From positions 4,082,164-4,146,163 of the forward strand of contig NZ_CP063356.1 in NCBI RefSeq assembly GCF_001866075.3: DNA of 64,000 nucleotides, written 5' to 3'. Below are positions 1 to 64,000 of this stretch, piece after piece. Source of the stretch: Anaerobacillus isosaccharinicus. GTDB lineage: Bacteria; Bacillota; Bacilli; Bacillales; Anaerobacillaceae. Position numbers and translations under genes: made by a program. Within the stretch, counting starts at the first letter, position 1; each line of letters opens with the position of its first letter. The notes under the pieces were generated by a model. The model was not told the origin of the DNA and did no database searches. It was given only the letters and a program-made list of their open reading frames with translations.

Positions 1-897
1 GTAAAGCAAACTTAAAACCATATCTGAAGTTTCACTATGCTGTACCAATAGGTATCCTGGATTTGGTTCATGTATTTTCATACCTTCATTTTTAATTATA
101 GTGCGACCGTAATTATATCCTAACAACCCATAAGCACTAGAAACCGCATGTGCATGTAATCTTTTTGATTGATTTTCTTTCCAAGGGAAAAATTCATAAT
201 CAAAAAATGCACGAAGCGAATCAGCTACTTTGTAATTTCTAATATCTAAAGAATACCAAACTCGATAGCCGTATTTTGTTTCAATATCTCGGTCGTATTT
301 TTTAATAAATTCAGATCCTATTTTCTTTACATCTTGAGGAATTTCACCATTATAAATAAACATTGGATTTAACTTTAGTAGTTCTTCATTTTCGCTAAGG
401 TCAGATTTTCTTAATTTATGAGAAGAGTTTTTTGGAGTAAGCGTAATTATTCGTAGTTCTTCTTTTGCTACTAGACCAAACTTAATCGCCCTTTCAACAG
501 CGTCTCTTAATGCTATGGCTTTGTTTCCAGATGAAGGGGTGAAGATTAAAATACGCTCTCCGGTTTTTTTTATATGATTTACTGCCCGAGCCACCATTAA
601 TAAAGAAGCTAATGTTTTAGTGGTATTGGTTCCAGGATTTTTCATCAAATTTAATAAATAGATACTCTTATCTTTATAATCTCCTAAATAAGAGTAACTT
701 GATTGTGCTACTTCAAAAAACTTAATCATTTGCTCATCTAATTGAGGCAACTCAAATGCGGGCTCAAATAAATTATTTTTGTTACCCCCATCTATATTTT
801 CAAAAGCTTTCTGAAGCCCTTTATAGTAACGTTCTATCAAATTGTTACTTTCAGTTGATTTAATTTTACTTAGTGAATTTACAAATTGCTCAATCAT
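1..897 (-). CDS. Threonine-synthase-like (PLP-fold) protein, C-terminus off window
   Basis: The frame is open from an ATG at 897 to the left edge, giving 299 residues without a stop, so the gene is cut by the window. An AGGAGG lies 7 nt before the ATG. Around residues 84-91 the sequence NPGTNTTK resembles the NPTGSFK lysine motif of threonine synthase-type PLP enzymes, and TPSSGNKAIALRD (about residue 121) resembles their phosphate-binding SSGN loop. The rest is not recognised with certainty; it may belong to a family of unknown function (possibly DUF6002). It is the third gene of an operon with a split thiamine-diphosphate decarboxylase (36 nt gap). In methanogens a threonine-synthase paralogue (cysteate synthase) acts with sulfopyruvate decarboxylase, so a role on a sulfonate or phosphonate C3 acid is a reasonable but unproven inference. 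Confidence 0.6.
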   Translation of the reverse strand, partial: MIEQFVNSLSKIKSTESNNLIERYYKGLQKAFENIDGGNKNNLFEPAFELPQLDEQMIKFFEVAQSSYSYLGDYKDKSIYLLNLMKNPGTNTTKTLASLLMVARAVNHIKKTGERILIFTPSSGNKAIALRDAVERAIKFGLVAKEELRIITLTPKNSSHKLRKSDLSENEELLKLNPMFIYNGEIPQDVKKIGSEFIKKYDRDIETKYGYRVWYSLDIRNYKVADSLRAFFDYEFFPWKENQSKRLHAHAVSSAYGLLGYNYGRTIIKNEGMKIHEPNPGYLLVQHSETSDMVLSLLY

Positions 898-933
898 TTA
901 GTTTCCTCCTCATTATCGACAGAATTTTTTAGT

Positions 934-1497
934 TTACAGCATAGATGCCCTAAATCTTTCGGTAATTTTATGCAGTGGTATATTGATTCTAGGTCCTAAA
1001 TTTTCATTAGTAGTGCTTGGGCATGTCAATGCCCATATGAATGTAGGACCTTGTTGATCGACTATAGCATTAGTCAAAGTATTATTTAATTCTTGTTTAC
1101 AACTCACTTTTTGTGTACTAGAGTAACCAATTGCCTTTGCTATGTCATCAAATCGAAAATGTTTTGACATAGTAGCCTGACCTCCTGTTGATTCATACTG
1201 ACCATTATCCAGCACTATATGTATTAAGTTCTTGAGTTTCAGACTAGACGCTAAGAATAAATTGGATGGATTCATTAGAAGGCTCCCATCACCATCTACT
1301 ATTACTACAGAGTCGTTTTCTCCTATAGCTAAACCGATTCCAATAGAAGCAGCCATCCCCATTGAACCAACCATATAGAAATGTCTATCTAAATCCATTA
1401 TGTTGTAAGCTGCTCTACATGTGTAACCAGTTGTAAAGATAACAGGCAACCCTTTAGATTTTTGAATAATAAGTTCTATACATTCGTCTCTATCCAA
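934..1497 (-). CDS. ThDP-dependent decarboxylase, beta (C-terminal, cofactor-binding) subunit
   Basis: It resembles the ComE subunit of sulfopyruvate decarboxylase and the C-terminal half of phosphonopyruvate decarboxylase, which bind thiamine diphosphate and remove CO2 from a 2-oxo acid bearing a sulfonate or phosphonate. The diagnostic motif GDGSLLMN about 50 residues downstream of TTGYTCRAAY is the ThDP/Mg2+ GDGS...N motif, followed by LDNGQYESTGGQ. Length (about 187 aa) fits the split-subunit form. I choose the TTG at 1497: GGGAGG sits 6-7 nt upstream, and the stop of the alpha subunit is 2 nt before it. An upstream TTG at 1512 would fall inside the ribosome binding site. The tight spacing implies translational coupling. 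The substrate (sulfopyruvate, phosphonopyruvate or another) cannot be read from sequence. Confidence 0.85.
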   Translation of the reverse strand: MDRDECIELIIQKSKGLPVIFTTGYTCRAAYNIMDLDRHFYMVGSMGMAASIGIGLAIGENDSVVIVDGDGSLLMNPSNLFLASSLKLKNLIHIVLDNGQYESTGGQATMSKHFRFDDIAKAIGYSSTQKVSCKQELNNTLTNAIVDQQGPTFIWALTCPSTTNENLGPRINIPLHKITERFRASML

Positions 1498-1499
1498 AT

Positions 1500-2018
1500 T
1501 TAAACCTCCCAACCGAAAAATTCAGGAGTAATCAACAAAGCAACTGCCCCCTGATTAGTTTGTAGGTATTCATCTGCCCAATCTATCTCTGAAATATAGG
1601 AATCATTAGTTAAAAACTTATATGGTATTTTTAAAACTTCTAGGGTTGATACAGTAGCTTCCCCCATAATTACATTTTCTCTAGTGGTATCATTTTGAAT
1701 CCCACGCATGCTAATCACTAGGGTGATTGCTATTTTAAAAGGTTCTACTAATGAAGCTAATATATTTAATGATTGGGCAAAACCAGAATTTTGCATTAAA
1801 ACAACTGCCTTTTTATTCTTGAGAGAGAAACCACATGCAACTCCAATGGCAGTGTCTTCCCTAGGAGCATAGATAACTTCCTTATTTATATCTAATTCTT
1901 CAAAAAGAGGACTTAGAATACCGCAAGGAGTTCCTATAAAAAGTAAATTTTCATGATCTCGAAAGCGTTTAATAATATTACTTGATTTCGTCTTAAAATC
2001 TAACATTGTATTATTCAA
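1500..2018 (-). CDS. ThDP-dependent decarboxylase, alpha (N-terminal) subunit
   Basis: It resembles ComD of sulfopyruvate decarboxylase and the pyrimidine-binding domain of phosphonopyruvate decarboxylase. Visible family motifs are FIGTPCGILSPLF near the N-terminus, APREDTAIGVACG containing the glutamate that activates the cofactor, VLMQNSGFAQSLNILASL, and MRGIQNDTTRENVIMG. At 172 aa it is the normal length for a stand-alone subunit. The likely start is TTG at 2018 with AGGAGG about 11 nt upstream; an ATG at 2006 is the alternative. It is the first gene of a three-gene operon with the beta subunit and the PLP-like protein. No PEP mutase or phosphosulfolactate enzyme is visible, so the full pathway lies off the left edge or elsewhere. 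Confidence 0.85.
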   Translation of the reverse strand: MNNTMLDFKTKSSNIIKRFRDHENLLFIGTPCGILSPLFEELDINKEVIYAPREDTAIGVACGFSLKNKKAVVLMQNSGFAQSLNILASLVEPFKIAITLVISMRGIQNDTTRENVIMGEATVSTLEVLKIPYKFLTNDSYISEIDWADEYLQTNQGAVALLITPEFFGWEV

Positions 2019-2103
2019 AAAATAGCAACCTCCTAAATTATGTATTATTTTATATGATAGGACATAATGTATAATTTTTCAAGAAGTTTTAAAATTTAGT
2101 AAT

Positions 2104-2134
2104 AAAAACACATATTGTAAGTTATGTGTTTTTA
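2104..2134. terminator. Hairpin with T-tracts on both strands
   Basis: Arms AAAAACACATA (2104-2114) and TATGTGTTTTT (2123-2133) form a stem with an 8-nt loop and U-runs on either strand. It lies upstream of the decarboxylase operon and would block transcription entering from the right. Confidence 0.5.
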
Positions 2135-2565
2135 TGTTAGCTTAATAATTATTGTGCAGGGTATGGAAAAATGCTTAACGCAGTGGATTGTGTTGCTATA
2201 TTTTAGGTTAATCCCTACCATACGCCCTAAGTTAATAATAGAACAGAAATCTATTGAGGGAAGGGAAATTCTACTACTCTTTTTCACTATCTTCACAATC
2301 ATATAATATTAACAGTAGATACAAAGTAATTATAAGGGTTGAAAAAATGAATGCACTTAGTATTATTAAGAAAACATTTTAGTGGCTGATGAAAATATGT
2401 AAAAAACAAAACTAAAATTCTATTAGTTATTAGTAGACCTAATATCAATTTTTTTGCAATTTATCCCTTGAAGCCACTAAAATCACTTTATCCCTTTTTT
2501 AAAAGAAATGACAGCCGATAGTTCCTTAGCGTAGAAAAAGTTGGCTATATTCACATCGAAATTTG
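2135..2565. other. Gene-free, degenerate intergenic DNA
   Basis: I see no credible gene here. Short frames lack ribosome binding sites. The motif CTTAGCGTA at 2525-2533 recurs in the Tn3-type end at 2566, which suggests that this is the eroded interior of a transposon. Confidence 0.4.
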
Positions 2566-2603
2566 CTTAGCGTATATTTTCCGCGTTTTGTAGGTGAGAC
2601 CCC
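2566..2603 (-). mobile_element. Orphan 38-bp Tn3-family terminal inverted repeat
   Basis: Read on the minus strand from 2603 it begins GGGGTCTCACC and ends GAAAATATACGCTAAG. The inner 16 nt are identical to those of the Tn3-type end at 10416-10453, and the length is the classic 38 bp. The element would lie to the left (below 2566), but no transposase remains there. The outer 5 nt are TATTA. Confidence 0.65.
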
Positions 2604-2701
2604 TATTAGTAGCTTATCAATTGGACAAACTACTGTCGAAGTAGACGAAGCGATATGAAAAGTCCGCGAAAACTCACTTTAGTTAATGGAATGTACGAAT
2701 A

Positions 2702-2911
2702 CTATCGATTTTTAGTAAGATGTTTTGGAATATGTTCTATACAAAAATCAAACTTTATTTGTAATTCATTCAATTTTGTGATGTCTTCAGTTGATAAGTC
2801 CTTCCTACATTTCTTACATCTTCTCTGTTCATTTATAACGGTGTCACTACATTTAAAATTGTTTTTATACGTATTAAAGATGGTCCAAATTGTAGAGATT
2901 TTATAGTTGTT
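2702..2911 (-). pseudogene. Startless reading frame with CxxC motif, probable gene remnant
   Basis: Sixty-nine codons follow an in-frame TAG at 2912 with no start codon. The product contains RRCKKCRKDLS, a zinc-ribbon-like CxxC, then an amphipathic segment ending HIPKHLTKNR. A second open frame overlaps on the same strand from 3021 to 2833, which could be the 5' part after a frameshift. The family is not recognised and the call rests on composition only. Confidence 0.3.
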
Positions 2912-3047
2912 CTAAATTGTATTGATCGAAGATCAACACCTGATCTAACGTTCGACATAGTTAATAGATGACTTGATAGTGAAAATGTGGTGCTACTTAC
3001 TTTTCTAACATTGCTAATCACTCTCTTTTGTTTTTTTAATAAACAAA

Positions 3048-3089
3048 AAGGTCTTTTGTTCCGATAAATTCAACAGTCCAAAAGACCTT
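3048..3089 (-). terminator. Intrinsic terminator downstream of the 3185 lipoprotein gene
   Basis: An 11-bp perfect stem, AAGGTCTTTTG (3048-3058) with CAAAAGACCTT (3079-3089), is followed on the minus strand by a T-rich tail. It lies about 95 nt after the stop of the lipoprotein gene. Confidence 0.6.
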
Positions 3090-3184
3090 AAGTTAATTTG
3101 TTAAATCTTTAATAAATAATAATATTGTAAATTAGATACCATAGAAGAAAGTTACGAGTAACAATGTTGATAACAGTAGTTAAA

Positions 3185-3619
3185 TTATTTTAAAAGCGCT
3201 TCTCCAATAGTTAAGTCAAGTAGCTTTTTCGCCTGATTTTTCGACAACTTACGATATCCCCAAGCTTCCTTCACTACCTCTATCGTTTCTTTATCTGGAG
3301 TTATCCATATAAAATAGGATTGAAGATCATTCCCTGAGTGCTTATCGATAAATCGAAGCTTGTAATGGGGTGGCTGTAACATTAAAACTTCTTTTGCCTC
3401 CCAAGAAATATTGTTTAATAAACTTTTAATCTCTACCATTTTTTCTGTATTTGTAATTTTGGTGTAAACCTCATATTGATTTTTATCGTCTATCTGCTTT
3501 TCTACTACTAAATCATTTTCATACGTTAATTGCTTGCTATCGGTTTCGGAACATCCAATAATAAAAAGCGTGATCGAAAATAGTAACATTATAAAAGTTA
3601 ATATTTTTATTATGCTCAT
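3185..3619 (-). CDS. Small lipoprotein, possibly YhfM-like
   Basis: This 144-aa product has an N-terminal hydrophobic segment ending in the lipobox FIIGC, so it is predicted to be lipid-anchored outside the membrane. The C-terminal part (SWEAKEVLMLQPPHYKLRF, IWITPDKETIEVV) resembles small Bacillus lipoproteins of the YhfM type, but I am not certain. The ATG at 3619 is almost fused to the ribosome binding site (AAAAGGAG directly before it), which is unusually close, and no better start with a lipoprotein signal is available. A relict insertion-sequence end starts about 20 nt upstream, so its native promoter may have been displaced. Function unknown. Confidence 0.65.
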   Translation of the reverse strand: MSIIKILTFIMLLFSITLFIIGCSETDSKQLTYENDLVVEKQIDDKNQYEVYTKITNTEKMVEIKSLLNNISWEAKEVLMLQPPHYKLRFIDKHSGNDLQSYFIWITPDKETIEVVKEAWGYRKLSKNQAKKLLDLTIGEALLK

Positions 3620-3637
3620 CTCCTTTTAAAATTTCGA

Positions 3638-3740
3638 GTTGTCAAAACTTAATAGGTTATAAAATCCTATCTTTGGGGGCTTTTTGAGCAAAAAATGCCC
3701 CTCTGAATTTTAAGATAATAGTGAGGTTACCAACCAAAAT
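3638..3740. mobile_element. Relict left end of an IS6-like element
   Basis: The stretch from GTTGTCAAAACTT to TAGTGAGGTTACC aligns well by eye, with small gaps, to the first about 105 bp of the intact element starting at 8140. Shared blocks include TGTCAAAACTT, AAATCCTA, GCAAAAAA and TAGTGAGGT. No transposase or right end follows, so only a solo end survives. Confidence 0.65.
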
Positions 3741-3755
3741 AAAATCATAGAAAAG

Positions 3756-3789
3756 AAGACGCACAATTCCAAAAAGGGATTAGCGTCTT
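3756..3789 (-). terminator. Terminator of the metalloprotease gene
   Basis: AAGACGC (3756-3762) pairs with GCGTCTT (3783-3789), with extra pairing inside (AATCC/GGATT) and a T-rich tail on the minus strand, 18 nt after the stop codon. Confidence 0.6.
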
Positions 3790-3806
3790 ACTACAATTTG
3801 ACCAAT

Positions 3807-4376
3807 TTAAGGTTTCACAGCTTCTTTTGCACCTGTAATGTCATATGATGTTACTCCTGTTGCTGTTCCACTTGTATATCCATACATTAACTTATCGTTA
3901 TTTGAAGTGTCATACAAATCAGCTAATCCAACTGTATGTCCAAATTCATGCCTAGCAATTGTCCTTTGTTTTGTGAGACCGTATCCAGTCATTACTGGAA
4001 AATTATACCTTAAACTCCACGAGGTTTTGTGACCCGATCCATTCGTGACACTGGCAACATAGGCAACTGTGCTAGAACTACTATCAGAGTATGTTCCTAC
4101 AGTGCTATTTGAAATAGAGTTTTCAGAGATTGATACTATTCCTGTATTATTCCAATGAGTAACCGCGTTTCTAGTCAAGTTAATCCATTCAGATGAAGTC
4201 CCTGATACAAAGCGGTAATGGTAGCTGGTTCTTGATTGGTGTCCAAAAGGTTCCCCACAATTTACTTTATAGCCAAAACCTTCCCCACCAGGGAAACACT
4301 CATGTGATGGGTGAGCGAAAACGGATAACGGAGTTAGTAATAAAAAAATTAAAAATAGTACAATAATCCTTTTCAT
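3807..4376 (-). CDS. Secreted matrixin/snapalysin-like zinc metalloprotease
   Basis: The product is a small exported protease. It has a signal peptide (MKRIIVLF...LSVFAHP) and the zinc motif RHEFGHTVGLAD, i.e. HExxHxxGxxD, in which aspartate replaces the usual third histidine as in snapalysins. A likely Met-turn follows at KLMYG. Length is about 189 aa. I start at the ATG at 4376, because the two upstream in-frame ATGs overlap or precede the only AAAGGA ribosome binding site. An IS110 element begins a few dozen bases upstream, so the native promoter may be separated from the gene. Two cysteines near the mature N-terminus could form a disulfide. Substrate unknown. Confidence 0.85.
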   Translation of the reverse strand: MKRIIVLFLIFLLLTPLSVFAHPSHECFPGGEGFGYKVNCGEPFGHQSRTSYHYRFVSGTSSEWINLTRNAVTHWNNTGIVSISENSISNSTVGTYSDSSSSTVAYVASVTNGSGHKTSWSLRYNFPVMTGYGLTKQRTIARHEFGHTVGLADLYDTSNNDKLMYGYTSGTATGVTSYDITGAKEAVKP

Positions 4377-4429
4377 ATTTATATCCATTCCTTTCGCTTC
4401 GCTCAAGGCACAAAACGTAATGAAACAGG

Positions 4430-4660
4430 TTTGCCTCGAGCATTATTTTGGCAAATATAGAGCCATAGGGATACCAATTAACTACAAATCACGCGGAGGT
4501 GAGTGGGCTGCTTCAGTAGTGGAGTGACCGCATATTTATATGTGTAGATTGCCTTTCCAAGCACAAATAAGTGTGACTTAGAGCACGCAGACTTATCTTT
4601 GTATAAACATTACTCGTTTATTGCTGGGCAATCAGTCAATGTTGTCTATCCCTACAATTC
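4430..4660 (+). ncRNA. Candidate bridge/seek RNA region of the IS110 element
   Basis: IS110-group elements are known to express a structured guide RNA from the non-coding stretch between the left end and the transposase. Here about 270 nt without a gene precede the transposase start. I have not folded it, and the loops that would pair with target and donor are not assigned. Confidence 0.3.
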
Positions 4661-4679
4661 TTGTAAAGGAGTTTTCCCT

Positions 4680-5921
4680 ATGGCTTTAAAAATTGTTTAC
4701 CCTATTTGTTGTGGTATTGATGTCCACAAAACGTTTGTAGTAGCTTGTATTGCTTCTACCGCCAAAGGCGTGACATCTTACAAACGCCATCGCTTTTCAA
4801 CCTATACCAAAGGGTTAATGGAGCTGTCACAATGGCTTTGTGAAAATGAATGCAAAGATGTTTGTATGGAATCGACCGGGAAATACTGGATTCCTGTGTT
4901 TAATATACTAGAAGATTCCTGTAACATCACATTAGCACATCCAAAATACGTCAAGGCAATCCGTGGTAAAAAGACGGATAAAAAAGATGCAAAATGGATC
5001 GCTGATTTATTTAAGCATGACCTTGTAGCTGGAAGCTTTATGCCACCACTGGAGATTAGGCAACTTCGTGACCTTATGCGTTATCGCTTCAAGCTCACTA
5101 ATTTTATGTCTAGTGAGAAAAATCGTCTTCAAAACAGTTTAACCGTGTCTAACATTCAACTAAGCAATATTGTTTCGGATACCTTCGGCAAAAGCTCCAT
5201 GAACATTATTGAAAAGTTATTACACAATCCATTAGACACTTCGTTTGATTTAGAACCTTTAGTTCATGGCTCCATGAAACATAAACTTCCTGAATTGGAG
5301 CTCGCTATTGATGGATACATAACTCCTGAACAGGCTGAAAAATTAAAGGTCATTAAACAACATTATGAAGACCTTGGGTCGCGTAAAGCTGACCTAGAAA
5401 AAATTATTCTTTCTCTTGCCGCGTCCTACACAGAAGAAATCAATTTAATCTTAACTGTTCCGTCTTTTAAAAACATCTTTTCTGCCATTGCCGTGGTATC
5501 TGAAATAGGTGTCAATATGGACGTGTTTCTGACAGCTAAGCATCTGTGCTCCTGGGCAGGACTTACACCCACAAATAATGAGAGTGCCGGTAAGAAAAAG
5601 TCAGTAAGAATTTCGAGAGCTGGATGTTACATAAAACCACTTTTAGTGCAATGTGCTACCTCTGTAGTTAAAAGTGAAAAGCACCCAGAAATTCGAAACC
5701 GTTACTTAAAACTTAAAAGACGCCGTGGTCACAAACGAGCAATTATTGCGATTGCACGAATGCTTTTAACAGCTATCTACAATATTCTCAAAAAGAAAGA
5801 AGCATATAACGCTGAATTATATATAAAATCCGATGTTTTTCCAGTAACCCGTGAAATCACGGTAGAACAAGCGATTTTACTAGCTAAAAATCATGGTTAC
5901 CATGTGCTAGCTGCACCTTGA
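4680..5921 (+). CDS. IS110-family transposase (DEDD type)
   Basis: The 413-aa product has the two expected domains. The N-terminal RuvC-like DEDD domain shows GIDVHK (first Asp), CMESTGKYW (Glu) and KKTDKKDAKWIADL (two Asp). The C-terminal transposase_20 domain shows SAGKKKSVRISRAGC, with the candidate catalytic serine. Recombination is RNA-guided in characterised members. I choose the ATG at 4680 because AAAGGAG lies 8 nt upstream; an earlier in-frame start at 4599 has no ribosome binding site. The frame is intact, so the copy may be active. Confidence 0.92.
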   Translation: MALKIVYPICCGIDVHKTFVVACIASTAKGVTSYKRHRFSTYTKGLMELSQWLCENECKDVCMESTGKYWIPVFNILEDSCNITLAHPKYVKAIRGKKTDKKDAKWIADLFKHDLVAGSFMPPLEIRQLRDLMRYRFKLTNFMSSEKNRLQNSLTVSNIQLSNIVSDTFGKSSMNIIEKLLHNPLDTSFDLEPLVHGSMKHKLPELELAIDGYITPEQAEKLKVIKQHYEDLGSRKADLEKIILSLAASYTEEINLILTVPSFKNIFSAIAVVSEIGVNMDVFLTAKHLCSWAGLTPTNNESAGKKKSVRISRAGCYIKPLLVQCATSVVKSEKHPEIRNRYLKLKRRRGHKRAIIAIARMLLTAIYNILKKKEAYNAELYIKSDVFPVTREITVEQAILLAKNHGYHVLAAP

Positions 5922-6026
5922 TCAACCCCAAATGAATATTTTTTAAAAATCACTATTTGGTGGTTTATTTGTCATGCTCTTTTTTTGGAATGGTGGTTAC
6001 ACAAGTTATTTCAGACTTGTTCCCCC

Positions 6027-6719
6027 TTAATTATTTTTTTTAGACTTTTTAATTTTTTCTTTAAAAAGTCGAAAGTCAAGTTCTTGAGTTTCTCTATCTG
6101 GAATTTTTATTTTACCAGCCTTCCTCTCTCCAACAGGAAGTTGAATATCATTAAGAGCAGTGTCTTTTTTAGAAATCTTGTTCAGACGTTTGCCATCCAC
6201 AACTTCATACATTCCGGTCTCTTCCCCTAAAATCCAATACGTATTAGGGTACTCCTCGTCAGTGACAGATTTCAAAAACAATACTAGTGTATCCCCGCTT
6301 TCAAATAAAGGAGTATCGTTAAAAGTCCAGTCACTATTTCCTTGTTGTAGAACATTAATAAACTCTCCCTTTTTTTCATTGCTACCCTTTACAACATCAG
6401 TGACAACAGCGTTAAATATTGTTTTTGGAATAGGATCTACTAATTCCCCTAGTCTTTCATCAATAGTTATTTCTACAATTAAGTCAGAGAGGTTAACAGC
6501 TTCTTCAAAAGGATAAGTTTGCAGCATCCCATTTATTTCACCTTGTTGATTCAAAAAATAATTTTCTTCAGGTACTTCTTTTTCCTTTTCATTTACTTCT
6601 AAGGCTAACTCTTTAGATTTTACGCTTACTTCCTGACCAAGTGACTGACTACTTCCGCAACCAAACATACTTACAATACAAAAGATGCAAAAAATTATTG
6701 TTAAACTTTTTTTAATCAA
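6027..6719 (-). CDS. Lipoprotein of unknown function (230 aa)
   Basis: The product has a positively charged N-terminus (MIKKS), a hydrophobic stretch and a lipobox at SMFGC, so it is predicted to be exported and lipid-anchored. The mature part starts with a charged, probably disordered segment (KSKELALEVNEKEKEV), then a globular part of about 140 residues with alternating beta-strand-like stretches (DLIVEITIDERLGE, NAVVTDVVKGS, DTLVLFLKSV), and a lysine-rich C-terminus ending KKSKKNN. The start is TTG at 6719 with GAGGCGG upstream. I do not recognise the family. It stands alone between the IS110 element and a short remnant. Confidence 0.7.
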   Translation of the reverse strand: MIKKSLTIIFCIFCIVSMFGCGSSQSLGQEVSVKSKELALEVNEKEKEVPEENYFLNQQGEINGMLQTYPFEEAVNLSDLIVEITIDERLGELVDPIPKTIFNAVVTDVVKGSNEKKGEFINVLQQGNSDWTFNDTPLFESGDTLVLFLKSVTDEEYPNTYWILGEETGMYEVVDGKRLNKISKKDTALNDIQLPVGERKAGKIKIPDRETQELDFRLFKEKIKKSKKNN

Positions 6720-6983
6720 TCTAATACCGCCTCAAAAGTGTTTTTGAATCTCCAAATACTAAAATTTGGTAGATTCTGAGTTTAGTATAACATTTTTTTA
6801 CATAATTGTGTAATATATTTTAGCATTAAATGGCAATTTTCCATAAAAATCAACTTAATAATCATTATTTTTAAATGAATGATGAAAATATTCATCAAAG
6901 ATTGCCCGTTCTTATACTAGTGGTTTCACTTGTTGATTACCATAGATTAAACCATGTAGTCTCTTTTGCAAATCATTATTATC

Positions 6984-7208
6984 ATGAAGATATACATTTT
7001 AGTCGGTCTTGATCATCGTTACACTTCCATTCTAGGAGGGTGTGCTAGATCAGGGGGGGTTATCGGCTATTCATTATCTGATTTTTCTCGTGTATTTAAT
7101 AAAGATTATACTTCTGATTGGTGCGATAATATCCCAACTCCTAATTGGTTTCCAGCGGGAGATATAATTCCGATTAATGATAAATCCGGTATCCAATCTG
7201 CAGTATAA
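6984..7208 (+). pseudogene. Possible C-terminal remnant of a secreted or phage-type protein
   Basis: About 75 codons read LDHRYTSILGGCARSGGVIG... ending PINDKSGIQSAV. No ribosome binding site precedes the ATG. A neighbouring frame upstream (FANHYYHEDIHFSRS) looks equally protein-like, which suggests a frameshifted remnant. A strong terminator follows the stop directly. The family is not recognised. Confidence 0.3.
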
Positions 7209-7217
7209 TTTTTCAAT

Positions 7218-7278
7218 AAAGAAAAAGCCAATTTATGCTTTGAATGTATAAAACATTGCATAATTTGGCTTTTTCTTT
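7218..7278. terminator. Bidirectional intrinsic terminator
   Basis: Arms at 7218-7238 and 7258-7278 pair over 21 bp with one mismatch (AAAGAAAAAGCCAA... with ...TTTGGCTTTTTCTTT), giving U-tracts on both strands. It serves the remnant at 7208 and the convergent gene ending at 7310. Confidence 0.8.
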
Positions 7279-7309
7279 ATCTTGACTTCTTCAATAAGCA
7301 CACGTTAGC

Positions 7310-7648
7310 TTAATAAGAAAATCGAGGTTTAGGTATTGAATATCTATATGATAAATCATTTCCATTAGGAACAAAAATCCAAGGCGGTCGCATTTCTGCT
7401 GGAATCCCACTTGCAATGTACAATTCAATATTTTCATCACTTTTTATATACGACACAAGATAATTTTTGTCTATCACAAAAGTTCCTTGATAAAGTAATA
7501 ATTCATCATTCAAATGAACTGTGGGAGCACCCGAAATTACCCTATACATGTGATTACTTAACGGAACCTTTTCGGAATACATTAAGTATATCTCTAAACC
7601 AGTAAATAAAATCAAAACTCCAATAATAAAACCAAACTTTTTCTTCAT
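7310..7648 (-). CDS. Small membrane-anchored protein of unknown function
   Basis: The 112-aa product has one N-terminal transmembrane segment (KKKFGFIIGVLILFTGLEIYL) and an extracytoplasmic domain of about 85 residues ending in a proline- and aromatic-rich tail (SIPKPRFSY). GGAG lies 7 nt before the ATG. No family is recognised. It is followed by the small lipoprotein gene at 7754-8116 in the same direction (106 nt gap), so the two may be cotranscribed. Confidence 0.6.
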   Translation of the reverse strand: MKKKFGFIIGVLILFTGLEIYLMYSEKVPLSNHMYRVISGAPTVHLNDELLLYQGTFVIDKNYLVSYIKSDENIELYIASGIPAEMRPPWIFVPNGNDLSYRYSIPKPRFSY

Positions 7649-7753
7649 ACTCCATCTCCAAGATAAAGTTTATTTAATATCCTGCATCTACTCCGATAAG
7701 TAAATAAGCGAATCATCTTGTTGAAACATCGCTACTCGTTACATTAACAACGG

Positions 7754-8116
7754 TTAGTCTTTATTTGTATAGTAGCCTTTTTCTGTGAGCTCTTGGTAAG
7801 TGGCATTTTTTCTTTTTACGATAATAACCTTACTATCTTCGTTGGAAGAGTATATCTCTTCACCTACTTCTAAAAAGTTAGATGAAAAGTCCTCTTTGGG
7901 CATGACTTCTATTGCTACCTTTTTTTGTACTTCTCCAATTTTTTCACCAAGAGTAAATTCATCATCTTTAATTTCTCCTTGCAAGTAATATTCCGTTCCA
8001 TTTGCTATCAATATTGATGCATATGAAATCTCTTTGGAAGGTGAACTACTACAACCACCGAGTAAAGTCATACATAAAAGCATTATATTAGAAAAAGTAA
8101 GCACTTTCTTAAGCAT
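7754..8116 (-). CDS. Small lipoprotein of unknown function
   Basis: The 120-aa product has the lipobox LLGGC at the end of a signal peptide, followed by SSSPSKE and a small domain (ANGTEYYLQGEIKDDEF, TLGEKIGEVQKKVAI). AAGGGGG lies 6 nt before the ATG at 8116. The intact IS6-like element inserted 15 nt upstream of that site (its duplication is 8132-8139), so the native promoter has been separated from the gene. Function unknown. Confidence 0.65.
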   Translation of the reverse strand: MLKKVLTFSNIMLLCMTLLGGCSSSPSKEISYASILIANGTEYYLQGEIKDDEFTLGEKIGEVQKKVAIEVMPKEDFSSNFLEVGEEIYSSNEDSKVIIVKRKNATYQELTEKGYYTNKD

Positions 8117-8286
8117 AAAATTCCCCCTTGGTATTAGACCGTATTGTCAAAACTTTATATAGAAATAGGCTATTAAATCCTAGCTTAGAGGGCTTTATAA
8201 GCAAAAAACTTGCCACCCCCAGAATTCTAAGGTATTAGTGAGGTAACCACACACACACAAATCCCAAAGAAAGAGGAAGTGACAAG

Positions 8287-9720
8287 TTGTTACCTCAAAT
8301 TATAACCTATTTACTTACTTTTATAAACTACCAAGAACAAGTCATTCGAACATTGCTTACCCTACTAATCGGGAAAAGCATGTTTGATAAACCGACTGAA
8401 GCTCCAGTTAATAAACCTTATCGCAAGCTTCAAGTTGATGATCTACCGATCATTGAAGTTCCCCAAAAACTAGATTTTAGACTTTTATTATCTGAACACC
8501 TGGAGACTAAGGGGAAGCCTCTCAAACCAGTACAAAGACGATCGAAGTCAACACCCGTTCCTTTATCAATGAAATGTCCTACGTGTGGTGCTCCAGCAGA
8601 TTACTTGTATGCGAACAATGGAGCGAAAGGACAATATCAATGTAAGGTGTGTTCGTGCCTTTTCAGTGAGAAAAACCGTTATCTCAAGGAAGCAATCCTG
8701 AAATGCCCTCACTGTTCAAAAACACTCGAAAAAGTGAAGGAAAGAAAAGACTTCCATGTGTACAAGTGTAAAAACGACGCTTGTTCTTATTACCAACAGA
8801 AACGTAATGCGATGACTCAAAAAGAGAAAAATCGGTTCAAAGAAGATCCTCAAGCCTTTAAACTTCGCTATATTTACCGCCAGTTTCACATTGATTTTCA
8901 ACCATTAGCGAAGCATTCACCAAAGAGACCGAGAGTTGATCTATCAAGAATTTATGTGTCTCCACATACGCTTGGACTGATTTTGACTTATCACGTCAAT
9001 TATGGACTTTCAGCCCGTAAAACAGCAGCGTTGATGAAAGATGTACATGGTGTATCAATTTCTCATCAAAGCATTTTAAATTACGAAAATAGTGTGGCAT
9101 TGTGGTTGAAACCTTATATTGATCACTATCCTTACGAGCTTTCAGATCAATTCTGTGGTGACGAAACATACATCCGCGTAAATGGCCGTTGGCATTACCT
9201 GTTTTTCTTTTTTGATGCCGTGAAGAAAGTCATTCTCTCTTATCCTGTGTCACCCAATCGAGATACAGCTACGGCTATTAAAGCGATAGACGAAGTGTTG
9301 TTAAAGCTTAGGAAAATCCCAGAAAACCTAACTTTCGTTGTCGATGGCAATCCCATTTACTTATTAGCACAACACTTTTTTGCCCAGCATCAAATCCCGT
9401 TTGAGGTGATTCAGGTAATTGGCTTAACCAACGAAGACGAGGTATCAAAGGAATATCGACCTCTCAAACAAATTATCGAGCGGCTAAATCGTACCTTTAA
9501 AGGAAACTATCGATCCACTCATGGTTTCGGGTCAGAACATGGTTCTGTTTCTTTTGTGACCTTGTTCGTTGCTTACTTTAACTTTCTAAGACCACATTCA
9601 GCTTTAGAAGGGAAAGTACCAGTAACGCTTCCTGAGCTAGATAAGCTTCCAAACATGCCTGCTAGATGGACAACTCTTATTGGTCTTGCCCAGGATTGGA
9701 TAAGTAAGCAAACTGCCTAA
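8287..9720 (+). CDS. DDE transposase with N-terminal zinc ribbons
   Basis: The 477-aa product has two CxxC...CxxC clusters (CPTCGAP...QCKVC near residue 97; CPHCSK...CKNDAC near residue 138), likely zinc ribbons for end binding. The catalytic domain follows, with GDETYIRVNGRWHYLF (first Asp), VVDGNPIY (second Asp) and IIERLNRTFKGNYRSTHG (Glu). The domain resembles that of IS6/IS240 transposases but the protein is about twice their length because of the N-terminal half. The start is TTG at 8287 after AGAGGAAG. The frame is intact. Confidence 0.88.
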   Translation: MLPQIITYLLTFINYQEQVIRTLLTLLIGKSMFDKPTEAPVNKPYRKLQVDDLPIIEVPQKLDFRLLLSEHLETKGKPLKPVQRRSKSTPVPLSMKCPTCGAPADYLYANNGAKGQYQCKVCSCLFSEKNRYLKEAILKCPHCSKTLEKVKERKDFHVYKCKNDACSYYQQKRNAMTQKEKNRFKEDPQAFKLRYIYRQFHIDFQPLAKHSPKRPRVDLSRIYVSPHTLGLILTYHVNYGLSARKTAALMKDVHGVSISHQSILNYENSVALWLKPYIDHYPYELSDQFCGDETYIRVNGRWHYLFFFFDAVKKVILSYPVSPNRDTATAIKAIDEVLLKLRKIPENLTFVVDGNPIYLLAQHFFAQHQIPFEVIQVIGLTNEDEVSKEYRPLKQIIERLNRTFKGNYRSTHGFGSEHGSVSFVTLFVAYFNFLRPHSALEGKVPVTLPELDKLPNMPARWTTLIGLAQDWISKQTA

Positions 9721-9727
9721 CTTTTGT

Positions 9728-9911
9728 TTAGCTGAGCCCTTCCTAGCCATCGGCGGAGCGCACTCTTGACAAACCGAACTTGCCAATGGTTTAAAATGGA
9801 AATACCAAGGGCTTATTTAGCTATGCCTTCTTTTGTCCTCTTCGCCCTTGTTAAACCTCTCGCTAAACCATTGGCGTGTTTGTCAAGAGCGATGGCGGGT
9901 GTCTCAGCTAA
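9728..9911. repeat. 184-nt nested inverted repeat inside the IS6-like element
   Basis: Four pairs of perfect arms nest in order: TTAGCTGAG 9728-9736 with CTCAGCTAA 9903-9911; CCATCG 9747-9752 with CGATGG 9890-9895; CTCTTGACAAAC 9763-9774 with GTTTGTCAAGAG 9878-9889; GCCAATGGTTTA 9782-9793 with TAAACCATTGGC 9864-9875. The loop is about 70 nt. Confidence 0.85.
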
Positions 9912-10243
9912 CCAAAATGGTAGTATGTGTCAGAGATCCTTAGTTTTCATAGAACTTTTGACACTACCTATTAGACTACAAATTTAAAAAATTGGACAAA
10001 ATATAAATTCGTTCTTCAACTCTTTGCTATGCTTATACAAAATGTAATTGTTTTAATTATACAACAATGATGACTTAAATACTGCCAAAAACTACAATTA
10101 TTAATTGCCATAAACAAGTACTTCTTAAAGTAGTACCGATAGGAAAATGGGCTTAGCGTTGTAAATCCGCATTTTCCTGCGGAATCCTTAAATGATTAAA
10201 TTCCTCATCACCGATTAAGTGTGCGTACACAAAAACATGAATG

Positions 10244-10415
10244 TTAAGCGTATTGATACTCTTTTTGTTGTTTTTCTAAAATTACTGACTCTAAAATTTC
10301 AACAATTCTCAGATCGAAGACTCCTTTTTGCTCTTTCAATAAAACAAAGGCTTCTTCATAAGTAAACGATTGTTTATTTTCACGATACTTCCTGGTAGTT
10401 GTCAACGCACTAAAT
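10244..10415 (-). pseudogene. 3' fragment of an HD-GYP-type phosphohydrolase gene
   Basis: Reading from the Tn3 end gives DALTTTRKYRENKQSFTYEE... then LLKEQKGVFDLRIVEIL and a TAA at 10244. This matches the C-terminal part of HD-GYP / response-regulator HD proteins (typically FDALTSxRPYR...SYEEAxxxI...FDPxxVExF). The 5' part is missing: the frame stops at the Tn3 terminal repeat beginning at 10416, and no continuation is seen beyond the other end at 19313, so a deletion or rearrangement must have followed the insertion. Confidence 0.65.
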
Positions 10416-10453
10416 GGGGAATAGCCAACCTTTTAACGAAAATATACGCTAAG
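10416..10453 (+). repeat. Left 38-bp terminal repeat of the Tn3-family transposon
   Basis: It starts with GGGG and ends GAAAATATACGCTAAG. It truncates the HD-GYP fragment on its left. Confidence 0.75.
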
Positions 10454-10541
10454 ACATTTATGTTCACAGAGAAGTTATTAAAAAAGTTAGTTTTCGAGGC
10501 ATATTTTACCTGAATTTAAATAAAGATATTATATGTACAAG

Positions 10542-12426
10542 ATAGACTCTCGGAATAAATGATGAGTTTATCGAAGATTTGTAAAAAATTTACTGGGAAT
10601 TTCATTAACAGGACAGCAAAGTGATGTGTTTTCATAGTGTTTTCAAAAAAGTGTATACCAAATAAGCCTACGGCTGCTATTTTTTAAAAATGACTAGGCG
10701 CTCTTAGAAAAGATGATTTCTTGGATGTTCAAAGTCTCTTTCTGACTACTGTACCAAGCATCTATGTGTTGACACATCATGATTGAATATAAGCGGACAT
10801 ACCACATTTTTGTAGAGCGATGACGCCCAGATTCTAAGTGATAGTCGACTTTTTCTCTTTTGTTCGAACGTTCAACTGAAGTTCTTCGTTTATAAATCAG
10901 TTTCCACTTTTCAGAAGACCTCGGTGTTTTAGTGAACAGACGAAGATTATCTTGCTTAAACGTATGAAATGTCCGGCCATACTTCGCTTTAGAACACGGA
11001 GTGGAACATGTATTTTTTGTTCCGCAAGCTAGTGGACAACGCCACTTTTGGCGGTTTTGAGATTTGTCAAACCCATTGGGTTTCATTTCCATTCCAATTG
11101 GACAAATAGGAACGCCTAGGGGAGAAATCTGAATATCACTTTGCGTACTGAAGTTTTTCTTTGTTCGAACATTAAGATCAATAAATGGTTCCACATTATG
11201 ATGGTCCAGTAATTCGTAAATCGGTTCTGCATCATGTGCGGCATCGAGAAGGATTTTATCAATTGTGCCCAAGGTGTACCGTTGCGAAAATTCAATTGAA
11301 CCAACCACTAGGCTGACTGAATCATGCCGGGAAGCAGGATGCAGCCGTGGATATAGCGGCAAGTCGTATTGGCTATCGCTAGTGGATATCATGTAGAGAT
11401 GATATCCGTTGAAGTACCTCTCCCTTGAACTATCCCAACCTGAGTCGATGTCAGGTTGAGAATATCGACGAGGATGAGTACAATTCGTTAGTCCTTGGGC
11501 ACTACAATCACAAATAGGTTTGCTCCTTGGGTATCTCGCTGTTTCCACGGGTGTCCCATCTCCAACAACACCAAGGGAATGGGGATCCCCAAGCAAACCC
11601 AATCTCGCTGAAACTTCAAGAAATTGAGATTGAAAAAACGCGTATAATTGATCTCCCGGCAATTGTTTTTGTTTTGAGCCATTGCGTAAATGACGATCCA
11701 CTAATTTTCTAATAATACCAGGGTTTCTAGGAGTTGCTTTTTCACCCTTTTTCGGTTTTTTCTTCTTCTTCTTTTTTCGTTTGAGCTTAATAAAAGGTTT
11801 TACATTAGCCTTCTCAAAACCTGATAGCCGTCTGAAGAAGTCATAAAAAGTACCGACACCTGGAACATCCCCAGGTTCAAAGCCGCTAAGGATCGTGTAA
11901 AGAGGAACACGATGGAGTTGGTTCACCCATTCTGTAATACTCAGGGTCGGACTTGTCAATAAACACAAAAGATAAGAGCGAAGCATGGAAGCAGGATCAC
12001 GTGGCTCAGGACCTTTAACTGAATATGAATCATGAAGCCACGTAGTGGTAAACGAAAGATCCGTGATCCATAACTTCGAGATAATAGTCCAATCTTTTTG
12101 TACGAGAGTCAGTATACCGCCTGAGTAATGAGTATTTAATTGGTCTAAAACGAAGTTTTGATATGAGATATGTGGTATTAGCGCAGGTTTCATTTAAATC
12201 CCCCATTTCACCGTATTGTTAGGAAGTCAATTCCTCCTCGGCGATTATTGGGGTTCCACTAAAAAGTCAAGTGTTTTTTTAGTTTTTTTATGATATTTTT
12301 CAACAATTAATTTCCAATTGAAGAAGAAAACTAAAGTAAAAATCCCACCTAGAAATAGGAGGGATACAAATAAATTGGTTCAAGAAAACCTTGAGCCACA
12401 AGGCTCGGCAAATGCCGAGAGTCTAT
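10542..12426 (-). mobile_element. IS4/IS1182-clan element, copy A
   Basis: The 1885-bp element has perfect 12-bp terminal repeats (ATAGACTCTCGG / CCGAGAGTCTAT) and a 4-bp duplication CAAG at 10538-10541 and 12427-12430. By eye it matches copy B (13501-15385) in inverted orientation. Its transposase-proximal end faces the gene at 12451, and GGAGGG (12437-12442) lies exactly 6 nt beyond the duplication. Confidence 0.95.
10694..12193 (-). CDS. DDE transposase of IS copy A
   Basis: The 499-aa product contains a lysine-rich linker near residue 140 (KRKKKKKKKPKK), a first catalytic Asp probably in VVGDGTPVE, a second in the KILLDAAHDAEPIY region, and YKRRTSVERSNKREK near residue 435. The last segment fits the Y-(2)-R-(3)-E-(6)-K signature of IS4-related transposases, including IS1182. 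A cysteine cluster (CPLACGTKNTCSTPC) lies between the second Asp and the Glu. GGGGGA lies 5 nt before the ATG. The protein sequence is the same as that of copy B. Confidence 0.9.
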   Translation of the reverse strand: MKPALIPHISYQNFVLDQLNTHYSGGILTLVQKDWTIISKLWITDLSFTTTWLHDSYSVKGPEPRDPASMLRSYLLCLLTSPTLSITEWVNQLHRVPLYTILSGFEPGDVPGVGTFYDFFRRLSGFEKANVKPFIKLKRKKKKKKKPKKGEKATPRNPGIIRKLVDRHLRNGSKQKQLPGDQLYAFFQSQFLEVSARLGLLGDPHSLGVVGDGTPVETARYPRSKPICDCSAQGLTNCTHPRRYSQPDIDSGWDSSRERYFNGYHLYMISTSDSQYDLPLYPRLHPASRHDSVSLVVGSIEFSQRYTLGTIDKILLDAAHDAEPIYELLDHHNVEPFIDLNVRTKKNFSTQSDIQISPLGVPICPIGMEMKPNGFDKSQNRQKWRCPLACGTKNTCSTPCSKAKYGRTFHTFKQDNLRLFTKTPRSSEKWKLIYKRRTSVERSNKREKVDYHLESGRHRSTKMWYVRLYSIMMCQHIDAWYSSQKETLNIQEIIFSKSA

Positions 12427-12450
12427 CAAGTTAAAAGGAGGGAACAAAAT

Positions 12451-12999
12451 TTGAAATTAATTATTAAGGCAATACTGGTACTTACTGTTTTTTTATATCC
12501 AGCATATAGTATCTATACAGCTGCGCAATATAGTGATCCCCAACTAGAACAATTAAAAAAGATTAGTGATTTTAAATTACTAACTCCAAAATCATTATCA
12601 GAAAGTTCATTGGAAATTAAAGAGCCCTATCCCTTAAATTTATCTGAGAAAGTGACAATGGTAAGGTTACATTACTTTGAAAATGAAAAGTTGAAAGTAG
12701 GAATAACTCAACATCAACTAAATAATTATAAGACCATACAAGAGGAAATTATAGTGAATTTTGGTACAGGCGATGTCGAAATTAAGAAAGTTGCTAAAGA
12801 GTTTGTGCCTGATTTTAGTACAGGCGAAAAGGTTAATATAAATGGAAATGAGGCAAGGTTTGTACCGTGGGGACAAAAAGAAGGTGAAAATATCCCTGGT
12901 GGTATTCTGTTTTGGGGGCAGGAAGGAACATATATTGAAATGGACTCTTCTTCAATAACCAAGAGAGAAATGATAAAAATTGCAAAATCGATGCAATAA
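12451..12999 (+). CDS. Membrane-anchored protein with DUF4367-like C-terminus
   Basis: The 182-aa product has an N-terminal hydrophobic segment (IIKAILVLTVFLYPAYS) that could be a signal anchor. The C-terminal part (NEARFVPWG, GGILFWGQEGTYIEM, then SSITKREMIKIAKSM) resembles the DUF4367 domain found in anti-sigma-type extracytoplasmic proteins. I choose TTG at 12451 because AAAGGAGGG lies 8 nt upstream. A longer in-frame start at 12391 lies inside the insertion sequence. Copy A separates the ribosome binding site from the native promoter (a TATTAT-like -10 sits left of the element). It is a passenger of the Tn3-type unit. Confidence 0.65.
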   Translation: MKLIIKAILVLTVFLYPAYSIYTAAQYSDPQLEQLKKISDFKLLTPKSLSESSLEIKEPYPLNLSEKVTMVRLHYFENEKLKVGITQHQLNNYKTIQEEIIVNFGTGDVEIKKVAKEFVPDFSTGEKVNINGNEARFVPWGQKEGENIPGGILFWGQEGTYIEMDSSSITKREMIKIAKSMQ

Positions 13000-13050
13000 T
13001 TAGAGTAAAAAAAGAAGTCCAATTCACGGACTTCTTTTTTTACTCTAATT
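12998..13050. terminator. Perfect 23-bp bidirectional terminator between convergent genes
   Basis: Arms at 12998-13020 and 13028-13050 are perfectly complementary with a 7-nt loop, and A/T runs give U-tracts on both strands. It overlaps the stop codons of both flanking genes. Confidence 0.9.
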
Positions 13051-13477
13051 ATTTATAAACTTTACCAGCTGCTATTGTAACCTGATACCAACCTTCTGTA
13101 TCATTATTTGTTTTAGACTCCCAAATGAGTTGATAATCCCCACTAGGTACATCGGTAAAAGTCAGTGTACCATTATAATCTCTTGGAATAGACTGTCTTT
13201 TATCTGCGCCTGTTTTAGTATGAAGTAACCTCCATTCAATATTTGCTTGCTCTCCTGAATGGATACCGTATTGATTTATTCTTACGTTTACATTACCTGT
13301 AGATCCTGTTGGTCTAAAATCAATAAAAATACCATCCCAATCACCACTTTTAGTTGCACTAATTCGATATTGTGTACTTGTGACGCTTGCATACACAGAA
13401 AATGGAACCATAAATAATAGAGTTAGTACAATTAGAAACGTTAGCCTCTTTTTACCAAGTACATTTTTAAAATCCAT
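13049..13477 (-). CDS. Secreted protein of unknown function
   Basis: The 142-aa product has a signal peptide (KKRLTFLIVLTLLFMVPFSVYAS) and a mature domain of about 112 residues that looks like a beta-sandwich (NVNVRINQYGIHSGEQANIEW, GTLTFTDVPSGDYQLIWES, GWYQVTIAAGKVYK). No catalytic motif is seen and the family is not recognised. AGGAGG lies 8 nt before the ATG. Copy B inserted upstream, 6 nt beyond that motif, cutting the leader. It is convergent with the DUF4367-like gene and a passenger of the Tn3-type unit. Confidence 0.65.
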   Translation of the reverse strand: MDFKNVLGKKRLTFLIVLTLLFMVPFSVYASVTSTQYRISATKSGDWDGIFIDFRPTGSTGNVNVRINQYGIHSGEQANIEWRLLHTKTGADKRQSIPRDYNGTLTFTDVPSGDYQLIWESKTNNDTEGWYQVTIAAGKVYK

Positions 13478-13507
13478 AAAATCATCCTCCTAAAAATTTT
13501 ATAGACT

Positions 13508-13583
13508 CTCGGCATTTGCCGAGCCTTGTGGCTCAAGGTTTTCTTGAACCAATTTATTTGTATCCCTCCTATTTCTAGGTGGG
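13508..13583. promoter_or_regulatory. Structured tip of the 1885-bp IS: three hairpins
   Basis: CTCGGCATTTGCCGAG (13508-13523) and CCTTGTGGCTCAAGG (13524-13538) form two abutting hairpins right at the end. A third, CCCTCCTATTTCTAGGTGGG (13564-13583), is followed by ATTTTTA in the transposase direction, so it looks like a terminator protecting the transposase from incoming transcription. Read outward it holds a GGAGGG in a stem capped by GAAA. The same structures occur in copies A and C. Confidence 0.65.
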
Positions 13584-13656
13584 ATTTTTACTTTAGTTTT
13601 CTTCTTCAATTGGAAATTAATTGTTGAAAAATATCATAAAAAAACTAAAAAAACAC

Positions 13657-13685
13657 TTGACTTTTTAGTGGAACCCCAATAATCG
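13657..13685 (+). promoter_or_regulatory. Putative transposase promoter of the 1885-bp IS
   Basis: TTGACT (13657-13662), a 17-nt spacer and TAATCG (13680-13685) stand about 50 nt before the transposase ATG. The -35 is good and the -10 weak. The sequence is the same in copy A; copy C has GCAACC instead of GGAACC in the spacer. Confidence 0.4.
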
Positions 13686-13733
13686 CCGAGGAGGAATTGA
13701 CTTCCTAACAATACGGTGAAATGGGGGATTTAA

Positions 13734-15233
13734 ATGAAACCTGCGCTAATACCACATATCTCATATCAAAACTTCGTTTTAGACCAATTAAATACTCATT
13801 ACTCAGGCGGTATACTGACTCTCGTACAAAAAGATTGGACTATTATCTCGAAGTTATGGATCACGGATCTTTCGTTTACCACTACGTGGCTTCATGATTC
13901 ATATTCAGTTAAAGGTCCTGAGCCACGTGATCCTGCTTCCATGCTTCGCTCTTATCTTTTGTGTTTATTGACAAGTCCGACCCTGAGTATTACAGAATGG
14001 GTGAACCAACTCCATCGTGTTCCTCTTTACACGATCCTTAGCGGCTTTGAACCTGGGGATGTTCCAGGTGTCGGTACTTTTTATGACTTCTTCAGACGGC
14101 TATCAGGTTTTGAGAAGGCTAATGTAAAACCTTTTATTAAGCTCAAACGAAAAAAGAAGAAGAAGAAAAAACCGAAAAAGGGTGAAAAAGCAACTCCTAG
14201 AAACCCTGGTATTATTAGAAAATTAGTGGATCGTCATTTACGCAATGGCTCAAAACAAAAACAATTGCCGGGAGATCAATTATACGCGTTTTTTCAATCT
14301 CAATTTCTTGAAGTTTCAGCGAGATTGGGTTTGCTTGGGGATCCCCATTCCCTTGGTGTTGTTGGAGATGGGACACCCGTGGAAACAGCGAGATACCCAA
14401 GGAGCAAACCTATTTGTGATTGTAGTGCCCAAGGACTAACGAATTGTACTCATCCTCGTCGATATTCTCAACCTGACATCGACTCAGGTTGGGATAGTTC
14501 AAGGGAGAGGTACTTCAACGGATATCATCTCTACATGATATCCACTAGCGATAGCCAATACGACTTGCCGCTATATCCACGGCTGCATCCTGCTTCCCGG
14601 CATGATTCAGTCAGCCTAGTGGTTGGTTCAATTGAATTTTCGCAACGGTACACCTTGGGCACAATTGATAAAATCCTTCTCGATGCCGCACATGATGCAG
14701 AACCGATTTACGAATTACTGGACCATCATAATGTGGAACCATTTATTGATCTTAATGTTCGAACAAAGAAAAACTTCAGTACGCAAAGTGATATTCAGAT
14801 TTCTCCCCTAGGCGTTCCTATTTGTCCAATTGGAATGGAAATGAAACCCAATGGGTTTGACAAATCTCAAAACCGCCAAAAGTGGCGTTGTCCACTAGCT
14901 TGCGGAACAAAAAATACATGTTCCACTCCGTGTTCTAAAGCGAAGTATGGCCGGACATTTCATACGTTTAAGCAAGATAATCTTCGTCTGTTCACTAAAA
15001 CACCGAGGTCTTCTGAAAAGTGGAAACTGATTTATAAACGAAGAACTTCAGTTGAACGTTCGAACAAAAGAGAAAAAGTCGACTATCACTTAGAATCTGG
15101 GCGTCATCGCTCTACAAAAATGTGGTATGTCCGCTTATATTCAATCATGATGTGTCAACACATAGATGCTTGGTACAGTAGTCAGAAAGAGACTTTGAAC
15201 ATCCAAGAAATCATCTTTTCTAAGAGCGCCTAG
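13734..15233 (+). CDS. DDE transposase of IS copy B
   Basis: The 499-residue product has the same sequence as that of copy A, including the YxxRxxxExxxxxxK signature. GGGGGA lies 5 nt before the ATG. The two intact copies in inverted orientation, 1.07 kb apart, imply recent insertion or gene conversion and give a substrate for inversion of the interval. Confidence 0.9.
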   Translation: MKPALIPHISYQNFVLDQLNTHYSGGILTLVQKDWTIISKLWITDLSFTTTWLHDSYSVKGPEPRDPASMLRSYLLCLLTSPTLSITEWVNQLHRVPLYTILSGFEPGDVPGVGTFYDFFRRLSGFEKANVKPFIKLKRKKKKKKKPKKGEKATPRNPGIIRKLVDRHLRNGSKQKQLPGDQLYAFFQSQFLEVSARLGLLGDPHSLGVVGDGTPVETARYPRSKPICDCSAQGLTNCTHPRRYSQPDIDSGWDSSRERYFNGYHLYMISTSDSQYDLPLYPRLHPASRHDSVSLVVGSIEFSQRYTLGTIDKILLDAAHDAEPIYELLDHHNVEPFIDLNVRTKKNFSTQSDIQISPLGVPICPIGMEMKPNGFDKSQNRQKWRCPLACGTKNTCSTPCSKAKYGRTFHTFKQDNLRLFTKTPRSSEKWKLIYKRRTSVERSNKREKVDYHLESGRHRSTKMWYVRLYSIMMCQHIDAWYSSQKETLNIQEIIFSKSA

Positions 15234-15499
15234 TCATTTTTAAAAAATAGCAGCCGTAGGCTTATTTGGTATACACTTTTTTGAAAACACTATGAAAACA
15301 CATCACTTTGCTGTCCTGTTAATGAAATTCCCAGTAAATTTTTTACAAATCTTCGATAAACTCATCATTTATTCCGAGAGTCTATTTTTATTTAATCTAT
15401 TAATCTAGTGATCTACCATTATAATTACATAAATTACATATTTGGATATAGGGAAAAATGTCTTTTTTTTGTAAATTTAACCAATATATAAGTTTTTGC

Positions 15500-15645
15500 T
15501 AGTACACTTTACCAAAAACTATATTTTTTGTAATGAACAAAATATTTTTTTACATCCTCTATTTTAAAAGGTTTATAGATTACCAAAAATATTTACCAAA
15601 TGTATTACCAAATACTTTTACAAAAATATACTATCGTAATACAAT
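15500..15645 (+). promoter_or_regulatory. Probable res site of the Tn3-family transposon
   Basis: Just upstream of tnpR there are repeated TTTACCAAA-like blocks (near 15508, 15580, 15593, 15606 and 15618, with inverted TTTTTGTAA-like partners). Clustered resolvase binding sites at this position are the rule in Tn3 elements. Individual subsites were not delimited. Confidence 0.45.
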
Positions 15646-15676
15646 GAATATAAATAATTGCCTAGGAGGCATTCTT

Positions 15677-16234
15677 ATGTTTATTGGATATGCAAGAGTT
15701 TCTTCTGTTGATCAGAATTTAGATCGCCAAATTCTATTACTCACCGAATATGGGTGTGAAAAAATAATACAGGAAAAATTTACTGGAACAGTAAAAATCA
15801 GAGATGGACTTAGTTCACTCTTAGATGTAATAAGGAATGGTGATACAGTTATAGTAGAAAGCATTTCACGTTTGGGAAGAAAAACGCTTGATATCCTTTC
15901 TATTATTCAATATTTTGATGAAATTGGCGTGAAATTTATATCAATAAAAGAAAAAATGGATACAGGAACATCAACAGGTAAAGCGATGTTTCAAATGATG
16001 TGTGTTATTGCAGAGCTAGAAAGGAATTTAATTGTCGAAAGAGTAAAAGAGGGTTTAGAAGCAAGTAAAAGGCGAGGGAAAAAACTAGGAAGACCAAAAA
16101 TAGATCAAAGTAAAATTGATATTGCTTTGAGAATGTATGACAGTAAAGAATATTCAATCAATGAAATTGTTGATGGCACAGGTGTTTCACAGGGTTCTCT
16201 ATATCGAGCAATTAATAAAAGAAAAATCCAATAA
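15677..16234 (+). CDS. tnpR: Serine resolvase TnpR
   Basis: The 185-aa product is a small serine recombinase that resolves Tn3 cointegrates at res. It shows GYARVSS with the nucleophilic serine, Q-x-LDRQ, ESISRLGRKTLDIL, then the long helix (FQMMCVIAELERNLIVERVKEG) and a C-terminal helix-turn-helix (SINEIVDGTGVSQGSLYRAI). I choose the ATG at 15677 with AGGAGG upstream; an earlier in-frame start at 15533 lies in the res region and lacks a ribosome binding site. tnpA follows after 16 nt on the same strand. Confidence 0.93.
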   Translation: MFIGYARVSSVDQNLDRQILLLTEYGCEKIIQEKFTGTVKIRDGLSSLLDVIRNGDTVIVESISRLGRKTLDILSIIQYFDEIGVKFISIKEKMDTGTSTGKAMFQMMCVIAELERNLIVERVKEGLEASKRRGKKLGRPKIDQSKIDIALRMYDSKEYSINEIVDGTGVSQGSLYRAINKRKIQ

Positions 16235-16250
16235 AAAAGGTGGGAATTCT

Positions 16251-19217
16251 ATGTATGTAAGAGTAAGAGAATTATTAACTCCTGAAGAGCGGTTACAATA
16301 TATGACTATACCTTCTAATTTAAATGAGTGGGAATTAGGGACATATTTTACTTTTACTCAATATGACATAGATGTTATTAAAAGACACCGAAGAGATTAC
16401 AACCGATTAGGATTTGCTATTCAACTTTGTTTATTACGATATCTTGGATGGACTATATCTGATATTAAAGACATACCAGAAGAAATAGTAAAATATGTTG
16501 CTAAGCAAATTGGTGTAAATACGGGAGAATATAGCTCATATTTTAAAAGAGAAGCAACGAAATATGAACATTTGCAAACAATCCGTGAAGAATATGGTTT
16601 CTCAACCTTTACACTTAGTGACTATCGGTCACTTTCAAAGTATTTATTCCCTCACGCCATGGAAAATGGGAACGCTACTCACTTAATTCAGACTGCTCTA
16701 GAGCAATTACGTAAACAAAAAAAGATCTTACCTGCCATGGCGACGATTGAAAGATCTGTATGGGAAGTGCGTAAGAGAGCAGAAGAAAAAATATATAAAC
16801 TACTTGGGGCATCACTCACTGCATCTCAAATCGAAAAACTTGACCTAATTTTATCCACTATGCCCAATAGCCACAAAACATTTCTCGCCTGGTTAAAAGA
16901 AACACCAGGAAACTTTTCACCGGATTCTTTTTTAAGAGTTATTGAAAAATTGGAGTATATAAGAAATTTAAAGCTCCACATTAATACTGAAAATTTACAC
17001 CCAAATCGTCTGCGCCAACTTTCGAGGGTTGGTGCAAGGTATGAACCACACTCTTTCAGACGATTTAGAAATCAAAAGAAATATGCAATTTTAATTACAT
17101 ATCTCCTCGAACTAGTCCAAGACTTAACTGACCAAGCATTTGAAATACATGACCGGCAAATCATGTCATTGCTCTCTAAAGGAAGAAAAGCACAAGAAGA
17201 AATTCAGAAACACAATGGAAAGACAATTAATGAAAAAGTTGTGCAATTTGCTGATCTAGGTTCTGCTCTAATAAAAGCAAAAAAAGAAGGTATTGACCCT
17301 TTTATTGAATTAGAATTAGTTATGCCATGGGACAAGCTTGTAGCCTCAGTAGAAGAGGCTAAACAGTTAGCACGCCCTATTGATTACGATTATTTAGACT
17401 TATTGGAAAAGAAATTTTATAAACTCCGGAAATATACGCCCACACTACTAAAATCACTAGAATTTCGTTCTAACAAATCTGCAGAACCATTAATGAGAGC
17501 GATTGATGTAGTTCGAGAAATGAATGAGACTGGAAAACGTAAAGTTCCTGAAGGAGCTCCTCTTGATTTTGTTTCTAACCGCTGGCAAAAACATGTTTAT
17601 GATGAAGATGGAACAATTAATCGTCATTACTATGAGATGGCTGTATTAACAGAACTTAGAAACTTTGTTCGTTCTGGTGATGTGTCGATCATTGGTAGCC
17701 GCCAATATAAAGATTTTGATGAGTACCTTATATCCACTGAAGAATGGGAACAAATAAAGCCAACCCAAACCAAATTGGCTGTGAGTTCCTCTGAAAATGA
17801 TTATTTAGATGAACGAATAAACTCCCTTCAAAGACGTTTGGAATGGGTATCTAATAATGTTGAACATTTGGAAGGAGTTAATTTAGAAAATGGCCGCCTT
17901 CGTATTGATCGTTTAGAGAAAGATGTTCCAGATGAGGCACGGACTTTTAGTTTATCACTTTATGAAATGTTACCACGAATAAAACTAACAGATTTGTTGA
18001 TGGAGGTTGCTAATTGGACTGGATTTCATGAGCAGTTTGTTCATGCATCAACTAACAGAGGTCCGAATGAAGATGAAACTAAAATTCTAATGGCTACCAT
18101 AATGGCAATGGGGACAAATGTTGGATTAACAAAAATGGCAGAAGCAACACCAGGTATTTCTTATCGACAAATGGCAAATACAGCTCAATGGAGACTTTAT
18201 GAAGATGCAATGAACAAAGCACAAGCAGTACTTGTTAATTTTCATCATCAACTATTTTTGTCATCTTATTGGGGTGATGGAACTACCTCTTCTTCTGATG
18301 GTATGCGCGTACAAATTGGTGTAGCATCCCTATATGCAGATGCTAATCCACACTATGGTACAGGTAAAGGTGCTACAATTTATAGGTTTGTAAGTGACCA
18401 ATTCTCAAGCTTTTACACTAAGGTAATAAATACAAATGCTAGAGATGCAGTTCATGTGATTGATGGGCTACTTCATCACGAAACTGATCTCGCAATAGAA
18501 GAACATTACACCGATACAGCCGGATACACAGATCAAGTATTTGGGTTGAGTCATTTGCTAGGATATCGCTTTGCCCCTAGACTTCGTGACTTAGGAGATT
18601 CTAAATTATACACCATTGGAAAATCTAATCAGTTTCCAAAATTAGAAAAGTTGTTAAGGGGGCAAATAAATACAAAAATCATTAAAGAAAATTATGATGA
18701 TGTACTTCGACTTGCTCACTCTATCCGTGAAGGTACTGTTTCCGCATCGCTAATCATGGGTAAATTAGGATCTTACGCACGACAAAATAGATTATCGACT
18801 GCACTTAGAGAAATGGGGAAAATCGAAAAAACTATTTTTATTCTTGATTACGTTTCAAGCGAAACCCTTCGGCGTAAAATTCATCGAGGATTAAATAAAG
18901 GAGAAGCAATGAATGCGTTAGCTAGGGGGATTTTTTTTGGTAAACGTGGAGAACTGAGGGAAAAAGCATTGCAAGACCAATTACAGAGGGCTAGTGCACT
19001 AAATATTATTATAAATGCTATTAGCGTATGGAATACCGTATACCTAGCCAAAGCAGTTGAATACCGAAAGAACCAGCTAACATTTAATGATGAATTTTTA
19101 AAGCATATTTCTCCACTAGGATGGGAGCATATCAACTTTTTAGGAGAATATAAGTTTGATAAGAATAATTTAACTACATTAAATTCTTTACGGCCATTAA
19201 ATAGTAAAATTTATTGA
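16251..19217 (+). CDS. tnpA: Tn3-family transposase TnpA
   Basis: The 988-aa product has the typical Tn3 TnpA length. The N-terminal DUF4158-type DNA-binding region begins VRVRELLTPEERLQYM. The C-terminal DDE domain includes YWGDGTTSSSDGMRVQIG with the first Asp, EEHYTDTAGYTDQVFG with the second, and a Glu in the GKRGELREKALQDQ region. I choose the ATG at 16251 with AGGTGGG upstream. The upstream in-frame extension overlaps tnpR. The gene is intact, so the transposon may still move. Confidence 0.93.
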   Translation: MYVRVRELLTPEERLQYMTIPSNLNEWELGTYFTFTQYDIDVIKRHRRDYNRLGFAIQLCLLRYLGWTISDIKDIPEEIVKYVAKQIGVNTGEYSSYFKREATKYEHLQTIREEYGFSTFTLSDYRSLSKYLFPHAMENGNATHLIQTALEQLRKQKKILPAMATIERSVWEVRKRAEEKIYKLLGASLTASQIEKLDLILSTMPNSHKTFLAWLKETPGNFSPDSFLRVIEKLEYIRNLKLHINTENLHPNRLRQLSRVGARYEPHSFRRFRNQKKYAILITYLLELVQDLTDQAFEIHDRQIMSLLSKGRKAQEEIQKHNGKTINEKVVQFADLGSALIKAKKEGIDPFIELELVMPWDKLVASVEEAKQLARPIDYDYLDLLEKKFYKLRKYTPTLLKSLEFRSNKSAEPLMRAIDVVREMNETGKRKVPEGAPLDFVSNRWQKHVYDEDGTINRHYYEMAVLTELRNFVRSGDVSIIGSRQYKDFDEYLISTEEWEQIKPTQTKLAVSSSENDYLDERINSLQRRLEWVSNNVEHLEGVNLENGRLRIDRLEKDVPDEARTFSLSLYEMLPRIKLTDLLMEVANWTGFHEQFVHASTNRGPNEDETKILMATIMAMGTNVGLTKMAEATPGISYRQMANTAQWRLYEDAMNKAQAVLVNFHHQLFLSSYWGDGTTSSSDGMRVQIGVASLYADANPHYGTGKGATIYRFVSDQFSSFYTKVINTNARDAVHVIDGLLHHETDLAIEEHYTDTAGYTDQVFGLSHLLGYRFAPRLRDLGDSKLYTIGKSNQFPKLEKLLRGQINTKIIKENYDDVLRLAHSIREGTVSASLIMGKLGSYARQNRLSTALREMGKIEKTIFILDYVSSETLRRKIHRGLNKGEAMNALARGIFFGKRGELREKALQDQLQRASALNIIINAISVWNTVYLAKAVEYRKNQLTFNDEFLKHISPLGWEHINFLGEYKFDKNNLTTLNSLRPLNSKIY

Positions 19218-19264
19218 AGAAAAAAGCCTAAATTTCTTAGAGTAAAATATTTAGGCTTTTTTCT
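19218..19264 (+). terminator. Terminator after tnpA
   Basis: A perfect 16-bp stem (AGAAAAAAGCCTAAAT 19218-19233 with 19249-19264) carries a T-run in the 3' arm, directly after the tnpA stop. Confidence 0.85.
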
Positions 19265-19275
19265 GAAAAATAGGT

Positions 19276-19313
19276 CTTAGAGTATATTTTGGTTAAAATG
19301 TTGTCCCGACCCC
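19276..19313 (-). repeat. Right 38-bp terminal repeat of the Tn3-family transposon
   Basis: On the minus strand it reads GGGGTCGGGACAAC... to ...AAAATATACTCTAAG. The outer flank is TAATA (19314-19318). Confidence 0.8.
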
Positions 19314-19371
19314 TAATAGTTAACGGTGGTCAAATTAGTCTGATAGCTAAATAAAATATATCAGTAACAGT

Positions 19372-19393
19372 GGGCTTGTTTTTTTCCAAGCCC
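19372..19393 (+). terminator. Intrinsic terminator outside the Tn3 right end
   Basis: GGGCTTG (19372-19378) pairs with CAAGCCC (19387-19393), followed by CTCTTATTTTTTT. It is the end of an otherwise lost upstream gene or serves Tn3 read-through. Confidence 0.6.
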
Positions 19394-19472
19394 CTCTTAT
19401 TTTTTTGCATGAAAATAGTTGACGGAGTTCAACTATTTTCAACAAAATAAATCTACTTCCCCACGTTATTAC

Positions 19473-19745
19473 TCACTCTTCCTTCGCGATTACAACTCTA
19501 CTAATTAAGAAACTAAAGACACTGGATAGAAAAAGTAGCACTAGATAATGAAACATATTAAAGGTCAAATACCAATTAAATACTACACTATAATAGATAA
19601 CCGTGTTTGGAAGTATTGCTCCGACCAAAACAATGATCATTCCTCTTATAGCGCCAAATCCCAATTTCGCATAGTTCTTCCTTTGAATTAACAAGGTTAA
19701 TAGGCCAACAATAATACAACTAACAATATAAAAAATTACTAGCAA
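19473..19745 (-). CDS. Small three-helix membrane protein
   Basis: The 90-aa product is mostly hydrophobic, with about three membrane segments (LVIFYIVSCIIVGLLTLL, GMIIVLVGAILPNTVIYY, FHYLVLLFLSSVFSFLI) and charged ends (RKNYAK, AKEE). The start is TTG at 19745 with AAGGAGGG 7 nt upstream. IS copy C inserted immediately upstream of that ribosome binding site, separating it from a GTTAAAAT-like -10 that now lies beyond the element at about 21660. No family is recognised. Confidence 0.65.
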   Translation of the reverse strand: MLVIFYIVSCIIVGLLTLLIQRKNYAKLGFGAIRGMIIVLVGAILPNTVIYYSVVFNWYLTFNMFHYLVLLFLSSVFSFLISRVVIAKEE

Positions 19746-19768
19746 TTAAATACCCTCCTTCTAATTCC

Positions 19769-21653
19769 ATAGACTCTCGGCATTTGCCGAGCCTTGTGGC
19801 TCAAGGTTTTCTTGAACCAATTTATTTGTATCCCTCCTATTTCTAGGTGGGATTTTTACTTTAGATTTCTTTTTCAATTGGGAATTAATTGTTGAAAAAT
19901 ATCATAAAAAAACTAAAAAAACACTTGACTTTTTAGTGCAACCCCAATAATCGCCGAGGAGGAATTGACTTCCTAACAATACGGTGAAATGGGGGATTTA
20001 AATGAAACCTACGCTAATACCACATATCTCATATCAAAACTTCGTTTTAGACCAACTAAATACTCATTACTCAGGCGGTATACTGACTCTCGTACGAAAA
20101 GATTGGACTATTATCTCAAAGTTATGGATCACGGATCTTTCTTTTACTACTACTTGGCTTCATGATTTATATTCAGTTAAAGGTCCTGAGCCACGTGATC
20201 CTGCTTCCATGCTTCGCTCTTATCTTTTGTGTTTATTGACAAGTCCGACCCTGAGTATTACAGAATGGGTGAACCAACTCCATCGTGTTCCTCTTTACAC
20301 GATCCTTAGCGGCTTTGAACCTGGGGATGTTCCAGGGGTCGGTACTTTTTATGACTTCTTCAGACGGCTATCAGGTTTTGAGAAGGCTAATGTAAAACCT
20401 TTTATTAAGCTCAAACGAAAAAAGAAGCAGAAGAAAAAACCGAAAAAGGGTGAAAAAGCAACTCCTAGAAACCCTGGTATTATTAGAAAATTAGTAGATC
20501 GTCATTTACGCCATGGTTCAAAACAAAAACAATTGCCGGGAGATCAATTATACGCGTTTTTTCAATCTCAATTTCTTGAGGTTTCAGCGAGATTGGGTTT
20601 GCTTGGAGATCCCCATTCCCTTGGTGTTGTTGGAGATGGGACACCTGTGGAAACAGCGAGTTACCCAAGAAGCAAACCTATTTGTGATTGTAGTGCCCAA
20701 GGACTAACGAATTGTACTCATCCTCGTCGATATTCTCAACCTGACATCGACTCAGGTTGGGATAGTTCAAGGGAGAGGTACTTCAACGGATATCATCTCT
20801 ACATGATATCCACTAGCGATAGCCGATTCGACTTACCGCTATATCCACGGCTACATCCTGCTTCCCGGCATGATTCAGTCAGCCTAGTGGTTAGCTCAAT
20901 TGAATTTTCGCAACGGTACACCTTGGGCACAATTGATAAAATCCTTCTCGATGCCGCACATGATGCAGAACCGATTTACGAATTACTGGACCATCATAAT
21001 GTGGAACCATTTATTGATCTTAATGTTCGAACAAAGAAAAACTTCAGTACGCAAAGTGATATTCAGATTTCTCCCCTAGGCGTTCCTATTTGTCCAATTG
21101 GAATGGAAATGAAACCCAATGGGTTTGACAAATCTCAAAACCGCCAAAAGTGGCGTTGTCCACTAGCTTGCGGAACAAAAAATACATGTTCCACTCCGTG
21201 TTCTAAAGCGAAGTATGGCCGGACATTTCATACGTTTAAGCAAGATAATCTTCGTCTGTTCACTAAAACACCGAGGTCTTCTGAAAAGTGGAAACTGATT
21301 TATAAACGAAGAACTTCAGTTGAACGTTCGAACAAAAGAGAAAAAGTCGACTATCACTTAGAATCTGGGCGTCATCGCTCTACAAAAATGTGGTATGTCC
21401 GCTTATATTCAATCATGATGTGTCAACACATAGATGCTTGGTACAGTAGTCAGAAAGAGACTTTGAACATCCAAGAAATCATCTTTTCTAAGAGCGCCTA
21501 GTCATTTTTAAAAAATAGCAGCCGTAGGCTTATTTGGTATACACTTTTTTGAAAACACTATGAAAACACATCACTTTGCTGTCCTGTTAATGAAATTCCC
21601 AGTAAATTTTTTACAAATCTTCGATAAACTCATCATTTATTCCGAGAGTCTAT
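19769..21653 (+). mobile_element. IS4/IS1182-clan element, copy C
   Basis: The 1885-bp element has the same 12-bp ends as A and B. The 4-bp duplication TTCC lies at 19765-19768 and 21654-21657. Its sequence differs from A and B at scattered positions, so it is an older or independent arrival. The transposase-proximal tip faces the minus-strand gene starting at 19745, with GGAGGG exactly 6 nt from the duplication. Confidence 0.95.
20002..21501 (+). CDS. DDE transposase of IS copy C
   Basis: The 499-residue product differs from copies A and B by roughly ten substitutions in the first 310 residues (for example KPTLIP for KPALIP, KQKKKP in the lysine stretch, TASYPRS for TARYPRS, SRFDLP for SQYDLP). 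The C-terminal 190 residues are identical. The clustering of differences in the 5' part hints at partial gene conversion with another copy. The frame is intact. Confidence 0.9.
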   Translation: MKPTLIPHISYQNFVLDQLNTHYSGGILTLVRKDWTIISKLWITDLSFTTTWLHDLYSVKGPEPRDPASMLRSYLLCLLTSPTLSITEWVNQLHRVPLYTILSGFEPGDVPGVGTFYDFFRRLSGFEKANVKPFIKLKRKKKQKKKPKKGEKATPRNPGIIRKLVDRHLRHGSKQKQLPGDQLYAFFQSQFLEVSARLGLLGDPHSLGVVGDGTPVETASYPRSKPICDCSAQGLTNCTHPRRYSQPDIDSGWDSSRERYFNGYHLYMISTSDSRFDLPLYPRLHPASRHDSVSLVVSSIEFSQRYTLGTIDKILLDAAHDAEPIYELLDHHNVEPFIDLNVRTKKNFSTQSDIQISPLGVPICPIGMEMKPNGFDKSQNRQKWRCPLACGTKNTCSTPCSKAKYGRTFHTFKQDNLRLFTKTPRSSEKWKLIYKRRTSVERSNKREKVDYHLESGRHRSTKMWYVRLYSIMMCQHIDAWYSSQKETLNIQEIIFSKSA

Positions 21654-21742
21654 TTCCTAATTTTAACATAATCCTCCGCTTGCATTGCTTTCTCTTTTAT
21701 AAAACGAAGAGAGAACCTTTTTTAAGTCCTCTCAGGATCGTA

Positions 21743-22468
21743 TTAGTTTTCAACTGCAAGTCTCAACTCTTCAAACCATTGAATAGTTAAAGCTTTTTCT
21801 TTTGAATTAATGAATAAATACTCTTCACCTTTTTGAATGTAAATAAATGGTGGATTGTCACGATATAAAAATAACCTTCCGTTACCTAAGCCTTCAAGAC
21901 GAAATCGTCCTTTTAACCTTTCATTTAAAGCGTAACCATTCGTTCTCATTTGAACTTTTGGAAGTTTGTCTACTAGCTCAAAACTAGTTAACTCCTCTAA
22001 AGGCCATTCTACACCGTAGGTACCACTTACTTGCAATTCATTTTCCTTTATTGTCAGTTCATTTGCGCTGCCACCAACTGAAATTGCAGCACCAATTACT
22101 CCAATTGTAAACACCATCGTTACGAATAAGATGATGACATTTCTTTTCCTCGTTCTTTCTAGATCAAGCTTTGAAATGTAAAATAAATAGGCAAATAAAT
22201 AAATCGTCATCACAACCCAAGAAAATAAGATCGCGTTTGAAACGTTAATAAAGTGAAGAACTAGACCTCCTAGCAAAATAAATCCTGAGTGAACCAATCC
22301 TCTTCCAGAAGCTTGAGGGTAACCATTTTTTATTAATTCCTGTTGTTCTTCTTCTGATTTCATCGCAAATCCTGAAATGAGACCATATGCTTCTTTTTTA
22401 AGAATAAGATACCCAAATAAGAAAAACATGCCGACCATCATAAGTTGAACCAATATTAGTACTATCAC
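21743..22468 (-). CDS. DUF3784-type membrane protein with C-terminal PH-like domain
   Basis: About 241 aa. The N-terminal part has transmembrane helices flanking LISGFAMKSEEEQQELIKNG, the pattern of the DUF3784 family. Two further helices follow near residues 85-110, then another pair around residue 130. The C-terminal 100 residues (ELTIKENELQVSGTYGVEWPLEE, MRTNGYALNERLKGRFRLEG, PPFIYIQKGEEYLFIN) resemble bacterial PH-like domains of membrane proteins. I prefer GTG at 22468 with GAGGTG 9 nt upstream; the longer frame starts inside that ribosome binding site. Function unknown. Confidence 0.7.
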   Translation of the reverse strand: MIVLILVQLMMVGMFFLFGYLILKKEAYGLISGFAMKSEEEQQELIKNGYPQASGRGLVHSGFILLGGLVLHFINVSNAILFSWVVMTIYLFAYLFYISKLDLERTRKRNVIILFVTMVFTIGVIGAAISVGGSANELTIKENELQVSGTYGVEWPLEELTSFELVDKLPKVQMRTNGYALNERLKGRFRLEGLGNGRLFLYRDNPPFIYIQKGEEYLFINSKEKALTIQWFEELRLAVEN

Positions 22469-22763
22469 TTTTTCCAACACCTCACAATCACCAAATAATT
22501 CTTAAAAGAGGTTTTTAAAAATTTTTAAGAAAATCCTCGGTAAATAAACTAGACTTCGAGTAAAAGTTCATAAAACCAGTAGCCATCACCTGAGTGATCT
22601 TTCCTTTTTCGATTTTTTTCCACCTCTTCACCTTATCTGAATAACCGCTTTTGATCTTTCGTTTTCAAATAAAGCCTTAAAGTTGTTCTCACATTTATTT
22701 ACGAAAAAAAATGCAATAGTTCCATTTTTATAATTAGAATGTTAATTTAGTTTAAGCAAACCC

Positions 22764-25700
22764 CTAAATCATTAATATCTCGCGAATATCATCTTCTGTT
22801 AGTGTTGTTGAAGTTTTCTCATCGATAATCTGCTCAATGAGATGTCGTTTTTTCTCTTGCAGTTCATCAATCTTTTCTTCAATTGAACCACGAGTAACTA
22901 GCTTTATAACCTGAACAACGTTTGTCTGACCAATGCGATGGGCACGATCTGCCGCTTGTTCCTCAACTGCTGGATTCCACCAAAGGTCATAAAGAATGAC
23001 GGTGTCGGCTCCTGTTAAATTAAGTCCTGTCCCTCCAGCTTTTAAGGAAATTAGAAATAAATCACGTTCGCCTGAATTAAATCGAGTACAAGTTTCCACC
23101 CTTTCCTCTGATGGCGTTTGGCCATCTAAGTAGAAAAATGCCCTTCCTTGATCCGCTAGTTCTCTACTAATTAAACCAAGCATTTTCGTAAATTGGGAAA
23201 AAATTAAGACTCTGCGACCAGAAAGCTTTGCTTCTTCTAAAATTTGTAACAGCAGTTCAAATTTCGCGGAACTTCCTTTGTAGCTGTCAACAAATAAGGC
23301 TGGGTGACAACAAATTTGCCTTAGCCGCGTTAACCCTGCCAGGATTTTAATCTTATTTTTTCGGATTGTATCCTTGTCTAGATGCTTTAGTGTGTCATTC
23401 TTTAGCTTCGCTAAATATGCAGCATAAAGCTTTTTCTGTTCAGCAAGTAACTCCACTCTTTGGGTTAGTTCAATTTTTTCAGGGAGCTCTAAAAGAACAT
23501 CTTCTTTCATTCTTCTTAGTAAAAATGGACGGATCCGCCTTGCTATTGTTTTCCTTGTCAAATTACTATATTGCTTTAAGCCTTGGAAAAGTTCAGGAAA
23601 GACGACATGAAAGATAGACCATAGCTCTTCTAATGAATTTTCGACCGGTGTACCAGTAAGGGCGAAGCGTTGACTCGCTTGAATTTTTTTCACAGCACGG
23701 GCAGTTTGCGTGACTGGATTTTTGAACGCTTGTGCCTCGTCAAAAAACACAGTGTGAAAGTTCTGTTTTTCAAACCACTTAATGTCTCGCCGTAGTAGTG
23801 GATAAGAAATAATGAGAACATCACAATCGGTCATATCCTTTTGGATCTTCATCCGCTCGTGCTTTTGGCCATCAACGACAACAGCTTGTATATCTGGTGC
23901 AAATTTCATTAATTCACTAAGCCAGTTATACGTCAATGATGACGGACAAACAATCAGCACTGGTTGCTTTTTTTCACGGATTTCAGGAAGCGCAGAAACA
24001 ATGAATGTTATGCTTTGCAGCGTTTTTCCAAGTCCCATATCATCGGCGAGGATGCCGCCAAACCCAAGACTTGCAAGTTGCTTCATCCATTTGAAGCCAT
24101 GAATTTGGTAGTCCCTTAAAGTTAATTTTAGACTCTCTGGCACCTCGAAACCCAATCGCTCTGGATGGCGTATTTTTTCTAAAAATTGAGTAAACGATTC
24201 CTCGATTGTGAATAGACTACCTTCGTTAACCGAGTCAATGAGTTGAAGCCCTCTTACGATTGGTAGATTTAACGTACTCTCGAGATCTTCTTTTTGGATG
24301 GGCAAAGCCTGTAAAAACTGTTGCATTTCTTCAAATTCTTTTGTTTCTAGCGACATAAGCGATCCATTACGGAGGCGATAATACTTCCGTTTTTCTTCTA
24401 GGGCCTCTAACACCTCACGAATATCATTTTCAGGAATGCCATCCAGCTCAAATTTAAATTCAAGCCAATTGGTTCTTTCTTTTTGCAACTTAATCCTAAT
24501 TCGAGGTGGGATATTCCCTTTGAAAATCCTCATTTTTACAGCAGTCGTTGCGTAGATTTGAACAAATTTTTGCAGCTTAGGGACGACACTATTTAAAAAC
24601 TGATATTCCAATTCTTCATTATGCAACAAGTATCCGCCGTCTGTTTTGGCAAACGAACTTTCCTCCATCATTTCAAGAATGACTTCTTCTTTTTCATAAT
24701 CTCTAATTAGTGCTGACCCCGATTTTGGTTCTCGACTTTCTAGAGGGTTTAGAACAATATGTTCATAATGAAATTCCAGTCCTGCAAGAAGTTTGTTGTT
24801 TACACGATCCAAGAATAATTTGGCACTCAACGGTTTTTTCACAAGCTCGTGGGCAATGGCACTTGAAATGTGAAACTCACCTAGTCGTCTAAGACCTGGT
24901 ACGACTTTTTCCAGAAAAAAATGACTTTGTTCATTTGGAATTGGAATTCGATTGGTTCCTGAAGCTTCCAACATCACCTTTAAATCAGAGAGTCGTTTGC
25001 AATCGTCAGCTTTCAGTTGAGAAAGTTTTCCATCAGCTAACACGGATTGATAGGAGCTTAAAACAACCATTTGCTTCAATCCATCTATTATTAATTGAAA
25101 ACCTTTGTCTTCAGCTTTATTAAAGTCAAACCTTAATGAGAGTTGCTCTTTTGAGCGATTGAGCCCTTCGAAAATATTGCCTCCGTATTCTAGCTTTACG
25201 AGTGGCGCTCTCTCAAGTAACGGCACAAGCCTGTCCCAATAAGATGGAGAAATTAACAATTGATGGCTTGGGTTAGCCAGTAGCGACTCATCATTAGAAA
25301 TTTTTTCATCAACAACGTTTTGAGCCAGCTCCATCATTACCGCATCTGTTTCCATTGAAAAACAATGGATGTTTGGATCGTAAGTAAAGAGATTAGAGAG
25401 TTTAATAGGGAGTCCTTTTTTTACATGCGCTAGAAAAGCTCTAACATTTTCAACGTTCGTTTGTCCAACCCGAACTTCTACTGCAAGCATTTGTTGTTCC
25501 TTACCAACCGGTTTCCATGTAAACTGAGCATCGATGACTTGTCTTTTTTCAAAATGAAGCTGGTGACCACTTTTTCGAATTGGTTGATCATCAAATAAGG
25601 TTAGCAAGCCATTTGTCAATACTTGATCAGATCCCGGATTGAGACTGATAGGAGTCGCCCCATTTCGCTGTTGGGCATAGATTGAAAGTAAAACAGCCGC

Positions 25701-25946
25701 AATATGCTGACAATCCTTATCGAAGGAGGCGAGCTTCGGGCAGCTACATTTCGACTGTAAATCTCCGTTACGATCTTTTTTGAGCGTGACATGAAAATCT
25801 TCTTTCCCGGTAACGGTTGCAAAAGTCTGATCGGAACTAGATTGTTGAAAGCTTACTTTGTTTGCACGAAAAAATGAATCCCCTCTTTTGAAGGAGACCG
25901 TTCCACACATATCTTCTATGATCTTTTTAGTTAACTTTATATTCAC
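22764..25946 (-). CDS. SNF2-family helicase with SWIM zinc finger
   Basis: The 1060-aa product is an ATP-dependent DNA translocase related to HepA/RapA and B. subtilis YwqA. The N-terminal SWIM finger is visible as CSCPKLASFDKDCQH (CxC...CxH, about residues 68-82). The SNF2 ATPase begins near residue 610: Walker A DDMGLGKTLQS, Walker B FFDEAQAFKN (DEAQ), motif III LTGTPVENSLEELWS, and the helicase C domain with motif V AGGTGLNLTGAD and motif VI QAADRAHRIGQT. The start is GTG at 25946 with GGAAGGAG 8 nt upstream. It stands alone. The 283 nt after its stop hold nothing I can identify. Role in repair or transcription recycling is inferred from family. Confidence 0.92.
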   Translation of the reverse strand: MNIKLTKKIIEDMCGTVSFKRGDSFFRANKVSFQQSSSDQTFATVTGKEDFHVTLKKDRNGDLQSKCSCPKLASFDKDCQHIAAVLLSIYAQQRNGATPISLNPGSDQVLTNGLLTLFDDQPIRKSGHQLHFEKRQVIDAQFTWKPVGKEQQMLAVEVRVGQTNVENVRAFLAHVKKGLPIKLSNLFTYDPNIHCFSMETDAVMMELAQNVVDEKISNDESLLANPSHQLLISPSYWDRLVPLLERAPLVKLEYGGNIFEGLNRSKEQLSLRFDFNKAEDKGFQLIIDGLKQMVVLSSYQSVLADGKLSQLKADDCKRLSDLKVMLEASGTNRIPIPNEQSHFFLEKVVPGLRRLGEFHISSAIAHELVKKPLSAKLFLDRVNNKLLAGLEFHYEHIVLNPLESREPKSGSALIRDYEKEEVILEMMEESSFAKTDGGYLLHNEELEYQFLNSVVPKLQKFVQIYATTAVKMRIFKGNIPPRIRIKLQKERTNWLEFKFELDGIPENDIREVLEALEEKRKYYRLRNGSLMSLETKEFEEMQQFLQALPIQKEDLESTLNLPIVRGLQLIDSVNEGSLFTIEESFTQFLEKIRHPERLGFEVPESLKLTLRDYQIHGFKWMKQLASLGFGGILADDMGLGKTLQSITFIVSALPEIREKKQPVLIVCPSSLTYNWLSELMKFAPDIQAVVVDGQKHERMKIQKDMTDCDVLIISYPLLRRDIKWFEKQNFHTVFFDEAQAFKNPVTQTARAVKKIQASQRFALTGTPVENSLEELWSIFHVVFPELFQGLKQYSNLTRKTIARRIRPFLLRRMKEDVLLELPEKIELTQRVELLAEQKKLYAAYLAKLKNDTLKHLDKDTIRKNKIKILAGLTRLRQICCHPALFVDSYKGSSAKFELLLQILEEAKLSGRRVLIFSQFTKMLGLISRELADQGRAFFYLDGQTPSEERVETCTRFNSGERDLFLISLKAGGTGLNLTGADTVILYDLWWNPAVEEQAADRAHRIGQTNVVQVIKLVTRGSIEEKIDELQEKKRHLIEQIIDEKTSTTLTEDDIREILMI

Positions 25947-26068
25947 TTAGTTCGCTCCTTCCTCGGGATGCCCGTCATTTTAATACCGATACTGAAAAGC
26001 AGTTATTTCGATTGTATCATACGGGGGGCATAAAGTTTAACACGACACCTTCCTTTTGAACAAAAAAA

Positions 26069-26102
26069 CACCCATTCCATATTAATAGTAATGGAGTGGG
26101 TG
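26069..26102 (-). terminator. Second terminator downstream of the cold-shock gene
   Basis: CACCCATTCCAT (26069-26080) pairs with ATGGAGTGGGTG (26091-26102) with one mismatch, followed on the minus strand by seven T. Confidence 0.75.
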
Positions 26103-26123
26103 AGTTAGGCTTTGAAAATGCAA

Positions 26124-26150
26124 AAAAGGACTCTAAAATAGAGTCCTTTT
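26124..26150 (-). terminator. Terminator of the cold-shock gene
   Basis: AAAAGGACTCTA pairs with TAGAGTCCTTTT over 12 bp with a 3-nt loop and a U-run on the minus strand, 5 nt after the stop. Confidence 0.85.
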
Positions 26151-26154
26151 ATAA

Positions 26155-26355
26155 TTATGCTTTGTTAACGTTAGTAGCTTGAAGTCCACGTTGACCTTGC
26201 TCTGTGTCAAATGTAACTCTTTGGCCTTCGTCTAAAGATTTAAATCCTTCGCCTTGGATAGCTGAGAAATGTACGAATACGTCTTCTCCACCTTCAACCT
26301 CGATGAAACCAAAACCTTTTTCTGCGTTAAACCATTTTACTGTACCTTGTTGCAT
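26155..26355 (-). CDS. Cold-shock protein (CspA family)
   Basis: The 66-aa OB-fold nucleic-acid chaperone shows [19 protein letters not shown] (RNP1 is KGFGFIE) and [11 protein letters not shown] (RNP2 is VFVHF). I choose the ATG at 26355 with AGGAGG 8 nt upstream. The longer in-frame start runs through that ribosome binding site. It is monocistronic, with two terminators downstream. The gene-free region of about 200 nt upstream could carry the long 5' leader usual for csp genes, but I did not identify a cold-shock box. Confidence 0.95.
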
Positions 26356-26897
26356 GTGTGTTTCCTCCTGTTGTGGATATTTATCCACGTTTTATTACTA
26401 TAGTTGCTCAATTAGATATCAAAGGCGAAAAGTTTAAACACTTATTCATTGCCATACCGCTGAACAAAAATAATTCTTACTTAGAATAACAGATAAATCT
26501 TGGAAAAGCAAATTGTATTTTAAAATTATTTTTTAAAAGTTATTTAACGCTGTTAAACCAGAGACATTTAATCAATGAATGAGATGCAAATCGTTTATTG
26601 ATAGCAATATAAATCATGGGGTAAATAAGTTTTCCACTGTACTAAGAGTAAAAAAACTTGCATTCCTTGTCTAGCCGAGTATAAAATATTTTAAGTGGAA
26701 TATTTTCATTTCTCATATTTTTCGGAAATTTAGGGTATACAGTTATTTAAAAATTATTGAGGTCAACTTCCTCCTTTATTAGCTGTTTTCCTATTTTTAT
26801 TCTCGTTTAAAGAAATAATTTTGACCAATACTTAAATGTAAACTTACATAAAAATCAAATTCTATCCATTAGAAGATTAAGAAAAAGGAGCTAAAAA
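26356..26897. other. Gene-free region between divergent csp and desaturase genes
   Basis: About 540 nt, AT-rich, with no gene. The left part should hold the csp promoter and leader. The right part holds a candidate promoter for the desaturase (26821-26850). Nothing else is identified. Confidence 0.5.
26821..26850 (+). promoter_or_regulatory. Putative promoter of the acyl-ACP desaturase gene
   Basis: TTGACC (26821-26826), an 18-nt spacer and TACATA (26845-26850) stand about 50 nt before the ATG. Confidence 0.4.
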
Positions 26898-27794
26898 ATG
26901 TTAACTAATCATTTAGATTTTAGACTTGAGCCAAGAATTTTAGAGTTATACGAAACTCATAAAGAAAGATCAGAGAAAATTGATTGGGGCTATCATGATT
27001 ACCTCCCATGGGACAAGGCCCAAGATTTTCGTAGAGTCCCTTGGGATGAAAGCCAAGTAACGTTGCCAAAAGGTATTATTACTGCTGTTGAGACAGCATT
27101 ACTAACTGAAGTGAATTTACCATGGTTTACTTCTCATTTAGATCAAACGTTCAAAGGTTCTCTAACTTGTATCCGTGATTTCGTTCATACTTGGACAGCT
27201 GAAGAAGATCAACATTCAAATCTTCTTGAGACTTATTTATTAATTACACGAAATGTTGATCCAAAACGACTACATCAGCTTCATAAGCAAACGGTGGAAA
27301 TGGGTTGGAGTCCTGATTATGAAACGCCTTTTGAAACGATGGTCTATACTTCATTACAAGAATTGGCAACGATGGTGTTTTATAATAATGTCGCTAAAGA
27401 AGCGAAAGCATACGATAAAGATTTAGATCAACTATTAAAAAGACTCGCTAAAGATGAAACACTCCATTATGCTTTTTACCGTGATGTCATTAAATATCAT
27501 TTAGAGTTAGAACCGAACTATTGTTATTACTTAGGGAAGGTTATCATGAATTTTCAAATGCCTGGAACGGTCATGCCAGACTTTGAAGATCGAATGTCAA
27601 TTATCGCTAAAGAAGCAAATTATGGTCCGTTAGAATATTTTGATCAAGTGTTAGAAGCAATCATTGAATATTGGGAAATTGAAAAACTAAGACCAATCGC
27701 TCCAGAAGCTGAAAAAGCAAGGCTAGAGATTCTTGAATACCATCGAAGAATGAAGCGAATTAGAGATCGTTTTTATAATAAAAAAGCTAAATAA
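26898..27794 (+). CDS. Acyl-ACP desaturase (ferritin-like di-iron)
   Basis: The 298-aa soluble desaturase would introduce a double bond into acyl-ACP. The two iron-binding repeats are visible: a Glu in LLTEVNLPWF and EExxH in TAEEDQHSNLLE (about residues 98-110), then a Glu in QELATMVFY and ExxH in DETLHYAFY (about 190-199). Length is close to bacterial members. AAAGGAG lies 8 nt before the ATG. It is monocistronic with its own terminator. Its neighbour across the intergenic region is a cold-shock gene, consistent with but not proof of a role in membrane fluidity. Confidence 0.9.
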   Translation: MLTNHLDFRLEPRILELYETHKERSEKIDWGYHDYLPWDKAQDFRRVPWDESQVTLPKGIITAVETALLTEVNLPWFTSHLDQTFKGSLTCIRDFVHTWTAEEDQHSNLLETYLLITRNVDPKRLHQLHKQTVEMGWSPDYETPFETMVYTSLQELATMVFYNNVAKEAKAYDKDLDQLLKRLAKDETLHYAFYRDVIKYHLELEPNYCYYLGKVIMNFQMPGTVMPDFEDRMSIIAKEANYGPLEYFDQVLEAIIEYWEIEKLRPIAPEAEKARLEILEYHRRMKRIRDRFYNKKAK

Positions 27795-27797
27795 AAT

Positions 27798-27848
27798 AAG
27801 GCCTCTCCCCCACTTGCTGTTTTTTCACATGGGGGGTAGGCCTTTTTT
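27798..27848 (+). terminator. Terminator of the desaturase gene
   Basis: AAGGCCT...CCCCCA pairs with TGGGGGG...AGGCCTT, followed by seven T. Confidence 0.85.
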
Positions 27849-27947
27849 TAAAGGTTAATTAAAAAAATACATTTTTCTAGAATTTTCGAGTTTTTTCGAC
27901 TATATTTAAGTGGGGATAAACTTATATGCAATGAAAGGAGTACAACT

Positions 27948-29183
27948 TTGACTGAAACCTTACTGATAAACTTTCTTATTCTACTTTTACCAGTTTTAAT
28001 TTATTTGATTTTTCTTGAAAATAAAATCAGCTTAACTAATAAAAATTTCCTTCTCTTACTTGGGGCAATTACAACGATTCTTTGCATGAGTTATCCAATC
28101 AGATTAGAACTTGGCTTCACTTTTGACTTGCGGTATTTCCCTTTTATCATCGCTTCACTTTACGGGGGTTACAAGGTTGGCTTCCCACTATATATAGTTA
28201 TAAATGTTTATCGTTTAATGATCGGAGGACCCGGTGTCTTACAGTCATTCATTTTGTCGACGGTTATTTTTCTTTTGGTGCCATTATTGCATAAAAAATT
28301 TGTGAGCTTAAGTTCACCAAAAAAAGTAGGCTGCGCTGCCATGGTCGCGCTAGGTATTATTCTTGTCTTTATTTCTACATTAACAATGTATTATGAAACA
28401 TTAAATCATGAATATTGGATAGTTTCTATTAATGCAATCACTATTTATGTAGTTTGCATGACTTTAATCATGATCTTAGTTGAGCAAATTCGCCAAAACT
28501 TATTAAAACGAGAAAAACTGATCCAAGCTGAACAAATGAATGTCATTAATAACTTGTCGGCAAGCGTATCACACGAGATTAGAAATCCTCTTACCGTAAC
28601 AAGTGGTTTTCTGCAACTTTTAAATCAATCAAAGACGATTTCAGGTGATGACAAACGATATGTTGAGTGGGCCTTAAAGGAGTTAAATCGCGCTGAAAAA
28701 ATAGTTAGTGATTTTCTTGCGTTAGGTAAACCTCAATCACAAAACATGGTTCAATCTAACTTCAAAGAAGAAGCAGAATATGTTAAGGAAATCATCACTC
28801 CCTATGCCAACCTTCACGAAGTTACGGTACAATTAAGTTTCAATAATGAGCTAACAATAGAATATGATAAGAACCAAGTTCAACAATGCTTACTTAATCT
28901 TTATAAAAATGGCATTGAGTCAATGAAGGACAAAGGCGGCACATTAAGTGTAGACGTTTCCAGTCAAGGACATCGAATTTTAATCAAAATCGAGGATAAC
29001 GGTGTTGGAATGACTAAAGAGGATATTAGTCGCCTCGGTAAGCCTTATTATTCTACGAAAGTTGAAGGAACTGGACTTGGCATGTTCATGGTTTACAATA
29101 CAATTACAAAACTCGGCGGAAAAATAGACGTTCAAAGCGAACAAGGAAAAGGCACTACCTTTCATATCGCCATTCCAGTTTAG
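27948..29183 (+). CDS. Membrane sensor histidine kinase, LytS-type 5TM input
   Basis: In the 411-aa product residues 1-185 form about six membrane helices with the 5TMR-LYT pattern (IRLELGFTFDLRYFPFIIAS, GGYKVGF, NVYRLMIGGPGV). HisKA has SVSHEIRNPLT with the phosphoacceptor His. HATPase_c has an N-box in LLNLYKNGIESM, G1 EDNGVGM and G2 GTGLGMFMV. The kinase half resembles Bacillus sporulation kinases (KinB/D type). The start is TTG at 27948 with AAAGGAG 7 nt upstream. No response regulator is adjacent, so it is an orphan kinase, a common arrangement for sporulation phosphorelay input, though that role is inference. Confidence 0.88.
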   Translation: MTETLLINFLILLLPVLIYLIFLENKISLTNKNFLLLLGAITTILCMSYPIRLELGFTFDLRYFPFIIASLYGGYKVGFPLYIVINVYRLMIGGPGVLQSFILSTVIFLLVPLLHKKFVSLSSPKKVGCAAMVALGIILVFISTLTMYYETLNHEYWIVSINAITIYVVCMTLIMILVEQIRQNLLKREKLIQAEQMNVINNLSASVSHEIRNPLTVTSGFLQLLNQSKTISGDDKRYVEWALKELNRAEKIVSDFLALGKPQSQNMVQSNFKEEAEYVKEIITPYANLHEVTVQLSFNNELTIEYDKNQVQQCLLNLYKNGIESMKDKGGTLSVDVSSQGHRILIKIEDNGVGMTKEDISRLGKPYYSTKVEGTGLGMFMVYNTITKLGGKIDVQSEQGKGTTFHIAIPV

Positions 29184-29188
29184 TTTAT

Positions 29189-29204
29189 GGGTGTCAGACA
29201 CCCC
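29189..29204. repeat. Palindrome GGGTGTCAGACACCCC
   Basis: A short near-perfect palindrome just after the kinase stop, before the terminator. Similar GGTGTCAGACACC elements recur in Bacillaceae intergenic DNA, from memory. Confidence 0.4.
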
Positions 29205-29212
29205 AAAAAGAC

Positions 29213-29260
29213 AAAAACCCCTTAAATGTCTTTATGGATCGGACATTTAAGGGGTTTTTT
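29213..29260. terminator. Bidirectional terminator between the kinase and rhodanese genes
   Basis: AAAAACCCCTTAAATGTC (29213-29230) pairs perfectly with GACATTTAAGGGGTTTTT (29242-29259) around an 11-nt loop. Confidence 0.9.
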
Positions 29261-29261
29261 C

Positions 29262-29606
29262 TCACTCATTCTCTTTAATTAACTTTTTCCAAGCTGTAAT
29301 TCCGCCCTCTAAAACAACAACATTGTAATCTTTATCTGCTAGAATTTTTGCACATTTGGTAGCTGAATTCCCTGTTGTACATGTCACAATAACCTCTTTA
29401 TCATCTGGTAAAAATTGGATCTTATCTTCGGTTGATGCTTCAGCCTTAAAAATTTCTGTTTTAACGATATTTCGTACCTCTAGCCTTGGATCTTCAATGT
29501 GAAATTGACTGAACTTCTCTTTTGCACGAACATCAAGAAGGAATACGTTTTCTTCCTTTTTTAATTTCTCACGTAACTCTGCTGCTGAAATCATTCGTAT
29601 TGGCAT
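29262..29606 (-). CDS. Rhodanese-domain protein
   Basis: The 114-aa product is a single rhodanese domain: FLLDVRAKEKFSQFHI and the active-site loop VTCTTGNSATKCA with the candidate persulfide cysteine, then VVLEGGITAWKKL. I choose the ATG at 29606 with AAGGGAG 9 nt upstream; the longer frame runs back into the preceding gene. It follows the MFS exporter by 25 nt on the same strand, so the two are probably cotranscribed. Sulfur transfer or sulfide handling is the family role; substrate unknown. Confidence 0.85.
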   Translation of the reverse strand: MPIRMISAAELREKLKKEENVFLLDVRAKEKFSQFHIEDPRLEVRNIVKTEIFKAEASTEDKIQFLPDDKEVIVTCTTGNSATKCAKILADKDYNVVVLEGGITAWKKLIKENE

Positions 29607-29631
29607 GATTACTAACTCCCTTTTCCTCAAT

Positions 29632-31041
29632 TTAACTAGACTGTTCTTGTGCATATTTCGGTTGTTCTTTTGGTAAGAAAGTTGCAACTAGGATTACGCA
29701 TATGACTGCAATCATCGCTAAGATCATGAACACAGAATGAAGTCCTGCGCCAAGGACTTCAGGAGCTACATCCGTCCCGTTATTCGTTTGCCCACCAATA
29801 TGCTGATTTAACACTGCTCCTAACACCGCAATTCCTAACGTTTGTCCTAGTGTACGTAAAAATGCGTTAGATGACGCTGCTGCTCCGCGGTTGTTCCAAT
29901 CAACAGACGATTGAACGATAACGGTAAAAATTGTAAATGACAAACCAAACCCTAAGCCAATAAAAAACATAATAGTCACAAGCAGAAAATTAGATGTTTC
30001 ACTTGAAATAAAAGCTAACGCAGTTGTACCTAACGCAATTAAAATGACTCCTGCTAAGGATATTGGTTTTGTCCCCAATTTTACAATGAACCGTCCGCTA
30101 AAAAATGCACCGATTGGCCAACCAAGTGACATAGGGATTAATGTTAACCCTGACGAAGTAGCCGCTAAAAGCAACACACCTTGAACCCAAAGGGGTAAAT
30201 ACGCCGTCAACCCAATTAAGATGGCACCGAGTAATAGTCCACTTAAATTTACAATTAATAAATGGCGATTTCTGAATAATTGAAATGGTAACATTGGTTC
30301 TGTAACCTTTAATTGAAAAATGATAAAAATAGATAAGAACACAAATGCGATACCAAACAAGGTGAACATCAAAGGTTCGTTCCAAGCAATTTCATTTCCT
30401 CCAGAGAGAAGTGCATAAAGCAGTGCAGTCGTTCCAATGATGAAAGTAATTGCCCCACCATAATCGATTGAACGTTTTCGTTTCTCAATTTTTTCTTCTA
30501 AGTACTTCCAGATAAGATACATCGCTATAAGTCCGAATGGAATATTAATGTAAAAAATCCAATTCCATGTTAAATAATCAACAAAAAATCCACCTACAAG
30601 CGGTCCGAAAATTCCGGCAATACCCCAAATCGAACCAATAATTGCTTGTGCTTTTGCTCGTTGTTCGTATTTAAAGACATCGCCAACAATTGTAAATGTC
30701 ATTGGCATTAATGCACCTGCACCAATCCCTTGAATGGCACGAAACAAAATCAGTTGTTCCATTGATTGCGATAATCCACACAATGCAGACCCGATTAAAA
30801 ATAAAGTAGCTCCAGTAATAAATATTTTTTTTCTGCCAAACAAATCTGCCAGCTTTCCAAAGATAGGTGTCATAACAGCGTAAGTTAATAAATAAATAGC
30901 AAAAACCCAACTGATTAAATCTAGCCCACCGAGATCCTTTGTAATAACCGGCATAGCAGTACTAATGACAGTTACCTCAATGGCGGCTAGAAAGGTGGCG
31001 ATAACGAGTGCAATTGTAATATTACGTTGATACTGGTTCAT
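29632..31041 (-). CDS. MFS multidrug exporter, DHA2 (14-TM) type
   Basis: The 469-aa product is a proton-driven exporter of the EmrB/QacA subfamily. It starts NITIALVIATFLAAIEVTVIS, has motif A GKLADLFGRKKIFI between TM2 and TM3, the motif C-like GIAGIFGPLVGGF in TM5, and about 14 hydrophobic segments. AAAGGA stands before the ATG. Rhodanese gene downstream. Drug specificity cannot be predicted. Confidence 0.9.
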   Translation of the reverse strand: MNQYQRNITIALVIATFLAAIEVTVISTAMPVITKDLGGLDLISWVFAIYLLTYAVMTPIFGKLADLFGRKKIFITGATLFLIGSALCGLSQSMEQLILFRAIQGIGAGALMPMTFTIVGDVFKYEQRAKAQAIIGSIWGIAGIFGPLVGGFFVDYLTWNWIFYINIPFGLIAMYLIWKYLEEKIEKRKRSIDYGGAITFIIGTTALLYALLSGGNEIAWNEPLMFTLFGIAFVFLSIFIIFQLKVTEPMLPFQLFRNRHLLIVNLSGLLLGAILIGLTAYLPLWVQGVLLLAATSSGLTLIPMSLGWPIGAFFSGRFIVKLGTKPISLAGVILIALGTTALAFISSETSNFLLVTIMFFIGLGFGLSFTIFTVIVQSSVDWNNRGAAASSNAFLRTLGQTLGIAVLGAVLNQHIGGQTNNGTDVAPEVLGAGLHSVFMILAMIAVICVILVATFLPKEQPKYAQEQSS

Positions 31042-31399
31042 AGTCGTCCTTTCTTTTCTTAAAAAATTTTTGTTAAGAGGTGATAAAATTTAACATCGCC
31101 TCTTTTCAAATAATTATATCAATTTTTTGCTGGTACCAATAATAAATTGATTTTTGCTAGAGAACTAGAACACTTCTTCATTTTAAAAACAACTACATTT
31201 TTTACGTCCAGACAAATGTTACTCACCATTATGATTTACAACTCCTTAACGAATGGTCAGAAAAGGATTCATACTTCTAGATCACCCCACTTGGAGAAAA
31301 TACAAAATTGTAAAATATATGTTAATTTCACTTGAATTTAGAGGAGAATTAACATAGTAAGCGAATTTTACTAATATTACTTTAGAAGAGGTGTTCGAT
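31042..31399. other. Gene-free region between divergent exporter and phosphodiesterase genes
   Basis: About 360 AT-rich nt. It must contain promoters for both divergent genes, but I see no convincing -35/-10 pair or operator. Confidence 0.4.
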
Positions 31400-32134
31400 A
31401 TGGCTAACAATACATTGATTTTTGCCCATAGAGGTTCTGCAGGTACACATCCAGAAAATACAATGGAAGCATTTATAGCTGCTTTCCAAGCAGGTGCAAA
31501 TGGTATTGAACTAGATGTTCAGCTTTCGAAGGATTTGGTTCCCATTATCATTCACGACGAATCTCTTGAGCGCACGACGAACGGAACAGGGTTGGTAAAA
31601 GATTTTACTTTAGAAGAACTACAAAAGCTTGATGCAGGTAGCTGGTTTGATCCATCATTTTCAACTGCAACCATACCCACTTTAGAGGAGCTTCTTGAGT
31701 GGATCTTAACTACTCCCCTCATTCTTAATATTGAATTAAAAAATGGGCTTGTTCGTTATGAAGGTATTGAAAAAATAGTTTTGGAGCTCATTGAAAAATT
31801 TGATTTACTCGATCGTGTGATCATATCCTCTTTCAATCACTACAGTCTTGTGGAGGTACGTAAACTTAACAGTCGAGTTGAAACAGCTATTTTATTCATG
31901 GAAGGCATCTATGAGCCATGGAATTATGCAAGAAGTATTGGTGCGCAGGGGTTGCATTGCTTTTTACCAGTAGCAGTTCCTGAACTTATCATGGGAGCTT
32001 CCAAAGCACAAATGCCAGTTCGACCATTTACAGTTAATGAGGATGCCCATATCGTCTCTTTAATCAAAGGAGGTTGTTCCGCTATAATTACTGACTGGCC
32101 TGAGAAAGCGGTTAAAATTCGCGGAAGTATCTAA
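31400..32134 (+). CDS. Glycerophosphodiester phosphodiesterase (GDPD)
   Basis: The 244-aa cytosolic (no signal peptide) GDPD would hydrolyse glycerophosphodiesters to glycerol 3-phosphate and an alcohol. Family residues are visible: AHRGSAGTHPENTMEAF (catalytic His, metal-binding Glu in PEN), GIELDVQLSKDLVPIIIHDESLERTTNGTG (ELDV...D...HD), and the later NIELK. I choose the ATG at 31400 with AGAGGTG 6 nt upstream. It is followed by an MFS gene at 32232, which may transport a product or substrate. Confidence 0.92.
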   Translation: MANNTLIFAHRGSAGTHPENTMEAFIAAFQAGANGIELDVQLSKDLVPIIIHDESLERTTNGTGLVKDFTLEELQKLDAGSWFDPSFSTATIPTLEELLEWILTTPLILNIELKNGLVRYEGIEKIVLELIEKFDLLDRVIISSFNHYSLVEVRKLNSRVETAILFMEGIYEPWNYARSIGAQGLHCFLPVAVPELIMGASKAQMPVRPFTVNEDAHIVSLIKGGCSAIITDWPEKAVKIRGSI

Positions 32135-32231
32135 GTGGAGTTCAATTAAATTGGCACTACTAATTAAAAACTAGTTATCGTCACAGTGCACTAAAAGTGA
32201 AGTAATGAAAAATCGGTGGAGGTGGCTGAAA

Positions 32232-33482
32232 GTGGATAAACATTTTTCCTACGGTAAGATTTTTGTTATTGGTAGTGGTTTTTTTGCTTTAATGCTCGTT
32301 TGGACGTTTTATAATGCTTATATGCCACTAATTCTGGGTGATTATATTGAAAGTCGTGCGATCCGCGGTGCAATCATGGGCCTAGACAACTTACTTGCAG
32401 TCCTTCTCATTCCGATTATTGGCGCATGGTCTGATCGACTTGACACAAAAATCGGAAACAGGCTTCCTTTTCTTGTCGTCGGTATGCCAATTGCAGCTTT
32501 CTTTTTTATTCTCATTCCCTATGGCGCTGCCATCACATTGTGGGTGCTTCTTGTTGTTGATATCGTTTTTTTACTAGCTATGACCATTTACAGAGCCCCA
32601 GTTATTGCCCTAATGCCCGATCATACACCATCAGAGAAGCGCTCAACAGCAAATGGAATTATAAACTTTATGGGTGGAATTGGGGCAATTGTCGCGTTAT
32701 TTGGTTTATCGACATTGTATGGTATTGATAGAGCTTATCCGTTTATTGTGGCTGGATTGTTACTATTTTTAGCGTTTATGTTGCTCTATTTCACAGTAGA
32801 TCGACAACCTGCTTTTGCTGCAAATACTAGTGAAGAATTAGAAGAGTCACAAGCAGCAAACTCTTTTTTTCATGGAATTCGCCTTCTAAAAAAAGCAGAA
32901 TTCAGAGGCCATCTCTTTATATTAATTGCTATTTTCATTTATTTTATTGGTTTTACAGGTATCGAAGCCCTATTTACAGTTTATGCTGTAGAGCATTTGA
33001 ATATGGAAGAAAGTGCTGCTGGCTTTACTCTTGGCTTTTTCAGTCTAGCCTTTGTTCTTTTTGCAATCCCCGCAGGACTTTTAGGAAGTAAACGAGGAAA
33101 AGCTCCGATGATGCTACTTGGACTGATTATTTTACCATTAATTTTCATTAGCATCCCTCTACTGCCTTTTCTAAACGAATTTGTATCTTGGATTAACGAA
33201 ATTATTTTGTTACAAATTACTCTTTTTGCCGCAGGGGTGGCGTGGGCCTTTATTAATGTTCAAGCGTATCCATTAGTCGCGGATTTGGGTGGAAAAAATA
33301 GAATTGTTTTTTTTACTGGGTTATACTACTTATTTTCAATGTCGTCTGCCATAGTGGCTCCTGCTATATTAGGTCTGTTAATGGATTTATTTTCCCACCC
33401 GGCACTATTTTATGGTGCAGCAGCTAGCTTTTTTGTTGCATTCTTCTTTTTGAGGAAAGGAAGTAAAATCATGACGGCTTAG
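32232..33482 (+). CDS. MFS transporter, sugar/GPH-like
   Basis: The 416-aa product has 12 predicted membrane segments. The region GLDNLLAVLLIPIIGAWSDRLDTKIGNRLPF resembles the motif around TM2-TM3 in sucrose/GPH-type carriers (SDR...GRR-like). I choose GTG at 32232 with GGAGGTG 7 nt upstream; an earlier in-frame ATG at 32205 precedes that site. It lies about 100 nt after the GDPD gene on the same strand, so joint transcription is plausible. Substrate unknown. Confidence 0.85.
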   Translation: MDKHFSYGKIFVIGSGFFALMLVWTFYNAYMPLILGDYIESRAIRGAIMGLDNLLAVLLIPIIGAWSDRLDTKIGNRLPFLVVGMPIAAFFFILIPYGAAITLWVLLVVDIVFLLAMTIYRAPVIALMPDHTPSEKRSTANGIINFMGGIGAIVALFGLSTLYGIDRAYPFIVAGLLLFLAFMLLYFTVDRQPAFAANTSEELEESQAANSFFHGIRLLKKAEFRGHLFILIAIFIYFIGFTGIEALFTVYAVEHLNMEESAAGFTLGFFSLAFVLFAIPAGLLGSKRGKAPMMLLGLIILPLIFISIPLLPFLNEFVSWINEIILLQITLFAAGVAWAFINVQAYPLVADLGGKNRIVFFTGLYYLFSMSSAIVAPAILGLLMDLFSHPALFYGAAASFFVAFFFLRKGSKIMTA

Positions 33483-33703
33483 CAGCAGTTTGTTTTAAAA
33501 TCTCAATTATCTTAATATTTAATATTGTTGGTTTAAGTTAAAATCTGTTCTATAATTCCAAGTTCTTACTTGTGTTTTTTCCATTCCTCCAGTTATTTGA
33601 ACCGCGAAGGAGGAATGGTTTCACCTCATTTTAATACCAATTTTCCCGTGACAAGCTATTTGTGATCTATTATAATATTCATAAATGAAGGGAGGTGTTA
33701 ATA

Positions 33704-34165
33704 ATGGAAGATCTTTTAAAGGAAATTTTAAATCAAGTAAGTGGAATGCGAACAGATATTTCAGCGATGAAAGGTGATATTACTGATCTTAAGTCTGAAC
33801 AAGCTGAAATGCATAAGGACATTACTAATCTAAGCTCTGAACAATCCGAAATGCGTAAAGATATCAATACGATGAAAGGTGATATCAAAAATCTAAGCTC
33901 AGAACAAACTGAAATGCGTAAAGATATCAATACGATGAAAGGTGATATCAAAAATCTAAGCTCAGAACAAGCTGAAATGCATAAGGACATTACTAATCTA
34001 AGCTCTGAACAATCCGAAATACGTAAAGAAGTGGCATTTTACTATGGTAGTATCATGAAAAAGTTAGATGAAACAAAAATTGAATTAAGTAGTGAAATTA
34101 ATCATTTTTCAACAATACAAAAACAGCACCAAACTGTCTTAGAATTGATTAATGAAAAACAATAA
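33704..34165 (+). CDS. Repetitive coiled-coil protein
   Basis: The 153-aa cytoplasmic product is almost entirely helical with heptad repeats. Units are 14 residues (EQAEMHKDITNLSS) or 21 residues (EQSEMRKDINTMKGDIKNLSS), in the order 14-21-21-14. The repeats are near-identical in DNA, so they arose by recent duplication in multiples of seven codons, which keeps the coiled-coil phase. I choose the ATG at 33704 with GGGAGGTG 6 nt upstream. No terminator is obvious. Function unknown. Confidence 0.8.
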   Translation: MEDLLKEILNQVSGMRTDISAMKGDITDLKSEQAEMHKDITNLSSEQSEMRKDINTMKGDIKNLSSEQTEMRKDINTMKGDIKNLSSEQAEMHKDITNLSSEQSEIRKEVAFYYGSIMKKLDETKIELSSEINHFSTIQKQHQTVLELINEKQ

Positions 34166-34212
34166 CAATAATCTGTTTCAACTTCTGATACTACGCTTTA
34201 ACTTTTTTAACC

Positions 34213-34371
34213 TCAATTAGTACCACATTTTCCGTAACTGTCTAATAAACGTTGCCCAGCAATACGAACAGCCTCTTCTATTTGAGCAGAACTCCACTCG
34301 CTAGCAGCACCATACAAAATTTTCTCTAACCGTATTTGATCGTCGATAACTCGAAGTGTAGACAAAAACAC
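34213..34371 (-). CDS. Short ORF overlapping a terminator; doubtful gene or remnant
   Basis: Fifty-two codons from GTG at 34371 read ...TLRVIDDQIRLEKILYGAAS then WSSAQIEEAVRIAGQRLLDSYGKC. The composition is protein-like (amphipathic helices), but the start sits inside the DbpA terminator and has no ribosome binding site. It may be the 3' remnant of a lost gene. Confidence 0.3.
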   Translation of the reverse strand: MFLSTLRVIDDQIRLEKILYGAASEWSSAQIEEAVRIAGQRLLDSYGKCGTN

Positions 34372-34407
34372 ATGAAATGTCTACTTGCATTGGACATTTC
34401 ATGTGTT
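34367..34407 (-). terminator. Terminator of the DbpA gene
   Basis: AACACATGAAATGTC (34367-34381) pairs perfectly with GACATTTCATGTGTT (34393-34407), with T-run on the minus strand after the hairpin. Confidence 0.85.
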
Positions 34408-34416
34408 ACAAACTAA

Positions 34417-35862
34417 TTATTTTATTGCTTCGCTCACCTTCAGCTTCTTACCTTTAATTGTTGTGTTTTCCATGGCCTGTAGAACTACTGACCCTTTTCC
34501 ATTTAGGATGTCAACGTAAGATAAGTTATCCTGGATCGTGATGATCCCAATATCTTCAGCTGTTACTCCAGGAATTTTCGCAATTGTTCCGACAAAATCT
34601 ACTGCCCGGATCTTCTTCTTTTTTCCACCACTAAAATGAAGTTTCATGATGTCTTGGTTAATTCGTGCGGTTTTATTATTTCTGACAACTCTTCGACCAC
34701 TTATCTTTTCATCAAAAGCAGCTTTTGCTTTAGCAACTTCATGGTGTTTAGGGATCTCCATTCTCGGGATCTCAAATCCAATGTACCTTTCAATTGCTCT
34801 TAGAAATTTCTCTTCATAAGGTGTCGCAAATGTAATTGCTTTCCCTTTATTACCTGCACGCCCTGTTCTACCTGTACGATGAACATAACTTTCCTTTTCC
34901 AATGGAACGTCGTAGTTAATAATTAACGTAACATTATCTATGTCAATTCCTCTAGCTGCCACGTCTGTTGCGATCAGGTAGCGGAAATTTCCCATTTTGA
35001 AGCCGTCCATCACAGCAAAACGGTCGTCTTGTTCTAGTCCTCCATGAAGTTTTTCACAAGAATAGTTCGCTTGTTCTAACTCGTTAAAAACAGTCTCAAC
35101 ATGTTCTTTCGTTTTGCAAAAGATGATACAACTATCTGGATTTTCAACAACAGTTAGACTTTTAAGTATTGCTATCTTGCCTGCTTCTTCTAATTCAATA
35201 ACTCTATGCTCAGTCGCACTCGTTGTGTTCCCGGTAGTATCAATTTCAATATTCATAGGATTATTCATATATTTTTGACAAAGAGTTTCGACCTTATTAG
35301 GCATTGTAGCAGAAAAAACCATAGTAACTCTGTCGCTTGGAAGCTTTTTGATGATCTTTTCAACTTTTGTGATAAAGCCCATATTTAACATTTCATCAGC
35401 TTCATCTAAAATTAAGTACTTAATATCATCTAAAACGAGTGTATCTCTTTCAAGATGGTCCAGAACTCGACCTGGTGTACCAACAACGACATGAGTTTTT
35501 TGTGTTAATTCTTCTTTTTGTTTCGCAAAAGGCTCTTTACCGTATAGGGCAACCGCTTTAATACGTTTAAATCTTCCAAAATTTGTCATGTCATCACGAA
35601 CTTGGACAGCAAGCTCACGAGTTGGTGTAAGGATTAGAGCTTGCGGTAATTTTTCTTCCCATTGGATTTTCTCACAAATCGGTAGCCCAAAAGCCGCTGT
35701 CTTTCCACTTCCAGTTTGAGATGTGACAACTAGATCTTGAGATTCCATCGCTCTTGGTATTACTACACTTTGAACTTCTGTAGGTGTTTTGTACTTTAAC
35801 ACGCCTAAAGCTCGACTTATCTCATCACTTAAATTAAATGCTTCAAAATTACGTTCATTCAT
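34417..35862 (-). CDS. dbpA: DEAD-box RNA helicase DbpA
   Basis: The 481-aa ATP-dependent RNA helicase carries all core motifs: Q motif (YKTPTEVQ), Walker [31 protein letters not shown] (DEAD), SAT (VFSATMP), [12 protein letters not shown] and [10 protein letters not shown]. The last about 75 residues ([20 protein letters not shown]... ending KLKVSEAIK) form the RRM-like domain by which DbpA (B. subtilis YxiN) recognises 23S rRNA during 50S assembly. Length matches YxiN closely. It is monocistronic with a strong terminator. The identification is firm; the rRNA target is family knowledge. Confidence 0.93.
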
Positions 35863-36016
35863 GCATAAACCTCATTTTTCATTGTATTATCTGACTTATG
35901 TATAGGATTGTCTCTTAGTTCTATCTTATGCAAAATCTGACTATGTCTATTATACTTTAAATGCGAGACAAGTCATGTGAAATTATGAAATACATACCAA
36001 ATTACTATAAAAAATA

Positions 36017-36043
36017 AAGCCTTATGGGATTCCCCATAGGCTT
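36017..36043 (-). terminator. Terminator downstream of the small TM protein gene
   Basis: AAGCCTTATGGG pairs with CCCATAGGCTT (one bulge), followed on the minus strand by TTATTTTTT. Confidence 0.65.
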
Positions 36044-36117
36044 GCTTCTGACAGAAGTACTTGAAATAAAAGTTCTTTCATTATAATTTTTTTTATTAAA
36101 ACTATGTAGACTCATAT

Positions 36118-36279
36118 TTATTCTTCAGAATTTTTGCATGCATTATCGCATTTAATAACTGTTAACTTATCTAGATGCCCGATGTTGTTTATCTTAATTT
36201 TGATGTTAGAAAAACTTAATAAACCAACTCCAACGCCAATTAATATCCCAATCCCAATAAAAATCCCTTTTTCTTTCAT
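36118..36279 (-). CDS. Small single-TM protein (53 aa)
   Basis: The product reads MKEKGIFIGIGILIGVGVG..., one glycine-rich membrane helix, then a 30-residue tail with CDNAC (two cysteines) ending KNSEE. GGGAGGGG lies about 8 nt before the ATG at 36279 and a terminator follows, which supports a real gene. No family recognised. Confidence 0.6.
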   Translation of the reverse strand: MKEKGIFIGIGILIGVGVGLLSFSNIKIKINNIGHLDKLTVIKCDNACKNSEE

Positions 36280-36456
36280 CTATTTTCCCCTCCCACATTT
36301 ACTTACTACCTATCATATGATGTCAATTTTCGCTACATTCTCTTACATTTTCAGAAATGTTGCAATTTGTTTTTTGAAGTGATTCCTTTACTTTCCAAGA
36401 CTATGTATATTATTCCTTATTAGAAAAAAACTAGTTTTACACAAGGAGGAATGTAC

Positions 36457-36612
36457 ATGAAAAACAAAGTTACTACAGTTACTGGAACAGACATTGAGGA
36501 AGTGAAAAAGTTAAACAGCGAGTCTGGGCTTTCCTATAATAAAGCAAAAATACTTCTGGCTAAACAAAAAGGTTTACTAAATAACGATGACACGGGTGAA
36601 TCGCGAACTTGA
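36457..36612 (+). CDS. Small protein (51 aa), possibly spore-related
   Basis: The product reads MKNKVTTVTGTDIEEVKKLN... and then SGLSYNKAKILLAKQKG. The TDIEEVKKLNSESG stretch is reminiscent of the T-D-x-x-x-V-K-x-x-N-x-x-S pattern in gamma-type small acid-soluble spore proteins, but the rest does not match clearly, so the label is tentative. AAGGAGG stands 7-8 nt before the ATG at 36457; the earlier ATG at 36451 abuts the ribosome binding site. It is not followed by an obvious terminator. Confidence 0.55.
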   Translation: MKNKVTTVTGTDIEEVKKLNSESGLSYNKAKILLAKQKGLLNNDDTGESRT

Positions 36613-36752
36613 CTCCCCCTTTCGCTTTTGTAAGGAATTAAAAATAATGGGCTTTGGCGAGATCTTAAACTCGTTATTTTCCCCCATTTTATACTAAGTG
36701 ATTATATTTTCACCTCAAAATGATGAAAAAAACATGTCCTCTATAACGCTAG

Positions 36753-36925
36753 CGGACATCAGTTCCTTTATTTCTGAAATAATTGTATTTTTTAGAAAAC
36801 ATCGGACATACGTTCCTTTATTTTACCAAAAACTCGACTTATTTACTAATTCAAAACCAATAACGGAACACATGTCCGATACAATGCCAAAATTGTCAAA
36901 TATCACAAAATAACGGATTGTATGT
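36753..36925. repeat. Cluster of CGGAAC/ATGTCCG palindromic repeats
   Basis: Units are CGGACATCAGTTCC (36753-36766), CGGACATACGTTCC (36803-36816), CGGAACACATGTCCG (36864-36878) and CGGATTGTATGT (36914-36925), the last continued as ...CCG at 38493 beyond the IS4 element. Spacing is about 50-60 nt. A half unit, ACATGTCC, lies at about 36732. The region has no gene. Confidence 0.6.
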
Positions 36926-36976
36926 CACTAGCATTGCAAATAACCTCACAGGGGTAAAACATTAGAAAAACTAAAA

Positions 36977-37002
36977 TAGGAATATCACGACTGATATTCC
37001 TA
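36977..37002. terminator. Hairpin near the left end of the IS4 element
   Basis: TAGGAATATCA pairs with TGATATTCCTA; T-rich tails on both strands. It probably insulates the element from outside transcription. Confidence 0.6.
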
Positions 37003-37056
37003 TTTTTTATATAAATGTATAATATTAACATTATGTTTTAGCTCTTAGAATAAAAA

Positions 37057-37086
37057 AACGAGGAGGTTATATATCCAACCCTCGTT
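37057..37086 (-). terminator. Terminator of the IS4 transposase
   Basis: AACGAGG (37057-37063) pairs with CCTCGTT (37080-37086), followed by seven T on the minus strand. Confidence 0.7.
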
Positions 37087-37102
37087 ATCCATATTTTGTA
37101 AA

Positions 37103-38344
37103 TTATCTTTTTAAATACTTTGCTATTTTTGAACGCCTTTCTCCTACTGGTTTTACATATGCTACTCCACCATCATTCAGCATCTCAGGACTTCGTGGTA
37201 GATGGCTTTTTTTTCTTCCTTTTGAGGCTCGCTGCGGCTTTCTATGTAACACTTTCCAAAAGGTTTCCCATGACCGTTCGCTGTAAATTCGAAGAAGTTC
37301 CAATACTCGCCATGTGGATTTCTTGGTCTGCTCCATAATCTGAACATATAATGCGAGACAATATGCCGTCATAGCGAAGAATATCTGGTTCCATATACCT
37401 TGCGGTTTCGTACTTTGAAGTTTAACTACACGAAGGTGTTGCTTTAACCATTTGAAAAATAATTCAATAACCCAACGGTTTCTATACAACTCAGCTACCT
37501 CATCTGCACTTAAATCCCAACGATTTGTCACAATTCTGTACAATCGGCCTTCTTCATCCTTAAATTCAACTAGTCGAACGGGATTCCTCATTTGAGTTTG
37601 TTTCGTACCCAAGACTACTCTAGCATCATAAATTACTTTTTCGCTGGTGGTATCGTAGGTTTCAAGGATGTTTGCCTTATTCTGGTCATTTATGCGCATC
37701 GCAAAGAAAATACCTTTGTCTAACCACTCGTCCATTTTTCCATAATCAACATATCCTCGATCAAATAAATACGTCGCTTCTGGATCTGTCACCAATTCCA
37801 TAACTACTTCTCGTTCATCTACATTTCCGGTTGACGGAATGACTTTATCGGGAAAAGCTTCGTCTGGAGAAGCTACGACAAGCCTAGTATGAAATTTTAC
37901 TTGATTACGGTTTTGCGTGACATAAGCCCATTTTCCAAATGTAGGACCCAAATGGAGGCTTGACCCGTCTATCACATGGAGTTTTCCAAATTTCGGGTGA
38001 CCTGATTTTAATTTAGTGGCATCATGAAGTTTCTTTGCGATCATTAAAAACAGACGTTGAGCAAATGTGGAAGGTAACGAGTTCATGCGACGAGAAATCT
38101 GTGAACCACTAATCTCTGAAACACCAAACAACGTTTTTGAATCTTTTCTTGCTCGAATTTGTTCCTCTATCTCCGCGTAGGATTCCCATTTCCCAAGCTG
38201 GCTAGCAACACATATCCTCATAAGGTTAGGCGTAGTTAGTTTTTTTACTCCCCAATCTAGAAAAGCAAATGAAAAAGAGTCGAATGTTAATAAAGATAAG
38301 CATTTACTTAATACGTTTTGATTTGATATACTATCGTTATTCAT
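37103..38344 (-). CDS. IS4-family DDE transposase
   Basis: The 413-aa product shows HVIDGSSLHLG (first Asp), TYLFDRGYVDYG (second Asp) and the YREK signature in YRNRWVIELFFKWLKQHLRV, i.e. Y-(2)-R-(3)-E-(6)-K. Length and motifs fit IS4-family elements common in Bacillaceae. The frame is intact with terminal repeats on both sides, so the copy is potentially active. Confidence 0.92.
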   Translation of the reverse strand: MNNDSISNQNVLSKCLSLLTFDSFSFAFLDWGVKKLTTPNLMRICVASQLGKWESYAEIEEQIRARKDSKTLFGVSEISGSQISRRMNSLPSTFAQRLFLMIAKKLHDATKLKSGHPKFGKLHVIDGSSLHLGPTFGKWAYVTQNRNQVKFHTRLVVASPDEAFPDKVIPSTGNVDEREVVMELVTDPEATYLFDRGYVDYGKMDEWLDKGIFFAMRINDQNKANILETYDTTSEKVIYDARVVLGTKQTQMRNPVRLVEFKDEEGRLYRIVTNRWDLSADEVAELYRNRWVIELFFKWLKQHLRVVKLQSTKPQGIWNQIFFAMTAYCLALYVQIMEQTKKSTWRVLELLRIYSERSWETFWKVLHRKPQRASKGRKKSHLPRSPEMLNDGGVAYVKPVGERRSKIAKYLKR

Positions 38345-38694
38345 GAAAAAATCTCCTTATTTTAGAAGTCACGAATAACGTGGGTTGAAGCTTCTAGAAT
38401 AGGAGATTTTTTTAATTTTGTCTAGGGAATAAATGGAAGCCGCCACTAAGCGCTCTCCTGTGGAAACATTTGCAATGCTAGTGATTGTATGTCCGCAAAA
38501 TAACTAACTCCCTCTAGAAGTGCAATAATTCACTCAATTGCAAGCAAGCTACGGCTGTTAAAATAAAACGAGAATCAAAGAGTACCAGCTCCCCTTTTAT
38601 TTAAAAAGAAGACAGTAAGCTATGATATACTACTTTTATAAAATAACAATTTTTCGCTTCCTCGCTAATTAGTATTTGTTTATAGATTAAAAGA

Positions 38695-38734
38695 CCTGAC
38701 CATACTAGATAAAAAGTCTAATAAAACGGTCAGG
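38695..38734 (+). promoter_or_regulatory. Hairpin overlapping the ISL3 transposase ribosome binding site
   Basis: CCTGACC (38695-38701) pairs with GGTCAGG (38728-38734). The 3' arm runs into AGGAG, the ribosome binding site of the transposase ATG at 38746, so the stem could limit its translation. Confidence 0.45.
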
Positions 38735-38745
38735 AGTGTGTAAGA

Positions 38746-39984
38746 ATGCAAGATTTCGAAAAAGAATACCGTCTATTTCAAGAGGCATTAGATATCCAAG
38801 ATCCATGGTATATTGAAGACTACAAATTAGTAAAAAGTTCAGATCAGTTTCATGTCTTTTTAGATTTCAAACGTGGAGCTAAGTTCCCATGTCCACATTG
38901 TGGAAATGAACATAATGGTGTTCATGATATCGCAAATGACGACAGGATGTGGCGTCATAAGGATTTCTGGCAATACCAGACATATCTACATGCAAGGTTA
39001 CCAAGAATAAAATGTGATATTTGCGATAAGGTTCTAACTGTGCAAGTTGATTGGTCTCGACCAAAAGCTGGGTTCACATGGCTATTCGAAGCCCAAGTTA
39101 TGCAGTTAATGAAAGAAATGCCTGTTGCCGCAGTTGCTCGTGAAGTAAATGAACATGATACGAGATTGTGGAGAGTCTTCCATTATTATGTACAAAAAAA
39201 TATGGATGAGCTTGATCTCTCAAACATAACTCGTATTGCAGTTGATGAAACTTCAAGCAGACGAGGCCATCGCTATGTGACGTTATTTGTAGATGTTGAT
39301 TCTAAACGTGTCATTTTCGCCATTGAAGGTAAAGATGCCTCTGTGATCCAATCATTCAAGCAACACCTTGAAAATAAAGGAATAGAAGCGACTTCAATCC
39401 TGGAGTGCTGTTGCGATATGTCACCGGCTTTTATTAAAGGTATTGAAGAAGCTTTTCCAAAGGCACACATTACGTTCGATAAATTTCACGTTATGAAATT
39501 AGTCAACGAAGCTGTCGATAAGGTTCGCAGACAGGAACAGAATGATGAGCCATTGCTAAAAAAAACACGTTATTTATGGTTGAAGAACTCACAAAACCTA
39601 TCCCAGTCTCAACATGAAAAACTTATGAAGTTAAAAGATAGCCATTTAAATACAGCTAAGGCTTATCGGTTGAGATTAGCTCTACAAGGACTTTGGTCAA
39701 CTAGCCAAATGTTTTCAGGTTGGTATTTTGATGATTGGTACAATTGGGCAATACGTTCACGTTTAGAGCCAATAGTTGATGTTGCTCGGACACTCAAAAG
39801 ACATGAAAAAGGTATATTACGTTGGTTCGCTTCAAGAATGACCAATGGTTTACTTGAAGGAATTAATAGCCTTGTTCAAGCATCAAAGCGGAAAGCAAGA
39901 GGCTACCGATCAATTGAAAACTTTATTGCCATGATCTACGCAACGGCTAATAAGTTTACTTTACGAGTGAAGCCTCATGCTTAG
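38746..39984 (+). CDS. ISL3-family transposase
   Basis: The 412-aa product has the ISL3 layout. The N-terminal zinc-binding region shows FPCPHCGNEHNGVHD and IKCDICDK. The DDE domain begins TRIAVDETSSRRGHRYVT (first Asp), continues through CCDMSPAFIKGI (second Asp) and ITFDKFHVMKLV, and has the C-terminal NGLLEGINSLVQASKRKARGYRS with the Glu. AGGAG stands before the ATG. I could not define the terminal repeats, so the element's limits are open (roughly 38.6-40.1 kb). Confidence 0.92.
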   Translation: MQDFEKEYRLFQEALDIQDPWYIEDYKLVKSSDQFHVFLDFKRGAKFPCPHCGNEHNGVHDIANDDRMWRHKDFWQYQTYLHARLPRIKCDICDKVLTVQVDWSRPKAGFTWLFEAQVMQLMKEMPVAAVAREVNEHDTRLWRVFHYYVQKNMDELDLSNITRIAVDETSSRRGHRYVTLFVDVDSKRVIFAIEGKDASVIQSFKQHLENKGIEATSILECCCDMSPAFIKGIEEAFPKAHITFDKFHVMKLVNEAVDKVRRQEQNDEPLLKKTRYLWLKNSQNLSQSQHEKLMKLKDSHLNTAKAYRLRLALQGLWSTSQMFSGWYFDDWYNWAIRSRLEPIVDVARTLKRHEKGILRWFASRMTNGLLEGINSLVQASKRKARGYRSIENFIAMIYATANKFTLRVKPHA

Positions 39985-39992
39985 ATTATCTC

Positions 39993-40092
39993 CTTCTCAA
40001 CCTAACTATGCACTTTCATACTTAAAATCGTCGGTCAAGTGGTTTCCTTGACGGTCGATTTTAAGTATGAAAACCTAGTAAAAGTTGAGAAG
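39993..40092. repeat. 100-nt nested inverted repeat after the ISL3 transposase
   Basis: CTTCTCAAC (39993-40001) pairs with GTTGAGAAG (40084-40092), CATACTTAAAATCG (40017-40030) with CGATTTTAAGTATG (40056-40069), and GTCAAG (40034-40039) with CTTGAC (40047-40052). It lies between the transposase and the nitrite/sulfite reductase start at 40211. Confidence 0.75.
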
Positions 40093-40210
40093 ATTACTAG
40101 ACTATTATTCTTAATGAAATCTCGTGTACCAATAGAAATTAGCGAAGAGCCAATTTTTCGATCTAACACTATGTATCTACTATATAAGCAGATTTTAGGA
40201 GTGGGACTCA

Positions 40211-41722
40211 ATGAACAGAATGGAGAAGTTAAAATCAGAAAAAGAAGGTTTGGCGGTTCTCTCCGATATTTATGTCTATGCTAAAAGAACGATTGCCGAA
40301 ATCCCTGACGATGATTTATTTCGAATGAGATGGTATGGTTTCTTTTATCGTAAAAGTCAATCGAGTTTTATGGTTCGTATTCGTGTTCCTTCTGGGAAGT
40401 TAACGTCAAAACAAGCTGAACAAGTAGCTTATCTCGCTGAGCGATATGGGGATGGAACTGTCGCAATTACGACTCGAATGGGTTTACAAATTCGCAAGAT
40501 CTCCTTAGAACATATTCCAACAGTTTGGGAAACTCTACAAGAAATTGGGTTAGATACTCGCCAAACAGGATTTGATAATATAAGAAATTACATGAATTGT
40601 CCAGTTGCCGGATTACAAGAAAACGAAGCGTTTGACGCCAGCGATGTCATCACAGAGCTCACAAGAAAAACGTTGGGAAATCCTGCTTATACGAATTTGC
40701 CACGAAAGTTCAATATCTCTGTGACTGGCTGCCATGAGGATTGCGGACATTCGCGTATAAGTGATATTGGTTTAATTCCGCAGGTTATCTATGCGGAAAA
40801 TGAATTTAAAGAAGGATTTCGCGTTCGCCTTGGTGGTGCATTAGGAAGATTTTATGCGGCAGCTGCTGAAGATCTTGGTGTCTGGCTTCCAAAAGAACAG
40901 GCAGTAGAATTCGTCTTAACTGTCCTTGAATTATTTCGAGACCATGGGAAGCGTACGAATCGTAAAATGGCCCGTTTACACCATCTTAAAGAAGAATTGG
41001 GGTTAGACCAAATTCGAGAAGAACTCAACCTTAGACTGAGCCTCCCTCTTATAAAGATGGGTGTGCCTCTTTCGAAAGCAAACCATCATGATCATATTGG
41101 GATTTACCGGCAAAAACAAAAAGGGTTTGTTTATGTAGGCTTAACAGTCCCTACCGGAAAAATGATGGCACATCAATTTAGAGAGTTAGCGCGGTTAGCC
41201 ACTCATTATGGTAAAGAGGACTTGAGGCTTACAGCTCAGCAAAACGTGATCATCCCTCATATTTTAGAACAAAGTCTAGAATCATTTAAAAAAGAAAACC
41301 TATTAAAGGACTTCTCCTACCAGCCGTCTGTTCTCCTTCGCGGCTTGGTCGCTTGTACTGGAAAAGAAGGCTGTGACTTAGCTTTAGTCACAACGAAATC
41401 TGCTGCCCTAAATTTGGTTAACGAATTAGAAAACCAGTTAAAGATTAATCGTAATGAACTGCGAATCCACTGGTCTGGCTGTGCTAATTCCTGTGCCATC
41501 ATTCAAACTGGTGATATCGGTCTTCATGGAACAGATTTAGAGGTTAATGGGAAATACGTAGAAGCCGTTAACATTTATTATGGCGGCGAAATTGGACCAA
41601 ATGCAAAAATTGGAACATTAATAAGGGAAAAAGTACTTGTTTCTGACCTAACTGATACACTAATTGAAATCCTAACGGATAAAAAGTATTTTACTGGGAT
41701 TGAATTGAGAAAAACATTTTGA
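40211..41722 (+). CDS. Nitrite/sulfite reductase (siroheme and [4Fe-4S])
   Basis: The 503-aa product is a ferredoxin-type assimilatory nitrite or sulfite reductase, catalysing a six-electron reduction. It has two half-repeats (FYRKSQSSFMVRIRVPSGKLT and KGFVYVGLTVPTGKM). The cluster/siroheme cysteines are seen as CTGKEGC (C-x5-C) and SGCANSC (C-x3-C) in the second half, and TTRMGLQIRKI and TGFDNIRNYMNCPVAG in the first. GGAG lies about 9-10 nt before the ATG. It is monocistronic with a terminator. Nitrite and sulfite types cannot be separated by eye. Confidence 0.88.
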   Translation: MNRMEKLKSEKEGLAVLSDIYVYAKRTIAEIPDDDLFRMRWYGFFYRKSQSSFMVRIRVPSGKLTSKQAEQVAYLAERYGDGTVAITTRMGLQIRKISLEHIPTVWETLQEIGLDTRQTGFDNIRNYMNCPVAGLQENEAFDASDVITELTRKTLGNPAYTNLPRKFNISVTGCHEDCGHSRISDIGLIPQVIYAENEFKEGFRVRLGGALGRFYAAAAEDLGVWLPKEQAVEFVLTVLELFRDHGKRTNRKMARLHHLKEELGLDQIREELNLRLSLPLIKMGVPLSKANHHDHIGIYRQKQKGFVYVGLTVPTGKMMAHQFRELARLATHYGKEDLRLTAQQNVIIPHILEQSLESFKKENLLKDFSYQPSVLLRGLVACTGKEGCDLALVTTKSAALNLVNELENQLKINRNELRIHWSGCANSCAIIQTGDIGLHGTDLEVNGKYVEAVNIYYGGEIGPNAKIGTLIREKVLVSDLTDTLIEILTDKKYFTGIELRKTF

Positions 41723-41761
41723 GCGACTTATAGATTTCCCACTCTAAAAGTCAAATCACCA

Positions 41762-41798
41762 AAAAGAAGTAACCTTTCTCATCAAGGTTACTTCTTTT
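41762..41798. terminator. Bidirectional terminator between the reductase and lipoprotein genes
   Basis: AAAAGAAGTAACCTT (41762-41776) pairs perfectly with AAGGTTACTTCTTTT (41784-41798), loop 7 nt. Confidence 0.9.
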
Positions 41799-41814
41799 GT
41801 TTGAAACTAATCAC

Positions 41815-42654
41815 TTAGTTAATTTTTTGAATAACAACTGCATACCCTTGCGCAGGGAATGAATCTAATATTGGCCCATCTGTCCAAACAACTACTTCGT
41901 CGCCTTCTTTCAATTCCATTTCATTGATTGTATTTCCTTGAAGGTCTTTAAAAATAGTTCCATCATCAATTGTGAAATAAATCTGATCTTCAACTAAGAA
42001 ACGCCGGTGTTCTTTATCAAAATTCATAATTGTTCCTTCGATATAAGGGTCAGCTGTTGGGATACCATCGTTATCAATGTTACCTAACAGTCCTTCAGTA
42101 ATGTTGAGAATATCGTCGTATCCATCTGTAATTTCTTTGAGCAACTCTTCATTTAGATCTGCTTTTGTTGAGACATATAAATCAATTCTATTTTCCATTT
42201 CATTAATCCCAAACGAAAGCACTCTCCGATCAGTCACAAGTATATCTTCATAAGAAGCATTAAGTTTATTCATTACAGATTCTAAAGATTGATAAGAATG
42301 TTTTGCTGGTTTTAACTTGATCAAAAACTTACTATTGTTATTACTATTTTCTTCAGCAAATGCTAAAAGTTTATTAGCTAGATCTCGATTAAAATACTGC
42401 TCCTGAATTAGTACTACAAGATGTGTTTTTGGATCGTGGTCCAAGTAAAGTCCCGAATAGGCAACCTCTTCTAGCTCACTTGAGATAAAATCTCGAATAA
42501 CTCTAACCGCATCCTCGTCTGACGAAACGGGAATTTTCACTTCAAAAGAACTTTCGTTTCCTTCATATCCGGTAGTTTCTTCAATATTTTCTCCTTGTCC
42601 ACAACCAACTAAAAACAAAATTAACACGATAGATCCTAATAAAATTTTTTTCAT
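41815..42654 (-). CDS. Lipoprotein with C-terminal DUF3221-like domain
   Basis: The 279-aa product has a signal peptide with lipobox LVGC (MKKILLGSIVLILFLVGC). The middle (about residues 45-195) looks like two related alpha/beta segments. The last 75 residues (EGTIMNFDKEHRRFLVED, KEGDEVVVWTDGPILDSFPAQGYAVV) resemble the DUF3221 domain of Bacillus lipoproteins. I choose the ATG at 42654 with GGGAGG just upstream; the longer frame has no export signal at its start. Function unknown. It follows the LLM oxidoreductase gene by 83 nt on the same strand. Confidence 0.75.
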   Translation of the reverse strand: MKKILLGSIVLILFLVGCGQGENIEETTGYEGNESSFEVKIPVSSDEDAVRVIRDFISSELEEVAYSGLYLDHDPKTHLVVLIQEQYFNRDLANKLLAFAEENSNNNSKFLIKLKPAKHSYQSLESVMNKLNASYEDILVTDRRVLSFGINEMENRIDLYVSTKADLNEELLKEITDGYDDILNITEGLLGNIDNDGIPTADPYIEGTIMNFDKEHRRFLVEDQIYFTIDDGTIFKDLQGNTINEMELKEGDEVVVWTDGPILDSFPAQGYAVVIQKIN

Positions 42655-42737
42655 ATTTCCTCCCTCTTTTCTCTGTTTCTTTATTAGACGACAAGAACAA
42701 TAAAAAGTTTCAAAAAAAGAGGGTCCTAACATAGCTT

Positions 42738-43796
42738 CTAGTTATGTTGATTTGTTTGCTCCCATTTGGAAATTTCATCTCGGACAATTGGTGCCACTTC
42801 TTTACCTAACAGCTCAATTGCCATCATGACATCGTCATGGGGCATCGTACCAAGAGGCAAGTGTAGCATAAAACGTGTAATACCTACATTTTTGCGAAGG
42901 TGGATAATTTTCTCTGCAACCGTCTTTGGATCCCCTACATAAAGTGCTCCTTCAAGACTCCTAGCAGCATCAAAACTTGAACGATCATAATGTCCCCAGC
43001 CTCGCTCCCGTCCAATTACATTCATCACCTGTTGTGTAGAAGGGAAAAACTTATCAGCTGCTATTTCAGTATCTTCTGCGATAAACCCATGGGAATGCGA
43101 TGCAACTGGCAATTTCGATACATCGTGGCCAGCCTGTTCTGCCGCTCGCTTATATAGCTTAACGAGTGGAGCAAACTGTCTTGGACTTCCTCCAATAATT
43201 GCTAAAACAAGAGGCAGTCCCAGCAAACCTGCTCGAACAACCGATTCCTGATTACCGCCACTGCCAATCCACACTGGTAATGGATCCTGCACTGGTCGTG
43301 GATAAACACCAAGATTGTTTATGGCTGCCCTGTGACCACCTCGCCAAGTTACTTTCTCGGACTCACGGATTTTCAACAACAATTCCAAATTTTCATCAAA
43401 TAACTCATTATAATCTTTTAAATCAAATCCGAACAAAGGAAATGATTCGATAAATGAACCCCGTCCTGCCATGATTTCAGCACGTCCGTTTGATATGCCA
43501 TCAAGTGTTGCAAAATCTTGAAAAACTCGAACTGGATCAGCAGAAGAAAGAACTGTCACTGCACTTGTTAGTCTAATTTTTTTAGTTTGTGCAGCTGCTG
43601 CAGCTAAGACCATCGCAGGTGAAGACGCTGCGAAATCTTTACGGTGATGTTCACCTACTCCAAAGACATCCAACCCAACCTGATCTGCTAGGACTATTTC
43701 TTCTACAACTTCGCGCAATCGCTGCGCGTGACTAATTACCTCTCCAGTTTTAACGTCCGGTGTTGTTTCTACAAACGTACTTATACCTATCTCCAC
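42738..43796 (-). CDS. LLM-class flavin-dependent oxidoreductase
   Basis: The roughly 352-aa TIM-barrel enzyme of the bacterial luciferase-like family uses reduced flavin. Recognisable parts are the N-terminal EIGISTFVET, GVGEHHRKDFAASSPAMVL, LTSAVTVLSSADPVRVFQDFA, the family motif GRAEIMAGRGSFIESFPLFG, and VWIGSGGN. I choose GTG at 43796 with AGGAGG 8 nt upstream, since the TTG 6 nt earlier is too close. Physiological substrate unknown. Confidence 0.88.
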   Translation of the reverse strand: MEIGISTFVETTPDVKTGEVISHAQRLREVVEEIVLADQVGLDVFGVGEHHRKDFAASSPAMVLAAAAAQTKKIRLTSAVTVLSSADPVRVFQDFATLDGISNGRAEIMAGRGSFIESFPLFGFDLKDYNELFDENLELLLKIRESEKVTWRGGHRAAINNLGVYPRPVQDPLPVWIGSGGNQESVVRAGLLGLPLVLAIIGGSPRQFAPLVKLYKRAAEQAGHDVSKLPVASHSHGFIAEDTEIAADKFFPSTQQVMNVIGRERGWGHYDRSSFDAARSLEGALYVGDPKTVAEKIIHLRKNVGITRFMLHLPLGTMPHDDVMMAIELLGKEVAPIVRDEISKWEQTNQHN

Positions 43797-43971
43797 TGAC
43801 AATTCCTCCTAGTTTGATCACTTAATAGTTTCTATTATCTTTATTTTGAACTTTTCCCATGCCTATTTCAAGTTTTGTGAACTTGTTTTTCCGCAACGAT
43901 TGGACCATTTAACTTCTGGTGCTATAATTAAAGTTATTCGTGTCCCTAAATTTAATCAGTGAGGTGTAGCT

Positions 43972-45045
43972 ATGTTTCAATTATTAAAAACACTAACAAG
44001 TTTGCATGGTCCATGTGGCTATGAACAGCCAGTAACGACTTGGATTAAAAATAAACTCAAACCAATTGTCGATGAAGTTGAAGTGGATCCACTAGGCAAT
44101 GTGATTGCCCGAAAAAAAGGAACAAATAACGGACCAAAGATGATTATTACAGCGCACATGGACGAGGTAGGTTTCATTGTAAAAAAGATCGAAAATAACG
44201 GACTCCTTAGGTTCGAAAAACTAGGCGGACATGATGATCGAATTCTTCTCGCCCAAAAAGTTCAAATTCGTACTCAAAAAGGTTTACTTACTGGAGTGAT
44301 TGGGACGATGTCAGCCCACTTTGTAAAATTCGATGACCCATCGAAAGTAAGAAACCACAGGCAGTTATACATAGATGTTGGAGCTTCTTCAAAGGAGGTA
44401 GCTGAAAAGTTAGGTATAGAAATTGGAAATCCGATTACCTGGGTCCCAAACATCGAGTTTTTAGGCAATGAAACAACTGGGAAAATCGTTGGTAAAGGCT
44501 TTGATGATCGAGCAGGTTGTGCCGTCATCCTTCAAACATTAGAAGAAGTAAATGGGGCTTCGTTCAATGGCGAAATCATAGCGATTTTTACTGTTCAAGA
44601 GGAAGTTGGACTTCGCGGAGCTAAAGTTGCTGCAGAACGGGTTACCGCAGATGTTGCCATCGCCATTGATACAACGGCAGTTAGTGACACTCCTGAAGAA
44701 ACAATGGACGGAAGTCTTTCTTTAGGCGATGGAACTGGAATTAAGATCATCGACTTTAGCTTAATTGCTCACCCTGCTGTCAAGGAGAAATTAATCCAAT
44801 TAGCTAGACAACATTCTATCCCCTTCCAACATGAAGTGTTTCCAGGCATCGGAACAGATGGTGGTGCGATCAGCTTAGCGAATAAAGGAATACCAACTGG
44901 AGTCTTATCGATTCCATCACGTTATGCTCATTCTCCCGTTGAAGTCATTGATCTAAATGATTTAGAAGCAACAAAAAATTTACTAAAACAGTTTATCTTA
45001 GAAATCGATGAAAATGAAGAGTTTCCGTTTTTATCAAATAACTAA
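43972..45045 (+). CDS. M42-family aminopeptidase
   Basis: The 357-aa dinuclear zinc aminopeptidase belongs to the PepA/FrvX/YsdC group. Metal and catalytic residues seen: AHMDEVGF (His, Asp), GKGFDDRAGC (bridging Asp), VQEEVGLRGA (catalytic Glu and metal Glu), AIDTTAVSDTPEE (Asp) and RYAHSPVEV (His). Family members assemble into tetrahedral dodecamers in the cytosol. GAGGTG stands before the ATG. It adds to the peptidase content of this region but is on the opposite strand from the dpp-like block. Confidence 0.9.
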   Translation: MFQLLKTLTSLHGPCGYEQPVTTWIKNKLKPIVDEVEVDPLGNVIARKKGTNNGPKMIITAHMDEVGFIVKKIENNGLLRFEKLGGHDDRILLAQKVQIRTQKGLLTGVIGTMSAHFVKFDDPSKVRNHRQLYIDVGASSKEVAEKLGIEIGNPITWVPNIEFLGNETTGKIVGKGFDDRAGCAVILQTLEEVNGASFNGEIIAIFTVQEEVGLRGAKVAAERVTADVAIAIDTTAVSDTPEETMDGSLSLGDGTGIKIIDFSLIAHPAVKEKLIQLARQHSIPFQHEVFPGIGTDGGAISLANKGIPTGVLSIPSRYAHSPVEVIDLNDLEATKNLLKQFILEIDENEEFPFLSNN

Positions 45046-45216
45046 TCGATTATCGGTAAAATTCAGACCCTTTTTATTTCAGAAACTTGCGGGTGTGTTT
45101 TCCTTAATTCACATACGGATAATCCATGTTAAAATTCTAGCAATTTCTTCTTATACTACGTACCATAAGAAGAAAAAACTTATTCCAATTGTAACTAATT
45201 AAAGATTTTCTATTAG

Positions 45217-45246
45217 AAAAAACGGGCATACGCTGTCCGTTTTTTT
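45217..45246 (+). terminator. Terminator between M42 peptidase and DUF gene
   Basis: AAAAAACGGGCA pairs with TGTCCGTTTTTTT (one mismatch); usable in both directions. Confidence 0.75.
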
Positions 45247-45253
45247 GACTACA

Positions 45254-45568
45254 TTAGGATATAAAATAAGAGAATACAAAATAGGCCAGAAAACAAAGTA
45301 CCGATCCTACTAATAACGGGCCAACTGTTAATGTTAATTTTTCATACTTAGGTATATATCTCCCACCTGTCGCTTGAAATGCAGCAAGTTCTTGCTTTTT
45401 GGAAAGCATATCTCCTGACGAACCAAGGAGAAAAGCAAAAAAAACAAAAAAAACAGAGCCGAAAAACAGGGTACTTAATAGATGCACTTCAAAGTAAAAT
45501 GATATCCCAAAGAGAATACCTAGTTCAACAGCTAAAACTAATAGACTATAAGATAAGTATCTGAACAA
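45254..45568 (-). CDS. Small membrane protein, possibly DUF3899
   Basis: The 104-aa product has three hydrophobic segments: YLSYSLLVLAVELGILFGIS, LLSTLFFGSVFFVFFAFLLG and VGPLLVGSVLCFLAYFVFSY. A polar middle loop (DMLSKKQELAAFQATGGRYIPKYEK) precedes the third. The size and topology recall DUF3899 proteins but I cannot confirm it. The start is TTG at 45568 with GGAGGGG 6 nt upstream. Function unknown. Confidence 0.6.
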   Translation of the reverse strand: MFRYLSYSLLVLAVELGILFGISFYFEVHLLSTLFFGSVFFVFFAFLLGSSGDMLSKKQELAAFQATGGRYIPKYEKLTLTVGPLLVGSVLCFLAYFVFSYFIS

Positions 45569-45729
45569 ACGGAACCCCTCCTTTTCATTATCCTATTTAC
45601 GAATAGTTCAACGAAAAGGTTTCAGAAAATTTCGTTATACATTTTAAAAAGGCACAAATATTCCTGAACTTTCGATTCGTCTAAAATCAAACATGTCAGT
45701 ACTGTATGGTTTATCCAAAAAAACGAAAA

Positions 45730-45754
45730 AAGCCAGTTTACATTGAACTAGCTT
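45730..45754 (-). terminator. Terminator of the dppA-like gene
   Basis: AAGCCAGTT pairs with AACTAGCTT (one mismatch), followed by T-runs on the minus strand, about 30 nt after the stop. Confidence 0.7.
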
Positions 45755-45785
45755 ATTTCGGTTATTCCTTCTCTATTACTTTTTA

Positions 45786-46598
45786 CTACGAAGATGCTAA
45801 ACTTATTAAACTACGAATATAACGAAATGCAGTAATGAAATCGTCGGACTCAAAGCGATGTGTTTCACCATCTATTTTTTCAACGATTGGCAAAACTTCT
45901 GCCGCATCTGCAAAGCCTGAGTGGATATAAGCCAGTTCAACTGTGTATGGTCCATTAATCTTAAATGGCTTAATTTGACTTCTTTTTTCTAAGGCGGATA
46001 TAACCTTTTCCTTTATAAGTTCTTGTGATTTTTCTGGCGTCATATTTCTAGAAGAAACACGGTTTACTGTTTGTTTTACAACAGCTGTTTCAATAGAAGA
46101 AATTAAATCTTCTGCCTCAGCACCTGCGAATTGACAGCCTGTAACTAGAACTGTCGGGACGTCAAAAGAGCCCGCTATCGCAGCATTTATCCCAATTTCT
46201 CCGTAATCTACGCCATTAATCTTAATATTACGAACGACTTTTCCACTAAAAGAGTGATTTAAGATACCAGACTGCCCCATTCTAGCGTGATGTCCCAAAA
46301 GAATGACCGCATCAAAGCTTTCATCAATTCCTTGCATCATCGATAACATCTTAGGTGAGCCAATAATGTACTCCGCTTCTGAATGAAGCAATTCAGGAAT
46401 TAAGTTTCTCATCGTCCCATGGGAATCATTCACTAGTATTTCGGTAGCTCCAGCTTCAAGTGCTCCTCTGATCGCGGCGTTCACTTCTTCTGTCATCAGC
46501 TTTCTAGCTCGATCATGCTCTCTTCCATCTCTTGCAGTGTGCTCTTGATGAACAACACCCGCAACACCTTCCATATCTGCAGAAATAAATACTTTCAA
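45786..46598 (-). CDS. dppA: D-aminopeptidase DppA (M55)
   Basis: The 270-aa zinc-dependent D-amino-acid peptidase resembles B. subtilis DppA, a self-compartmentalising decamer. Signature segments are FISADMEGVAGV (SxDxEG metal motif) at the N-terminus, ILVNDSHGTMRN, LLGHHARMG, and GINAAIAG followed by VLVTGCQ. The start is TTG at 46598 with GGAGGAG 5 nt upstream. It is the last gene of the minus-strand peptide block, 63 nt after the response regulator, and would degrade D-containing peptides such as wall fragments brought in by the ABC transporter. In B. subtilis dppA is the first gene of the dpp operon; here it is separated from the transporter genes by the two-component pair. Confidence 0.92.
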   Translation of the reverse strand: MKVFISADMEGVAGVVHQEHTARDGREHDRARKLMTEEVNAAIRGALEAGATEILVNDSHGTMRNLIPELLHSEAEYIIGSPKMLSMMQGIDESFDAVILLGHHARMGQSGILNHSFSGKVVRNIKINGVDYGEIGINAAIAGSFDVPTVLVTGCQFAGAEAEDLISSIETAVVKQTVNRVSSRNMTPEKSQELIKEKVISALEKRSQIKPFKINGPYTVELAYIHSGFADAAEVLPIVEKIDGETHRFESDDFITAFRYIRSLISLASS

Positions 46599-46661
46599 TA
46601 CATCTCCTCCATTCGAATAGTAATACTTTTTTTTCCAATAATTAAATTAAAACCGAAAAAA

Positions 46662-47402
46662 TTATGTCTTCATCTGTTTCAAATTCATATCATTGGTATA
46701 CATTTTATTCCATGTGTAATGATTTTTTGGGCGTCCGACTTTTCCATAATCATTTTTAATGACAACAATTTTTTCTTCAACCAAATGGTTTAGGTACCGG
46801 TGGACTGTTGGATAAGAAATTCCAGTTTCTTGGCTTACTAATTCAATTGTTTGTGGTTCATCTTGCAAAGAAATATAAGAAGCAATTAAATATAATGTTT
46901 TTTTCGATATTCCTTTGACAATTGCTTTCTCTAAGACTGAAGAAAGCGTTCCAGTAGTAACTTCAGCTGTTGCTTGTGGAACAGAAGTTGGTTGCTCAGG
47001 TTGTGGAATCGAATTGGTTAATTCCATCTCCAAATCCGCTAATTTCATATGAACTCTTATTCGTGAAATGATATCAGGCGCCTTGATCGGTTTTAAAGCA
47101 AAGTCATTGGCTCCTGCATCAATAAACTCCTCGACAATTTGTTGACGTTCATCAACTGTCAAAACAATAATCGGGGTCGTTTGATCCATCTGTCTAATCG
47201 TACGAACTGTTATGAGACCATCCATGACAGGCATATGAAAATCTACTAATATTAGATCCGGTTGGTGCTCTAAAAACTTTTGAACCCCCTCTTTTCCGTT
47301 GCTAGCAACGACAGGTTTAAAGTCAGCAAATAAACATACCTCTTGAAGTGTATAGCGGATACCCTCATTATCATCAATGATTAGTATTGTTTTCATATCC
47401 AT
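46662..47402 (-). CDS. Response regulator with winged-helix C-terminus
   Basis: About 246 aa. The receiver domain shows LIIDDNEG (acidic pair), ILVDFHMPVMDG (phospho-acceptor Asp), VLTVDE (Thr) and ALKPIKAPD (Lys). A Pro/Gln/Thr linker (PQPEQPTSVPQATAEVTTGT) leads to a helix-turn-helix (ETGISYPTVHRYLNHLVEEKIV) resembling ArsR/IclR-type winged helices, not the usual OmpR or NarL outputs. The start is ATG at 47402 with AAAGGGGAG about 11 nt upstream. It overlaps the kinase stop by 29 nt, so the pair is translationally coupled. It probably regulates the flanking peptide genes, by position only. Confidence 0.85.
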   Translation of the reverse strand: MDMKTILIIDDNEGIRYTLQEVCLFADFKPVVASNGKEGVQKFLEHQPDLILVDFHMPVMDGLITVRTIRQMDQTTPIIVLTVDERQQIVEEFIDAGANDFALKPIKAPDIISRIRVHMKLADLEMELTNSIPQPEQPTSVPQATAEVTTGTLSSVLEKAIVKGISKKTLYLIASYISLQDEPQTIELVSQETGISYPTVHRYLNHLVEEKIVVIKNDYGKVGRPKNHYTWNKMYTNDMNLKQMKT

Positions 47403-48801
47403 ATAATGTCGCACTCCCCTTTGGTAAGAAAAGAGTAAATGTTGTCCCTTCATTTTTCTTACTGTCAATTCTTATCCACCCATCATGGTCTTTGACAACC
47501 TTTTTTACAAATGGTAAACCTAAACCACTCGACCCTTTCGTACTGTAGCGAACATCCCAAATCCGCAATCTATGTATATCACTTATACCATTGCCATTAT
47601 CACTGACAGTAATAATAACACCATCTGACTTAACCCCTTGTGCATATGCTTTTGTATAATAAAAATTAATTTTAATCTGACCATCTGTTTGATTCTTTGT
47701 TGCATCAATCGCGTTTTGGATCAAATTAATTAACGCCCGTACAAGTCGGATCCTATTGATACATATAGTAGCTGCTGGTTCATTATTTGTAAAAATAACT
47801 TCCTGGTTGTATTGTCCAACAAAATTAGCTCTCGTATAATCGATTAGTTCTTGCAAGCTAATCTCTCGTTTGACATTTTTATATAGTATCTCAGAAATCA
47901 TTTCATTTAATTGTTGAATTGATCCTTCAATGCGGTTAGTATATTCATCTACTTTAAAGTCGACCTTATGCTTTTGAAATTTAAGCTCTAATAAGGAAAT
48001 TAACCCTCTTATTGTTGTTAAAGGTGTCTTCAAATCATGAACCAAACTATGAATCTCATCATTTAATCTCGATTCGATCGCATTTATCTTCATATGTTGG
48101 ACCTCTTCTTCACGCTTTTGACTAAGAGCTAACTCCTTATTGCGTATCAAATTAATCCGGGTAAGTGTAAGGGTGAGACATAAAGTAATAAAAAATGGAA
48201 GAAAAATGAGTGAGCTCATTAGTTGTAAGATATGGGCACCATCCAATTGGTACGCTGCATTAACAACTGTCCGAGCACTCTCACTTTTACCAAAGCCAAG
48301 GTAATGAAAAGTTGGGTTTATTTCTAACCATTGAATCATCAGCATTAATTGCAATAGGATAATGACTTGGTATCCTAGTTTTATCTTCCATATATGCATT
48401 CTATAAATTAGTGCCAAATAGATTGATAGAACGATGACAGGAGTTGCTAGAGACCAGTTGTAATTAAACGTTAGAATTAATAGTAAATAGGAGCTAAAAA
48501 CAGTCACAGCCATCACACAAACACTAAACCCTTTTCCATAAAGTTGATTCACTTTCTGGCCAAGTGCTATTGCCGCTATGAAGATAACTAACTCTGAAGC
48601 TGTGTAGATTAAAACAAGGATTATAGCTGCTAAAATCAGTTTCCCTTTATCATTCAATAGTAAGGATTTTTCCACATAATCTGACATACGAACATAGTAT
48701 GGAGACATGAGGTAGCGTAACAAGAGGAGCCAAGAGATTAATAGTAAAGGAATTGTTATTAAATGAAATTTTTTTATCGTTTCGATTTGGTTCGTATACA
48801 A
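47374..48801 (-). CDS. Membrane sensor histidine kinase
   Basis: In the 475-aa product the N-terminal about 220 residues have seven or so membrane segments and no recognised ligand domain. The kinase core follows: HDLKTPLTTIRGLISLL (phospho-His), N-box LINLIQNAIDATKN, G1 VSDNGNGISD, G2 SSGLGLPFV, and a final VKDHDGWIRIDSKKNEGTTF. The start is TTG at 48801 after AAGGCGG. It follows the ABC transporter genes after a terminator, so it is likely its own unit with the response regulator and perhaps dppA. Confidence 0.88.
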   Translation of the reverse strand: MYTNQIETIKKFHLITIPLLLISWLLLLRYLMSPYYVRMSDYVEKSLLLNDKGKLILAAIILVLIYTASELVIFIAAIALGQKVNQLYGKGFSVCVMAVTVFSSYLLLILTFNYNWSLATPVIVLSIYLALIYRMHIWKIKLGYQVIILLQLMLMIQWLEINPTFHYLGFGKSESARTVVNAAYQLDGAHILQLMSSLIFLPFFITLCLTLTLTRINLIRNKELALSQKREEEVQHMKINAIESRLNDEIHSLVHDLKTPLTTIRGLISLLELKFQKHKVDFKVDEYTNRIEGSIQQLNEMISEILYKNVKREISLQELIDYTRANFVGQYNQEVIFTNNEPAATICINRIRLVRALINLIQNAIDATKNQTDGQIKINFYYTKAYAQGVKSDGVIITVSDNGNGISDIHRLRIWDVRYSTKGSSGLGLPFVKKVVKDHDGWIRIDSKKNEGTTFTLFLPKGSATLYGYENNTNH

Positions 48802-48898
48802 AGCGTGACCGCCTTTTAATAATTCTTAATTTTCTAAATTTTATCATAAAAATCTAATTATTTGTACTATTTTACACAAATTCTTACGAAAAATGAAA

Positions 48899-48943
48899 TA
48901 AAAAAGCTGCTAAAAGTTATTTTTACTTTTAAGCAACTTTTTC
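48899..48943 (-). terminator. Terminator of the peptide ABC transporter operon
   Basis: AAAAAAGCTGCTAAAAGT pairs with ACTTTTAAGCAACTTTTT (few mismatches), with a T-run on the minus strand, about 30 nt after the last ATPase gene. Confidence 0.75.
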
Positions 48944-48972
48944 TTATATAAACCCGACATGTAGTCATATTA

Positions 48973-49998
48973 CTAATTCGTTTCTTTTAATACTAATTCA
49001 TCAGATTGGTAGATACATGCGCTCCACTGATTCGGGCCTACTTCCATAAGTGTGTGATCACAGGTGAGACATGCATCAGTTGCAAACGGACAGCGCGGTG
49101 TGAAACGGCACCCTTGAGGCAGATTAATTTGGTCAGGAACTTCATCGTCAATTTCAATTCGTTTTCGTACAAAATCTGGGTCTGGTACTGGCACGGCCGA
49201 AATTAACGTTTTCGTATAGGGATGTTGTGGATTTGTAATCACTTGATCAACAGGACCAATTTCGACTATTTTCCCTAGATACATCACTGCAATTCGGTCG
49301 CATAAATATTTTATTGTAGACAAATCATGGGAAACATAAAGCATGGTTAATCCCATTTCTTTTCTTAATCTCCGTAATAGGTTTAAGATCCCAGCGCGAA
49401 TCGAAACGTCAAGCATCGAGACTGGTTCATCTGCTACTAGAATTTTTGGGTCTAACACAATTCCTCTAGCTATTGCCACACGCTGTCTTTGTCCCCCACT
49501 AAGCTCATGTGGGTATCTATACATGTAGTCCACAGCCGGTTTTAACTCGGCGGTTTCTAGTGCTTTAATTACCTTCTCTTCTAATGTATCCTTATTTTTT
49601 AAGCCGTGAATTCTTAATGGTTCTGCAATCGTTTCATAAATCGTAAACTTCGGGTTTAATGTTTCATACGGATCCTGGAAAATCATTTGTACTTCTTTTC
49701 TAAACTTTTTTTCTTCCCTTTTTGGGATATTTACCAAAGATTTCCCATTGAAAAGTATGTTCCCATCCGTTTGATCCTGGAGGCGGACCAAAATTTCACC
49801 AGTCGTCGTTTTTCCTGAACCACTTTCTCCTGCGAGCCCTAAGATTTCACCTTGTTCTATCGTTAAATCGATATCATCAATTGCTTTTACGAATTGTTTG
49901 TCACGGTTGAATATATCTTTGAAGCCCTTATTTACTGGGTAGTATTTTTTTAAATTTTTTATCTCAATTAGTGGCGGTGCTTTTTCAGGTGTACTCAT
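48973..49998 (-). CDS. Peptide ABC transporter ATPase, OppF/DppF type
   Basis: The 341-aa product shows Walker A GESGSGKTT, Q-loop QMIFQDPYETLNP, signature LSGGQRQRVAIARG, Walker B ILVADEPVSMLD and the H-loop VSHDLS. The C-terminal cysteine-rich peptide-transporter extension reads QGCRFTPRCPFATDAC, an iron-sulfur-like motif typical of this family. GGAGGG stands 7 nt before the ATG. The start is 3 nt after the stop of the OppD/DppD-type partner, so the two are coupled and should form the heterodimeric motor. Confidence 0.93.
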   Translation of the reverse strand: MSTPEKAPPLIEIKNLKKYYPVNKGFKDIFNRDKQFVKAIDDIDLTIEQGEILGLAGESGSGKTTTGEILVRLQDQTDGNILFNGKSLVNIPKREEKKFRKEVQMIFQDPYETLNPKFTIYETIAEPLRIHGLKNKDTLEEKVIKALETAELKPAVDYMYRYPHELSGGQRQRVAIARGIVLDPKILVADEPVSMLDVSIRAGILNLLRRLRKEMGLTMLYVSHDLSTIKYLCDRIAVMYLGKIVEIGPVDQVITNPQHPYTKTLISAVPVPDPDFVRKRIEIDDEVPDQINLPQGCRFTPRCPFATDACLTCDHTLMEVGPNQWSACIYQSDELVLKETN

Positions 49999-50001
49999 CT
50001 T

Positions 50002-51042
50002 CTAACCCTCCGTTCCCGTTAACAGTAAACGCTCTTGAACTTTCTCCCATGTCTCACCTTTTTTTGATTCGATGCGGAAATTCTCAACTTCTTCTGTATA
50101 ATGACAAGCTACAAAATGCTCTGGAGAAACTTCTACTAATCCTGGTGTCTCCTGGTCGCACAGTTCGGTGGCAAATGGACACCGGTCTTGAAAACGACAT
50201 CCTGGTTTTAAATTCATCAAATCTGGTGGTGACCCTGGGATCGAGATCAACTCCTCCCCTATATCTGCAATACTTGGAAATGCATTTTGTAAACCTAAAG
50301 AGTATGGGTGATAAGGATTTTTAAAGAAGTTTCTCGTACTTGCTTTCTCCATCATTTTTCCACCATACATCACGATTATAGTATTACACGTTTCAGAAAC
50401 AACGGAGATATCATGTGTTATGAAAACCATCGAACTATTAATCTCTTTTTGTAATTGAATGATTTGGTTTAATATTCGATCTTGTACAACGACATCCAAT
50501 GCTGTTGTCGGTTCGTCAGCGATAATGAGCGCGGGCTCTAATGTTAACGCCATAGCAATGATCGCTCGTTGCTTCATCCCGCCACTCATTTGATGCGGGT
50601 AACTCTTCAATCTTTTTTCTTCTAAACCAACCATGTTAAATACTTCAACAGCTCGGCTATATGCCTGTTTTTTATTCATACTAGAATGGGCTTGAATCGC
50701 CTCAACGATTTGATCACCAACACGATACACAGGATTAAGTGCACTCATTGCACTTTGCGAGATCATCGCAATATCTTTCCAGCGAAGTTTTCGAATTTCT
50801 TCCGCACTTTTCGTTACGAGATTTTCACCTTTAAAAATAATCTCACCATTGGATATTTCACCATTATTAGGAAGGAGCCTCATTAACGATTTGGCTAGTG
50901 TTGTTTTTCCACAGCCACTTTCTCCGACAAGGCCGATTCTCTCGCCCTCTTCTAACGTAAAAGATATATCTTGAACGGCTTTTAACGTTCCTTTTGCCGT
51001 CTTATAATCAATGTCTACATTTTTCAATTCAAGTATGGCCAT
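50002..51042 (-). CDS. Peptide ABC transporter ATPase, OppD/DppD type
   Basis: The 346-aa product shows Walker A GESGCGKTTLAKSL, Q-loop AMISQSAMSALNP, signature MSGGMKQRAIIAMA (the OppD-type variant of LSGGQ), Walker B LIIADEPTTALD and the H-loop ITHDIS. A C-terminal GCRFQDRCPFATELC extension follows. AAGGAG lies 9 nt before the ATG. It sits 2 nt after the preceding permease gene and directly before the OppF/DppF-type ATPase gene. Confidence 0.93.
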   Translation of the reverse strand: MAILELKNVDIDYKTAKGTLKAVQDISFTLEEGERIGLVGESGCGKTTLAKSLMRLLPNNGEISNGEIIFKGENLVTKSAEEIRKLRWKDIAMISQSAMSALNPVYRVGDQIVEAIQAHSSMNKKQAYSRAVEVFNMVGLEEKRLKSYPHQMSGGMKQRAIIAMALTLEPALIIADEPTTALDVVVQDRILNQIIQLQKEINSSMVFITHDISVVSETCNTIIVMYGGKMMEKASTRNFFKNPYHPYSLGLQNAFPSIADIGEELISIPGSPPDLMNLKPGCRFQDRCPFATELCDQETPGLVEVSPEHFVACHYTEEVENFRIESKKGETWEKVQERLLLTGTEG

Positions 51043-51044
51043 TT

Positions 51045-51974
51045 CTATCGACTCCTTAATCTAGGATTTACTACACTCTCTAGAGCACGAGCTATAAAGA
51101 AGATCGACACTAAGAGAAATACAATGGCTAATCCTGGAGGCATCATCCACCACCAAGCCTCTCTTGAGTTACCCGTTAAGAAAGCTAAATGAAGTATCTG
51201 GCCCCAACTCGGAACATCAGGGTCGCCTAGTCCTAAGAATGCAACACTGGCCTCTGCTGTAATTGCCCAGTTTACCATAAACGCCATCTCTAATAAGGCA
51301 AGAGGTACTACGTTTGGTAAAACATATTTCCACATAATACGGAAGTTACTGGCTCCAGCAACACGTGCTGCCTTAATAAAAGGTCGTTGGGCTACAGATA
51401 AAACTTGGGAACGAACAATCCTCGCCACTGTTCTCCAAGAAAGTAATGACACTGCTAAGATGACATTCCATATACTAGGTTCTAGTAAAGTTACAAGGAC
51501 AATGACAAAAGGTATAAATGGAATTGCATAAAAAATATCTACGATACGCATCATGACCGCATCAACCCAACCGCCATAGTAACCTGAAATAATCCCAACA
51601 GTTGTTCCAACAAACGTAACGAGTACGGCTGCTAAAATTCCAACCAATAATGCAGTTTTAGCCCCTTGAACTACTTGGCTAAAAATATCTCTGCCGACAT
51701 TCGTTGTTCCAAAAATATGTTCAGAAGAAGGGGGCTGTAATCTTTTAATGTCTCCTTGTTCATTTCGGTGCATTTCATTAATATCATAAGGTGCTATAAA
51801 ATTGCTAAAGACAGCAACAATTAAAAAGACAAACAATATAATACACCCGGTTAAAGCAAGCCTATCATTAAGAATGTTTTTATAAAATAATCGGAGCGTT
51901 TCAAAACGTTTCCTCTTCTTTTTCGGTTTTACTACAACATTTGAAAAATCAGTCTTTGGGACTGGATTACCCAT
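51045..51974 (-). CDS. Peptide ABC transporter permease, DppC type
   Basis: About 309 aa. A positively charged N-terminal cytoplasmic segment (KKKRKRF) and first helix are followed by a periplasmic-type loop (PPSSEHIFGTTNVGRDIFSQ, the DppC/OppC hallmark) and five more helices. The EAA loop is seen as IKAARVAGASNFRIMWKYVLPN. I choose the ATG at 51974 with AGAGAGGTG 6 nt upstream; the longer frame starts inside that site. It pairs with the DppB-type permease gene upstream. Confidence 0.9.
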   Translation of the reverse strand: MGNPVPKTDFSNVVVKPKKKRKRFETLRLFYKNILNDRLALTGCIILFVFLIVAVFSNFIAPYDINEMHRNEQGDIKRLQPPSSEHIFGTTNVGRDIFSQVVQGAKTALLVGILAAVLVTFVGTTVGIISGYYGGWVDAVMMRIVDIFYAIPFIPFVIVLVTLLEPSIWNVILAVSLLSWRTVARIVRSQVLSVAQRPFIKAARVAGASNFRIMWKYVLPNVVPLALLEMAFMVNWAITAEASVAFLGLGDPDVPSWGQILHLAFLTGNSREAWWWMMPPGLAIVFLLVSIFFIARALESVVNPRLRSR

Positions 51975-52007
51975 CTTGCTCACCTCTCTTTATCGTTTTT
52001 GCTTTGC

Positions 52008-52976
52008 TTAGTATGAAATTCGTGGATCTAAGTACGCATATAAAATATCTGCAACTAAGTTCATTACCATAACCATTGCTGCCATAATAATAAAAGAACC
52101 TTGAGCTAGCGGATAGTCATGCCGTTGCGCAGATAAAACGATTTCTTGACCTAAGCCAGGCCAACTAAATACATACTCAAGTAATACTTGTCCCCCGATC
52201 GCCGAGCCCACAAATAAAGCTCCAGCCGTAACAACAGGTAACAATGCATTTCTTGCCGCATGACGATAAAGAATGACACGTTCTTTTAACCCTTTTGCTC
52301 TCGCCATTTCGATAAAATCCTCACCAAGTACCTCTAGCATCGTGTTTCTCATGATAAGTAGTGGAGTCGCTAAGAATAGTAGAGAAGCAACGATTGCTGG
52401 TAATATAAGATGTTTAACGAAATCCCAAGAAAAGAAGAGATCAAACATACTATTCACTTCAGCTCCTGGTGAACGCATACCGGAGCTCGGAAACCAACCT
52501 AACTGTACGGAAAAGAAATAAATAAAGATAATACCAACCCAAAATGTCGGGGCAGACCGGAACACAAGAGCCATTGTAATTGCAGTGGATTCAAGGAAAC
52601 TTCCTCTACGCCACGCCATCCAAGCGCCTCCAAATATTCCAAATCCATAAGCAAATATCATCGCTGCAAACATTAGAATTAATGTAGCGGCAAGCTTATC
52701 TCCTAAAATATCTGTTACCGACCTTTTATAGTAGAACGAATTACCAAAATCAAGCTTTACTAGATCCTTAATAAAAACTTGATATTGGACCCACAAGCTT
52801 TGGTCTAGGCCGTATTGAGCAATAAGTGCCTGCCTTGCTTCTGCTGGTATCGATGGATCAACCATTGCTGCAGTAGGATCTCCAGGCATTAGCCTAAATA
52901 AGAAAAAGATCAGCGTCGCCACAATAAATAAACTAATTAACATTTGCATTGATCTACGAAATATATATGAGGTCAT
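52008..52976 (-). CDS. Peptide ABC transporter permease, DppB type
   Basis: About 322 aa with six helices. It starts TSYIFRRSMQMLISLFIVATLIF and continues RLMPGDPTAAM, both DppB/OppB hallmarks. The EAA loop is ARAKGLKERVILYRHAARNALLP, and it ends ILYAYLDPRISY, typical of the family. I choose the ATG at 52976, because the ATG 12 nt earlier lies in the AAAGGA ribosome binding site. About 205 nt separate it from the binding-protein gene, a common gap where expression drops after the first gene. Confidence 0.9.
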   Translation of the reverse strand: MTSYIFRRSMQMLISLFIVATLIFFLFRLMPGDPTAAMVDPSIPAEARQALIAQYGLDQSLWVQYQVFIKDLVKLDFGNSFYYKRSVTDILGDKLAATLILMFAAMIFAYGFGIFGGAWMAWRRGSFLESTAITMALVFRSAPTFWVGIIFIYFFSVQLGWFPSSGMRSPGAEVNSMFDLFFSWDFVKHLILPAIVASLLFLATPLLIMRNTMLEVLGEDFIEMARAKGLKERVILYRHAARNALLPVVTAGALFVGSAIGGQVLLEYVFSWPGLGQEIVLSAQRHDYPLAQGSFIIMAAMVMVMNLVADILYAYLDPRISY

Positions 52977-53181
52977 ATTAAACACCATCCTTTACACGAC
53001 ATTGTATTTCCCTTTTGAAAAAGGAAGGGAGAATCATAAGTGTCTGCTCACCCTAAGTAAGTACTATATAAAGATAGAAAAAAATTTTCCCATTCTATTT
53101 ATAGTGCTTGAGGTAACTGACACTTTGGTTTTGAGTCTCCTTTTCCTTTTTGGTCTAATGTCTCCCTAGATTACTAAGCTA

Positions 53182-54849
53182 TTAATTAGTTGGTAAGCGA
53201 AGTCTACCTTGACTATCCCAAGTATAACCAGCAGCTTCTAACACTTGACGAGCCTGACTAGGATCAAATCCTGGTCTTGAAATATTAGGGTTGTGCCAGA
53301 ATTGGTTCGCTTCGTTAATGTTTAGCCCTGCTCCACCAAATCCACCATATCCTTCTAAGTGAGCATCGACAATCGTGTTAAAGTCAACTGTATAAGCTAA
53401 CGCACGGCGGAATTCTTTGTTATCAAACGGAACGCGGCGAAGATTAAAACCAAGGAATTGGAACCCGATACTTCCAGTTTCTGTAACTGTTAAGTGCTCA
53501 ATTCCTCTAGACTGGTTAATATGCGCAGGAATCATTGGATCAGATAAAGTATCAATATCTTTTCTTTGTAAACCTGCCATAATACCTTCCATTTGACCAT
53601 ACAAACGATAGATCATTCCATCAATTTCGATATTTTCATAGAAGTCTTTGTTTGTTGCTAAACTAATTTCTTCACCACGTCTCCAATGATTAAATTTCAT
53701 TGGACCACTTCCGATTGGGTTTAAGTTAGGGAAATCAGCTGGAGAGGCAATTCCTTCTTCTTCCATTACATTTTCCCAGTAGTGTTTCGGAATAATAGGT
53801 ATTTGTGCTAACGTGTTATTTACAAATGGCGCATAAGGATTTTTCAAGTTAAAACGAACCGTAAACTCATCAACTACTTCCACAGACTCAATTGGATCAA
53901 TAAATGCAAGGAAGTATCCTGGGTTATGCTCAATTTGGAAATCAAACGAGAACTTAACGTCTTCTGCCGTTACAGGTGTTCCATCATGGAACGTCATTCC
54001 TTCACGAACAAATACATCAACTGTAGTATCATCAACAACATTCCAACCAGATGCTGCTGCAGGAGTAGGTGCCCCTTCAAGACTTATACGTACTAGTTTG
54101 TCATAGATTAGACGAAGAATTCTCCATTCGTATGCAGTAGAAGCATCTAATGGGTTTAGTGTATTTAAGTCATACGTTGATCCTACACGGATCACTTTAT
54201 CGTCAGCTAGTGGCTTAACATAATACGGAAGCCACTCACTAAAAATACCTTCTCCCACCATTAGAGGTACATCTGTAAAGCGCTCATTATTGTAGGCTTG
54301 CACGAACATTGGGACATAGGTTGTAATAAATGGTACTTCATTGGCAATAATTTCTTGCGCTTCAAATATCATTTCCCTACGCTTTTCAATGTCCATTTCT
54401 TGGCGTTGGGCTGCCGATAATGCGTCAAACTCGGCATGAACAAAACCACTAGAGTTATTCCCACCCGGACCAGCATTGGAGGAATGAAGAATACTATACG
54501 TAAACATATCAGGATCTAAACGTTCAGCACGTCCTGACCAACCAATTGTATAAACGTCAAAATCATGGTCTTCACCGTTAAATACTCGGTCTACCATTGT
54601 ATTAAATTCAATCGGTCGTACTGTAACATCAATACCAAGCTTACGCCACTCAGCAGCCGCCATATTCGCGGCTTCATATTGTGTCTGGTTTGCTTCAGGT
54701 GTTGAACTTAAAATTGTAATAGACGGAACGACCTCACCATGCTCCACTCCTGAATCGTCGCGGGCATCTGAATCCGTTTTGTCACTCGAGCAGGCCGTCA
54801 TAAATAGAACTAAAACCAATAATAAAGTTCCAATTTTCCAATACTTCAA
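53182..54849 (-). CDS. Peptide-binding lipoprotein (solute-binding family 5)
   Basis: The 555-aa extracellular receptor of the transporter has a lipoprotein signal ending LFMTAC. The family-5 pattern appears in an unusual order: after a first lobe segment (NTMVDRVFNGEDHDFDVYTIGW, SILHSSNAGPGGNNSSG), the canonical start of the domain (IRVGSTYDLNTLNPLDAST) comes only at about residue 235. It continues with FVREGMTFHDGTPVTAEDVKFSF and ends QARQVLEAAGYTWDSQGRL. So the N-terminal 200 residues resemble the C-terminal part of a second family-5 domain, suggesting a rearranged or circularly extended protein. The start is TTG at 54849 with GGGGGAG 6 nt upstream. Confidence 0.88.
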   Translation of the reverse strand: MKYWKIGTLLLVLVLFMTACSSDKTDSDARDDSGVEHGEVVPSITILSSTPEANQTQYEAANMAAAEWRKLGIDVTVRPIEFNTMVDRVFNGEDHDFDVYTIGWSGRAERLDPDMFTYSILHSSNAGPGGNNSSGFVHAEFDALSAAQRQEMDIEKRREMIFEAQEIIANEVPFITTYVPMFVQAYNNERFTDVPLMVGEGIFSEWLPYYVKPLADDKVIRVGSTYDLNTLNPLDASTAYEWRILRLIYDKLVRISLEGAPTPAAASGWNVVDDTTVDVFVREGMTFHDGTPVTAEDVKFSFDFQIEHNPGYFLAFIDPIESVEVVDEFTVRFNLKNPYAPFVNNTLAQIPIIPKHYWENVMEEEGIASPADFPNLNPIGSGPMKFNHWRRGEEISLATNKDFYENIEIDGMIYRLYGQMEGIMAGLQRKDIDTLSDPMIPAHINQSRGIEHLTVTETGSIGFQFLGFNLRRVPFDNKEFRRALAYTVDFNTIVDAHLEGYGGFGGAGLNINEANQFWHNPNISRPGFDPSQARQVLEAAGYTWDSQGRLRLPTN

Positions 54850-54865
54850 TATCTACTCCCCCTTT

Positions 54866-54900
54866 GTTTTATTGACCAGTAAATGTTTGGTCAATAAAAC
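54866..54900. promoter_or_regulatory. 13-bp inverted repeat before the binding-protein gene (operator-like)
   Basis: GTTTTATTGACCA (54866-54878) is perfectly complementary to TGGTCAATAAAAC (54888-54900), with a 9-nt spacer, 17-51 nt before the TTG start. It has no U-run on the minus strand, so it looks like an operator or leader stem more than a terminator. Confidence 0.55.
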
Positions 54901-55090
54901 TATATATTTTAATTGTTAGAATGTTAAGAATATTCTTATATTTATCATTTTTATTAAAAATTTCTTACTATTCTGTTCTTAGTTCTAATAGAAAACAACT
55001 AAAGAGAACATACAACGACGACAAGCGACTTCAAGCGACCGTTTCTTTTAAATCACATGCATAATAAATATTTAATTTTTCTCATATAAA

Positions 55091-55114
55091 AGAGACGCTC
55101 TATCTTGAGCGCCT
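55091..55114 (-). terminator. Terminator of the M28-like peptidase gene
   Basis: GAGACGCTC pairs with GAGCGCCTC (one mismatch, 6-nt loop), then TTTTATA on the minus strand. Confidence 0.7.
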
Positions 55115-55173
55115 CCTTTGGAAAAGTGATACTTATGATTATTTTAATCGCTAGCATATATTCTAAAAATATT

Positions 55174-57123
55174 TTATGCAATTAATCGTAACTGCAAGCA
55201 AAGATCCACCAATGCCTTTGCATATTCTGGGTAATAATAACCTGTTTCGTATCTCGTTAAGGTTAACACTTCTTCTACTGTTCGTTTGCCATCCATCCAA
55301 TAAAAGAGAAAATCGGCATAGCCCATTGGTACTTTTGATTCATACTCTTTGTGCCAATTTAACCGTTCATCCAAAGATAATAGACTAATCTCATCACCAA
55401 TGCGTAAAGGAGCTTTATACGTTCTTGTATAAATACCCGTCATCCAATCTTCAGATCTGAACTCGGTTGTGTCAAGGTTTCGTGTTAATTCAAGGTGTTT
55501 TTTTGTAATCACTTCTAACAGCTGATTTTGAGCAGCAATCGTTTGTTTCGTCCAGTCGATTTGCTCCAACAATTGCTGATAGTTTCTTAGTTTCGCATAG
55601 TTTTCGATTTGCTTTATCGCTTTTGTCTCATAATCTGTGTAGAAAGAAAACGCCTGCAACTTTTCTTCCGTAGAAAAAGACTGATCAATCAACCACTCTT
55701 TTTCACTAATTAAGAAGTTTGAACTTCGACTCGTATGTTGAAATAAATAAGATATCCAGTCTTCTTCTCCTCCGTTAGCAAGCCCATAACCATATAGAGC
55801 CGTAACAACACCGACTTTTTCCATCATCGTTTCATCAAGATGTTGAGGGAGATCTGATGTTGTATGGTAATGTTTATCTGGCCATTGAATGAGCATTGGA
55901 CAAGGTATGCCGATGGTTGGATCAGAAATAATATAATGGTCGCTTCCACCTGAAAATCTCGTTTTTACATAATTAACCGTGCTATATTTTGTTGTCCCTG
56001 AAAAATTAGCCGAATTGCTCATCACATCTTCAACGAGATGATAAGCAAATCGATCAACAAATGTTGGTGTTGCAAGTGGCGGTTGTTCCACACATAAAGG
56101 CCCTCCACCCTTTGTTTGATCCGCTCCAACCATATCTAAGTTTAAAGCAGCAACGGTTTGCTCAATACGATCTGGATGCTGATGGAAATACGCCGCAGTT
56201 CCGTTCATTTCTGGCATCATCAAAAAACGGATCCCAAGCTCAGGCTGTGGCAATGTTCCATCTTGAATCAGCCGTGTTAATGTTCTCATTACTTCCATTA
56301 ATGTTCCTGGGCCTGACGCATTATCTTGCCCACCAGGATAAGGATGACACAAATGACTTACAAGTAAGAGTTCTTCGTGTTTTTTTCCCGGAATAAAATA
56401 CTCAATATTTTCAAACTGTCCTTCATAAAGTTCGGTCTTAACTTTTGCCTTTATAAGAACTTCTCCGTCCTTTGCTAGATTTCTAAGTTCTTCACCAATT
56501 CTTGGGGAGACTACAAAACCAAATGACTTTACTTCTTCCTCAGCATGCCACCAATAAGACGTATATTGACGCGTATCTGGAAGATCCAACCTCGTGCGGA
56601 ACGGTGGATATTCAGCTAAATGATCAAAAATAAGTCCAGTTGCTTTATACTTTTCAACAGCTAAAGCATGGACAACGGCTGGGTTTCCTCGAACAAGAGC
56701 AATTTTCCCTTCAACATCAAGTCCTTCATAGCTACTTTCCTCAGTAGCGTTATCAATGACGATAAGTCCTGTTGTAACACCTTCAGGCAGCGTGGAAATA
56801 CTTCTTTGGATTAGTGAAATTTCTTCTTCTTCAAATCTAGCAATTCGTTTGCGCACAGGTGTTTCAATCCAAAGCTCAGCCGAATCGCAACGCCATTCCT
56901 TAAATGTTTGATGGGATAAAAATCGGTCACCAAAACGAGCAGGAGACGTGACAAGTTCCGCTTCCACTCCATCTCTTTTTAACAAGTTCATAATTTGATT
57001 TGCAGCTTCGCGGTAACCAGGTGAAGCTTGAATTCGGTGGTATTGTCCAATTCTTTCTGCATAACGATAGGCTTGCCTTCCTGACAATTCTTCTTCAATT
57101 GCTTTTCTCCACGAACGAAACAT
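55174..57123 (-). CDS. M28-like aminopeptidase with DUF4910-type layout
   Basis: The 649-aa cytoplasmic product (no signal peptide) has an inserted PA-like domain around residues 90-240 (LDVEGKIALVRG is typical). The zinc-peptidase core follows: LLVSHLCHPYPGGQDNASGPG (His, Asp), MPEMNGTAAYF (Glu), LNLDMVGADQ (Asp) and KHYHTTSDLPQH (His), matching the M28 metal ligands. A C-terminal region of about 200 residues with a winged-helix-like segment (DGKRTVEEVLTLTRYETG) completes it. AAAGGGGG lies before the ATG. It precedes the peptide transporter genes on the same strand, so hydrolysis of imported peptides is the likely role. Confidence 0.8.
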   Translation of the reverse strand: MFRSWRKAIEEELSGRQAYRYAERIGQYHRIQASPGYREAANQIMNLLKRDGVEAELVTSPARFGDRFLSHQTFKEWRCDSAELWIETPVRKRIARFEEEEISLIQRSISTLPEGVTTGLIVIDNATEESSYEGLDVEGKIALVRGNPAVVHALAVEKYKATGLIFDHLAEYPPFRTRLDLPDTRQYTSYWWHAEEEVKSFGFVVSPRIGEELRNLAKDGEVLIKAKVKTELYEGQFENIEYFIPGKKHEELLLVSHLCHPYPGGQDNASGPGTLMEVMRTLTRLIQDGTLPQPELGIRFLMMPEMNGTAAYFHQHPDRIEQTVAALNLDMVGADQTKGGGPLCVEQPPLATPTFVDRFAYHLVEDVMSNSANFSGTTKYSTVNYVKTRFSGGSDHYIISDPTIGIPCPMLIQWPDKHYHTTSDLPQHLDETMMEKVGVVTALYGYGLANGGEEDWISYLFQHTSRSSNFLISEKEWLIDQSFSTEEKLQAFSFYTDYETKAIKQIENYAKLRNYQQLLEQIDWTKQTIAAQNQLLEVITKKHLELTRNLDTTEFRSEDWMTGIYTRTYKAPLRIGDEISLLSLDERLNWHKEYESKVPMGYADFLFYWMDGKRTVEEVLTLTRYETGYYYPEYAKALVDLCLQLRLIA

Positions 57124-57223
57124 GTAAATCCCCCTTTATTATGCTTGTATATTAATATTTCGCTAAACGAATGAATTTCCCTCTATAAATTTTTATAATT
57201 TTCTAAAAGGTTTTATAACTTTT

Positions 57224-57267
57224 AAAAAAAAGAACCCGAATTAGGTCTTTAACACCTAAAACCGGGT
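57224..57267 (-). terminator. Terminator of the D-cysteine desulfhydrase-like gene
   Basis: ACCCGAATTAGGT (57234-57246) pairs with ACCTAAAACCGGGT (57254-57267) with small mismatches, followed by eight T on the minus strand. Confidence 0.8.
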
Positions 57268-57277
57268 CTGTAGCAGA

Positions 57278-58267
57278 TTATTTTTCATAAAATATTGGTG
57301 AATACGCATAAATGGCAGGTGTTCCGCCTGAGTGTAAAAATAAGATCTTATCACTTTGTTTGAAATAACCTTTTCGAATTAAATCGATGAGTCCGGCCAT
57401 CGTCTTACCAGTATAAACTGGATCAAGTAAAATAGCTTCCGTACTTGCTAGTAGCTTAACAGCTTCGACCATTCCTAGCGTTGGCAAGGCATAGCCAGGT
57501 CCGACATATTCATCGAAACAAAGAATTTTTTCACGCGGAATACTCTTTTCAATCCCAAGATGCAGAGCAGTCGCCTTGGTAAGTTCATACACCTTTTCTT
57601 CTTGTTCCTGTTTCGCGCGACTTACATTCATACCGATTACTTCGGTTTTCTTTTCTAAACCTAGGAATCCTGCAAGAAGTCCACCATGCATCCCACCACT
57701 ACCACTTGCACAAATAACATAATCAAAGTCTTCCCCTTGGTCGACAATTTCTTTTGCGCAAGCTGCGTAACCCGTTGCCCCTATCACATTTGAGCCTCCA
57801 ATTGGAATTAAATAAGGTGTTCGTCCCTCTTCCTTAACTTCATTGGCAACTTGATCCATTTCGGCATAAACATCTGTTCCGTTGGCGACAATCTTAATCG
57901 CTTCAGTTCCTAACAATTGATACAAGAGAAAATTACCATTTGTCTGAGTATCATACTGATTAATAGCATTTTCCTCTAAAACGAGAATGCAGTTTAAGTT
58001 GGCCTTTACACAAGCCGCCAATGTTAAGCGGCAATGGTTCGATTGAATTCCACCAGCTGTGATAATTGTATCTGCACCTTTCGCTTTGGCATCAGCAATC
58101 AAAAATTCTAATTTTCTTGTTTTGTTACCACCTTCAGTAAGACCAAGTAGGTCATCCCTTTTTATAGAGATAGTAGGCCCACCTAACGCTTCGGAAAACC
58201 GTGATGCTTCTTCGATCGGTGTCGGTGAATGTGTATAGCGAATTCGTGGAAATTTAGTTAAGTTCAA
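57278..58267 (-). CDS. D-cysteine desulfhydrase / ACC deaminase family PLP enzyme
   Basis: The 329-aa fold-II PLP enzyme shows IKRDDLLGLTEGGNKTRKLEF (PLP lysine in GGNKTRK), ITAGGIQSNHCRLTLAAC (the substrate-contacting SNH of the family), CASGSGGMHGGLLAG (phosphate loop) and FLHSGGTPAIYAY at the end. Family members convert D-cysteine to pyruvate, sulfide and ammonia, or deaminate ACC or other D-amino acids. The first gene of the minus-strand block, it could handle D-amino acids released by DppA. Exact substrate not fixed by sequence. Confidence 0.9.
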   Translation of the reverse strand: MNLTKFPRIRYTHSPTPIEEASRFSEALGGPTISIKRDDLLGLTEGGNKTRKLEFLIADAKAKGADTIITAGGIQSNHCRLTLAACVKANLNCILVLEENAINQYDTQTNGNFLLYQLLGTEAIKIVANGTDVYAEMDQVANEVKEEGRTPYLIPIGGSNVIGATGYAACAKEIVDQGEDFDYVICASGSGGMHGGLLAGFLGLEKKTEVIGMNVSRAKQEQEEKVYELTKATALHLGIEKSIPREKILCFDEYVGPGYALPTLGMVEAVKLLASTEAILLDPVYTGKTMAGLIDLIRKGYFKQSDKILFLHSGGTPAIYAYSPIFYEK

Positions 58268-58412
58268 GGAAAACCTCCTCCTTCAAAATCGTTTATGTAG
58301 TTTGTTTTCGATGTTTCATAATCAATCTCCTTTTTTTAGGGAAAAAAAGAACCGCTGTAAAGTCTATTTCAAGTTAAGTACGGTAATGTTCTTTTAGTTT
58401 TATTTGTTTCTG

Positions 58413-58681
58413 AAAAAAATCGCTAATTTTGATAAACATGCCCGCATATTCCTAATAACTGTAAAAAAAGGGCACTATTTTTGAGAAACATGCCCATATT
58501 TTCCTAATAACTGTAAAAAAAGGGCACTTTTTTTAAAAAACATGCCCGTAACTCCCTAATAAATGTAAATAAAGGGCACTTTTTTTGAGAAACATGCCCA
58601 CATTTTCCTAATAACTGTAAAAAAAGGGCAAATTTCAAATAAAACATGCCCGTATTTCCCGAATAACTGTAAAAAAAAAGG
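58413..58681 (-). repeat. Five tandem 52-bp repeats, each terminator-like on the minus strand
   Basis: ATGCCC starts recur at 58438, 58490, 58542, 58594 and 58646, an exact 52-nt period. On the minus strand each unit reads GGGCATG...AAAAAAGTGCCC followed by TTTTTTT and ACAGTTATTAGG. The left-most copy is degraded. The array lies between the MFS gene stop (58770) and the desulfhydrase start (58267). Confidence 0.85.
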
Positions 58682-58769
58682 CTCTATCAACCTGATCCAA
58701 AACACTTTATCCAATATATGAACTTCGTTGTCATAAATTTCATATATTTTCAAAATGCCTTGATTACAG

Positions 58770-60128
58770 CTAATTGCGGCGAACATGAGCACCTTTAATA
58801 TACAATCCAAATACACAAACCGAACTAATAATTAATCCGATCAGTACAATAAAGATATTTTGATAGCTTAATTGCTCTAAAACTCCTTGTTGCCATGTTA
58901 ATAAAATCCCGGTCATTGTAACGCCAAACGCCCCACCAAAAAATTGTAGTAATTGCGCTAAGCCAATTCCTGAGCCGATTTCCTCTTTCGGTAAAATTCT
59001 TGAATACTCGTTAGAAACACTAGATGTCATTGCCGAAAAGCCAACACTCATAAACATGTAGGTGAAAAGGATGAAAACTGGAGCCTTTGTGGCTGTCAAT
59101 GCAAATAAAACCGTCGCAACAACTAAAGAACTTTGCCCAAACATAATGACAGGTACATTTCCAAAGCGGTCGATAAAACGACCAATAAATTGTGCTGCCA
59201 CGGCAGATAAAATTGCCCCTGGAAATATAATTAATCCAACGGCTGCCGGTTCTTTTTCAAACACAGTAGTGAGAATGAGCGGCATCAAAAATAGAGCAGA
59301 AAAATGAAGCACAAAAGCAATAAAGCCGATATACAGCAACTTCGTATATTGCTTATTTTTAAGAAGCTTTGGTTGGATAAATGGCAAGTCTTTTCGATGA
59401 ATATGTCTCCACCATAATCCGACTAAGACGATCGTGCCAGCTAACAAAACATATGAAAATGTTGAAAGAACTAATAATAACCCTGTTACACATAAACCAG
59501 TCAGGAGTGCCCCAATGAGATCAAATTGGCCAATTTTCACTAATTCTTTAGGCAATAACTTGAAAAATATAGGTAGCAAGATAAAGACTAAACCTGTGAC
59601 CACAAAAAGATAATTCCATCCTAAATATTGGGTAATCACGCCACCGATGACTGGCCCAAGGCCAAAACCAAGGGAAGCAGCTGATGCAATATAGGCCATC
59701 GCTCTTCCCCGCCTTGATAAAGGAATATACCGACTAGCTAGCACCATGGCCAGACCCGGAACGGCCCCAGCTCCTGCTGCTTGAAGTATACGGGCAATTA
59801 ATAATAGATAAAATTGGTTCGCAAAAAAGCCGATCACTGAAGCAATTCCTAATATTGATAATCCAACAAGAAGCAATCGTGAAATTGGGATAAAGTCAGA
59901 TAAACGACTGTAAGTTAACGTTGCTATGGCAAAAACGATTGAATACCCTGAGACAATCCATGCTGCCGTTGCTGAAGTTAACGAAAGATCCAGTAGGACA
60001 TTCGGTAAAGCAACATTAAACATCGTTGTATTCATGACAACTAACCAAACAGTAAAACTCCAAAACAAGACTACTTTATTATCAAGAAATTCCACCGAAC
60101 TTTCCGCTACCAAGTCACTAGAACCCAT
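58770..60128 (-). CDS. MFS exporter, 14-TM TetA(L)/DHA2 type
   Basis: The 452-aa product aligns in order with Tet(L)/Tet(K)-like exporters: NTTMFNVALPNVLLDL in TM1, YSRLSDFIPISRLLLVG (motif A), QAAGAGAVPGLAMVLASRYIP, GFGLGPVIGGVI (motif C), and FPGAILSAVAAQFIGRFIDRFG later. Homologues export drugs or monovalent cations by proton antiport. GGGGGG stands before the ATG. Tandem terminator repeats follow. Specificity is not predictable. Confidence 0.85.
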   Translation of the reverse strand: MGSSDLVAESSVEFLDNKVVLFWSFTVWLVVMNTTMFNVALPNVLLDLSLTSATAAWIVSGYSIVFAIATLTYSRLSDFIPISRLLLVGLSILGIASVIGFFANQFYLLLIARILQAAGAGAVPGLAMVLASRYIPLSRRGRAMAYIASAASLGFGLGPVIGGVITQYLGWNYLFVVTGLVFILLPIFFKLLPKELVKIGQFDLIGALLTGLCVTGLLLVLSTFSYVLLAGTIVLVGLWWRHIHRKDLPFIQPKLLKNKQYTKLLYIGFIAFVLHFSALFLMPLILTTVFEKEPAAVGLIIFPGAILSAVAAQFIGRFIDRFGNVPVIMFGQSSLVVATVLFALTATKAPVFILFTYMFMSVGFSAMTSSVSNEYSRILPKEEIGSGIGLAQLLQFFGGAFGVTMTGILLTWQQGVLEQLSYQNIFIVLIGLIISSVCVFGLYIKGAHVRRN

Positions 60129-60248
60129 AAAAATCCCCCCTTTACTAACCAGATAAAATATCCGTACTTTCTACTATTCCATATTTTATTCGAAACGACG
60201 AGTTAATACCAATAAAATAAATAAAACAGCTTATGAAGATTTTTCTAT

Positions 60249-60293
60249 TAAAAAATAAAAAAGAGCCTGTCCAATAGCACAAAAAATCTTTGT
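60249..60293 (-). terminator. Terminator of the ohr gene
   Basis: On the minus strand GAGCGGTCC pairs with GGACAGGCTC (one bulge), followed by TTTTTTAT, about 30 nt after the stop. Confidence 0.7.
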
Positions 60294-60323
60294 ACTAAGG
60301 ACCGCTCTATTGAATCACGACTC

Positions 60324-60749
60324 TTATTCTACTACTTCCAACTTAACATCGATATTTCCTTTTATGGCTTTTGAGTATGGGCAGAATTCATGAGCTTTAT
60401 GAACTAATTTTTCTAATTTCTCGTTCTCAATGCGAATTCCTTTTACGTAAATGGTTGTGCCAAGTTTAAATCCATCGTCTTTCTCATCCTTTAGCAAGCT
60501 TACACTTACCGTAACTTCTGATTCAAAAAACTCTTTCTCTTTTTTAGCGATGAATTGTAATGCACCATCAAAACACGCAGCATAACCTGCAGCAAATAAC
60601 TGTTCTGGATTTGTCGCATCTGGTAGATCTTTCTTTCTTGCTGACCCCGGCATAGCAATGTTCTGGACTAAATTTCCTTCAGACGAAACGACACTTCCAT
60701 CCCTACCTCCTTTAGCAGTTACAGTAGCCGTAAATACAGGTTTTGTCAT
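60324..60749 (-). CDS. ohr: Organic hydroperoxide reductase (Ohr/OsmC family)
   Basis: The 141-aa thiol peroxidase detoxifies organic hydroperoxides. The two redox cysteines are in GYAACFDGALQF and AHEFCPYSKAIKGN, and the N-terminal pattern FTATVTAKGGRDGSV is typical of Ohr. I choose the ATG at 60749; AAGGGG lies 9 nt upstream, whereas the ATG 9 nt earlier abuts it. It is monocistronic with a terminator. No OhrR regulator gene is adjacent. Confidence 0.93.
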   Translation of the reverse strand: MTKPVFTATVTAKGGRDGSVVSSEGNLVQNIAMPGSARKKDLPDATNPEQLFAAGYAACFDGALQFIAKKEKEFFESEVTVSVSLLKDEKDDGFKLGTTIYVKGIRIENEKLEKLVHKAHEFCPYSKAIKGNIDVKLEVVE

Positions 60750-60762
60750 CTTTCTCATCCCC

Positions 60763-60984
60763 TTAAAAAAAATAGTGATTATTCTTCTCTATTTGTTTAC
60801 CACTAACACCAGTCGATAAAACATCCCTTTGTATAATTCGTTCGAGGAGTGATTGAGTTACTTCTGATGTGCTTTCCACCGTTGTTGTTTCATTATTTGT
60901 AGCAAAGTTTAATGGAGAACTAATAAGCAAAGAGCCAATTACTACACTAAATACTAATAAGACTGAAAATAACCTTTTATTCAG
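60763..60984 (-). pseudogene. Startless exported-protein remnant
   Basis: Seventy-three codons from CTG at 60984 to TAA at 60763 read LNKRLFSVLLVFSVVIGSLL..., a convincing signal peptide, then NETTTVESTSEVTQSLLERI and a short tail. There is an in-frame TAA just upstream, no ATG/GTG/TTG start and no ribosome binding site. It looks like a gene that lost its start or most of its body; translation from CTG is the alternative. It ends 14 nt before the ohr start codon. Confidence 0.45.
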
Positions 60985-61162
60985 TGATTAAGTAACCACA
61001 AATATCCTAATATCTGTTTTTCTTGGCTATTTAAACAGAGTCACAAATAATTCCATGTTTATTTTAATTTTTAAAAACAATACTAATCTTGTTTGAATTT
61101 TATCCTATTCAAATGGCATGGCTGAAAATTATTTTAACAAAACACTTAAGGAGATGTTGTTT

Positions 61163-61339
61163 ATGTTTGGAATGGGCAGAAGAAATAATAATGGCGATAT
61201 GAATACTACACTTATGTTGATGGTTGGTTTAGGCGTTGGCGCAGCGGCATACAGTATGATGAGGGGCCGAAATAACGGCAACAATAATATGAATATGATG
61301 GAGTCAGCACAAAAAGCAATGAACCAACTTAGAGATTAA
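61163..61339 (+). CDS. Small glycine/asparagine/methionine-rich protein, possibly DUF3918-like
   Basis: The 58-aa product reads MFGMGRRNNNGDMNTTLMLM then VGLGVGAAAYSMMRGRNNG, one short hydrophobic segment flanked by Asn- and Met-rich stretches. The central segment recalls DUF3918/YrzQ-type proteins but this is weak. I choose the ATG at 61163 with AAGGAG 9 nt upstream. A terminator lies about 85 nt downstream. Confidence 0.55.
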   Translation: MFGMGRRNNNGDMNTTLMLMVGLGVGAAAYSMMRGRNNGNNNMNMMESAQKAMNQLRD

Positions 61340-61425
61340 TTAAAATAAACAGTGTTATGGGACGGTCCAAAATACATGGACACAATTAAATAAGCTTCTC
61401 ATACTGTTAATTAGTTATTTACAAC

Positions 61426-61459
61426 AAAAAACCTGTGCTGATAGTTTGCACAGGTTTTT
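61426..61459. terminator. Bidirectional terminator
   Basis: AAAAAACCTGTGC pairs with GCACAGGTTTTT around a 9-nt loop, between convergent genes ending at 61339 and 61485. Confidence 0.85.
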
Positions 61460-61484
61460 ACTAGTAATAAAAGCTGAATTAAAA

Positions 61485-63077
61485 TTATTCTAAAATAATT
61501 TGTGAAGATGCGCCTGAAAGAGCGTTTTTGTCATCATTTCCAACACTAGATACACTCATGACAAATACTCGATAAGCTACATCATTTTCAATTAGTCTAC
61601 CATTGCTATCTTTTGCATTTGAAGCTAACCTTTGTGTAATATTGGCACCTGTTTTGGCAACTGTAGTATAATTCCCAGTGGCTACAGCATTAGCTTTTGT
61701 TAAATCAAACGAGTTTGCCTGTGATTGCCTCACAACGAAAATTCGATATTCACTAACCGTTGTTTCATCAGCGACTTTCGTAAATGTTATCTGCATGTCA
61801 CGGCCATTATTCTGGTTACCAATGTCGTTAACACTTACATTCGTTACAACACTAGTCGTCATGTTATCCAATAATGTAATTGCTGAGGAAGGGCTTGATA
61901 ACGCATGAGATAAACTTCCCACTGTTAGTACAAATACTTGATACGATTTATTTATGTCAACTTTCGCACCGTTTACATCTTTTGCTGTCGAGGCTAATGT
62001 TGTAGCGATGTTGGCACCTGCCTTATTTACAACGGTATAGTTTGATGAAGAGATTTGCAATGCCTTATTTAAATTAAAGGTAGATGCTTCTCTTGTTGGT
62101 ACAACCATCACTCGGTATTGGATGACATTCGTCTCTAGCTTCGGAACTGTAAACTCAACTTGGAGATCACGACCATCTCCAAAATCAGCGACGTCTTTTA
62201 CTAGGAGGTTTGTTACTTTTAAGTCTGTTACTCCATTCGTTAACATGATTTGTGCAGACGGTGATGATATAGCACTTCCAAACCCTTGGTTACCAACTGA
62301 CATCACAAAAACCTGATAGTTCACATCATTTTTAATCGCGTGTCCATCACTATCCTTCGCTGTAGCTACTAGAGTTCGAGTAAGGTTCGCTCCAGTTTTT
62401 GCGATAGCTGTGTAATGGTTATTATCCTTAGCATTGCTTAATTCAAATGCTTTTGCTTTCTCAGACTTAACAACAAATGCTCTGTATTCTGCTAGATTTT
62501 TTTCATCAGCAAGCTTTGAGAAATTTACCTGCAAGTCGCGACCATTACCGTAATTACTTACATCTGCAACTTTTACGTCTTGGACAGCTCCTACACTTTC
62601 TAATTCGCTACTTAATGTGATATCCTTCTTAGCCTTTGATAGTACATTTCCTTTTGTTTTTGATTTTTCTTTAACAGATAAAACAAACACTGTATAAGAG
62701 ATATCATTTTTAATCAATGATCCATCCGTATCTTTGGAGTTCGATTCCAAAGTAGTTTTAATGTTCTTTCCTTTCGGTGCAACCATGTAATTGGCATTTT
62801 TGTTGGCAGTTTCTAAATCAAACTCCCCTTCTTTTGAAGATTTCACGACAAAAATTCGATAGTGATCAAATTTAGATTTGTCCCTTGCTACATTGAAATG
62901 AACCTCTAAGTCCCTTCCATCTCCGTTGTCGCCTACGTCCTTCACATTAATGTTATTAATCGTATCTGTCCTGCCTTTTCCCTTATCATCATTCTTAGCA
63001 AATGAGTGTACTGGCGGGAAGATAAACAAAAACACCAAACATAATAAAAATAACTTTTTCCAATATTTAATAGACAT
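61485..63077 (-). CDS. Secreted protein with four tandem beta-type repeats
   Basis: The 530-aa product has a signal peptide (KKLFLLCLVFLFIFPPVHSFA) and then four repeats of about 115-120 residues. Each opens with a VxDVxxxGxGRDLxVxF motif (VKDVGDNGDGRDLEVHF, VADVSNYGNGRDLQVNF, VKDVADFGDGRDLQVEF, VNDIGNQNNGRDMQITF), then a Y-R-x-x-V-V segment, a T-L-x-S/A-x-x-K-D-x-x-G stretch and YxVFVxSV. The pattern is like fibronectin-III or other adhesin beta-domains. No anchoring motif (LPXTG, SLH) or catalytic site is seen. Repeats differ enough not to be recent copies. Function unknown, perhaps surface or matrix. Confidence 0.8.
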   Translation of the reverse strand: MSIKYWKKLFLLCLVFLFIFPPVHSFAKNDDKGKGRTDTINNINVKDVGDNGDGRDLEVHFNVARDKSKFDHYRIFVVKSSKEGEFDLETANKNANYMVAPKGKNIKTTLESNSKDTDGSLIKNDISYTVFVLSVKEKSKTKGNVLSKAKKDITLSSELESVGAVQDVKVADVSNYGNGRDLQVNFSKLADEKNLAEYRAFVVKSEKAKAFELSNAKDNNHYTAIAKTGANLTRTLVATAKDSDGHAIKNDVNYQVFVMSVGNQGFGSAISSPSAQIMLTNGVTDLKVTNLLVKDVADFGDGRDLQVEFTVPKLETNVIQYRVMVVPTREASTFNLNKALQISSSNYTVVNKAGANIATTLASTAKDVNGAKVDINKSYQVFVLTVGSLSHALSSPSSAITLLDNMTTSVVTNVSVNDIGNQNNGRDMQITFTKVADETTVSEYRIFVVRQSQANSFDLTKANAVATGNYTTVAKTGANITQRLASNAKDSNGRLIENDVAYRVFVMSVSSVGNDDKNALSGASSQIILE

Positions 63078-63428
63078 ATATACTCCTCCTCAAATTAGTG
63101 AAAGGAAACAATTCACCCTTTGGATAATATGTATTCCTTTGACTAGTTAGACGACCGTAAAATGAAATCGTTACAAATTATCACCAAAATAAGAATAAAT
63201 TACCAATTAAATGGATTAGCTAAATGTTTTTTACTACCTTTCGTATTATACGGGATAAGGTACTAATCCCTATGTTAGGTATCTATCTAATTAGATTGGT
63301 ATTAGATAGATGCTCGATGTGATGGGAACCTTAATTCTTTTACATCAACAAACAAAAAAACTCAGAAGCTATGTTCTGCCTCTGAGTTTCATAAAACCGA
63401 TTCATGCTTTTATCGTTAAGTTGTTATC
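63078..63428. other. Gene-free region between serA and the repeat protein
   Basis: About 350 nt. It holds the serA terminator (63354-63389), an ATCTATCTAA...TTAGATAGAT stem near 63280-63312, and presumably the promoter of the repeat protein. No gene. Confidence 0.5.
63354..63389 (-). terminator. Terminator of serA
   Basis: AAACTCAGA pairs with TCTGAGTTT around a 14-nt loop, followed by seven T on the minus strand. Confidence 0.8.
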
Positions 63429-64000
63429 TTAAATCAATCTAATCCCAACAATTCCATTAATCTGATTGATTTGAGCTTCAATCCCTGGAATAATATCATT
63501 GTTAACTTCATTATCAATATCAATCATTGTATAAGCATATTCTCCACGGCTACGATTGATCATATCCGCAATGTTCAAGTGATAGTTAGAGATTGCAGAT
63601 GTAATTTGCCCCACCATATTAGGTACATTTTTATGGAAGACCGCAACACGAGTTTTTCCTGTATAAGGTAGAGATACATTAGGGAAATTCACAGAGTTCT
63701 TAATGTTTCCAGTCTCAAGATACTCTTTCAACTGGCGAGCAGCCATAATTGCACAGTTTTCTTCTGACTCTCCAGTAGAAGCACCTAGATGAGGGATAGG
63801 CACCACATTTTTCATTTTTAGAACATTCTCATTCGGAAAGTCTGTAATGTACTTTCCAACTTTTCCAGTTTCCAATGCAACTGCCATATCAGCTTCATTT
63901 ACTAGTCCATCACGAGAAAAGTTTAATATGTGAACGTCAGGCTTCATTAAGCTAAATGTCGCTTCATTAAACATTCCTTTCGTATCATTTGTAAGTGGAA
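63429..64000 (-). CDS. serA: D-3-phosphoglycerate dehydrogenase, 3' part (cut by window)
   Basis: The frame is open to the right edge (LPLTNDTKGMFNEATF at the cut), so the start lies outside. The visible 190 residues hold the end of the nucleotide-binding domain (HILNFSRDGLVNEADMA, the catalytic HLGAST with its His) and a C-terminal ACT domain of about 75 residues (KTRVAVFHKNVPNMVGQITS...GIVGIRLI). This is the shorter SerA type without the extra domain seen in B. subtilis SerA. It oxidises 3-phosphoglycerate for serine synthesis, and the ACT domain is likely to sense serine. Confidence 0.92.
   Translation of the reverse strand, partial: PLTNDTKGMFNEATFSLMKPDVHILNFSRDGLVNEADMAVALETGKVGKYITDFPNENVLKMKNVVPIPHLGASTGESEENCAIMAARQLKEYLETGNIKNSVNFPNVSLPYTGKTRVAVFHKNVPNMVGQITSAISNYHLNIADMINRSRGEYAYTMIDIDNEVNNDIIPGIEAQINQINGIVGIRLI

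Follow-up and report, generated by a model that had tools for sequence, protein, structure and literature searches.

Three copies of a 1885-bp insertion sequence, here called IS-A, stand next to a Shine-Dalgarno (SD) core within a 64,000-nt stretch of the Anaerobacillus isosaccharinicus genome (the window), and they raise the question whether the element selects this word or whether insertions in front of it are simply those that persist. Copy 1 occupies 10542..12426 on the minus strand (transposase 10694-12193), whereas copies 2 and 3 occupy 13501..15385 and 19769..21653 on the plus strand (transposases 13734-15233 and 20002-21501, copy 3 being of the 98% type). The element has terminal inverted repeats (ATAGACTCTCGG) and makes a 4-bp duplication, i.e. 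CAAG at 12427..12430 on the plus strand (second copy 10538-10541), AAAA at 13497..13500 on the minus strand (second copy 15386-15389) and GGAA at 19765..19768 on the minus strand (second copy 21654-21657). The target word AGGAGG of copy 1 (12436..12441, plus strand) begins 5 nt beyond the duplication and precedes a TTG-started frame (12451-12999); those of copies 2 and 3 (13486..13491 and 19754..19759, both minus strand) resemble ribosome binding sites (RBS) for the frames 13049-13477 and 19473-19745, respectively. These coordinates were re-derived and agree with the first-pass annotation, as does its spacing of 6 nt between duplication and GGAGG, which we re-measured in 3/3 copies.

The annotation had further predicted that most copies in the genome would carry GGAGG at this same distance. 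A genome-wide search recovered 57 full copies or transposase copies of IS-A; 56 have paired tips (the remaining one is interrupted by an insert), and in 47 of the 56 the proximal, i.e. transposase-side, end is adjoined by non-IS DNA. The prediction held: GGAGG lies exactly 10 nt from the proximal tip in 41 of the 47 flanks (39 AGGAGG, 2 TGGAGG) and at 11 nt in four others, hence within one base in 45/47. At three of the 11-nt sites the distance between duplication and word is still 5, because two have a 5-bp duplication and in the third the tip starts with one additional base; L041 is the sole site truly one base off register. The last two flanks carry the one-mismatch words AGAAGG and AGGAGC, and one copy (L056) lacks a duplication, no partner having been found. 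As a control, GGAGG was absent within 18 nt of the distal end (0/46 flanks), and GGAGG or CCTCC occurred within 45 nt of that end in 2/46, at 19 and 24 nt. Against a background of 134 AGGAGG occurrences per ~800,000 positions (400 kb of the same genome), 39/47 at a single offset corresponds to a binomial P of ~2e-139, a figure that treats the sites as independent and uses an offset named beforehand from three of the same sites.

Head-to-tail arrays stand at nine IS-A sites, and at four of these nine (L031, L051, L059, L067) the array spacer consists of the site's own target bases. Since the spacer repeats the target bases while the IS-A copies within these arrays differ from each other at 51-75 positions, the same nucleotide was struck more than once.

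The genome also contains 13 copies of a second element, IS-B, which is 46-47% identical to IS-A. In 12/13 copies the tip and the word [A/T]GAGGTG are separated by exactly 10 nt, which gives GAGG the same spacing as in IS-A, and a 5-bp duplication is likewise present in 12/13; the exceptions are L077, without the 5-bp duplication, and L078, with GGGGTG. TG directly follows AGGAGG at 0/43 IS-A sites versus 13/134 background words (P 0.04). IS-A and IS-B thus use the same register but prefer different sub-words (AGGAGG versus GAGGTG).

An SD-like target word is kept among relatives in other Bacillota down to 32% identity. The element of Halalkalibacterium halodurans type (84-85% identity; genome G171, which represents L117-L124, rows that were left out of the counts) has AGGAGG at offset 9 in all 12 readable flanks of its 18 copies. 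In a table of 42 element types a G-rich SD-like word, GGGGGTG among others, is found at offset 6-15 in 121/128 flanks and 40/42 types, by a word list compiled after seeing the data; most of the seven flanks without the word as defined have a weaker G-rich form, and two sites outside the table (L135, L226) have the tip without such a word and are misses. In more remote members the spacing between tip and word is less constant, ranging over 7-15 nt. Within the genus Anaerobacillus a match occurs in 2/7 genomes, the element's own included, and phages gave no match at 1e-5. Left out were rows without a full tip or partial (L132, L140, L143-L149, L151), partial rows (L150, whose flank carries AGGAGG; L175, L198, L231), rows with a contig edge at the tip (L176, L204, L232), L179 (no tip found), L197 (tip uncertain though the word is present) and the duplicates L199 (= L126) and L207 (sequence = L189). 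Matches outside the counts are G322, G268 and G022 in a first set, G407:C37, G482:C23, G507, G521, G701 and G772 in a second, six G171 copies at contig ends, two partial G516 copies, G476:C14, G837:C4 and the plasmid matches H3, H5 and H6. For L183-L185 the second-ranked tip was used (the first-ranked for L184), picked by likeness to L186.

In principle, random insertion without any target choice could yield the same picture if only insertions between promoter and SD survived, SD words then appearing by tolerance. By a simple rule 33/47 IS-A sites are RBS-like, compared with 64/129 background AGGAGG words (P 0.017); some survivor bias is thus possible, and, since RBS-like sites are over-represented, part of the pattern comes from post-insertion survival or from an AT-rich context. 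As the whole explanation, however, tolerance deserves next to no credence and was rejected, because the register is exact in 41/47 where tolerance would spread the distances, because five IS-A sites lie within open frames (matched by hand) and keep the target word or a near form in place, and because one nucleotide can be hit repeatedly; in addition, target words lie in terminator-like hairpins (L072, L077, L181, L214; by eye). The suspicion, first raised by three copies, that their agreement is hard to ascribe to tolerance alone is thereby borne out genome-wide.

Sites that are not RBS-like comprise 14/47 for IS-A, 6/12 for the G171 element, 4/13 for IS-B and 8/15 for the pooled G516, G481 and Thermoanaerobacterium sites, and what is read seems to be the DNA of the target word, not a functioning ribosome site. 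Of the proposal that target choice recognises the RBS motif, or something phased with it, the part on the motif, with its constant spacing and the same end always towards it, thus stands, in this genome and in relatives, while its reading as an RBS apparently does not. Similarly, the same tip always faces the word, but not always a gene: three of the in-frame sites are antisense to the frame, so that orientation is tied to the word. Insertions in both orientations relative to genes, named beforehand as evidence against the idea, hence do occur in part, yet the word stays in place. These antisense sites and the hairpins also speak against recruitment by the host translation machinery (either the 30S subunit or the anti-SD RNA at a nascent mRNA), which would bring the transposase to ribosome binding sites in use, as do the different sub-words preferred by two elements in one genome. 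Although target words remain SD-like across the whole family, and another IS sets a precedent by keeping a constant spacing from a host-bound site (PMC10132070, in excerpt), we regard such recruitment as improbable.

Our preferred reading, which these sequence patterns make very likely, is that of a DDE IS family in which the transposase complex picks out an SD-like word in the DNA and makes a staggered cut at a fixed distance from it, in fixed orientation. We infer that the reader of the word is the transposase itself. The complex would recognise AGGAGG (IS-A), [A/T]GAGGTG (IS-B) or GGGGGTG and others (relatives), and would cut the two strands with a stagger of mostly 4-5 bp, so placed that the word lies on the transposase-proximal side, ~5-7 nt past the duplication. 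Orientation would be fixed because the word is asymmetric and always towards the proximal end; most insertions would be steered into 5' leaders, with SD and start codon intact, because SD words are frequent (by extrapolation, well over a thousand occurrences per genome), mostly non-coding and oriented; and a site could be struck again, giving head-to-tail arrays, because the duplication regenerates the target. Such a family would account for the tandem arrays and the mostly gene-oriented insertions, would predict landing places of these elements in Bacillota genomes, and would make available for study a simple DDE transposase whose sequence preference is strong and one-sided. Yeast Ty elements insert just upstream of tRNA genes, and the present family would be their bacterial counterpart, a transposon aiming at a near-universal gene-start word. 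Our literature search found no described SD-targeting IS; in the excerpted text of one candidate, PMC2887853, AGGAGG is used only in annotation methods.

By sequence comparison the IS-A transposase (499 aa in the window) is classed as a DDE enzyme with a distant relation to IS1182. Pfam DDE_Tnp_1 matches the window protein at 36.2 bits (cut-off 23) and is found in 19/27 aligned members, among all of which the candidate catalytic residues D212, D317/D321 and E441 are invariant. At E <= 0.001 the NCBIfam models matched are IS1182 (27/27 members) and IS5_4 (2/27) and no others, a result whose bearing on IS4 hinges on the IS4 models in that library; the window protein scores 59.3 bits with the IS1182 model (NF033551), below its equivalog cut-off of 270. 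Among solved folds that of the Tn5 transposase matches best (Foldseek E 7e-5), although the TM score is only ~0.3. Y434, R437, E441 and K448 have the Y-2-R-3-E-6-K spacing that is the IS4 signature and are invariant in 12/12 members; among the 27, R437 and E441 alone of these remain in the invariant/90% lists. IS4/Tn5 elements differ in target rule. With IS1182 elements (e.g. ISPse1, IS1272) IS-A shares a DDE transposase of ~500 aa, terminal inverted repeats and a short duplication (4 bp is also tabulated for ISPse1 in an excerpt of PMC3281130), traits common to other families too. The targets of IS1272, however, are inverted repeats, and those of some IS1182 members are palindromes (PMC5678879, in excerpt), whereas the target of IS-A and IS-B is a one-sided SD-like word, a few sites being terminator-like hairpins. 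Similar in behaviour are ISAjo2-type elements (IS1202 family), which in the excerpted account insert in one orientation 5 bp from the XerC site of pdif/dif with a 5-bp duplication and no further targeting proteins, XerC being proposed to interact with the transposase (PMC10132070). For IS-A, too, orientation and spacing relative to a short host motif are constant, but the target of ISAjo2-type elements is a recombinase-bound dif site, and that of IS-A an SD word for which no bound host protein is known.

In every one of the 42 element types an internal SD-like word occurs 65-78 nt inwards of the proximal tip, as read from the first copy of each type with a word list compiled after seeing the sequences. 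In the window it reads AGGAGG, 70 nt inside the tip, at 12357..12362 (plus strand, copy 1), 13565..13570 and 19833..19838 (minus strand, copies 2 and 3), by eye and from the type-level reading. Once relatedness is taken into account, internal word and own target resemble each other only weakly, across 13 clusters made by hand (P 0.012), with no link within clusters (P 0.49); a type-level permutation test (0/20,000) was set aside because the types are related. Possibly, although we lean towards doubting it, the reader of the target would also read the internal word. It is unlikely that the element is self-addressing, with the internal word as a template, via the transposase or an outward RNA, that sets the SD variant struck; if true, these DDE transposons would form a self-addressed family with the ribosome docking word as genome-wide safe harbour.

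We know of no DDE IS of this type that is RNA-guided. An outward RNA from the proximal end, with the internal word and hairpins, might pair with the target, as the fixed place of that word and its likeness to the target would allow; RNAalifold on 18 related ends gave two hairpins, one position showing four pair types in 18/18 (without shuffled control), and the hisS site implies that transcription leaves or crosses the IS. Yet the link is missing within clusters and weakens when scored with wobble pairing (P 0.022), a simple scan found no promoter-like site near the tip on the outward strand, and a fixed distance equally suits a protein-DNA complex, so that we consider an RNA guide most improbable. 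An outward promoter near the tip was rejected: the single outward-strand match (14471-14443) lies within the transposase gene, and the scan gave fewer sites than shuffled sequence did (3 versus 5.6). Rfam gave no match at gathering score over window positions 10000-22800. IS110/IS1111 seekRNA elements similarly combine element-specific target choice with a non-coding region (PMC11187229, in excerpt) but use a guide RNA and a DEDD transposase, in contrast to the putative guide and the DDE-type enzyme (DDE_Tnp_1; D, D, E candidates) here. By eye, the stop codons of a candidate short outward reading frame, beginning at the internal word, vary among relatives.

Re-reading of the window sequence bore out the three copies of the insertion sequence IS-A (10542-12426 on the reverse strand, 13501-15385 and 19769-21653 on the forward strand) as the first-pass annotation had described them, each with a 4-bp duplication and, 6 nt beyond it, a GGAGG faced by the transposase-side (proximal) tip. 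The same genome, a single contig of 5.23 Mb, holds 57 full copies of the transposase and 57 perfect tips in forward plus 57 in reverse orientation; tips are paired in 56 copies (1885 bp in 39, 1899 in ten, 1888 in five and 1896 in two), and in the 57th (4062119-4065754) roughly 1.76 kb of inserted DNA interrupts the element close to the distal end. All copies were extracted with their flanks and oriented by their transposase before the flanks were read. Nine of the 56 proximal ends face another copy and 47 face non-IS DNA, and in these 47 the anticipated fixed distance held genome-wide: GGAGG starts 10 nt from the tip in 41 and 11 nt in four, the remaining two flanks reading AGAAGG and AGGAGC. 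Two of the four 11-nt sites have a 5-bp duplication and a third, L058, carries one additional base at the start of its tip, which leaves L041 as genuinely displaced by one base. The exact order of 4-bp duplication, 5 nt and AGGAGG occurs at 34 of the 47 sites; the background frequency of AGGAGG is 134 in 400 kb on both strands. As a control, GGAGG or CCTCC was found within 45 nt of the distal tip in two of 46 flanks (at 19 and 24 nt).

The annotation had also proposed that target choice recognises the ribosome binding site (RBS) motif. A word was called RBS-like when a start codon lies 3-14 nt past it and is followed by a frame of at least 40 codons, a simple rule that also accepts 929 of 10,000 random positions. 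By this rule 33 of the 47 IS-A sites are RBS-like, versus 64 of 129 background AGGAGG words (P 0.017). Among the 14 others, L045 and L073 have an ATG slightly further on, and at least these two may be real RBSs despite failing the rule. Hand-matching of the open frames on either side of the sites placed five within frames, in sense at L042 (AGGAGG) and L049 (TGGAGG) and in antisense at L033 (AGGAGG), L053 (AGGAGG) and L062 (AGGAGC). The proposal thus stands for the word and its fixed register, but 14 sites are not RBS-like and five lie in frames; likewise, the proximal tip does face the word, but three sites run antisense to an open frame. The target therefore appears, as far as the sequences tell, to be read as a DNA word and not as a ribosome function. 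The nine bases preceding the word are A or T at 355 of 423 summed positions; before background AGGAGG words the AT content is 76% if RBS-like and 65% otherwise.

The preference extends to related elements. A second element of the genome, IS-B (46-47% identical to IS-A; 13 copies of 1830 bp), has a 5-bp duplication at 12 of 13 copies, as counted by script; in 12 of 13 the tip lies exactly 10 nt away from [A/T]GAGGTG, the exception (L078) reading GGGGTG. The GAGG core lies equally far from the tip in both elements, so IS-A and IS-B would read neighbouring parts of the Shine-Dalgarno (SD) word. Terminator-like hairpins occur at two IS-B sites (L072 and L077); by eye, family members at L072, L077, L181 and L214 sit at the 5' arm of such hairpins, which start with an SD-like word. 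In a genome that is probably Halalkalibacterium halodurans DSM 497, an element 84-85% identical to IS-A has 18 copies, and all 12 with a readable flank show AGGAGG at offset 9 (in nt from the tip). Our table of relatives comprises 42 element types and 128 proximal flanks, including the 47 of IS-A; a G-rich SD-like word lies at offset 6-15 in 121 flanks and 40 types and is missing from seven flanks, with two more misses (L135 and L226) beyond the table. Variant target words are GGGGGTG (three of three copies in genome G512), AGGAGGTGA (two of two in G411) and CGGGGGCG (on an Alicyclobacillus plasmid). Counting the own genome, matches were present in 24 of 398 genomes drawn evenly from the phylum (profile search, 1e-60) and in 8 of 397 drawn evenly from the order (single-protein search).

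All 42 types also carry an SD-like G-rich word inside the proximal tip, on the same strand, starting 66-78 nt from the tip in 41 types and at 65 in one; the density of such words averages about 4.2 types per position across this interval and 0.06 over the remainder of the terminal 140 nt. Both at the type level and across 13 hand-made clusters (P 0.012), the internal word is closer to the element's own target than to the targets of others; within clusters no such likeness was found (P 0.49). AGGAGGGA, the IS-A internal form, occurs at 9 of 43 IS-A sites versus 7 of 134 background words (P 0.004), a comparison picked after the internal word had been seen, and the H. halodurans element, which has the same internal form, showed no such preference (1 of 12). 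Whatever recognises the target could find a second site in the internal word. Hairpins lie between it and the tip, with some pair changes among 18 related ends, and an RNA role for this region is possible.

Head-to-tail arrays of IS-A occur at nine sites. In five (L031, L051, L059, L065 and L067) the spacer repeats the duplication, with one extra base at L067; L065 was counted without its outermost distal flank, and its two copies are identical. The copies in the other four arrays differ from one another at 51-75 columns, and for each of them a closer or identical copy exists at another place; this rules out local duplication and makes them independent insertions at one same nucleotide. At L034, L040, L043 and L055 the spacer is unlike the duplication. 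L055 contains exactly the two differing copies of L051 between different outer duplications, which fits movement of the pair as a composite unit. Duplications are exchanged between L040 and L041 and between L043 and L044, neighbouring inverted sites at 896085-917388 and 1093802-1110576, a pattern that points to recombination between inverted copies having caused two chromosomal inversions. L056 lacks a duplication, and no partner for it was found.

The IS-A transposase gave an AlphaFold model with pLDDT 85 and pTM 0.85, for which Foldseek ranked Tn5 transposase first among solved structures (E 7e-5, yet TM only about 0.3). Pfam DDE_Tnp_1 matches 19 of the 27 relatives as well as the window protein, the IS4 signature is partly lost among relatives, and the NCBIfam IS1182 score is far under the cut-off; we call the family a separate branch close to IS1182 but outside it. 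Cysteines 228, 230, 238, 364, 386 and 400 (regions 228-238 and 364-400, numbered as in the window protein) are invariant in the 27 aligned relatives and possibly bind metal. No IS targeting SD words was found described in the accessible open-access literature; subscription papers, ISfinder or preprints may hold an earlier record. The nearest known geometry is that of ISAjo2-type elements, placed 5 bp from XerC sites (PMC10132070).

At L031 (200500-205700 of the contig) the 3.8-kb IS-A pair separates a T-box leader (RF00230) from the SD of hisS, the sole match above the hisS cut-off in the genome (a second match scores 213 bits, under 286.75). Since hisS should be essential, transcription must leave or cross the pair, which would make L031 a natural case of transcription out of or across IS-A. 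A scan of IS-A for promoter-like sites on the outward strand found none near the tip and one match within the transposase gene. In two cases IS-A lies before the corresponding SD of both members of a pair of similar downstream frames, one pair at L037 and L041 and the other at two sites in L044; by eye, one pair resembles tyrosine recombinases and the other encodes a short protein. In the window, the segment 15533-19217 between two IS-A copies encodes a resolvase-like protein and a transposase of the Tn3 family (999 bits), and a transposase-like frame at 8287-9720 matches IS6, IS66 and IS3 models under cut-off.
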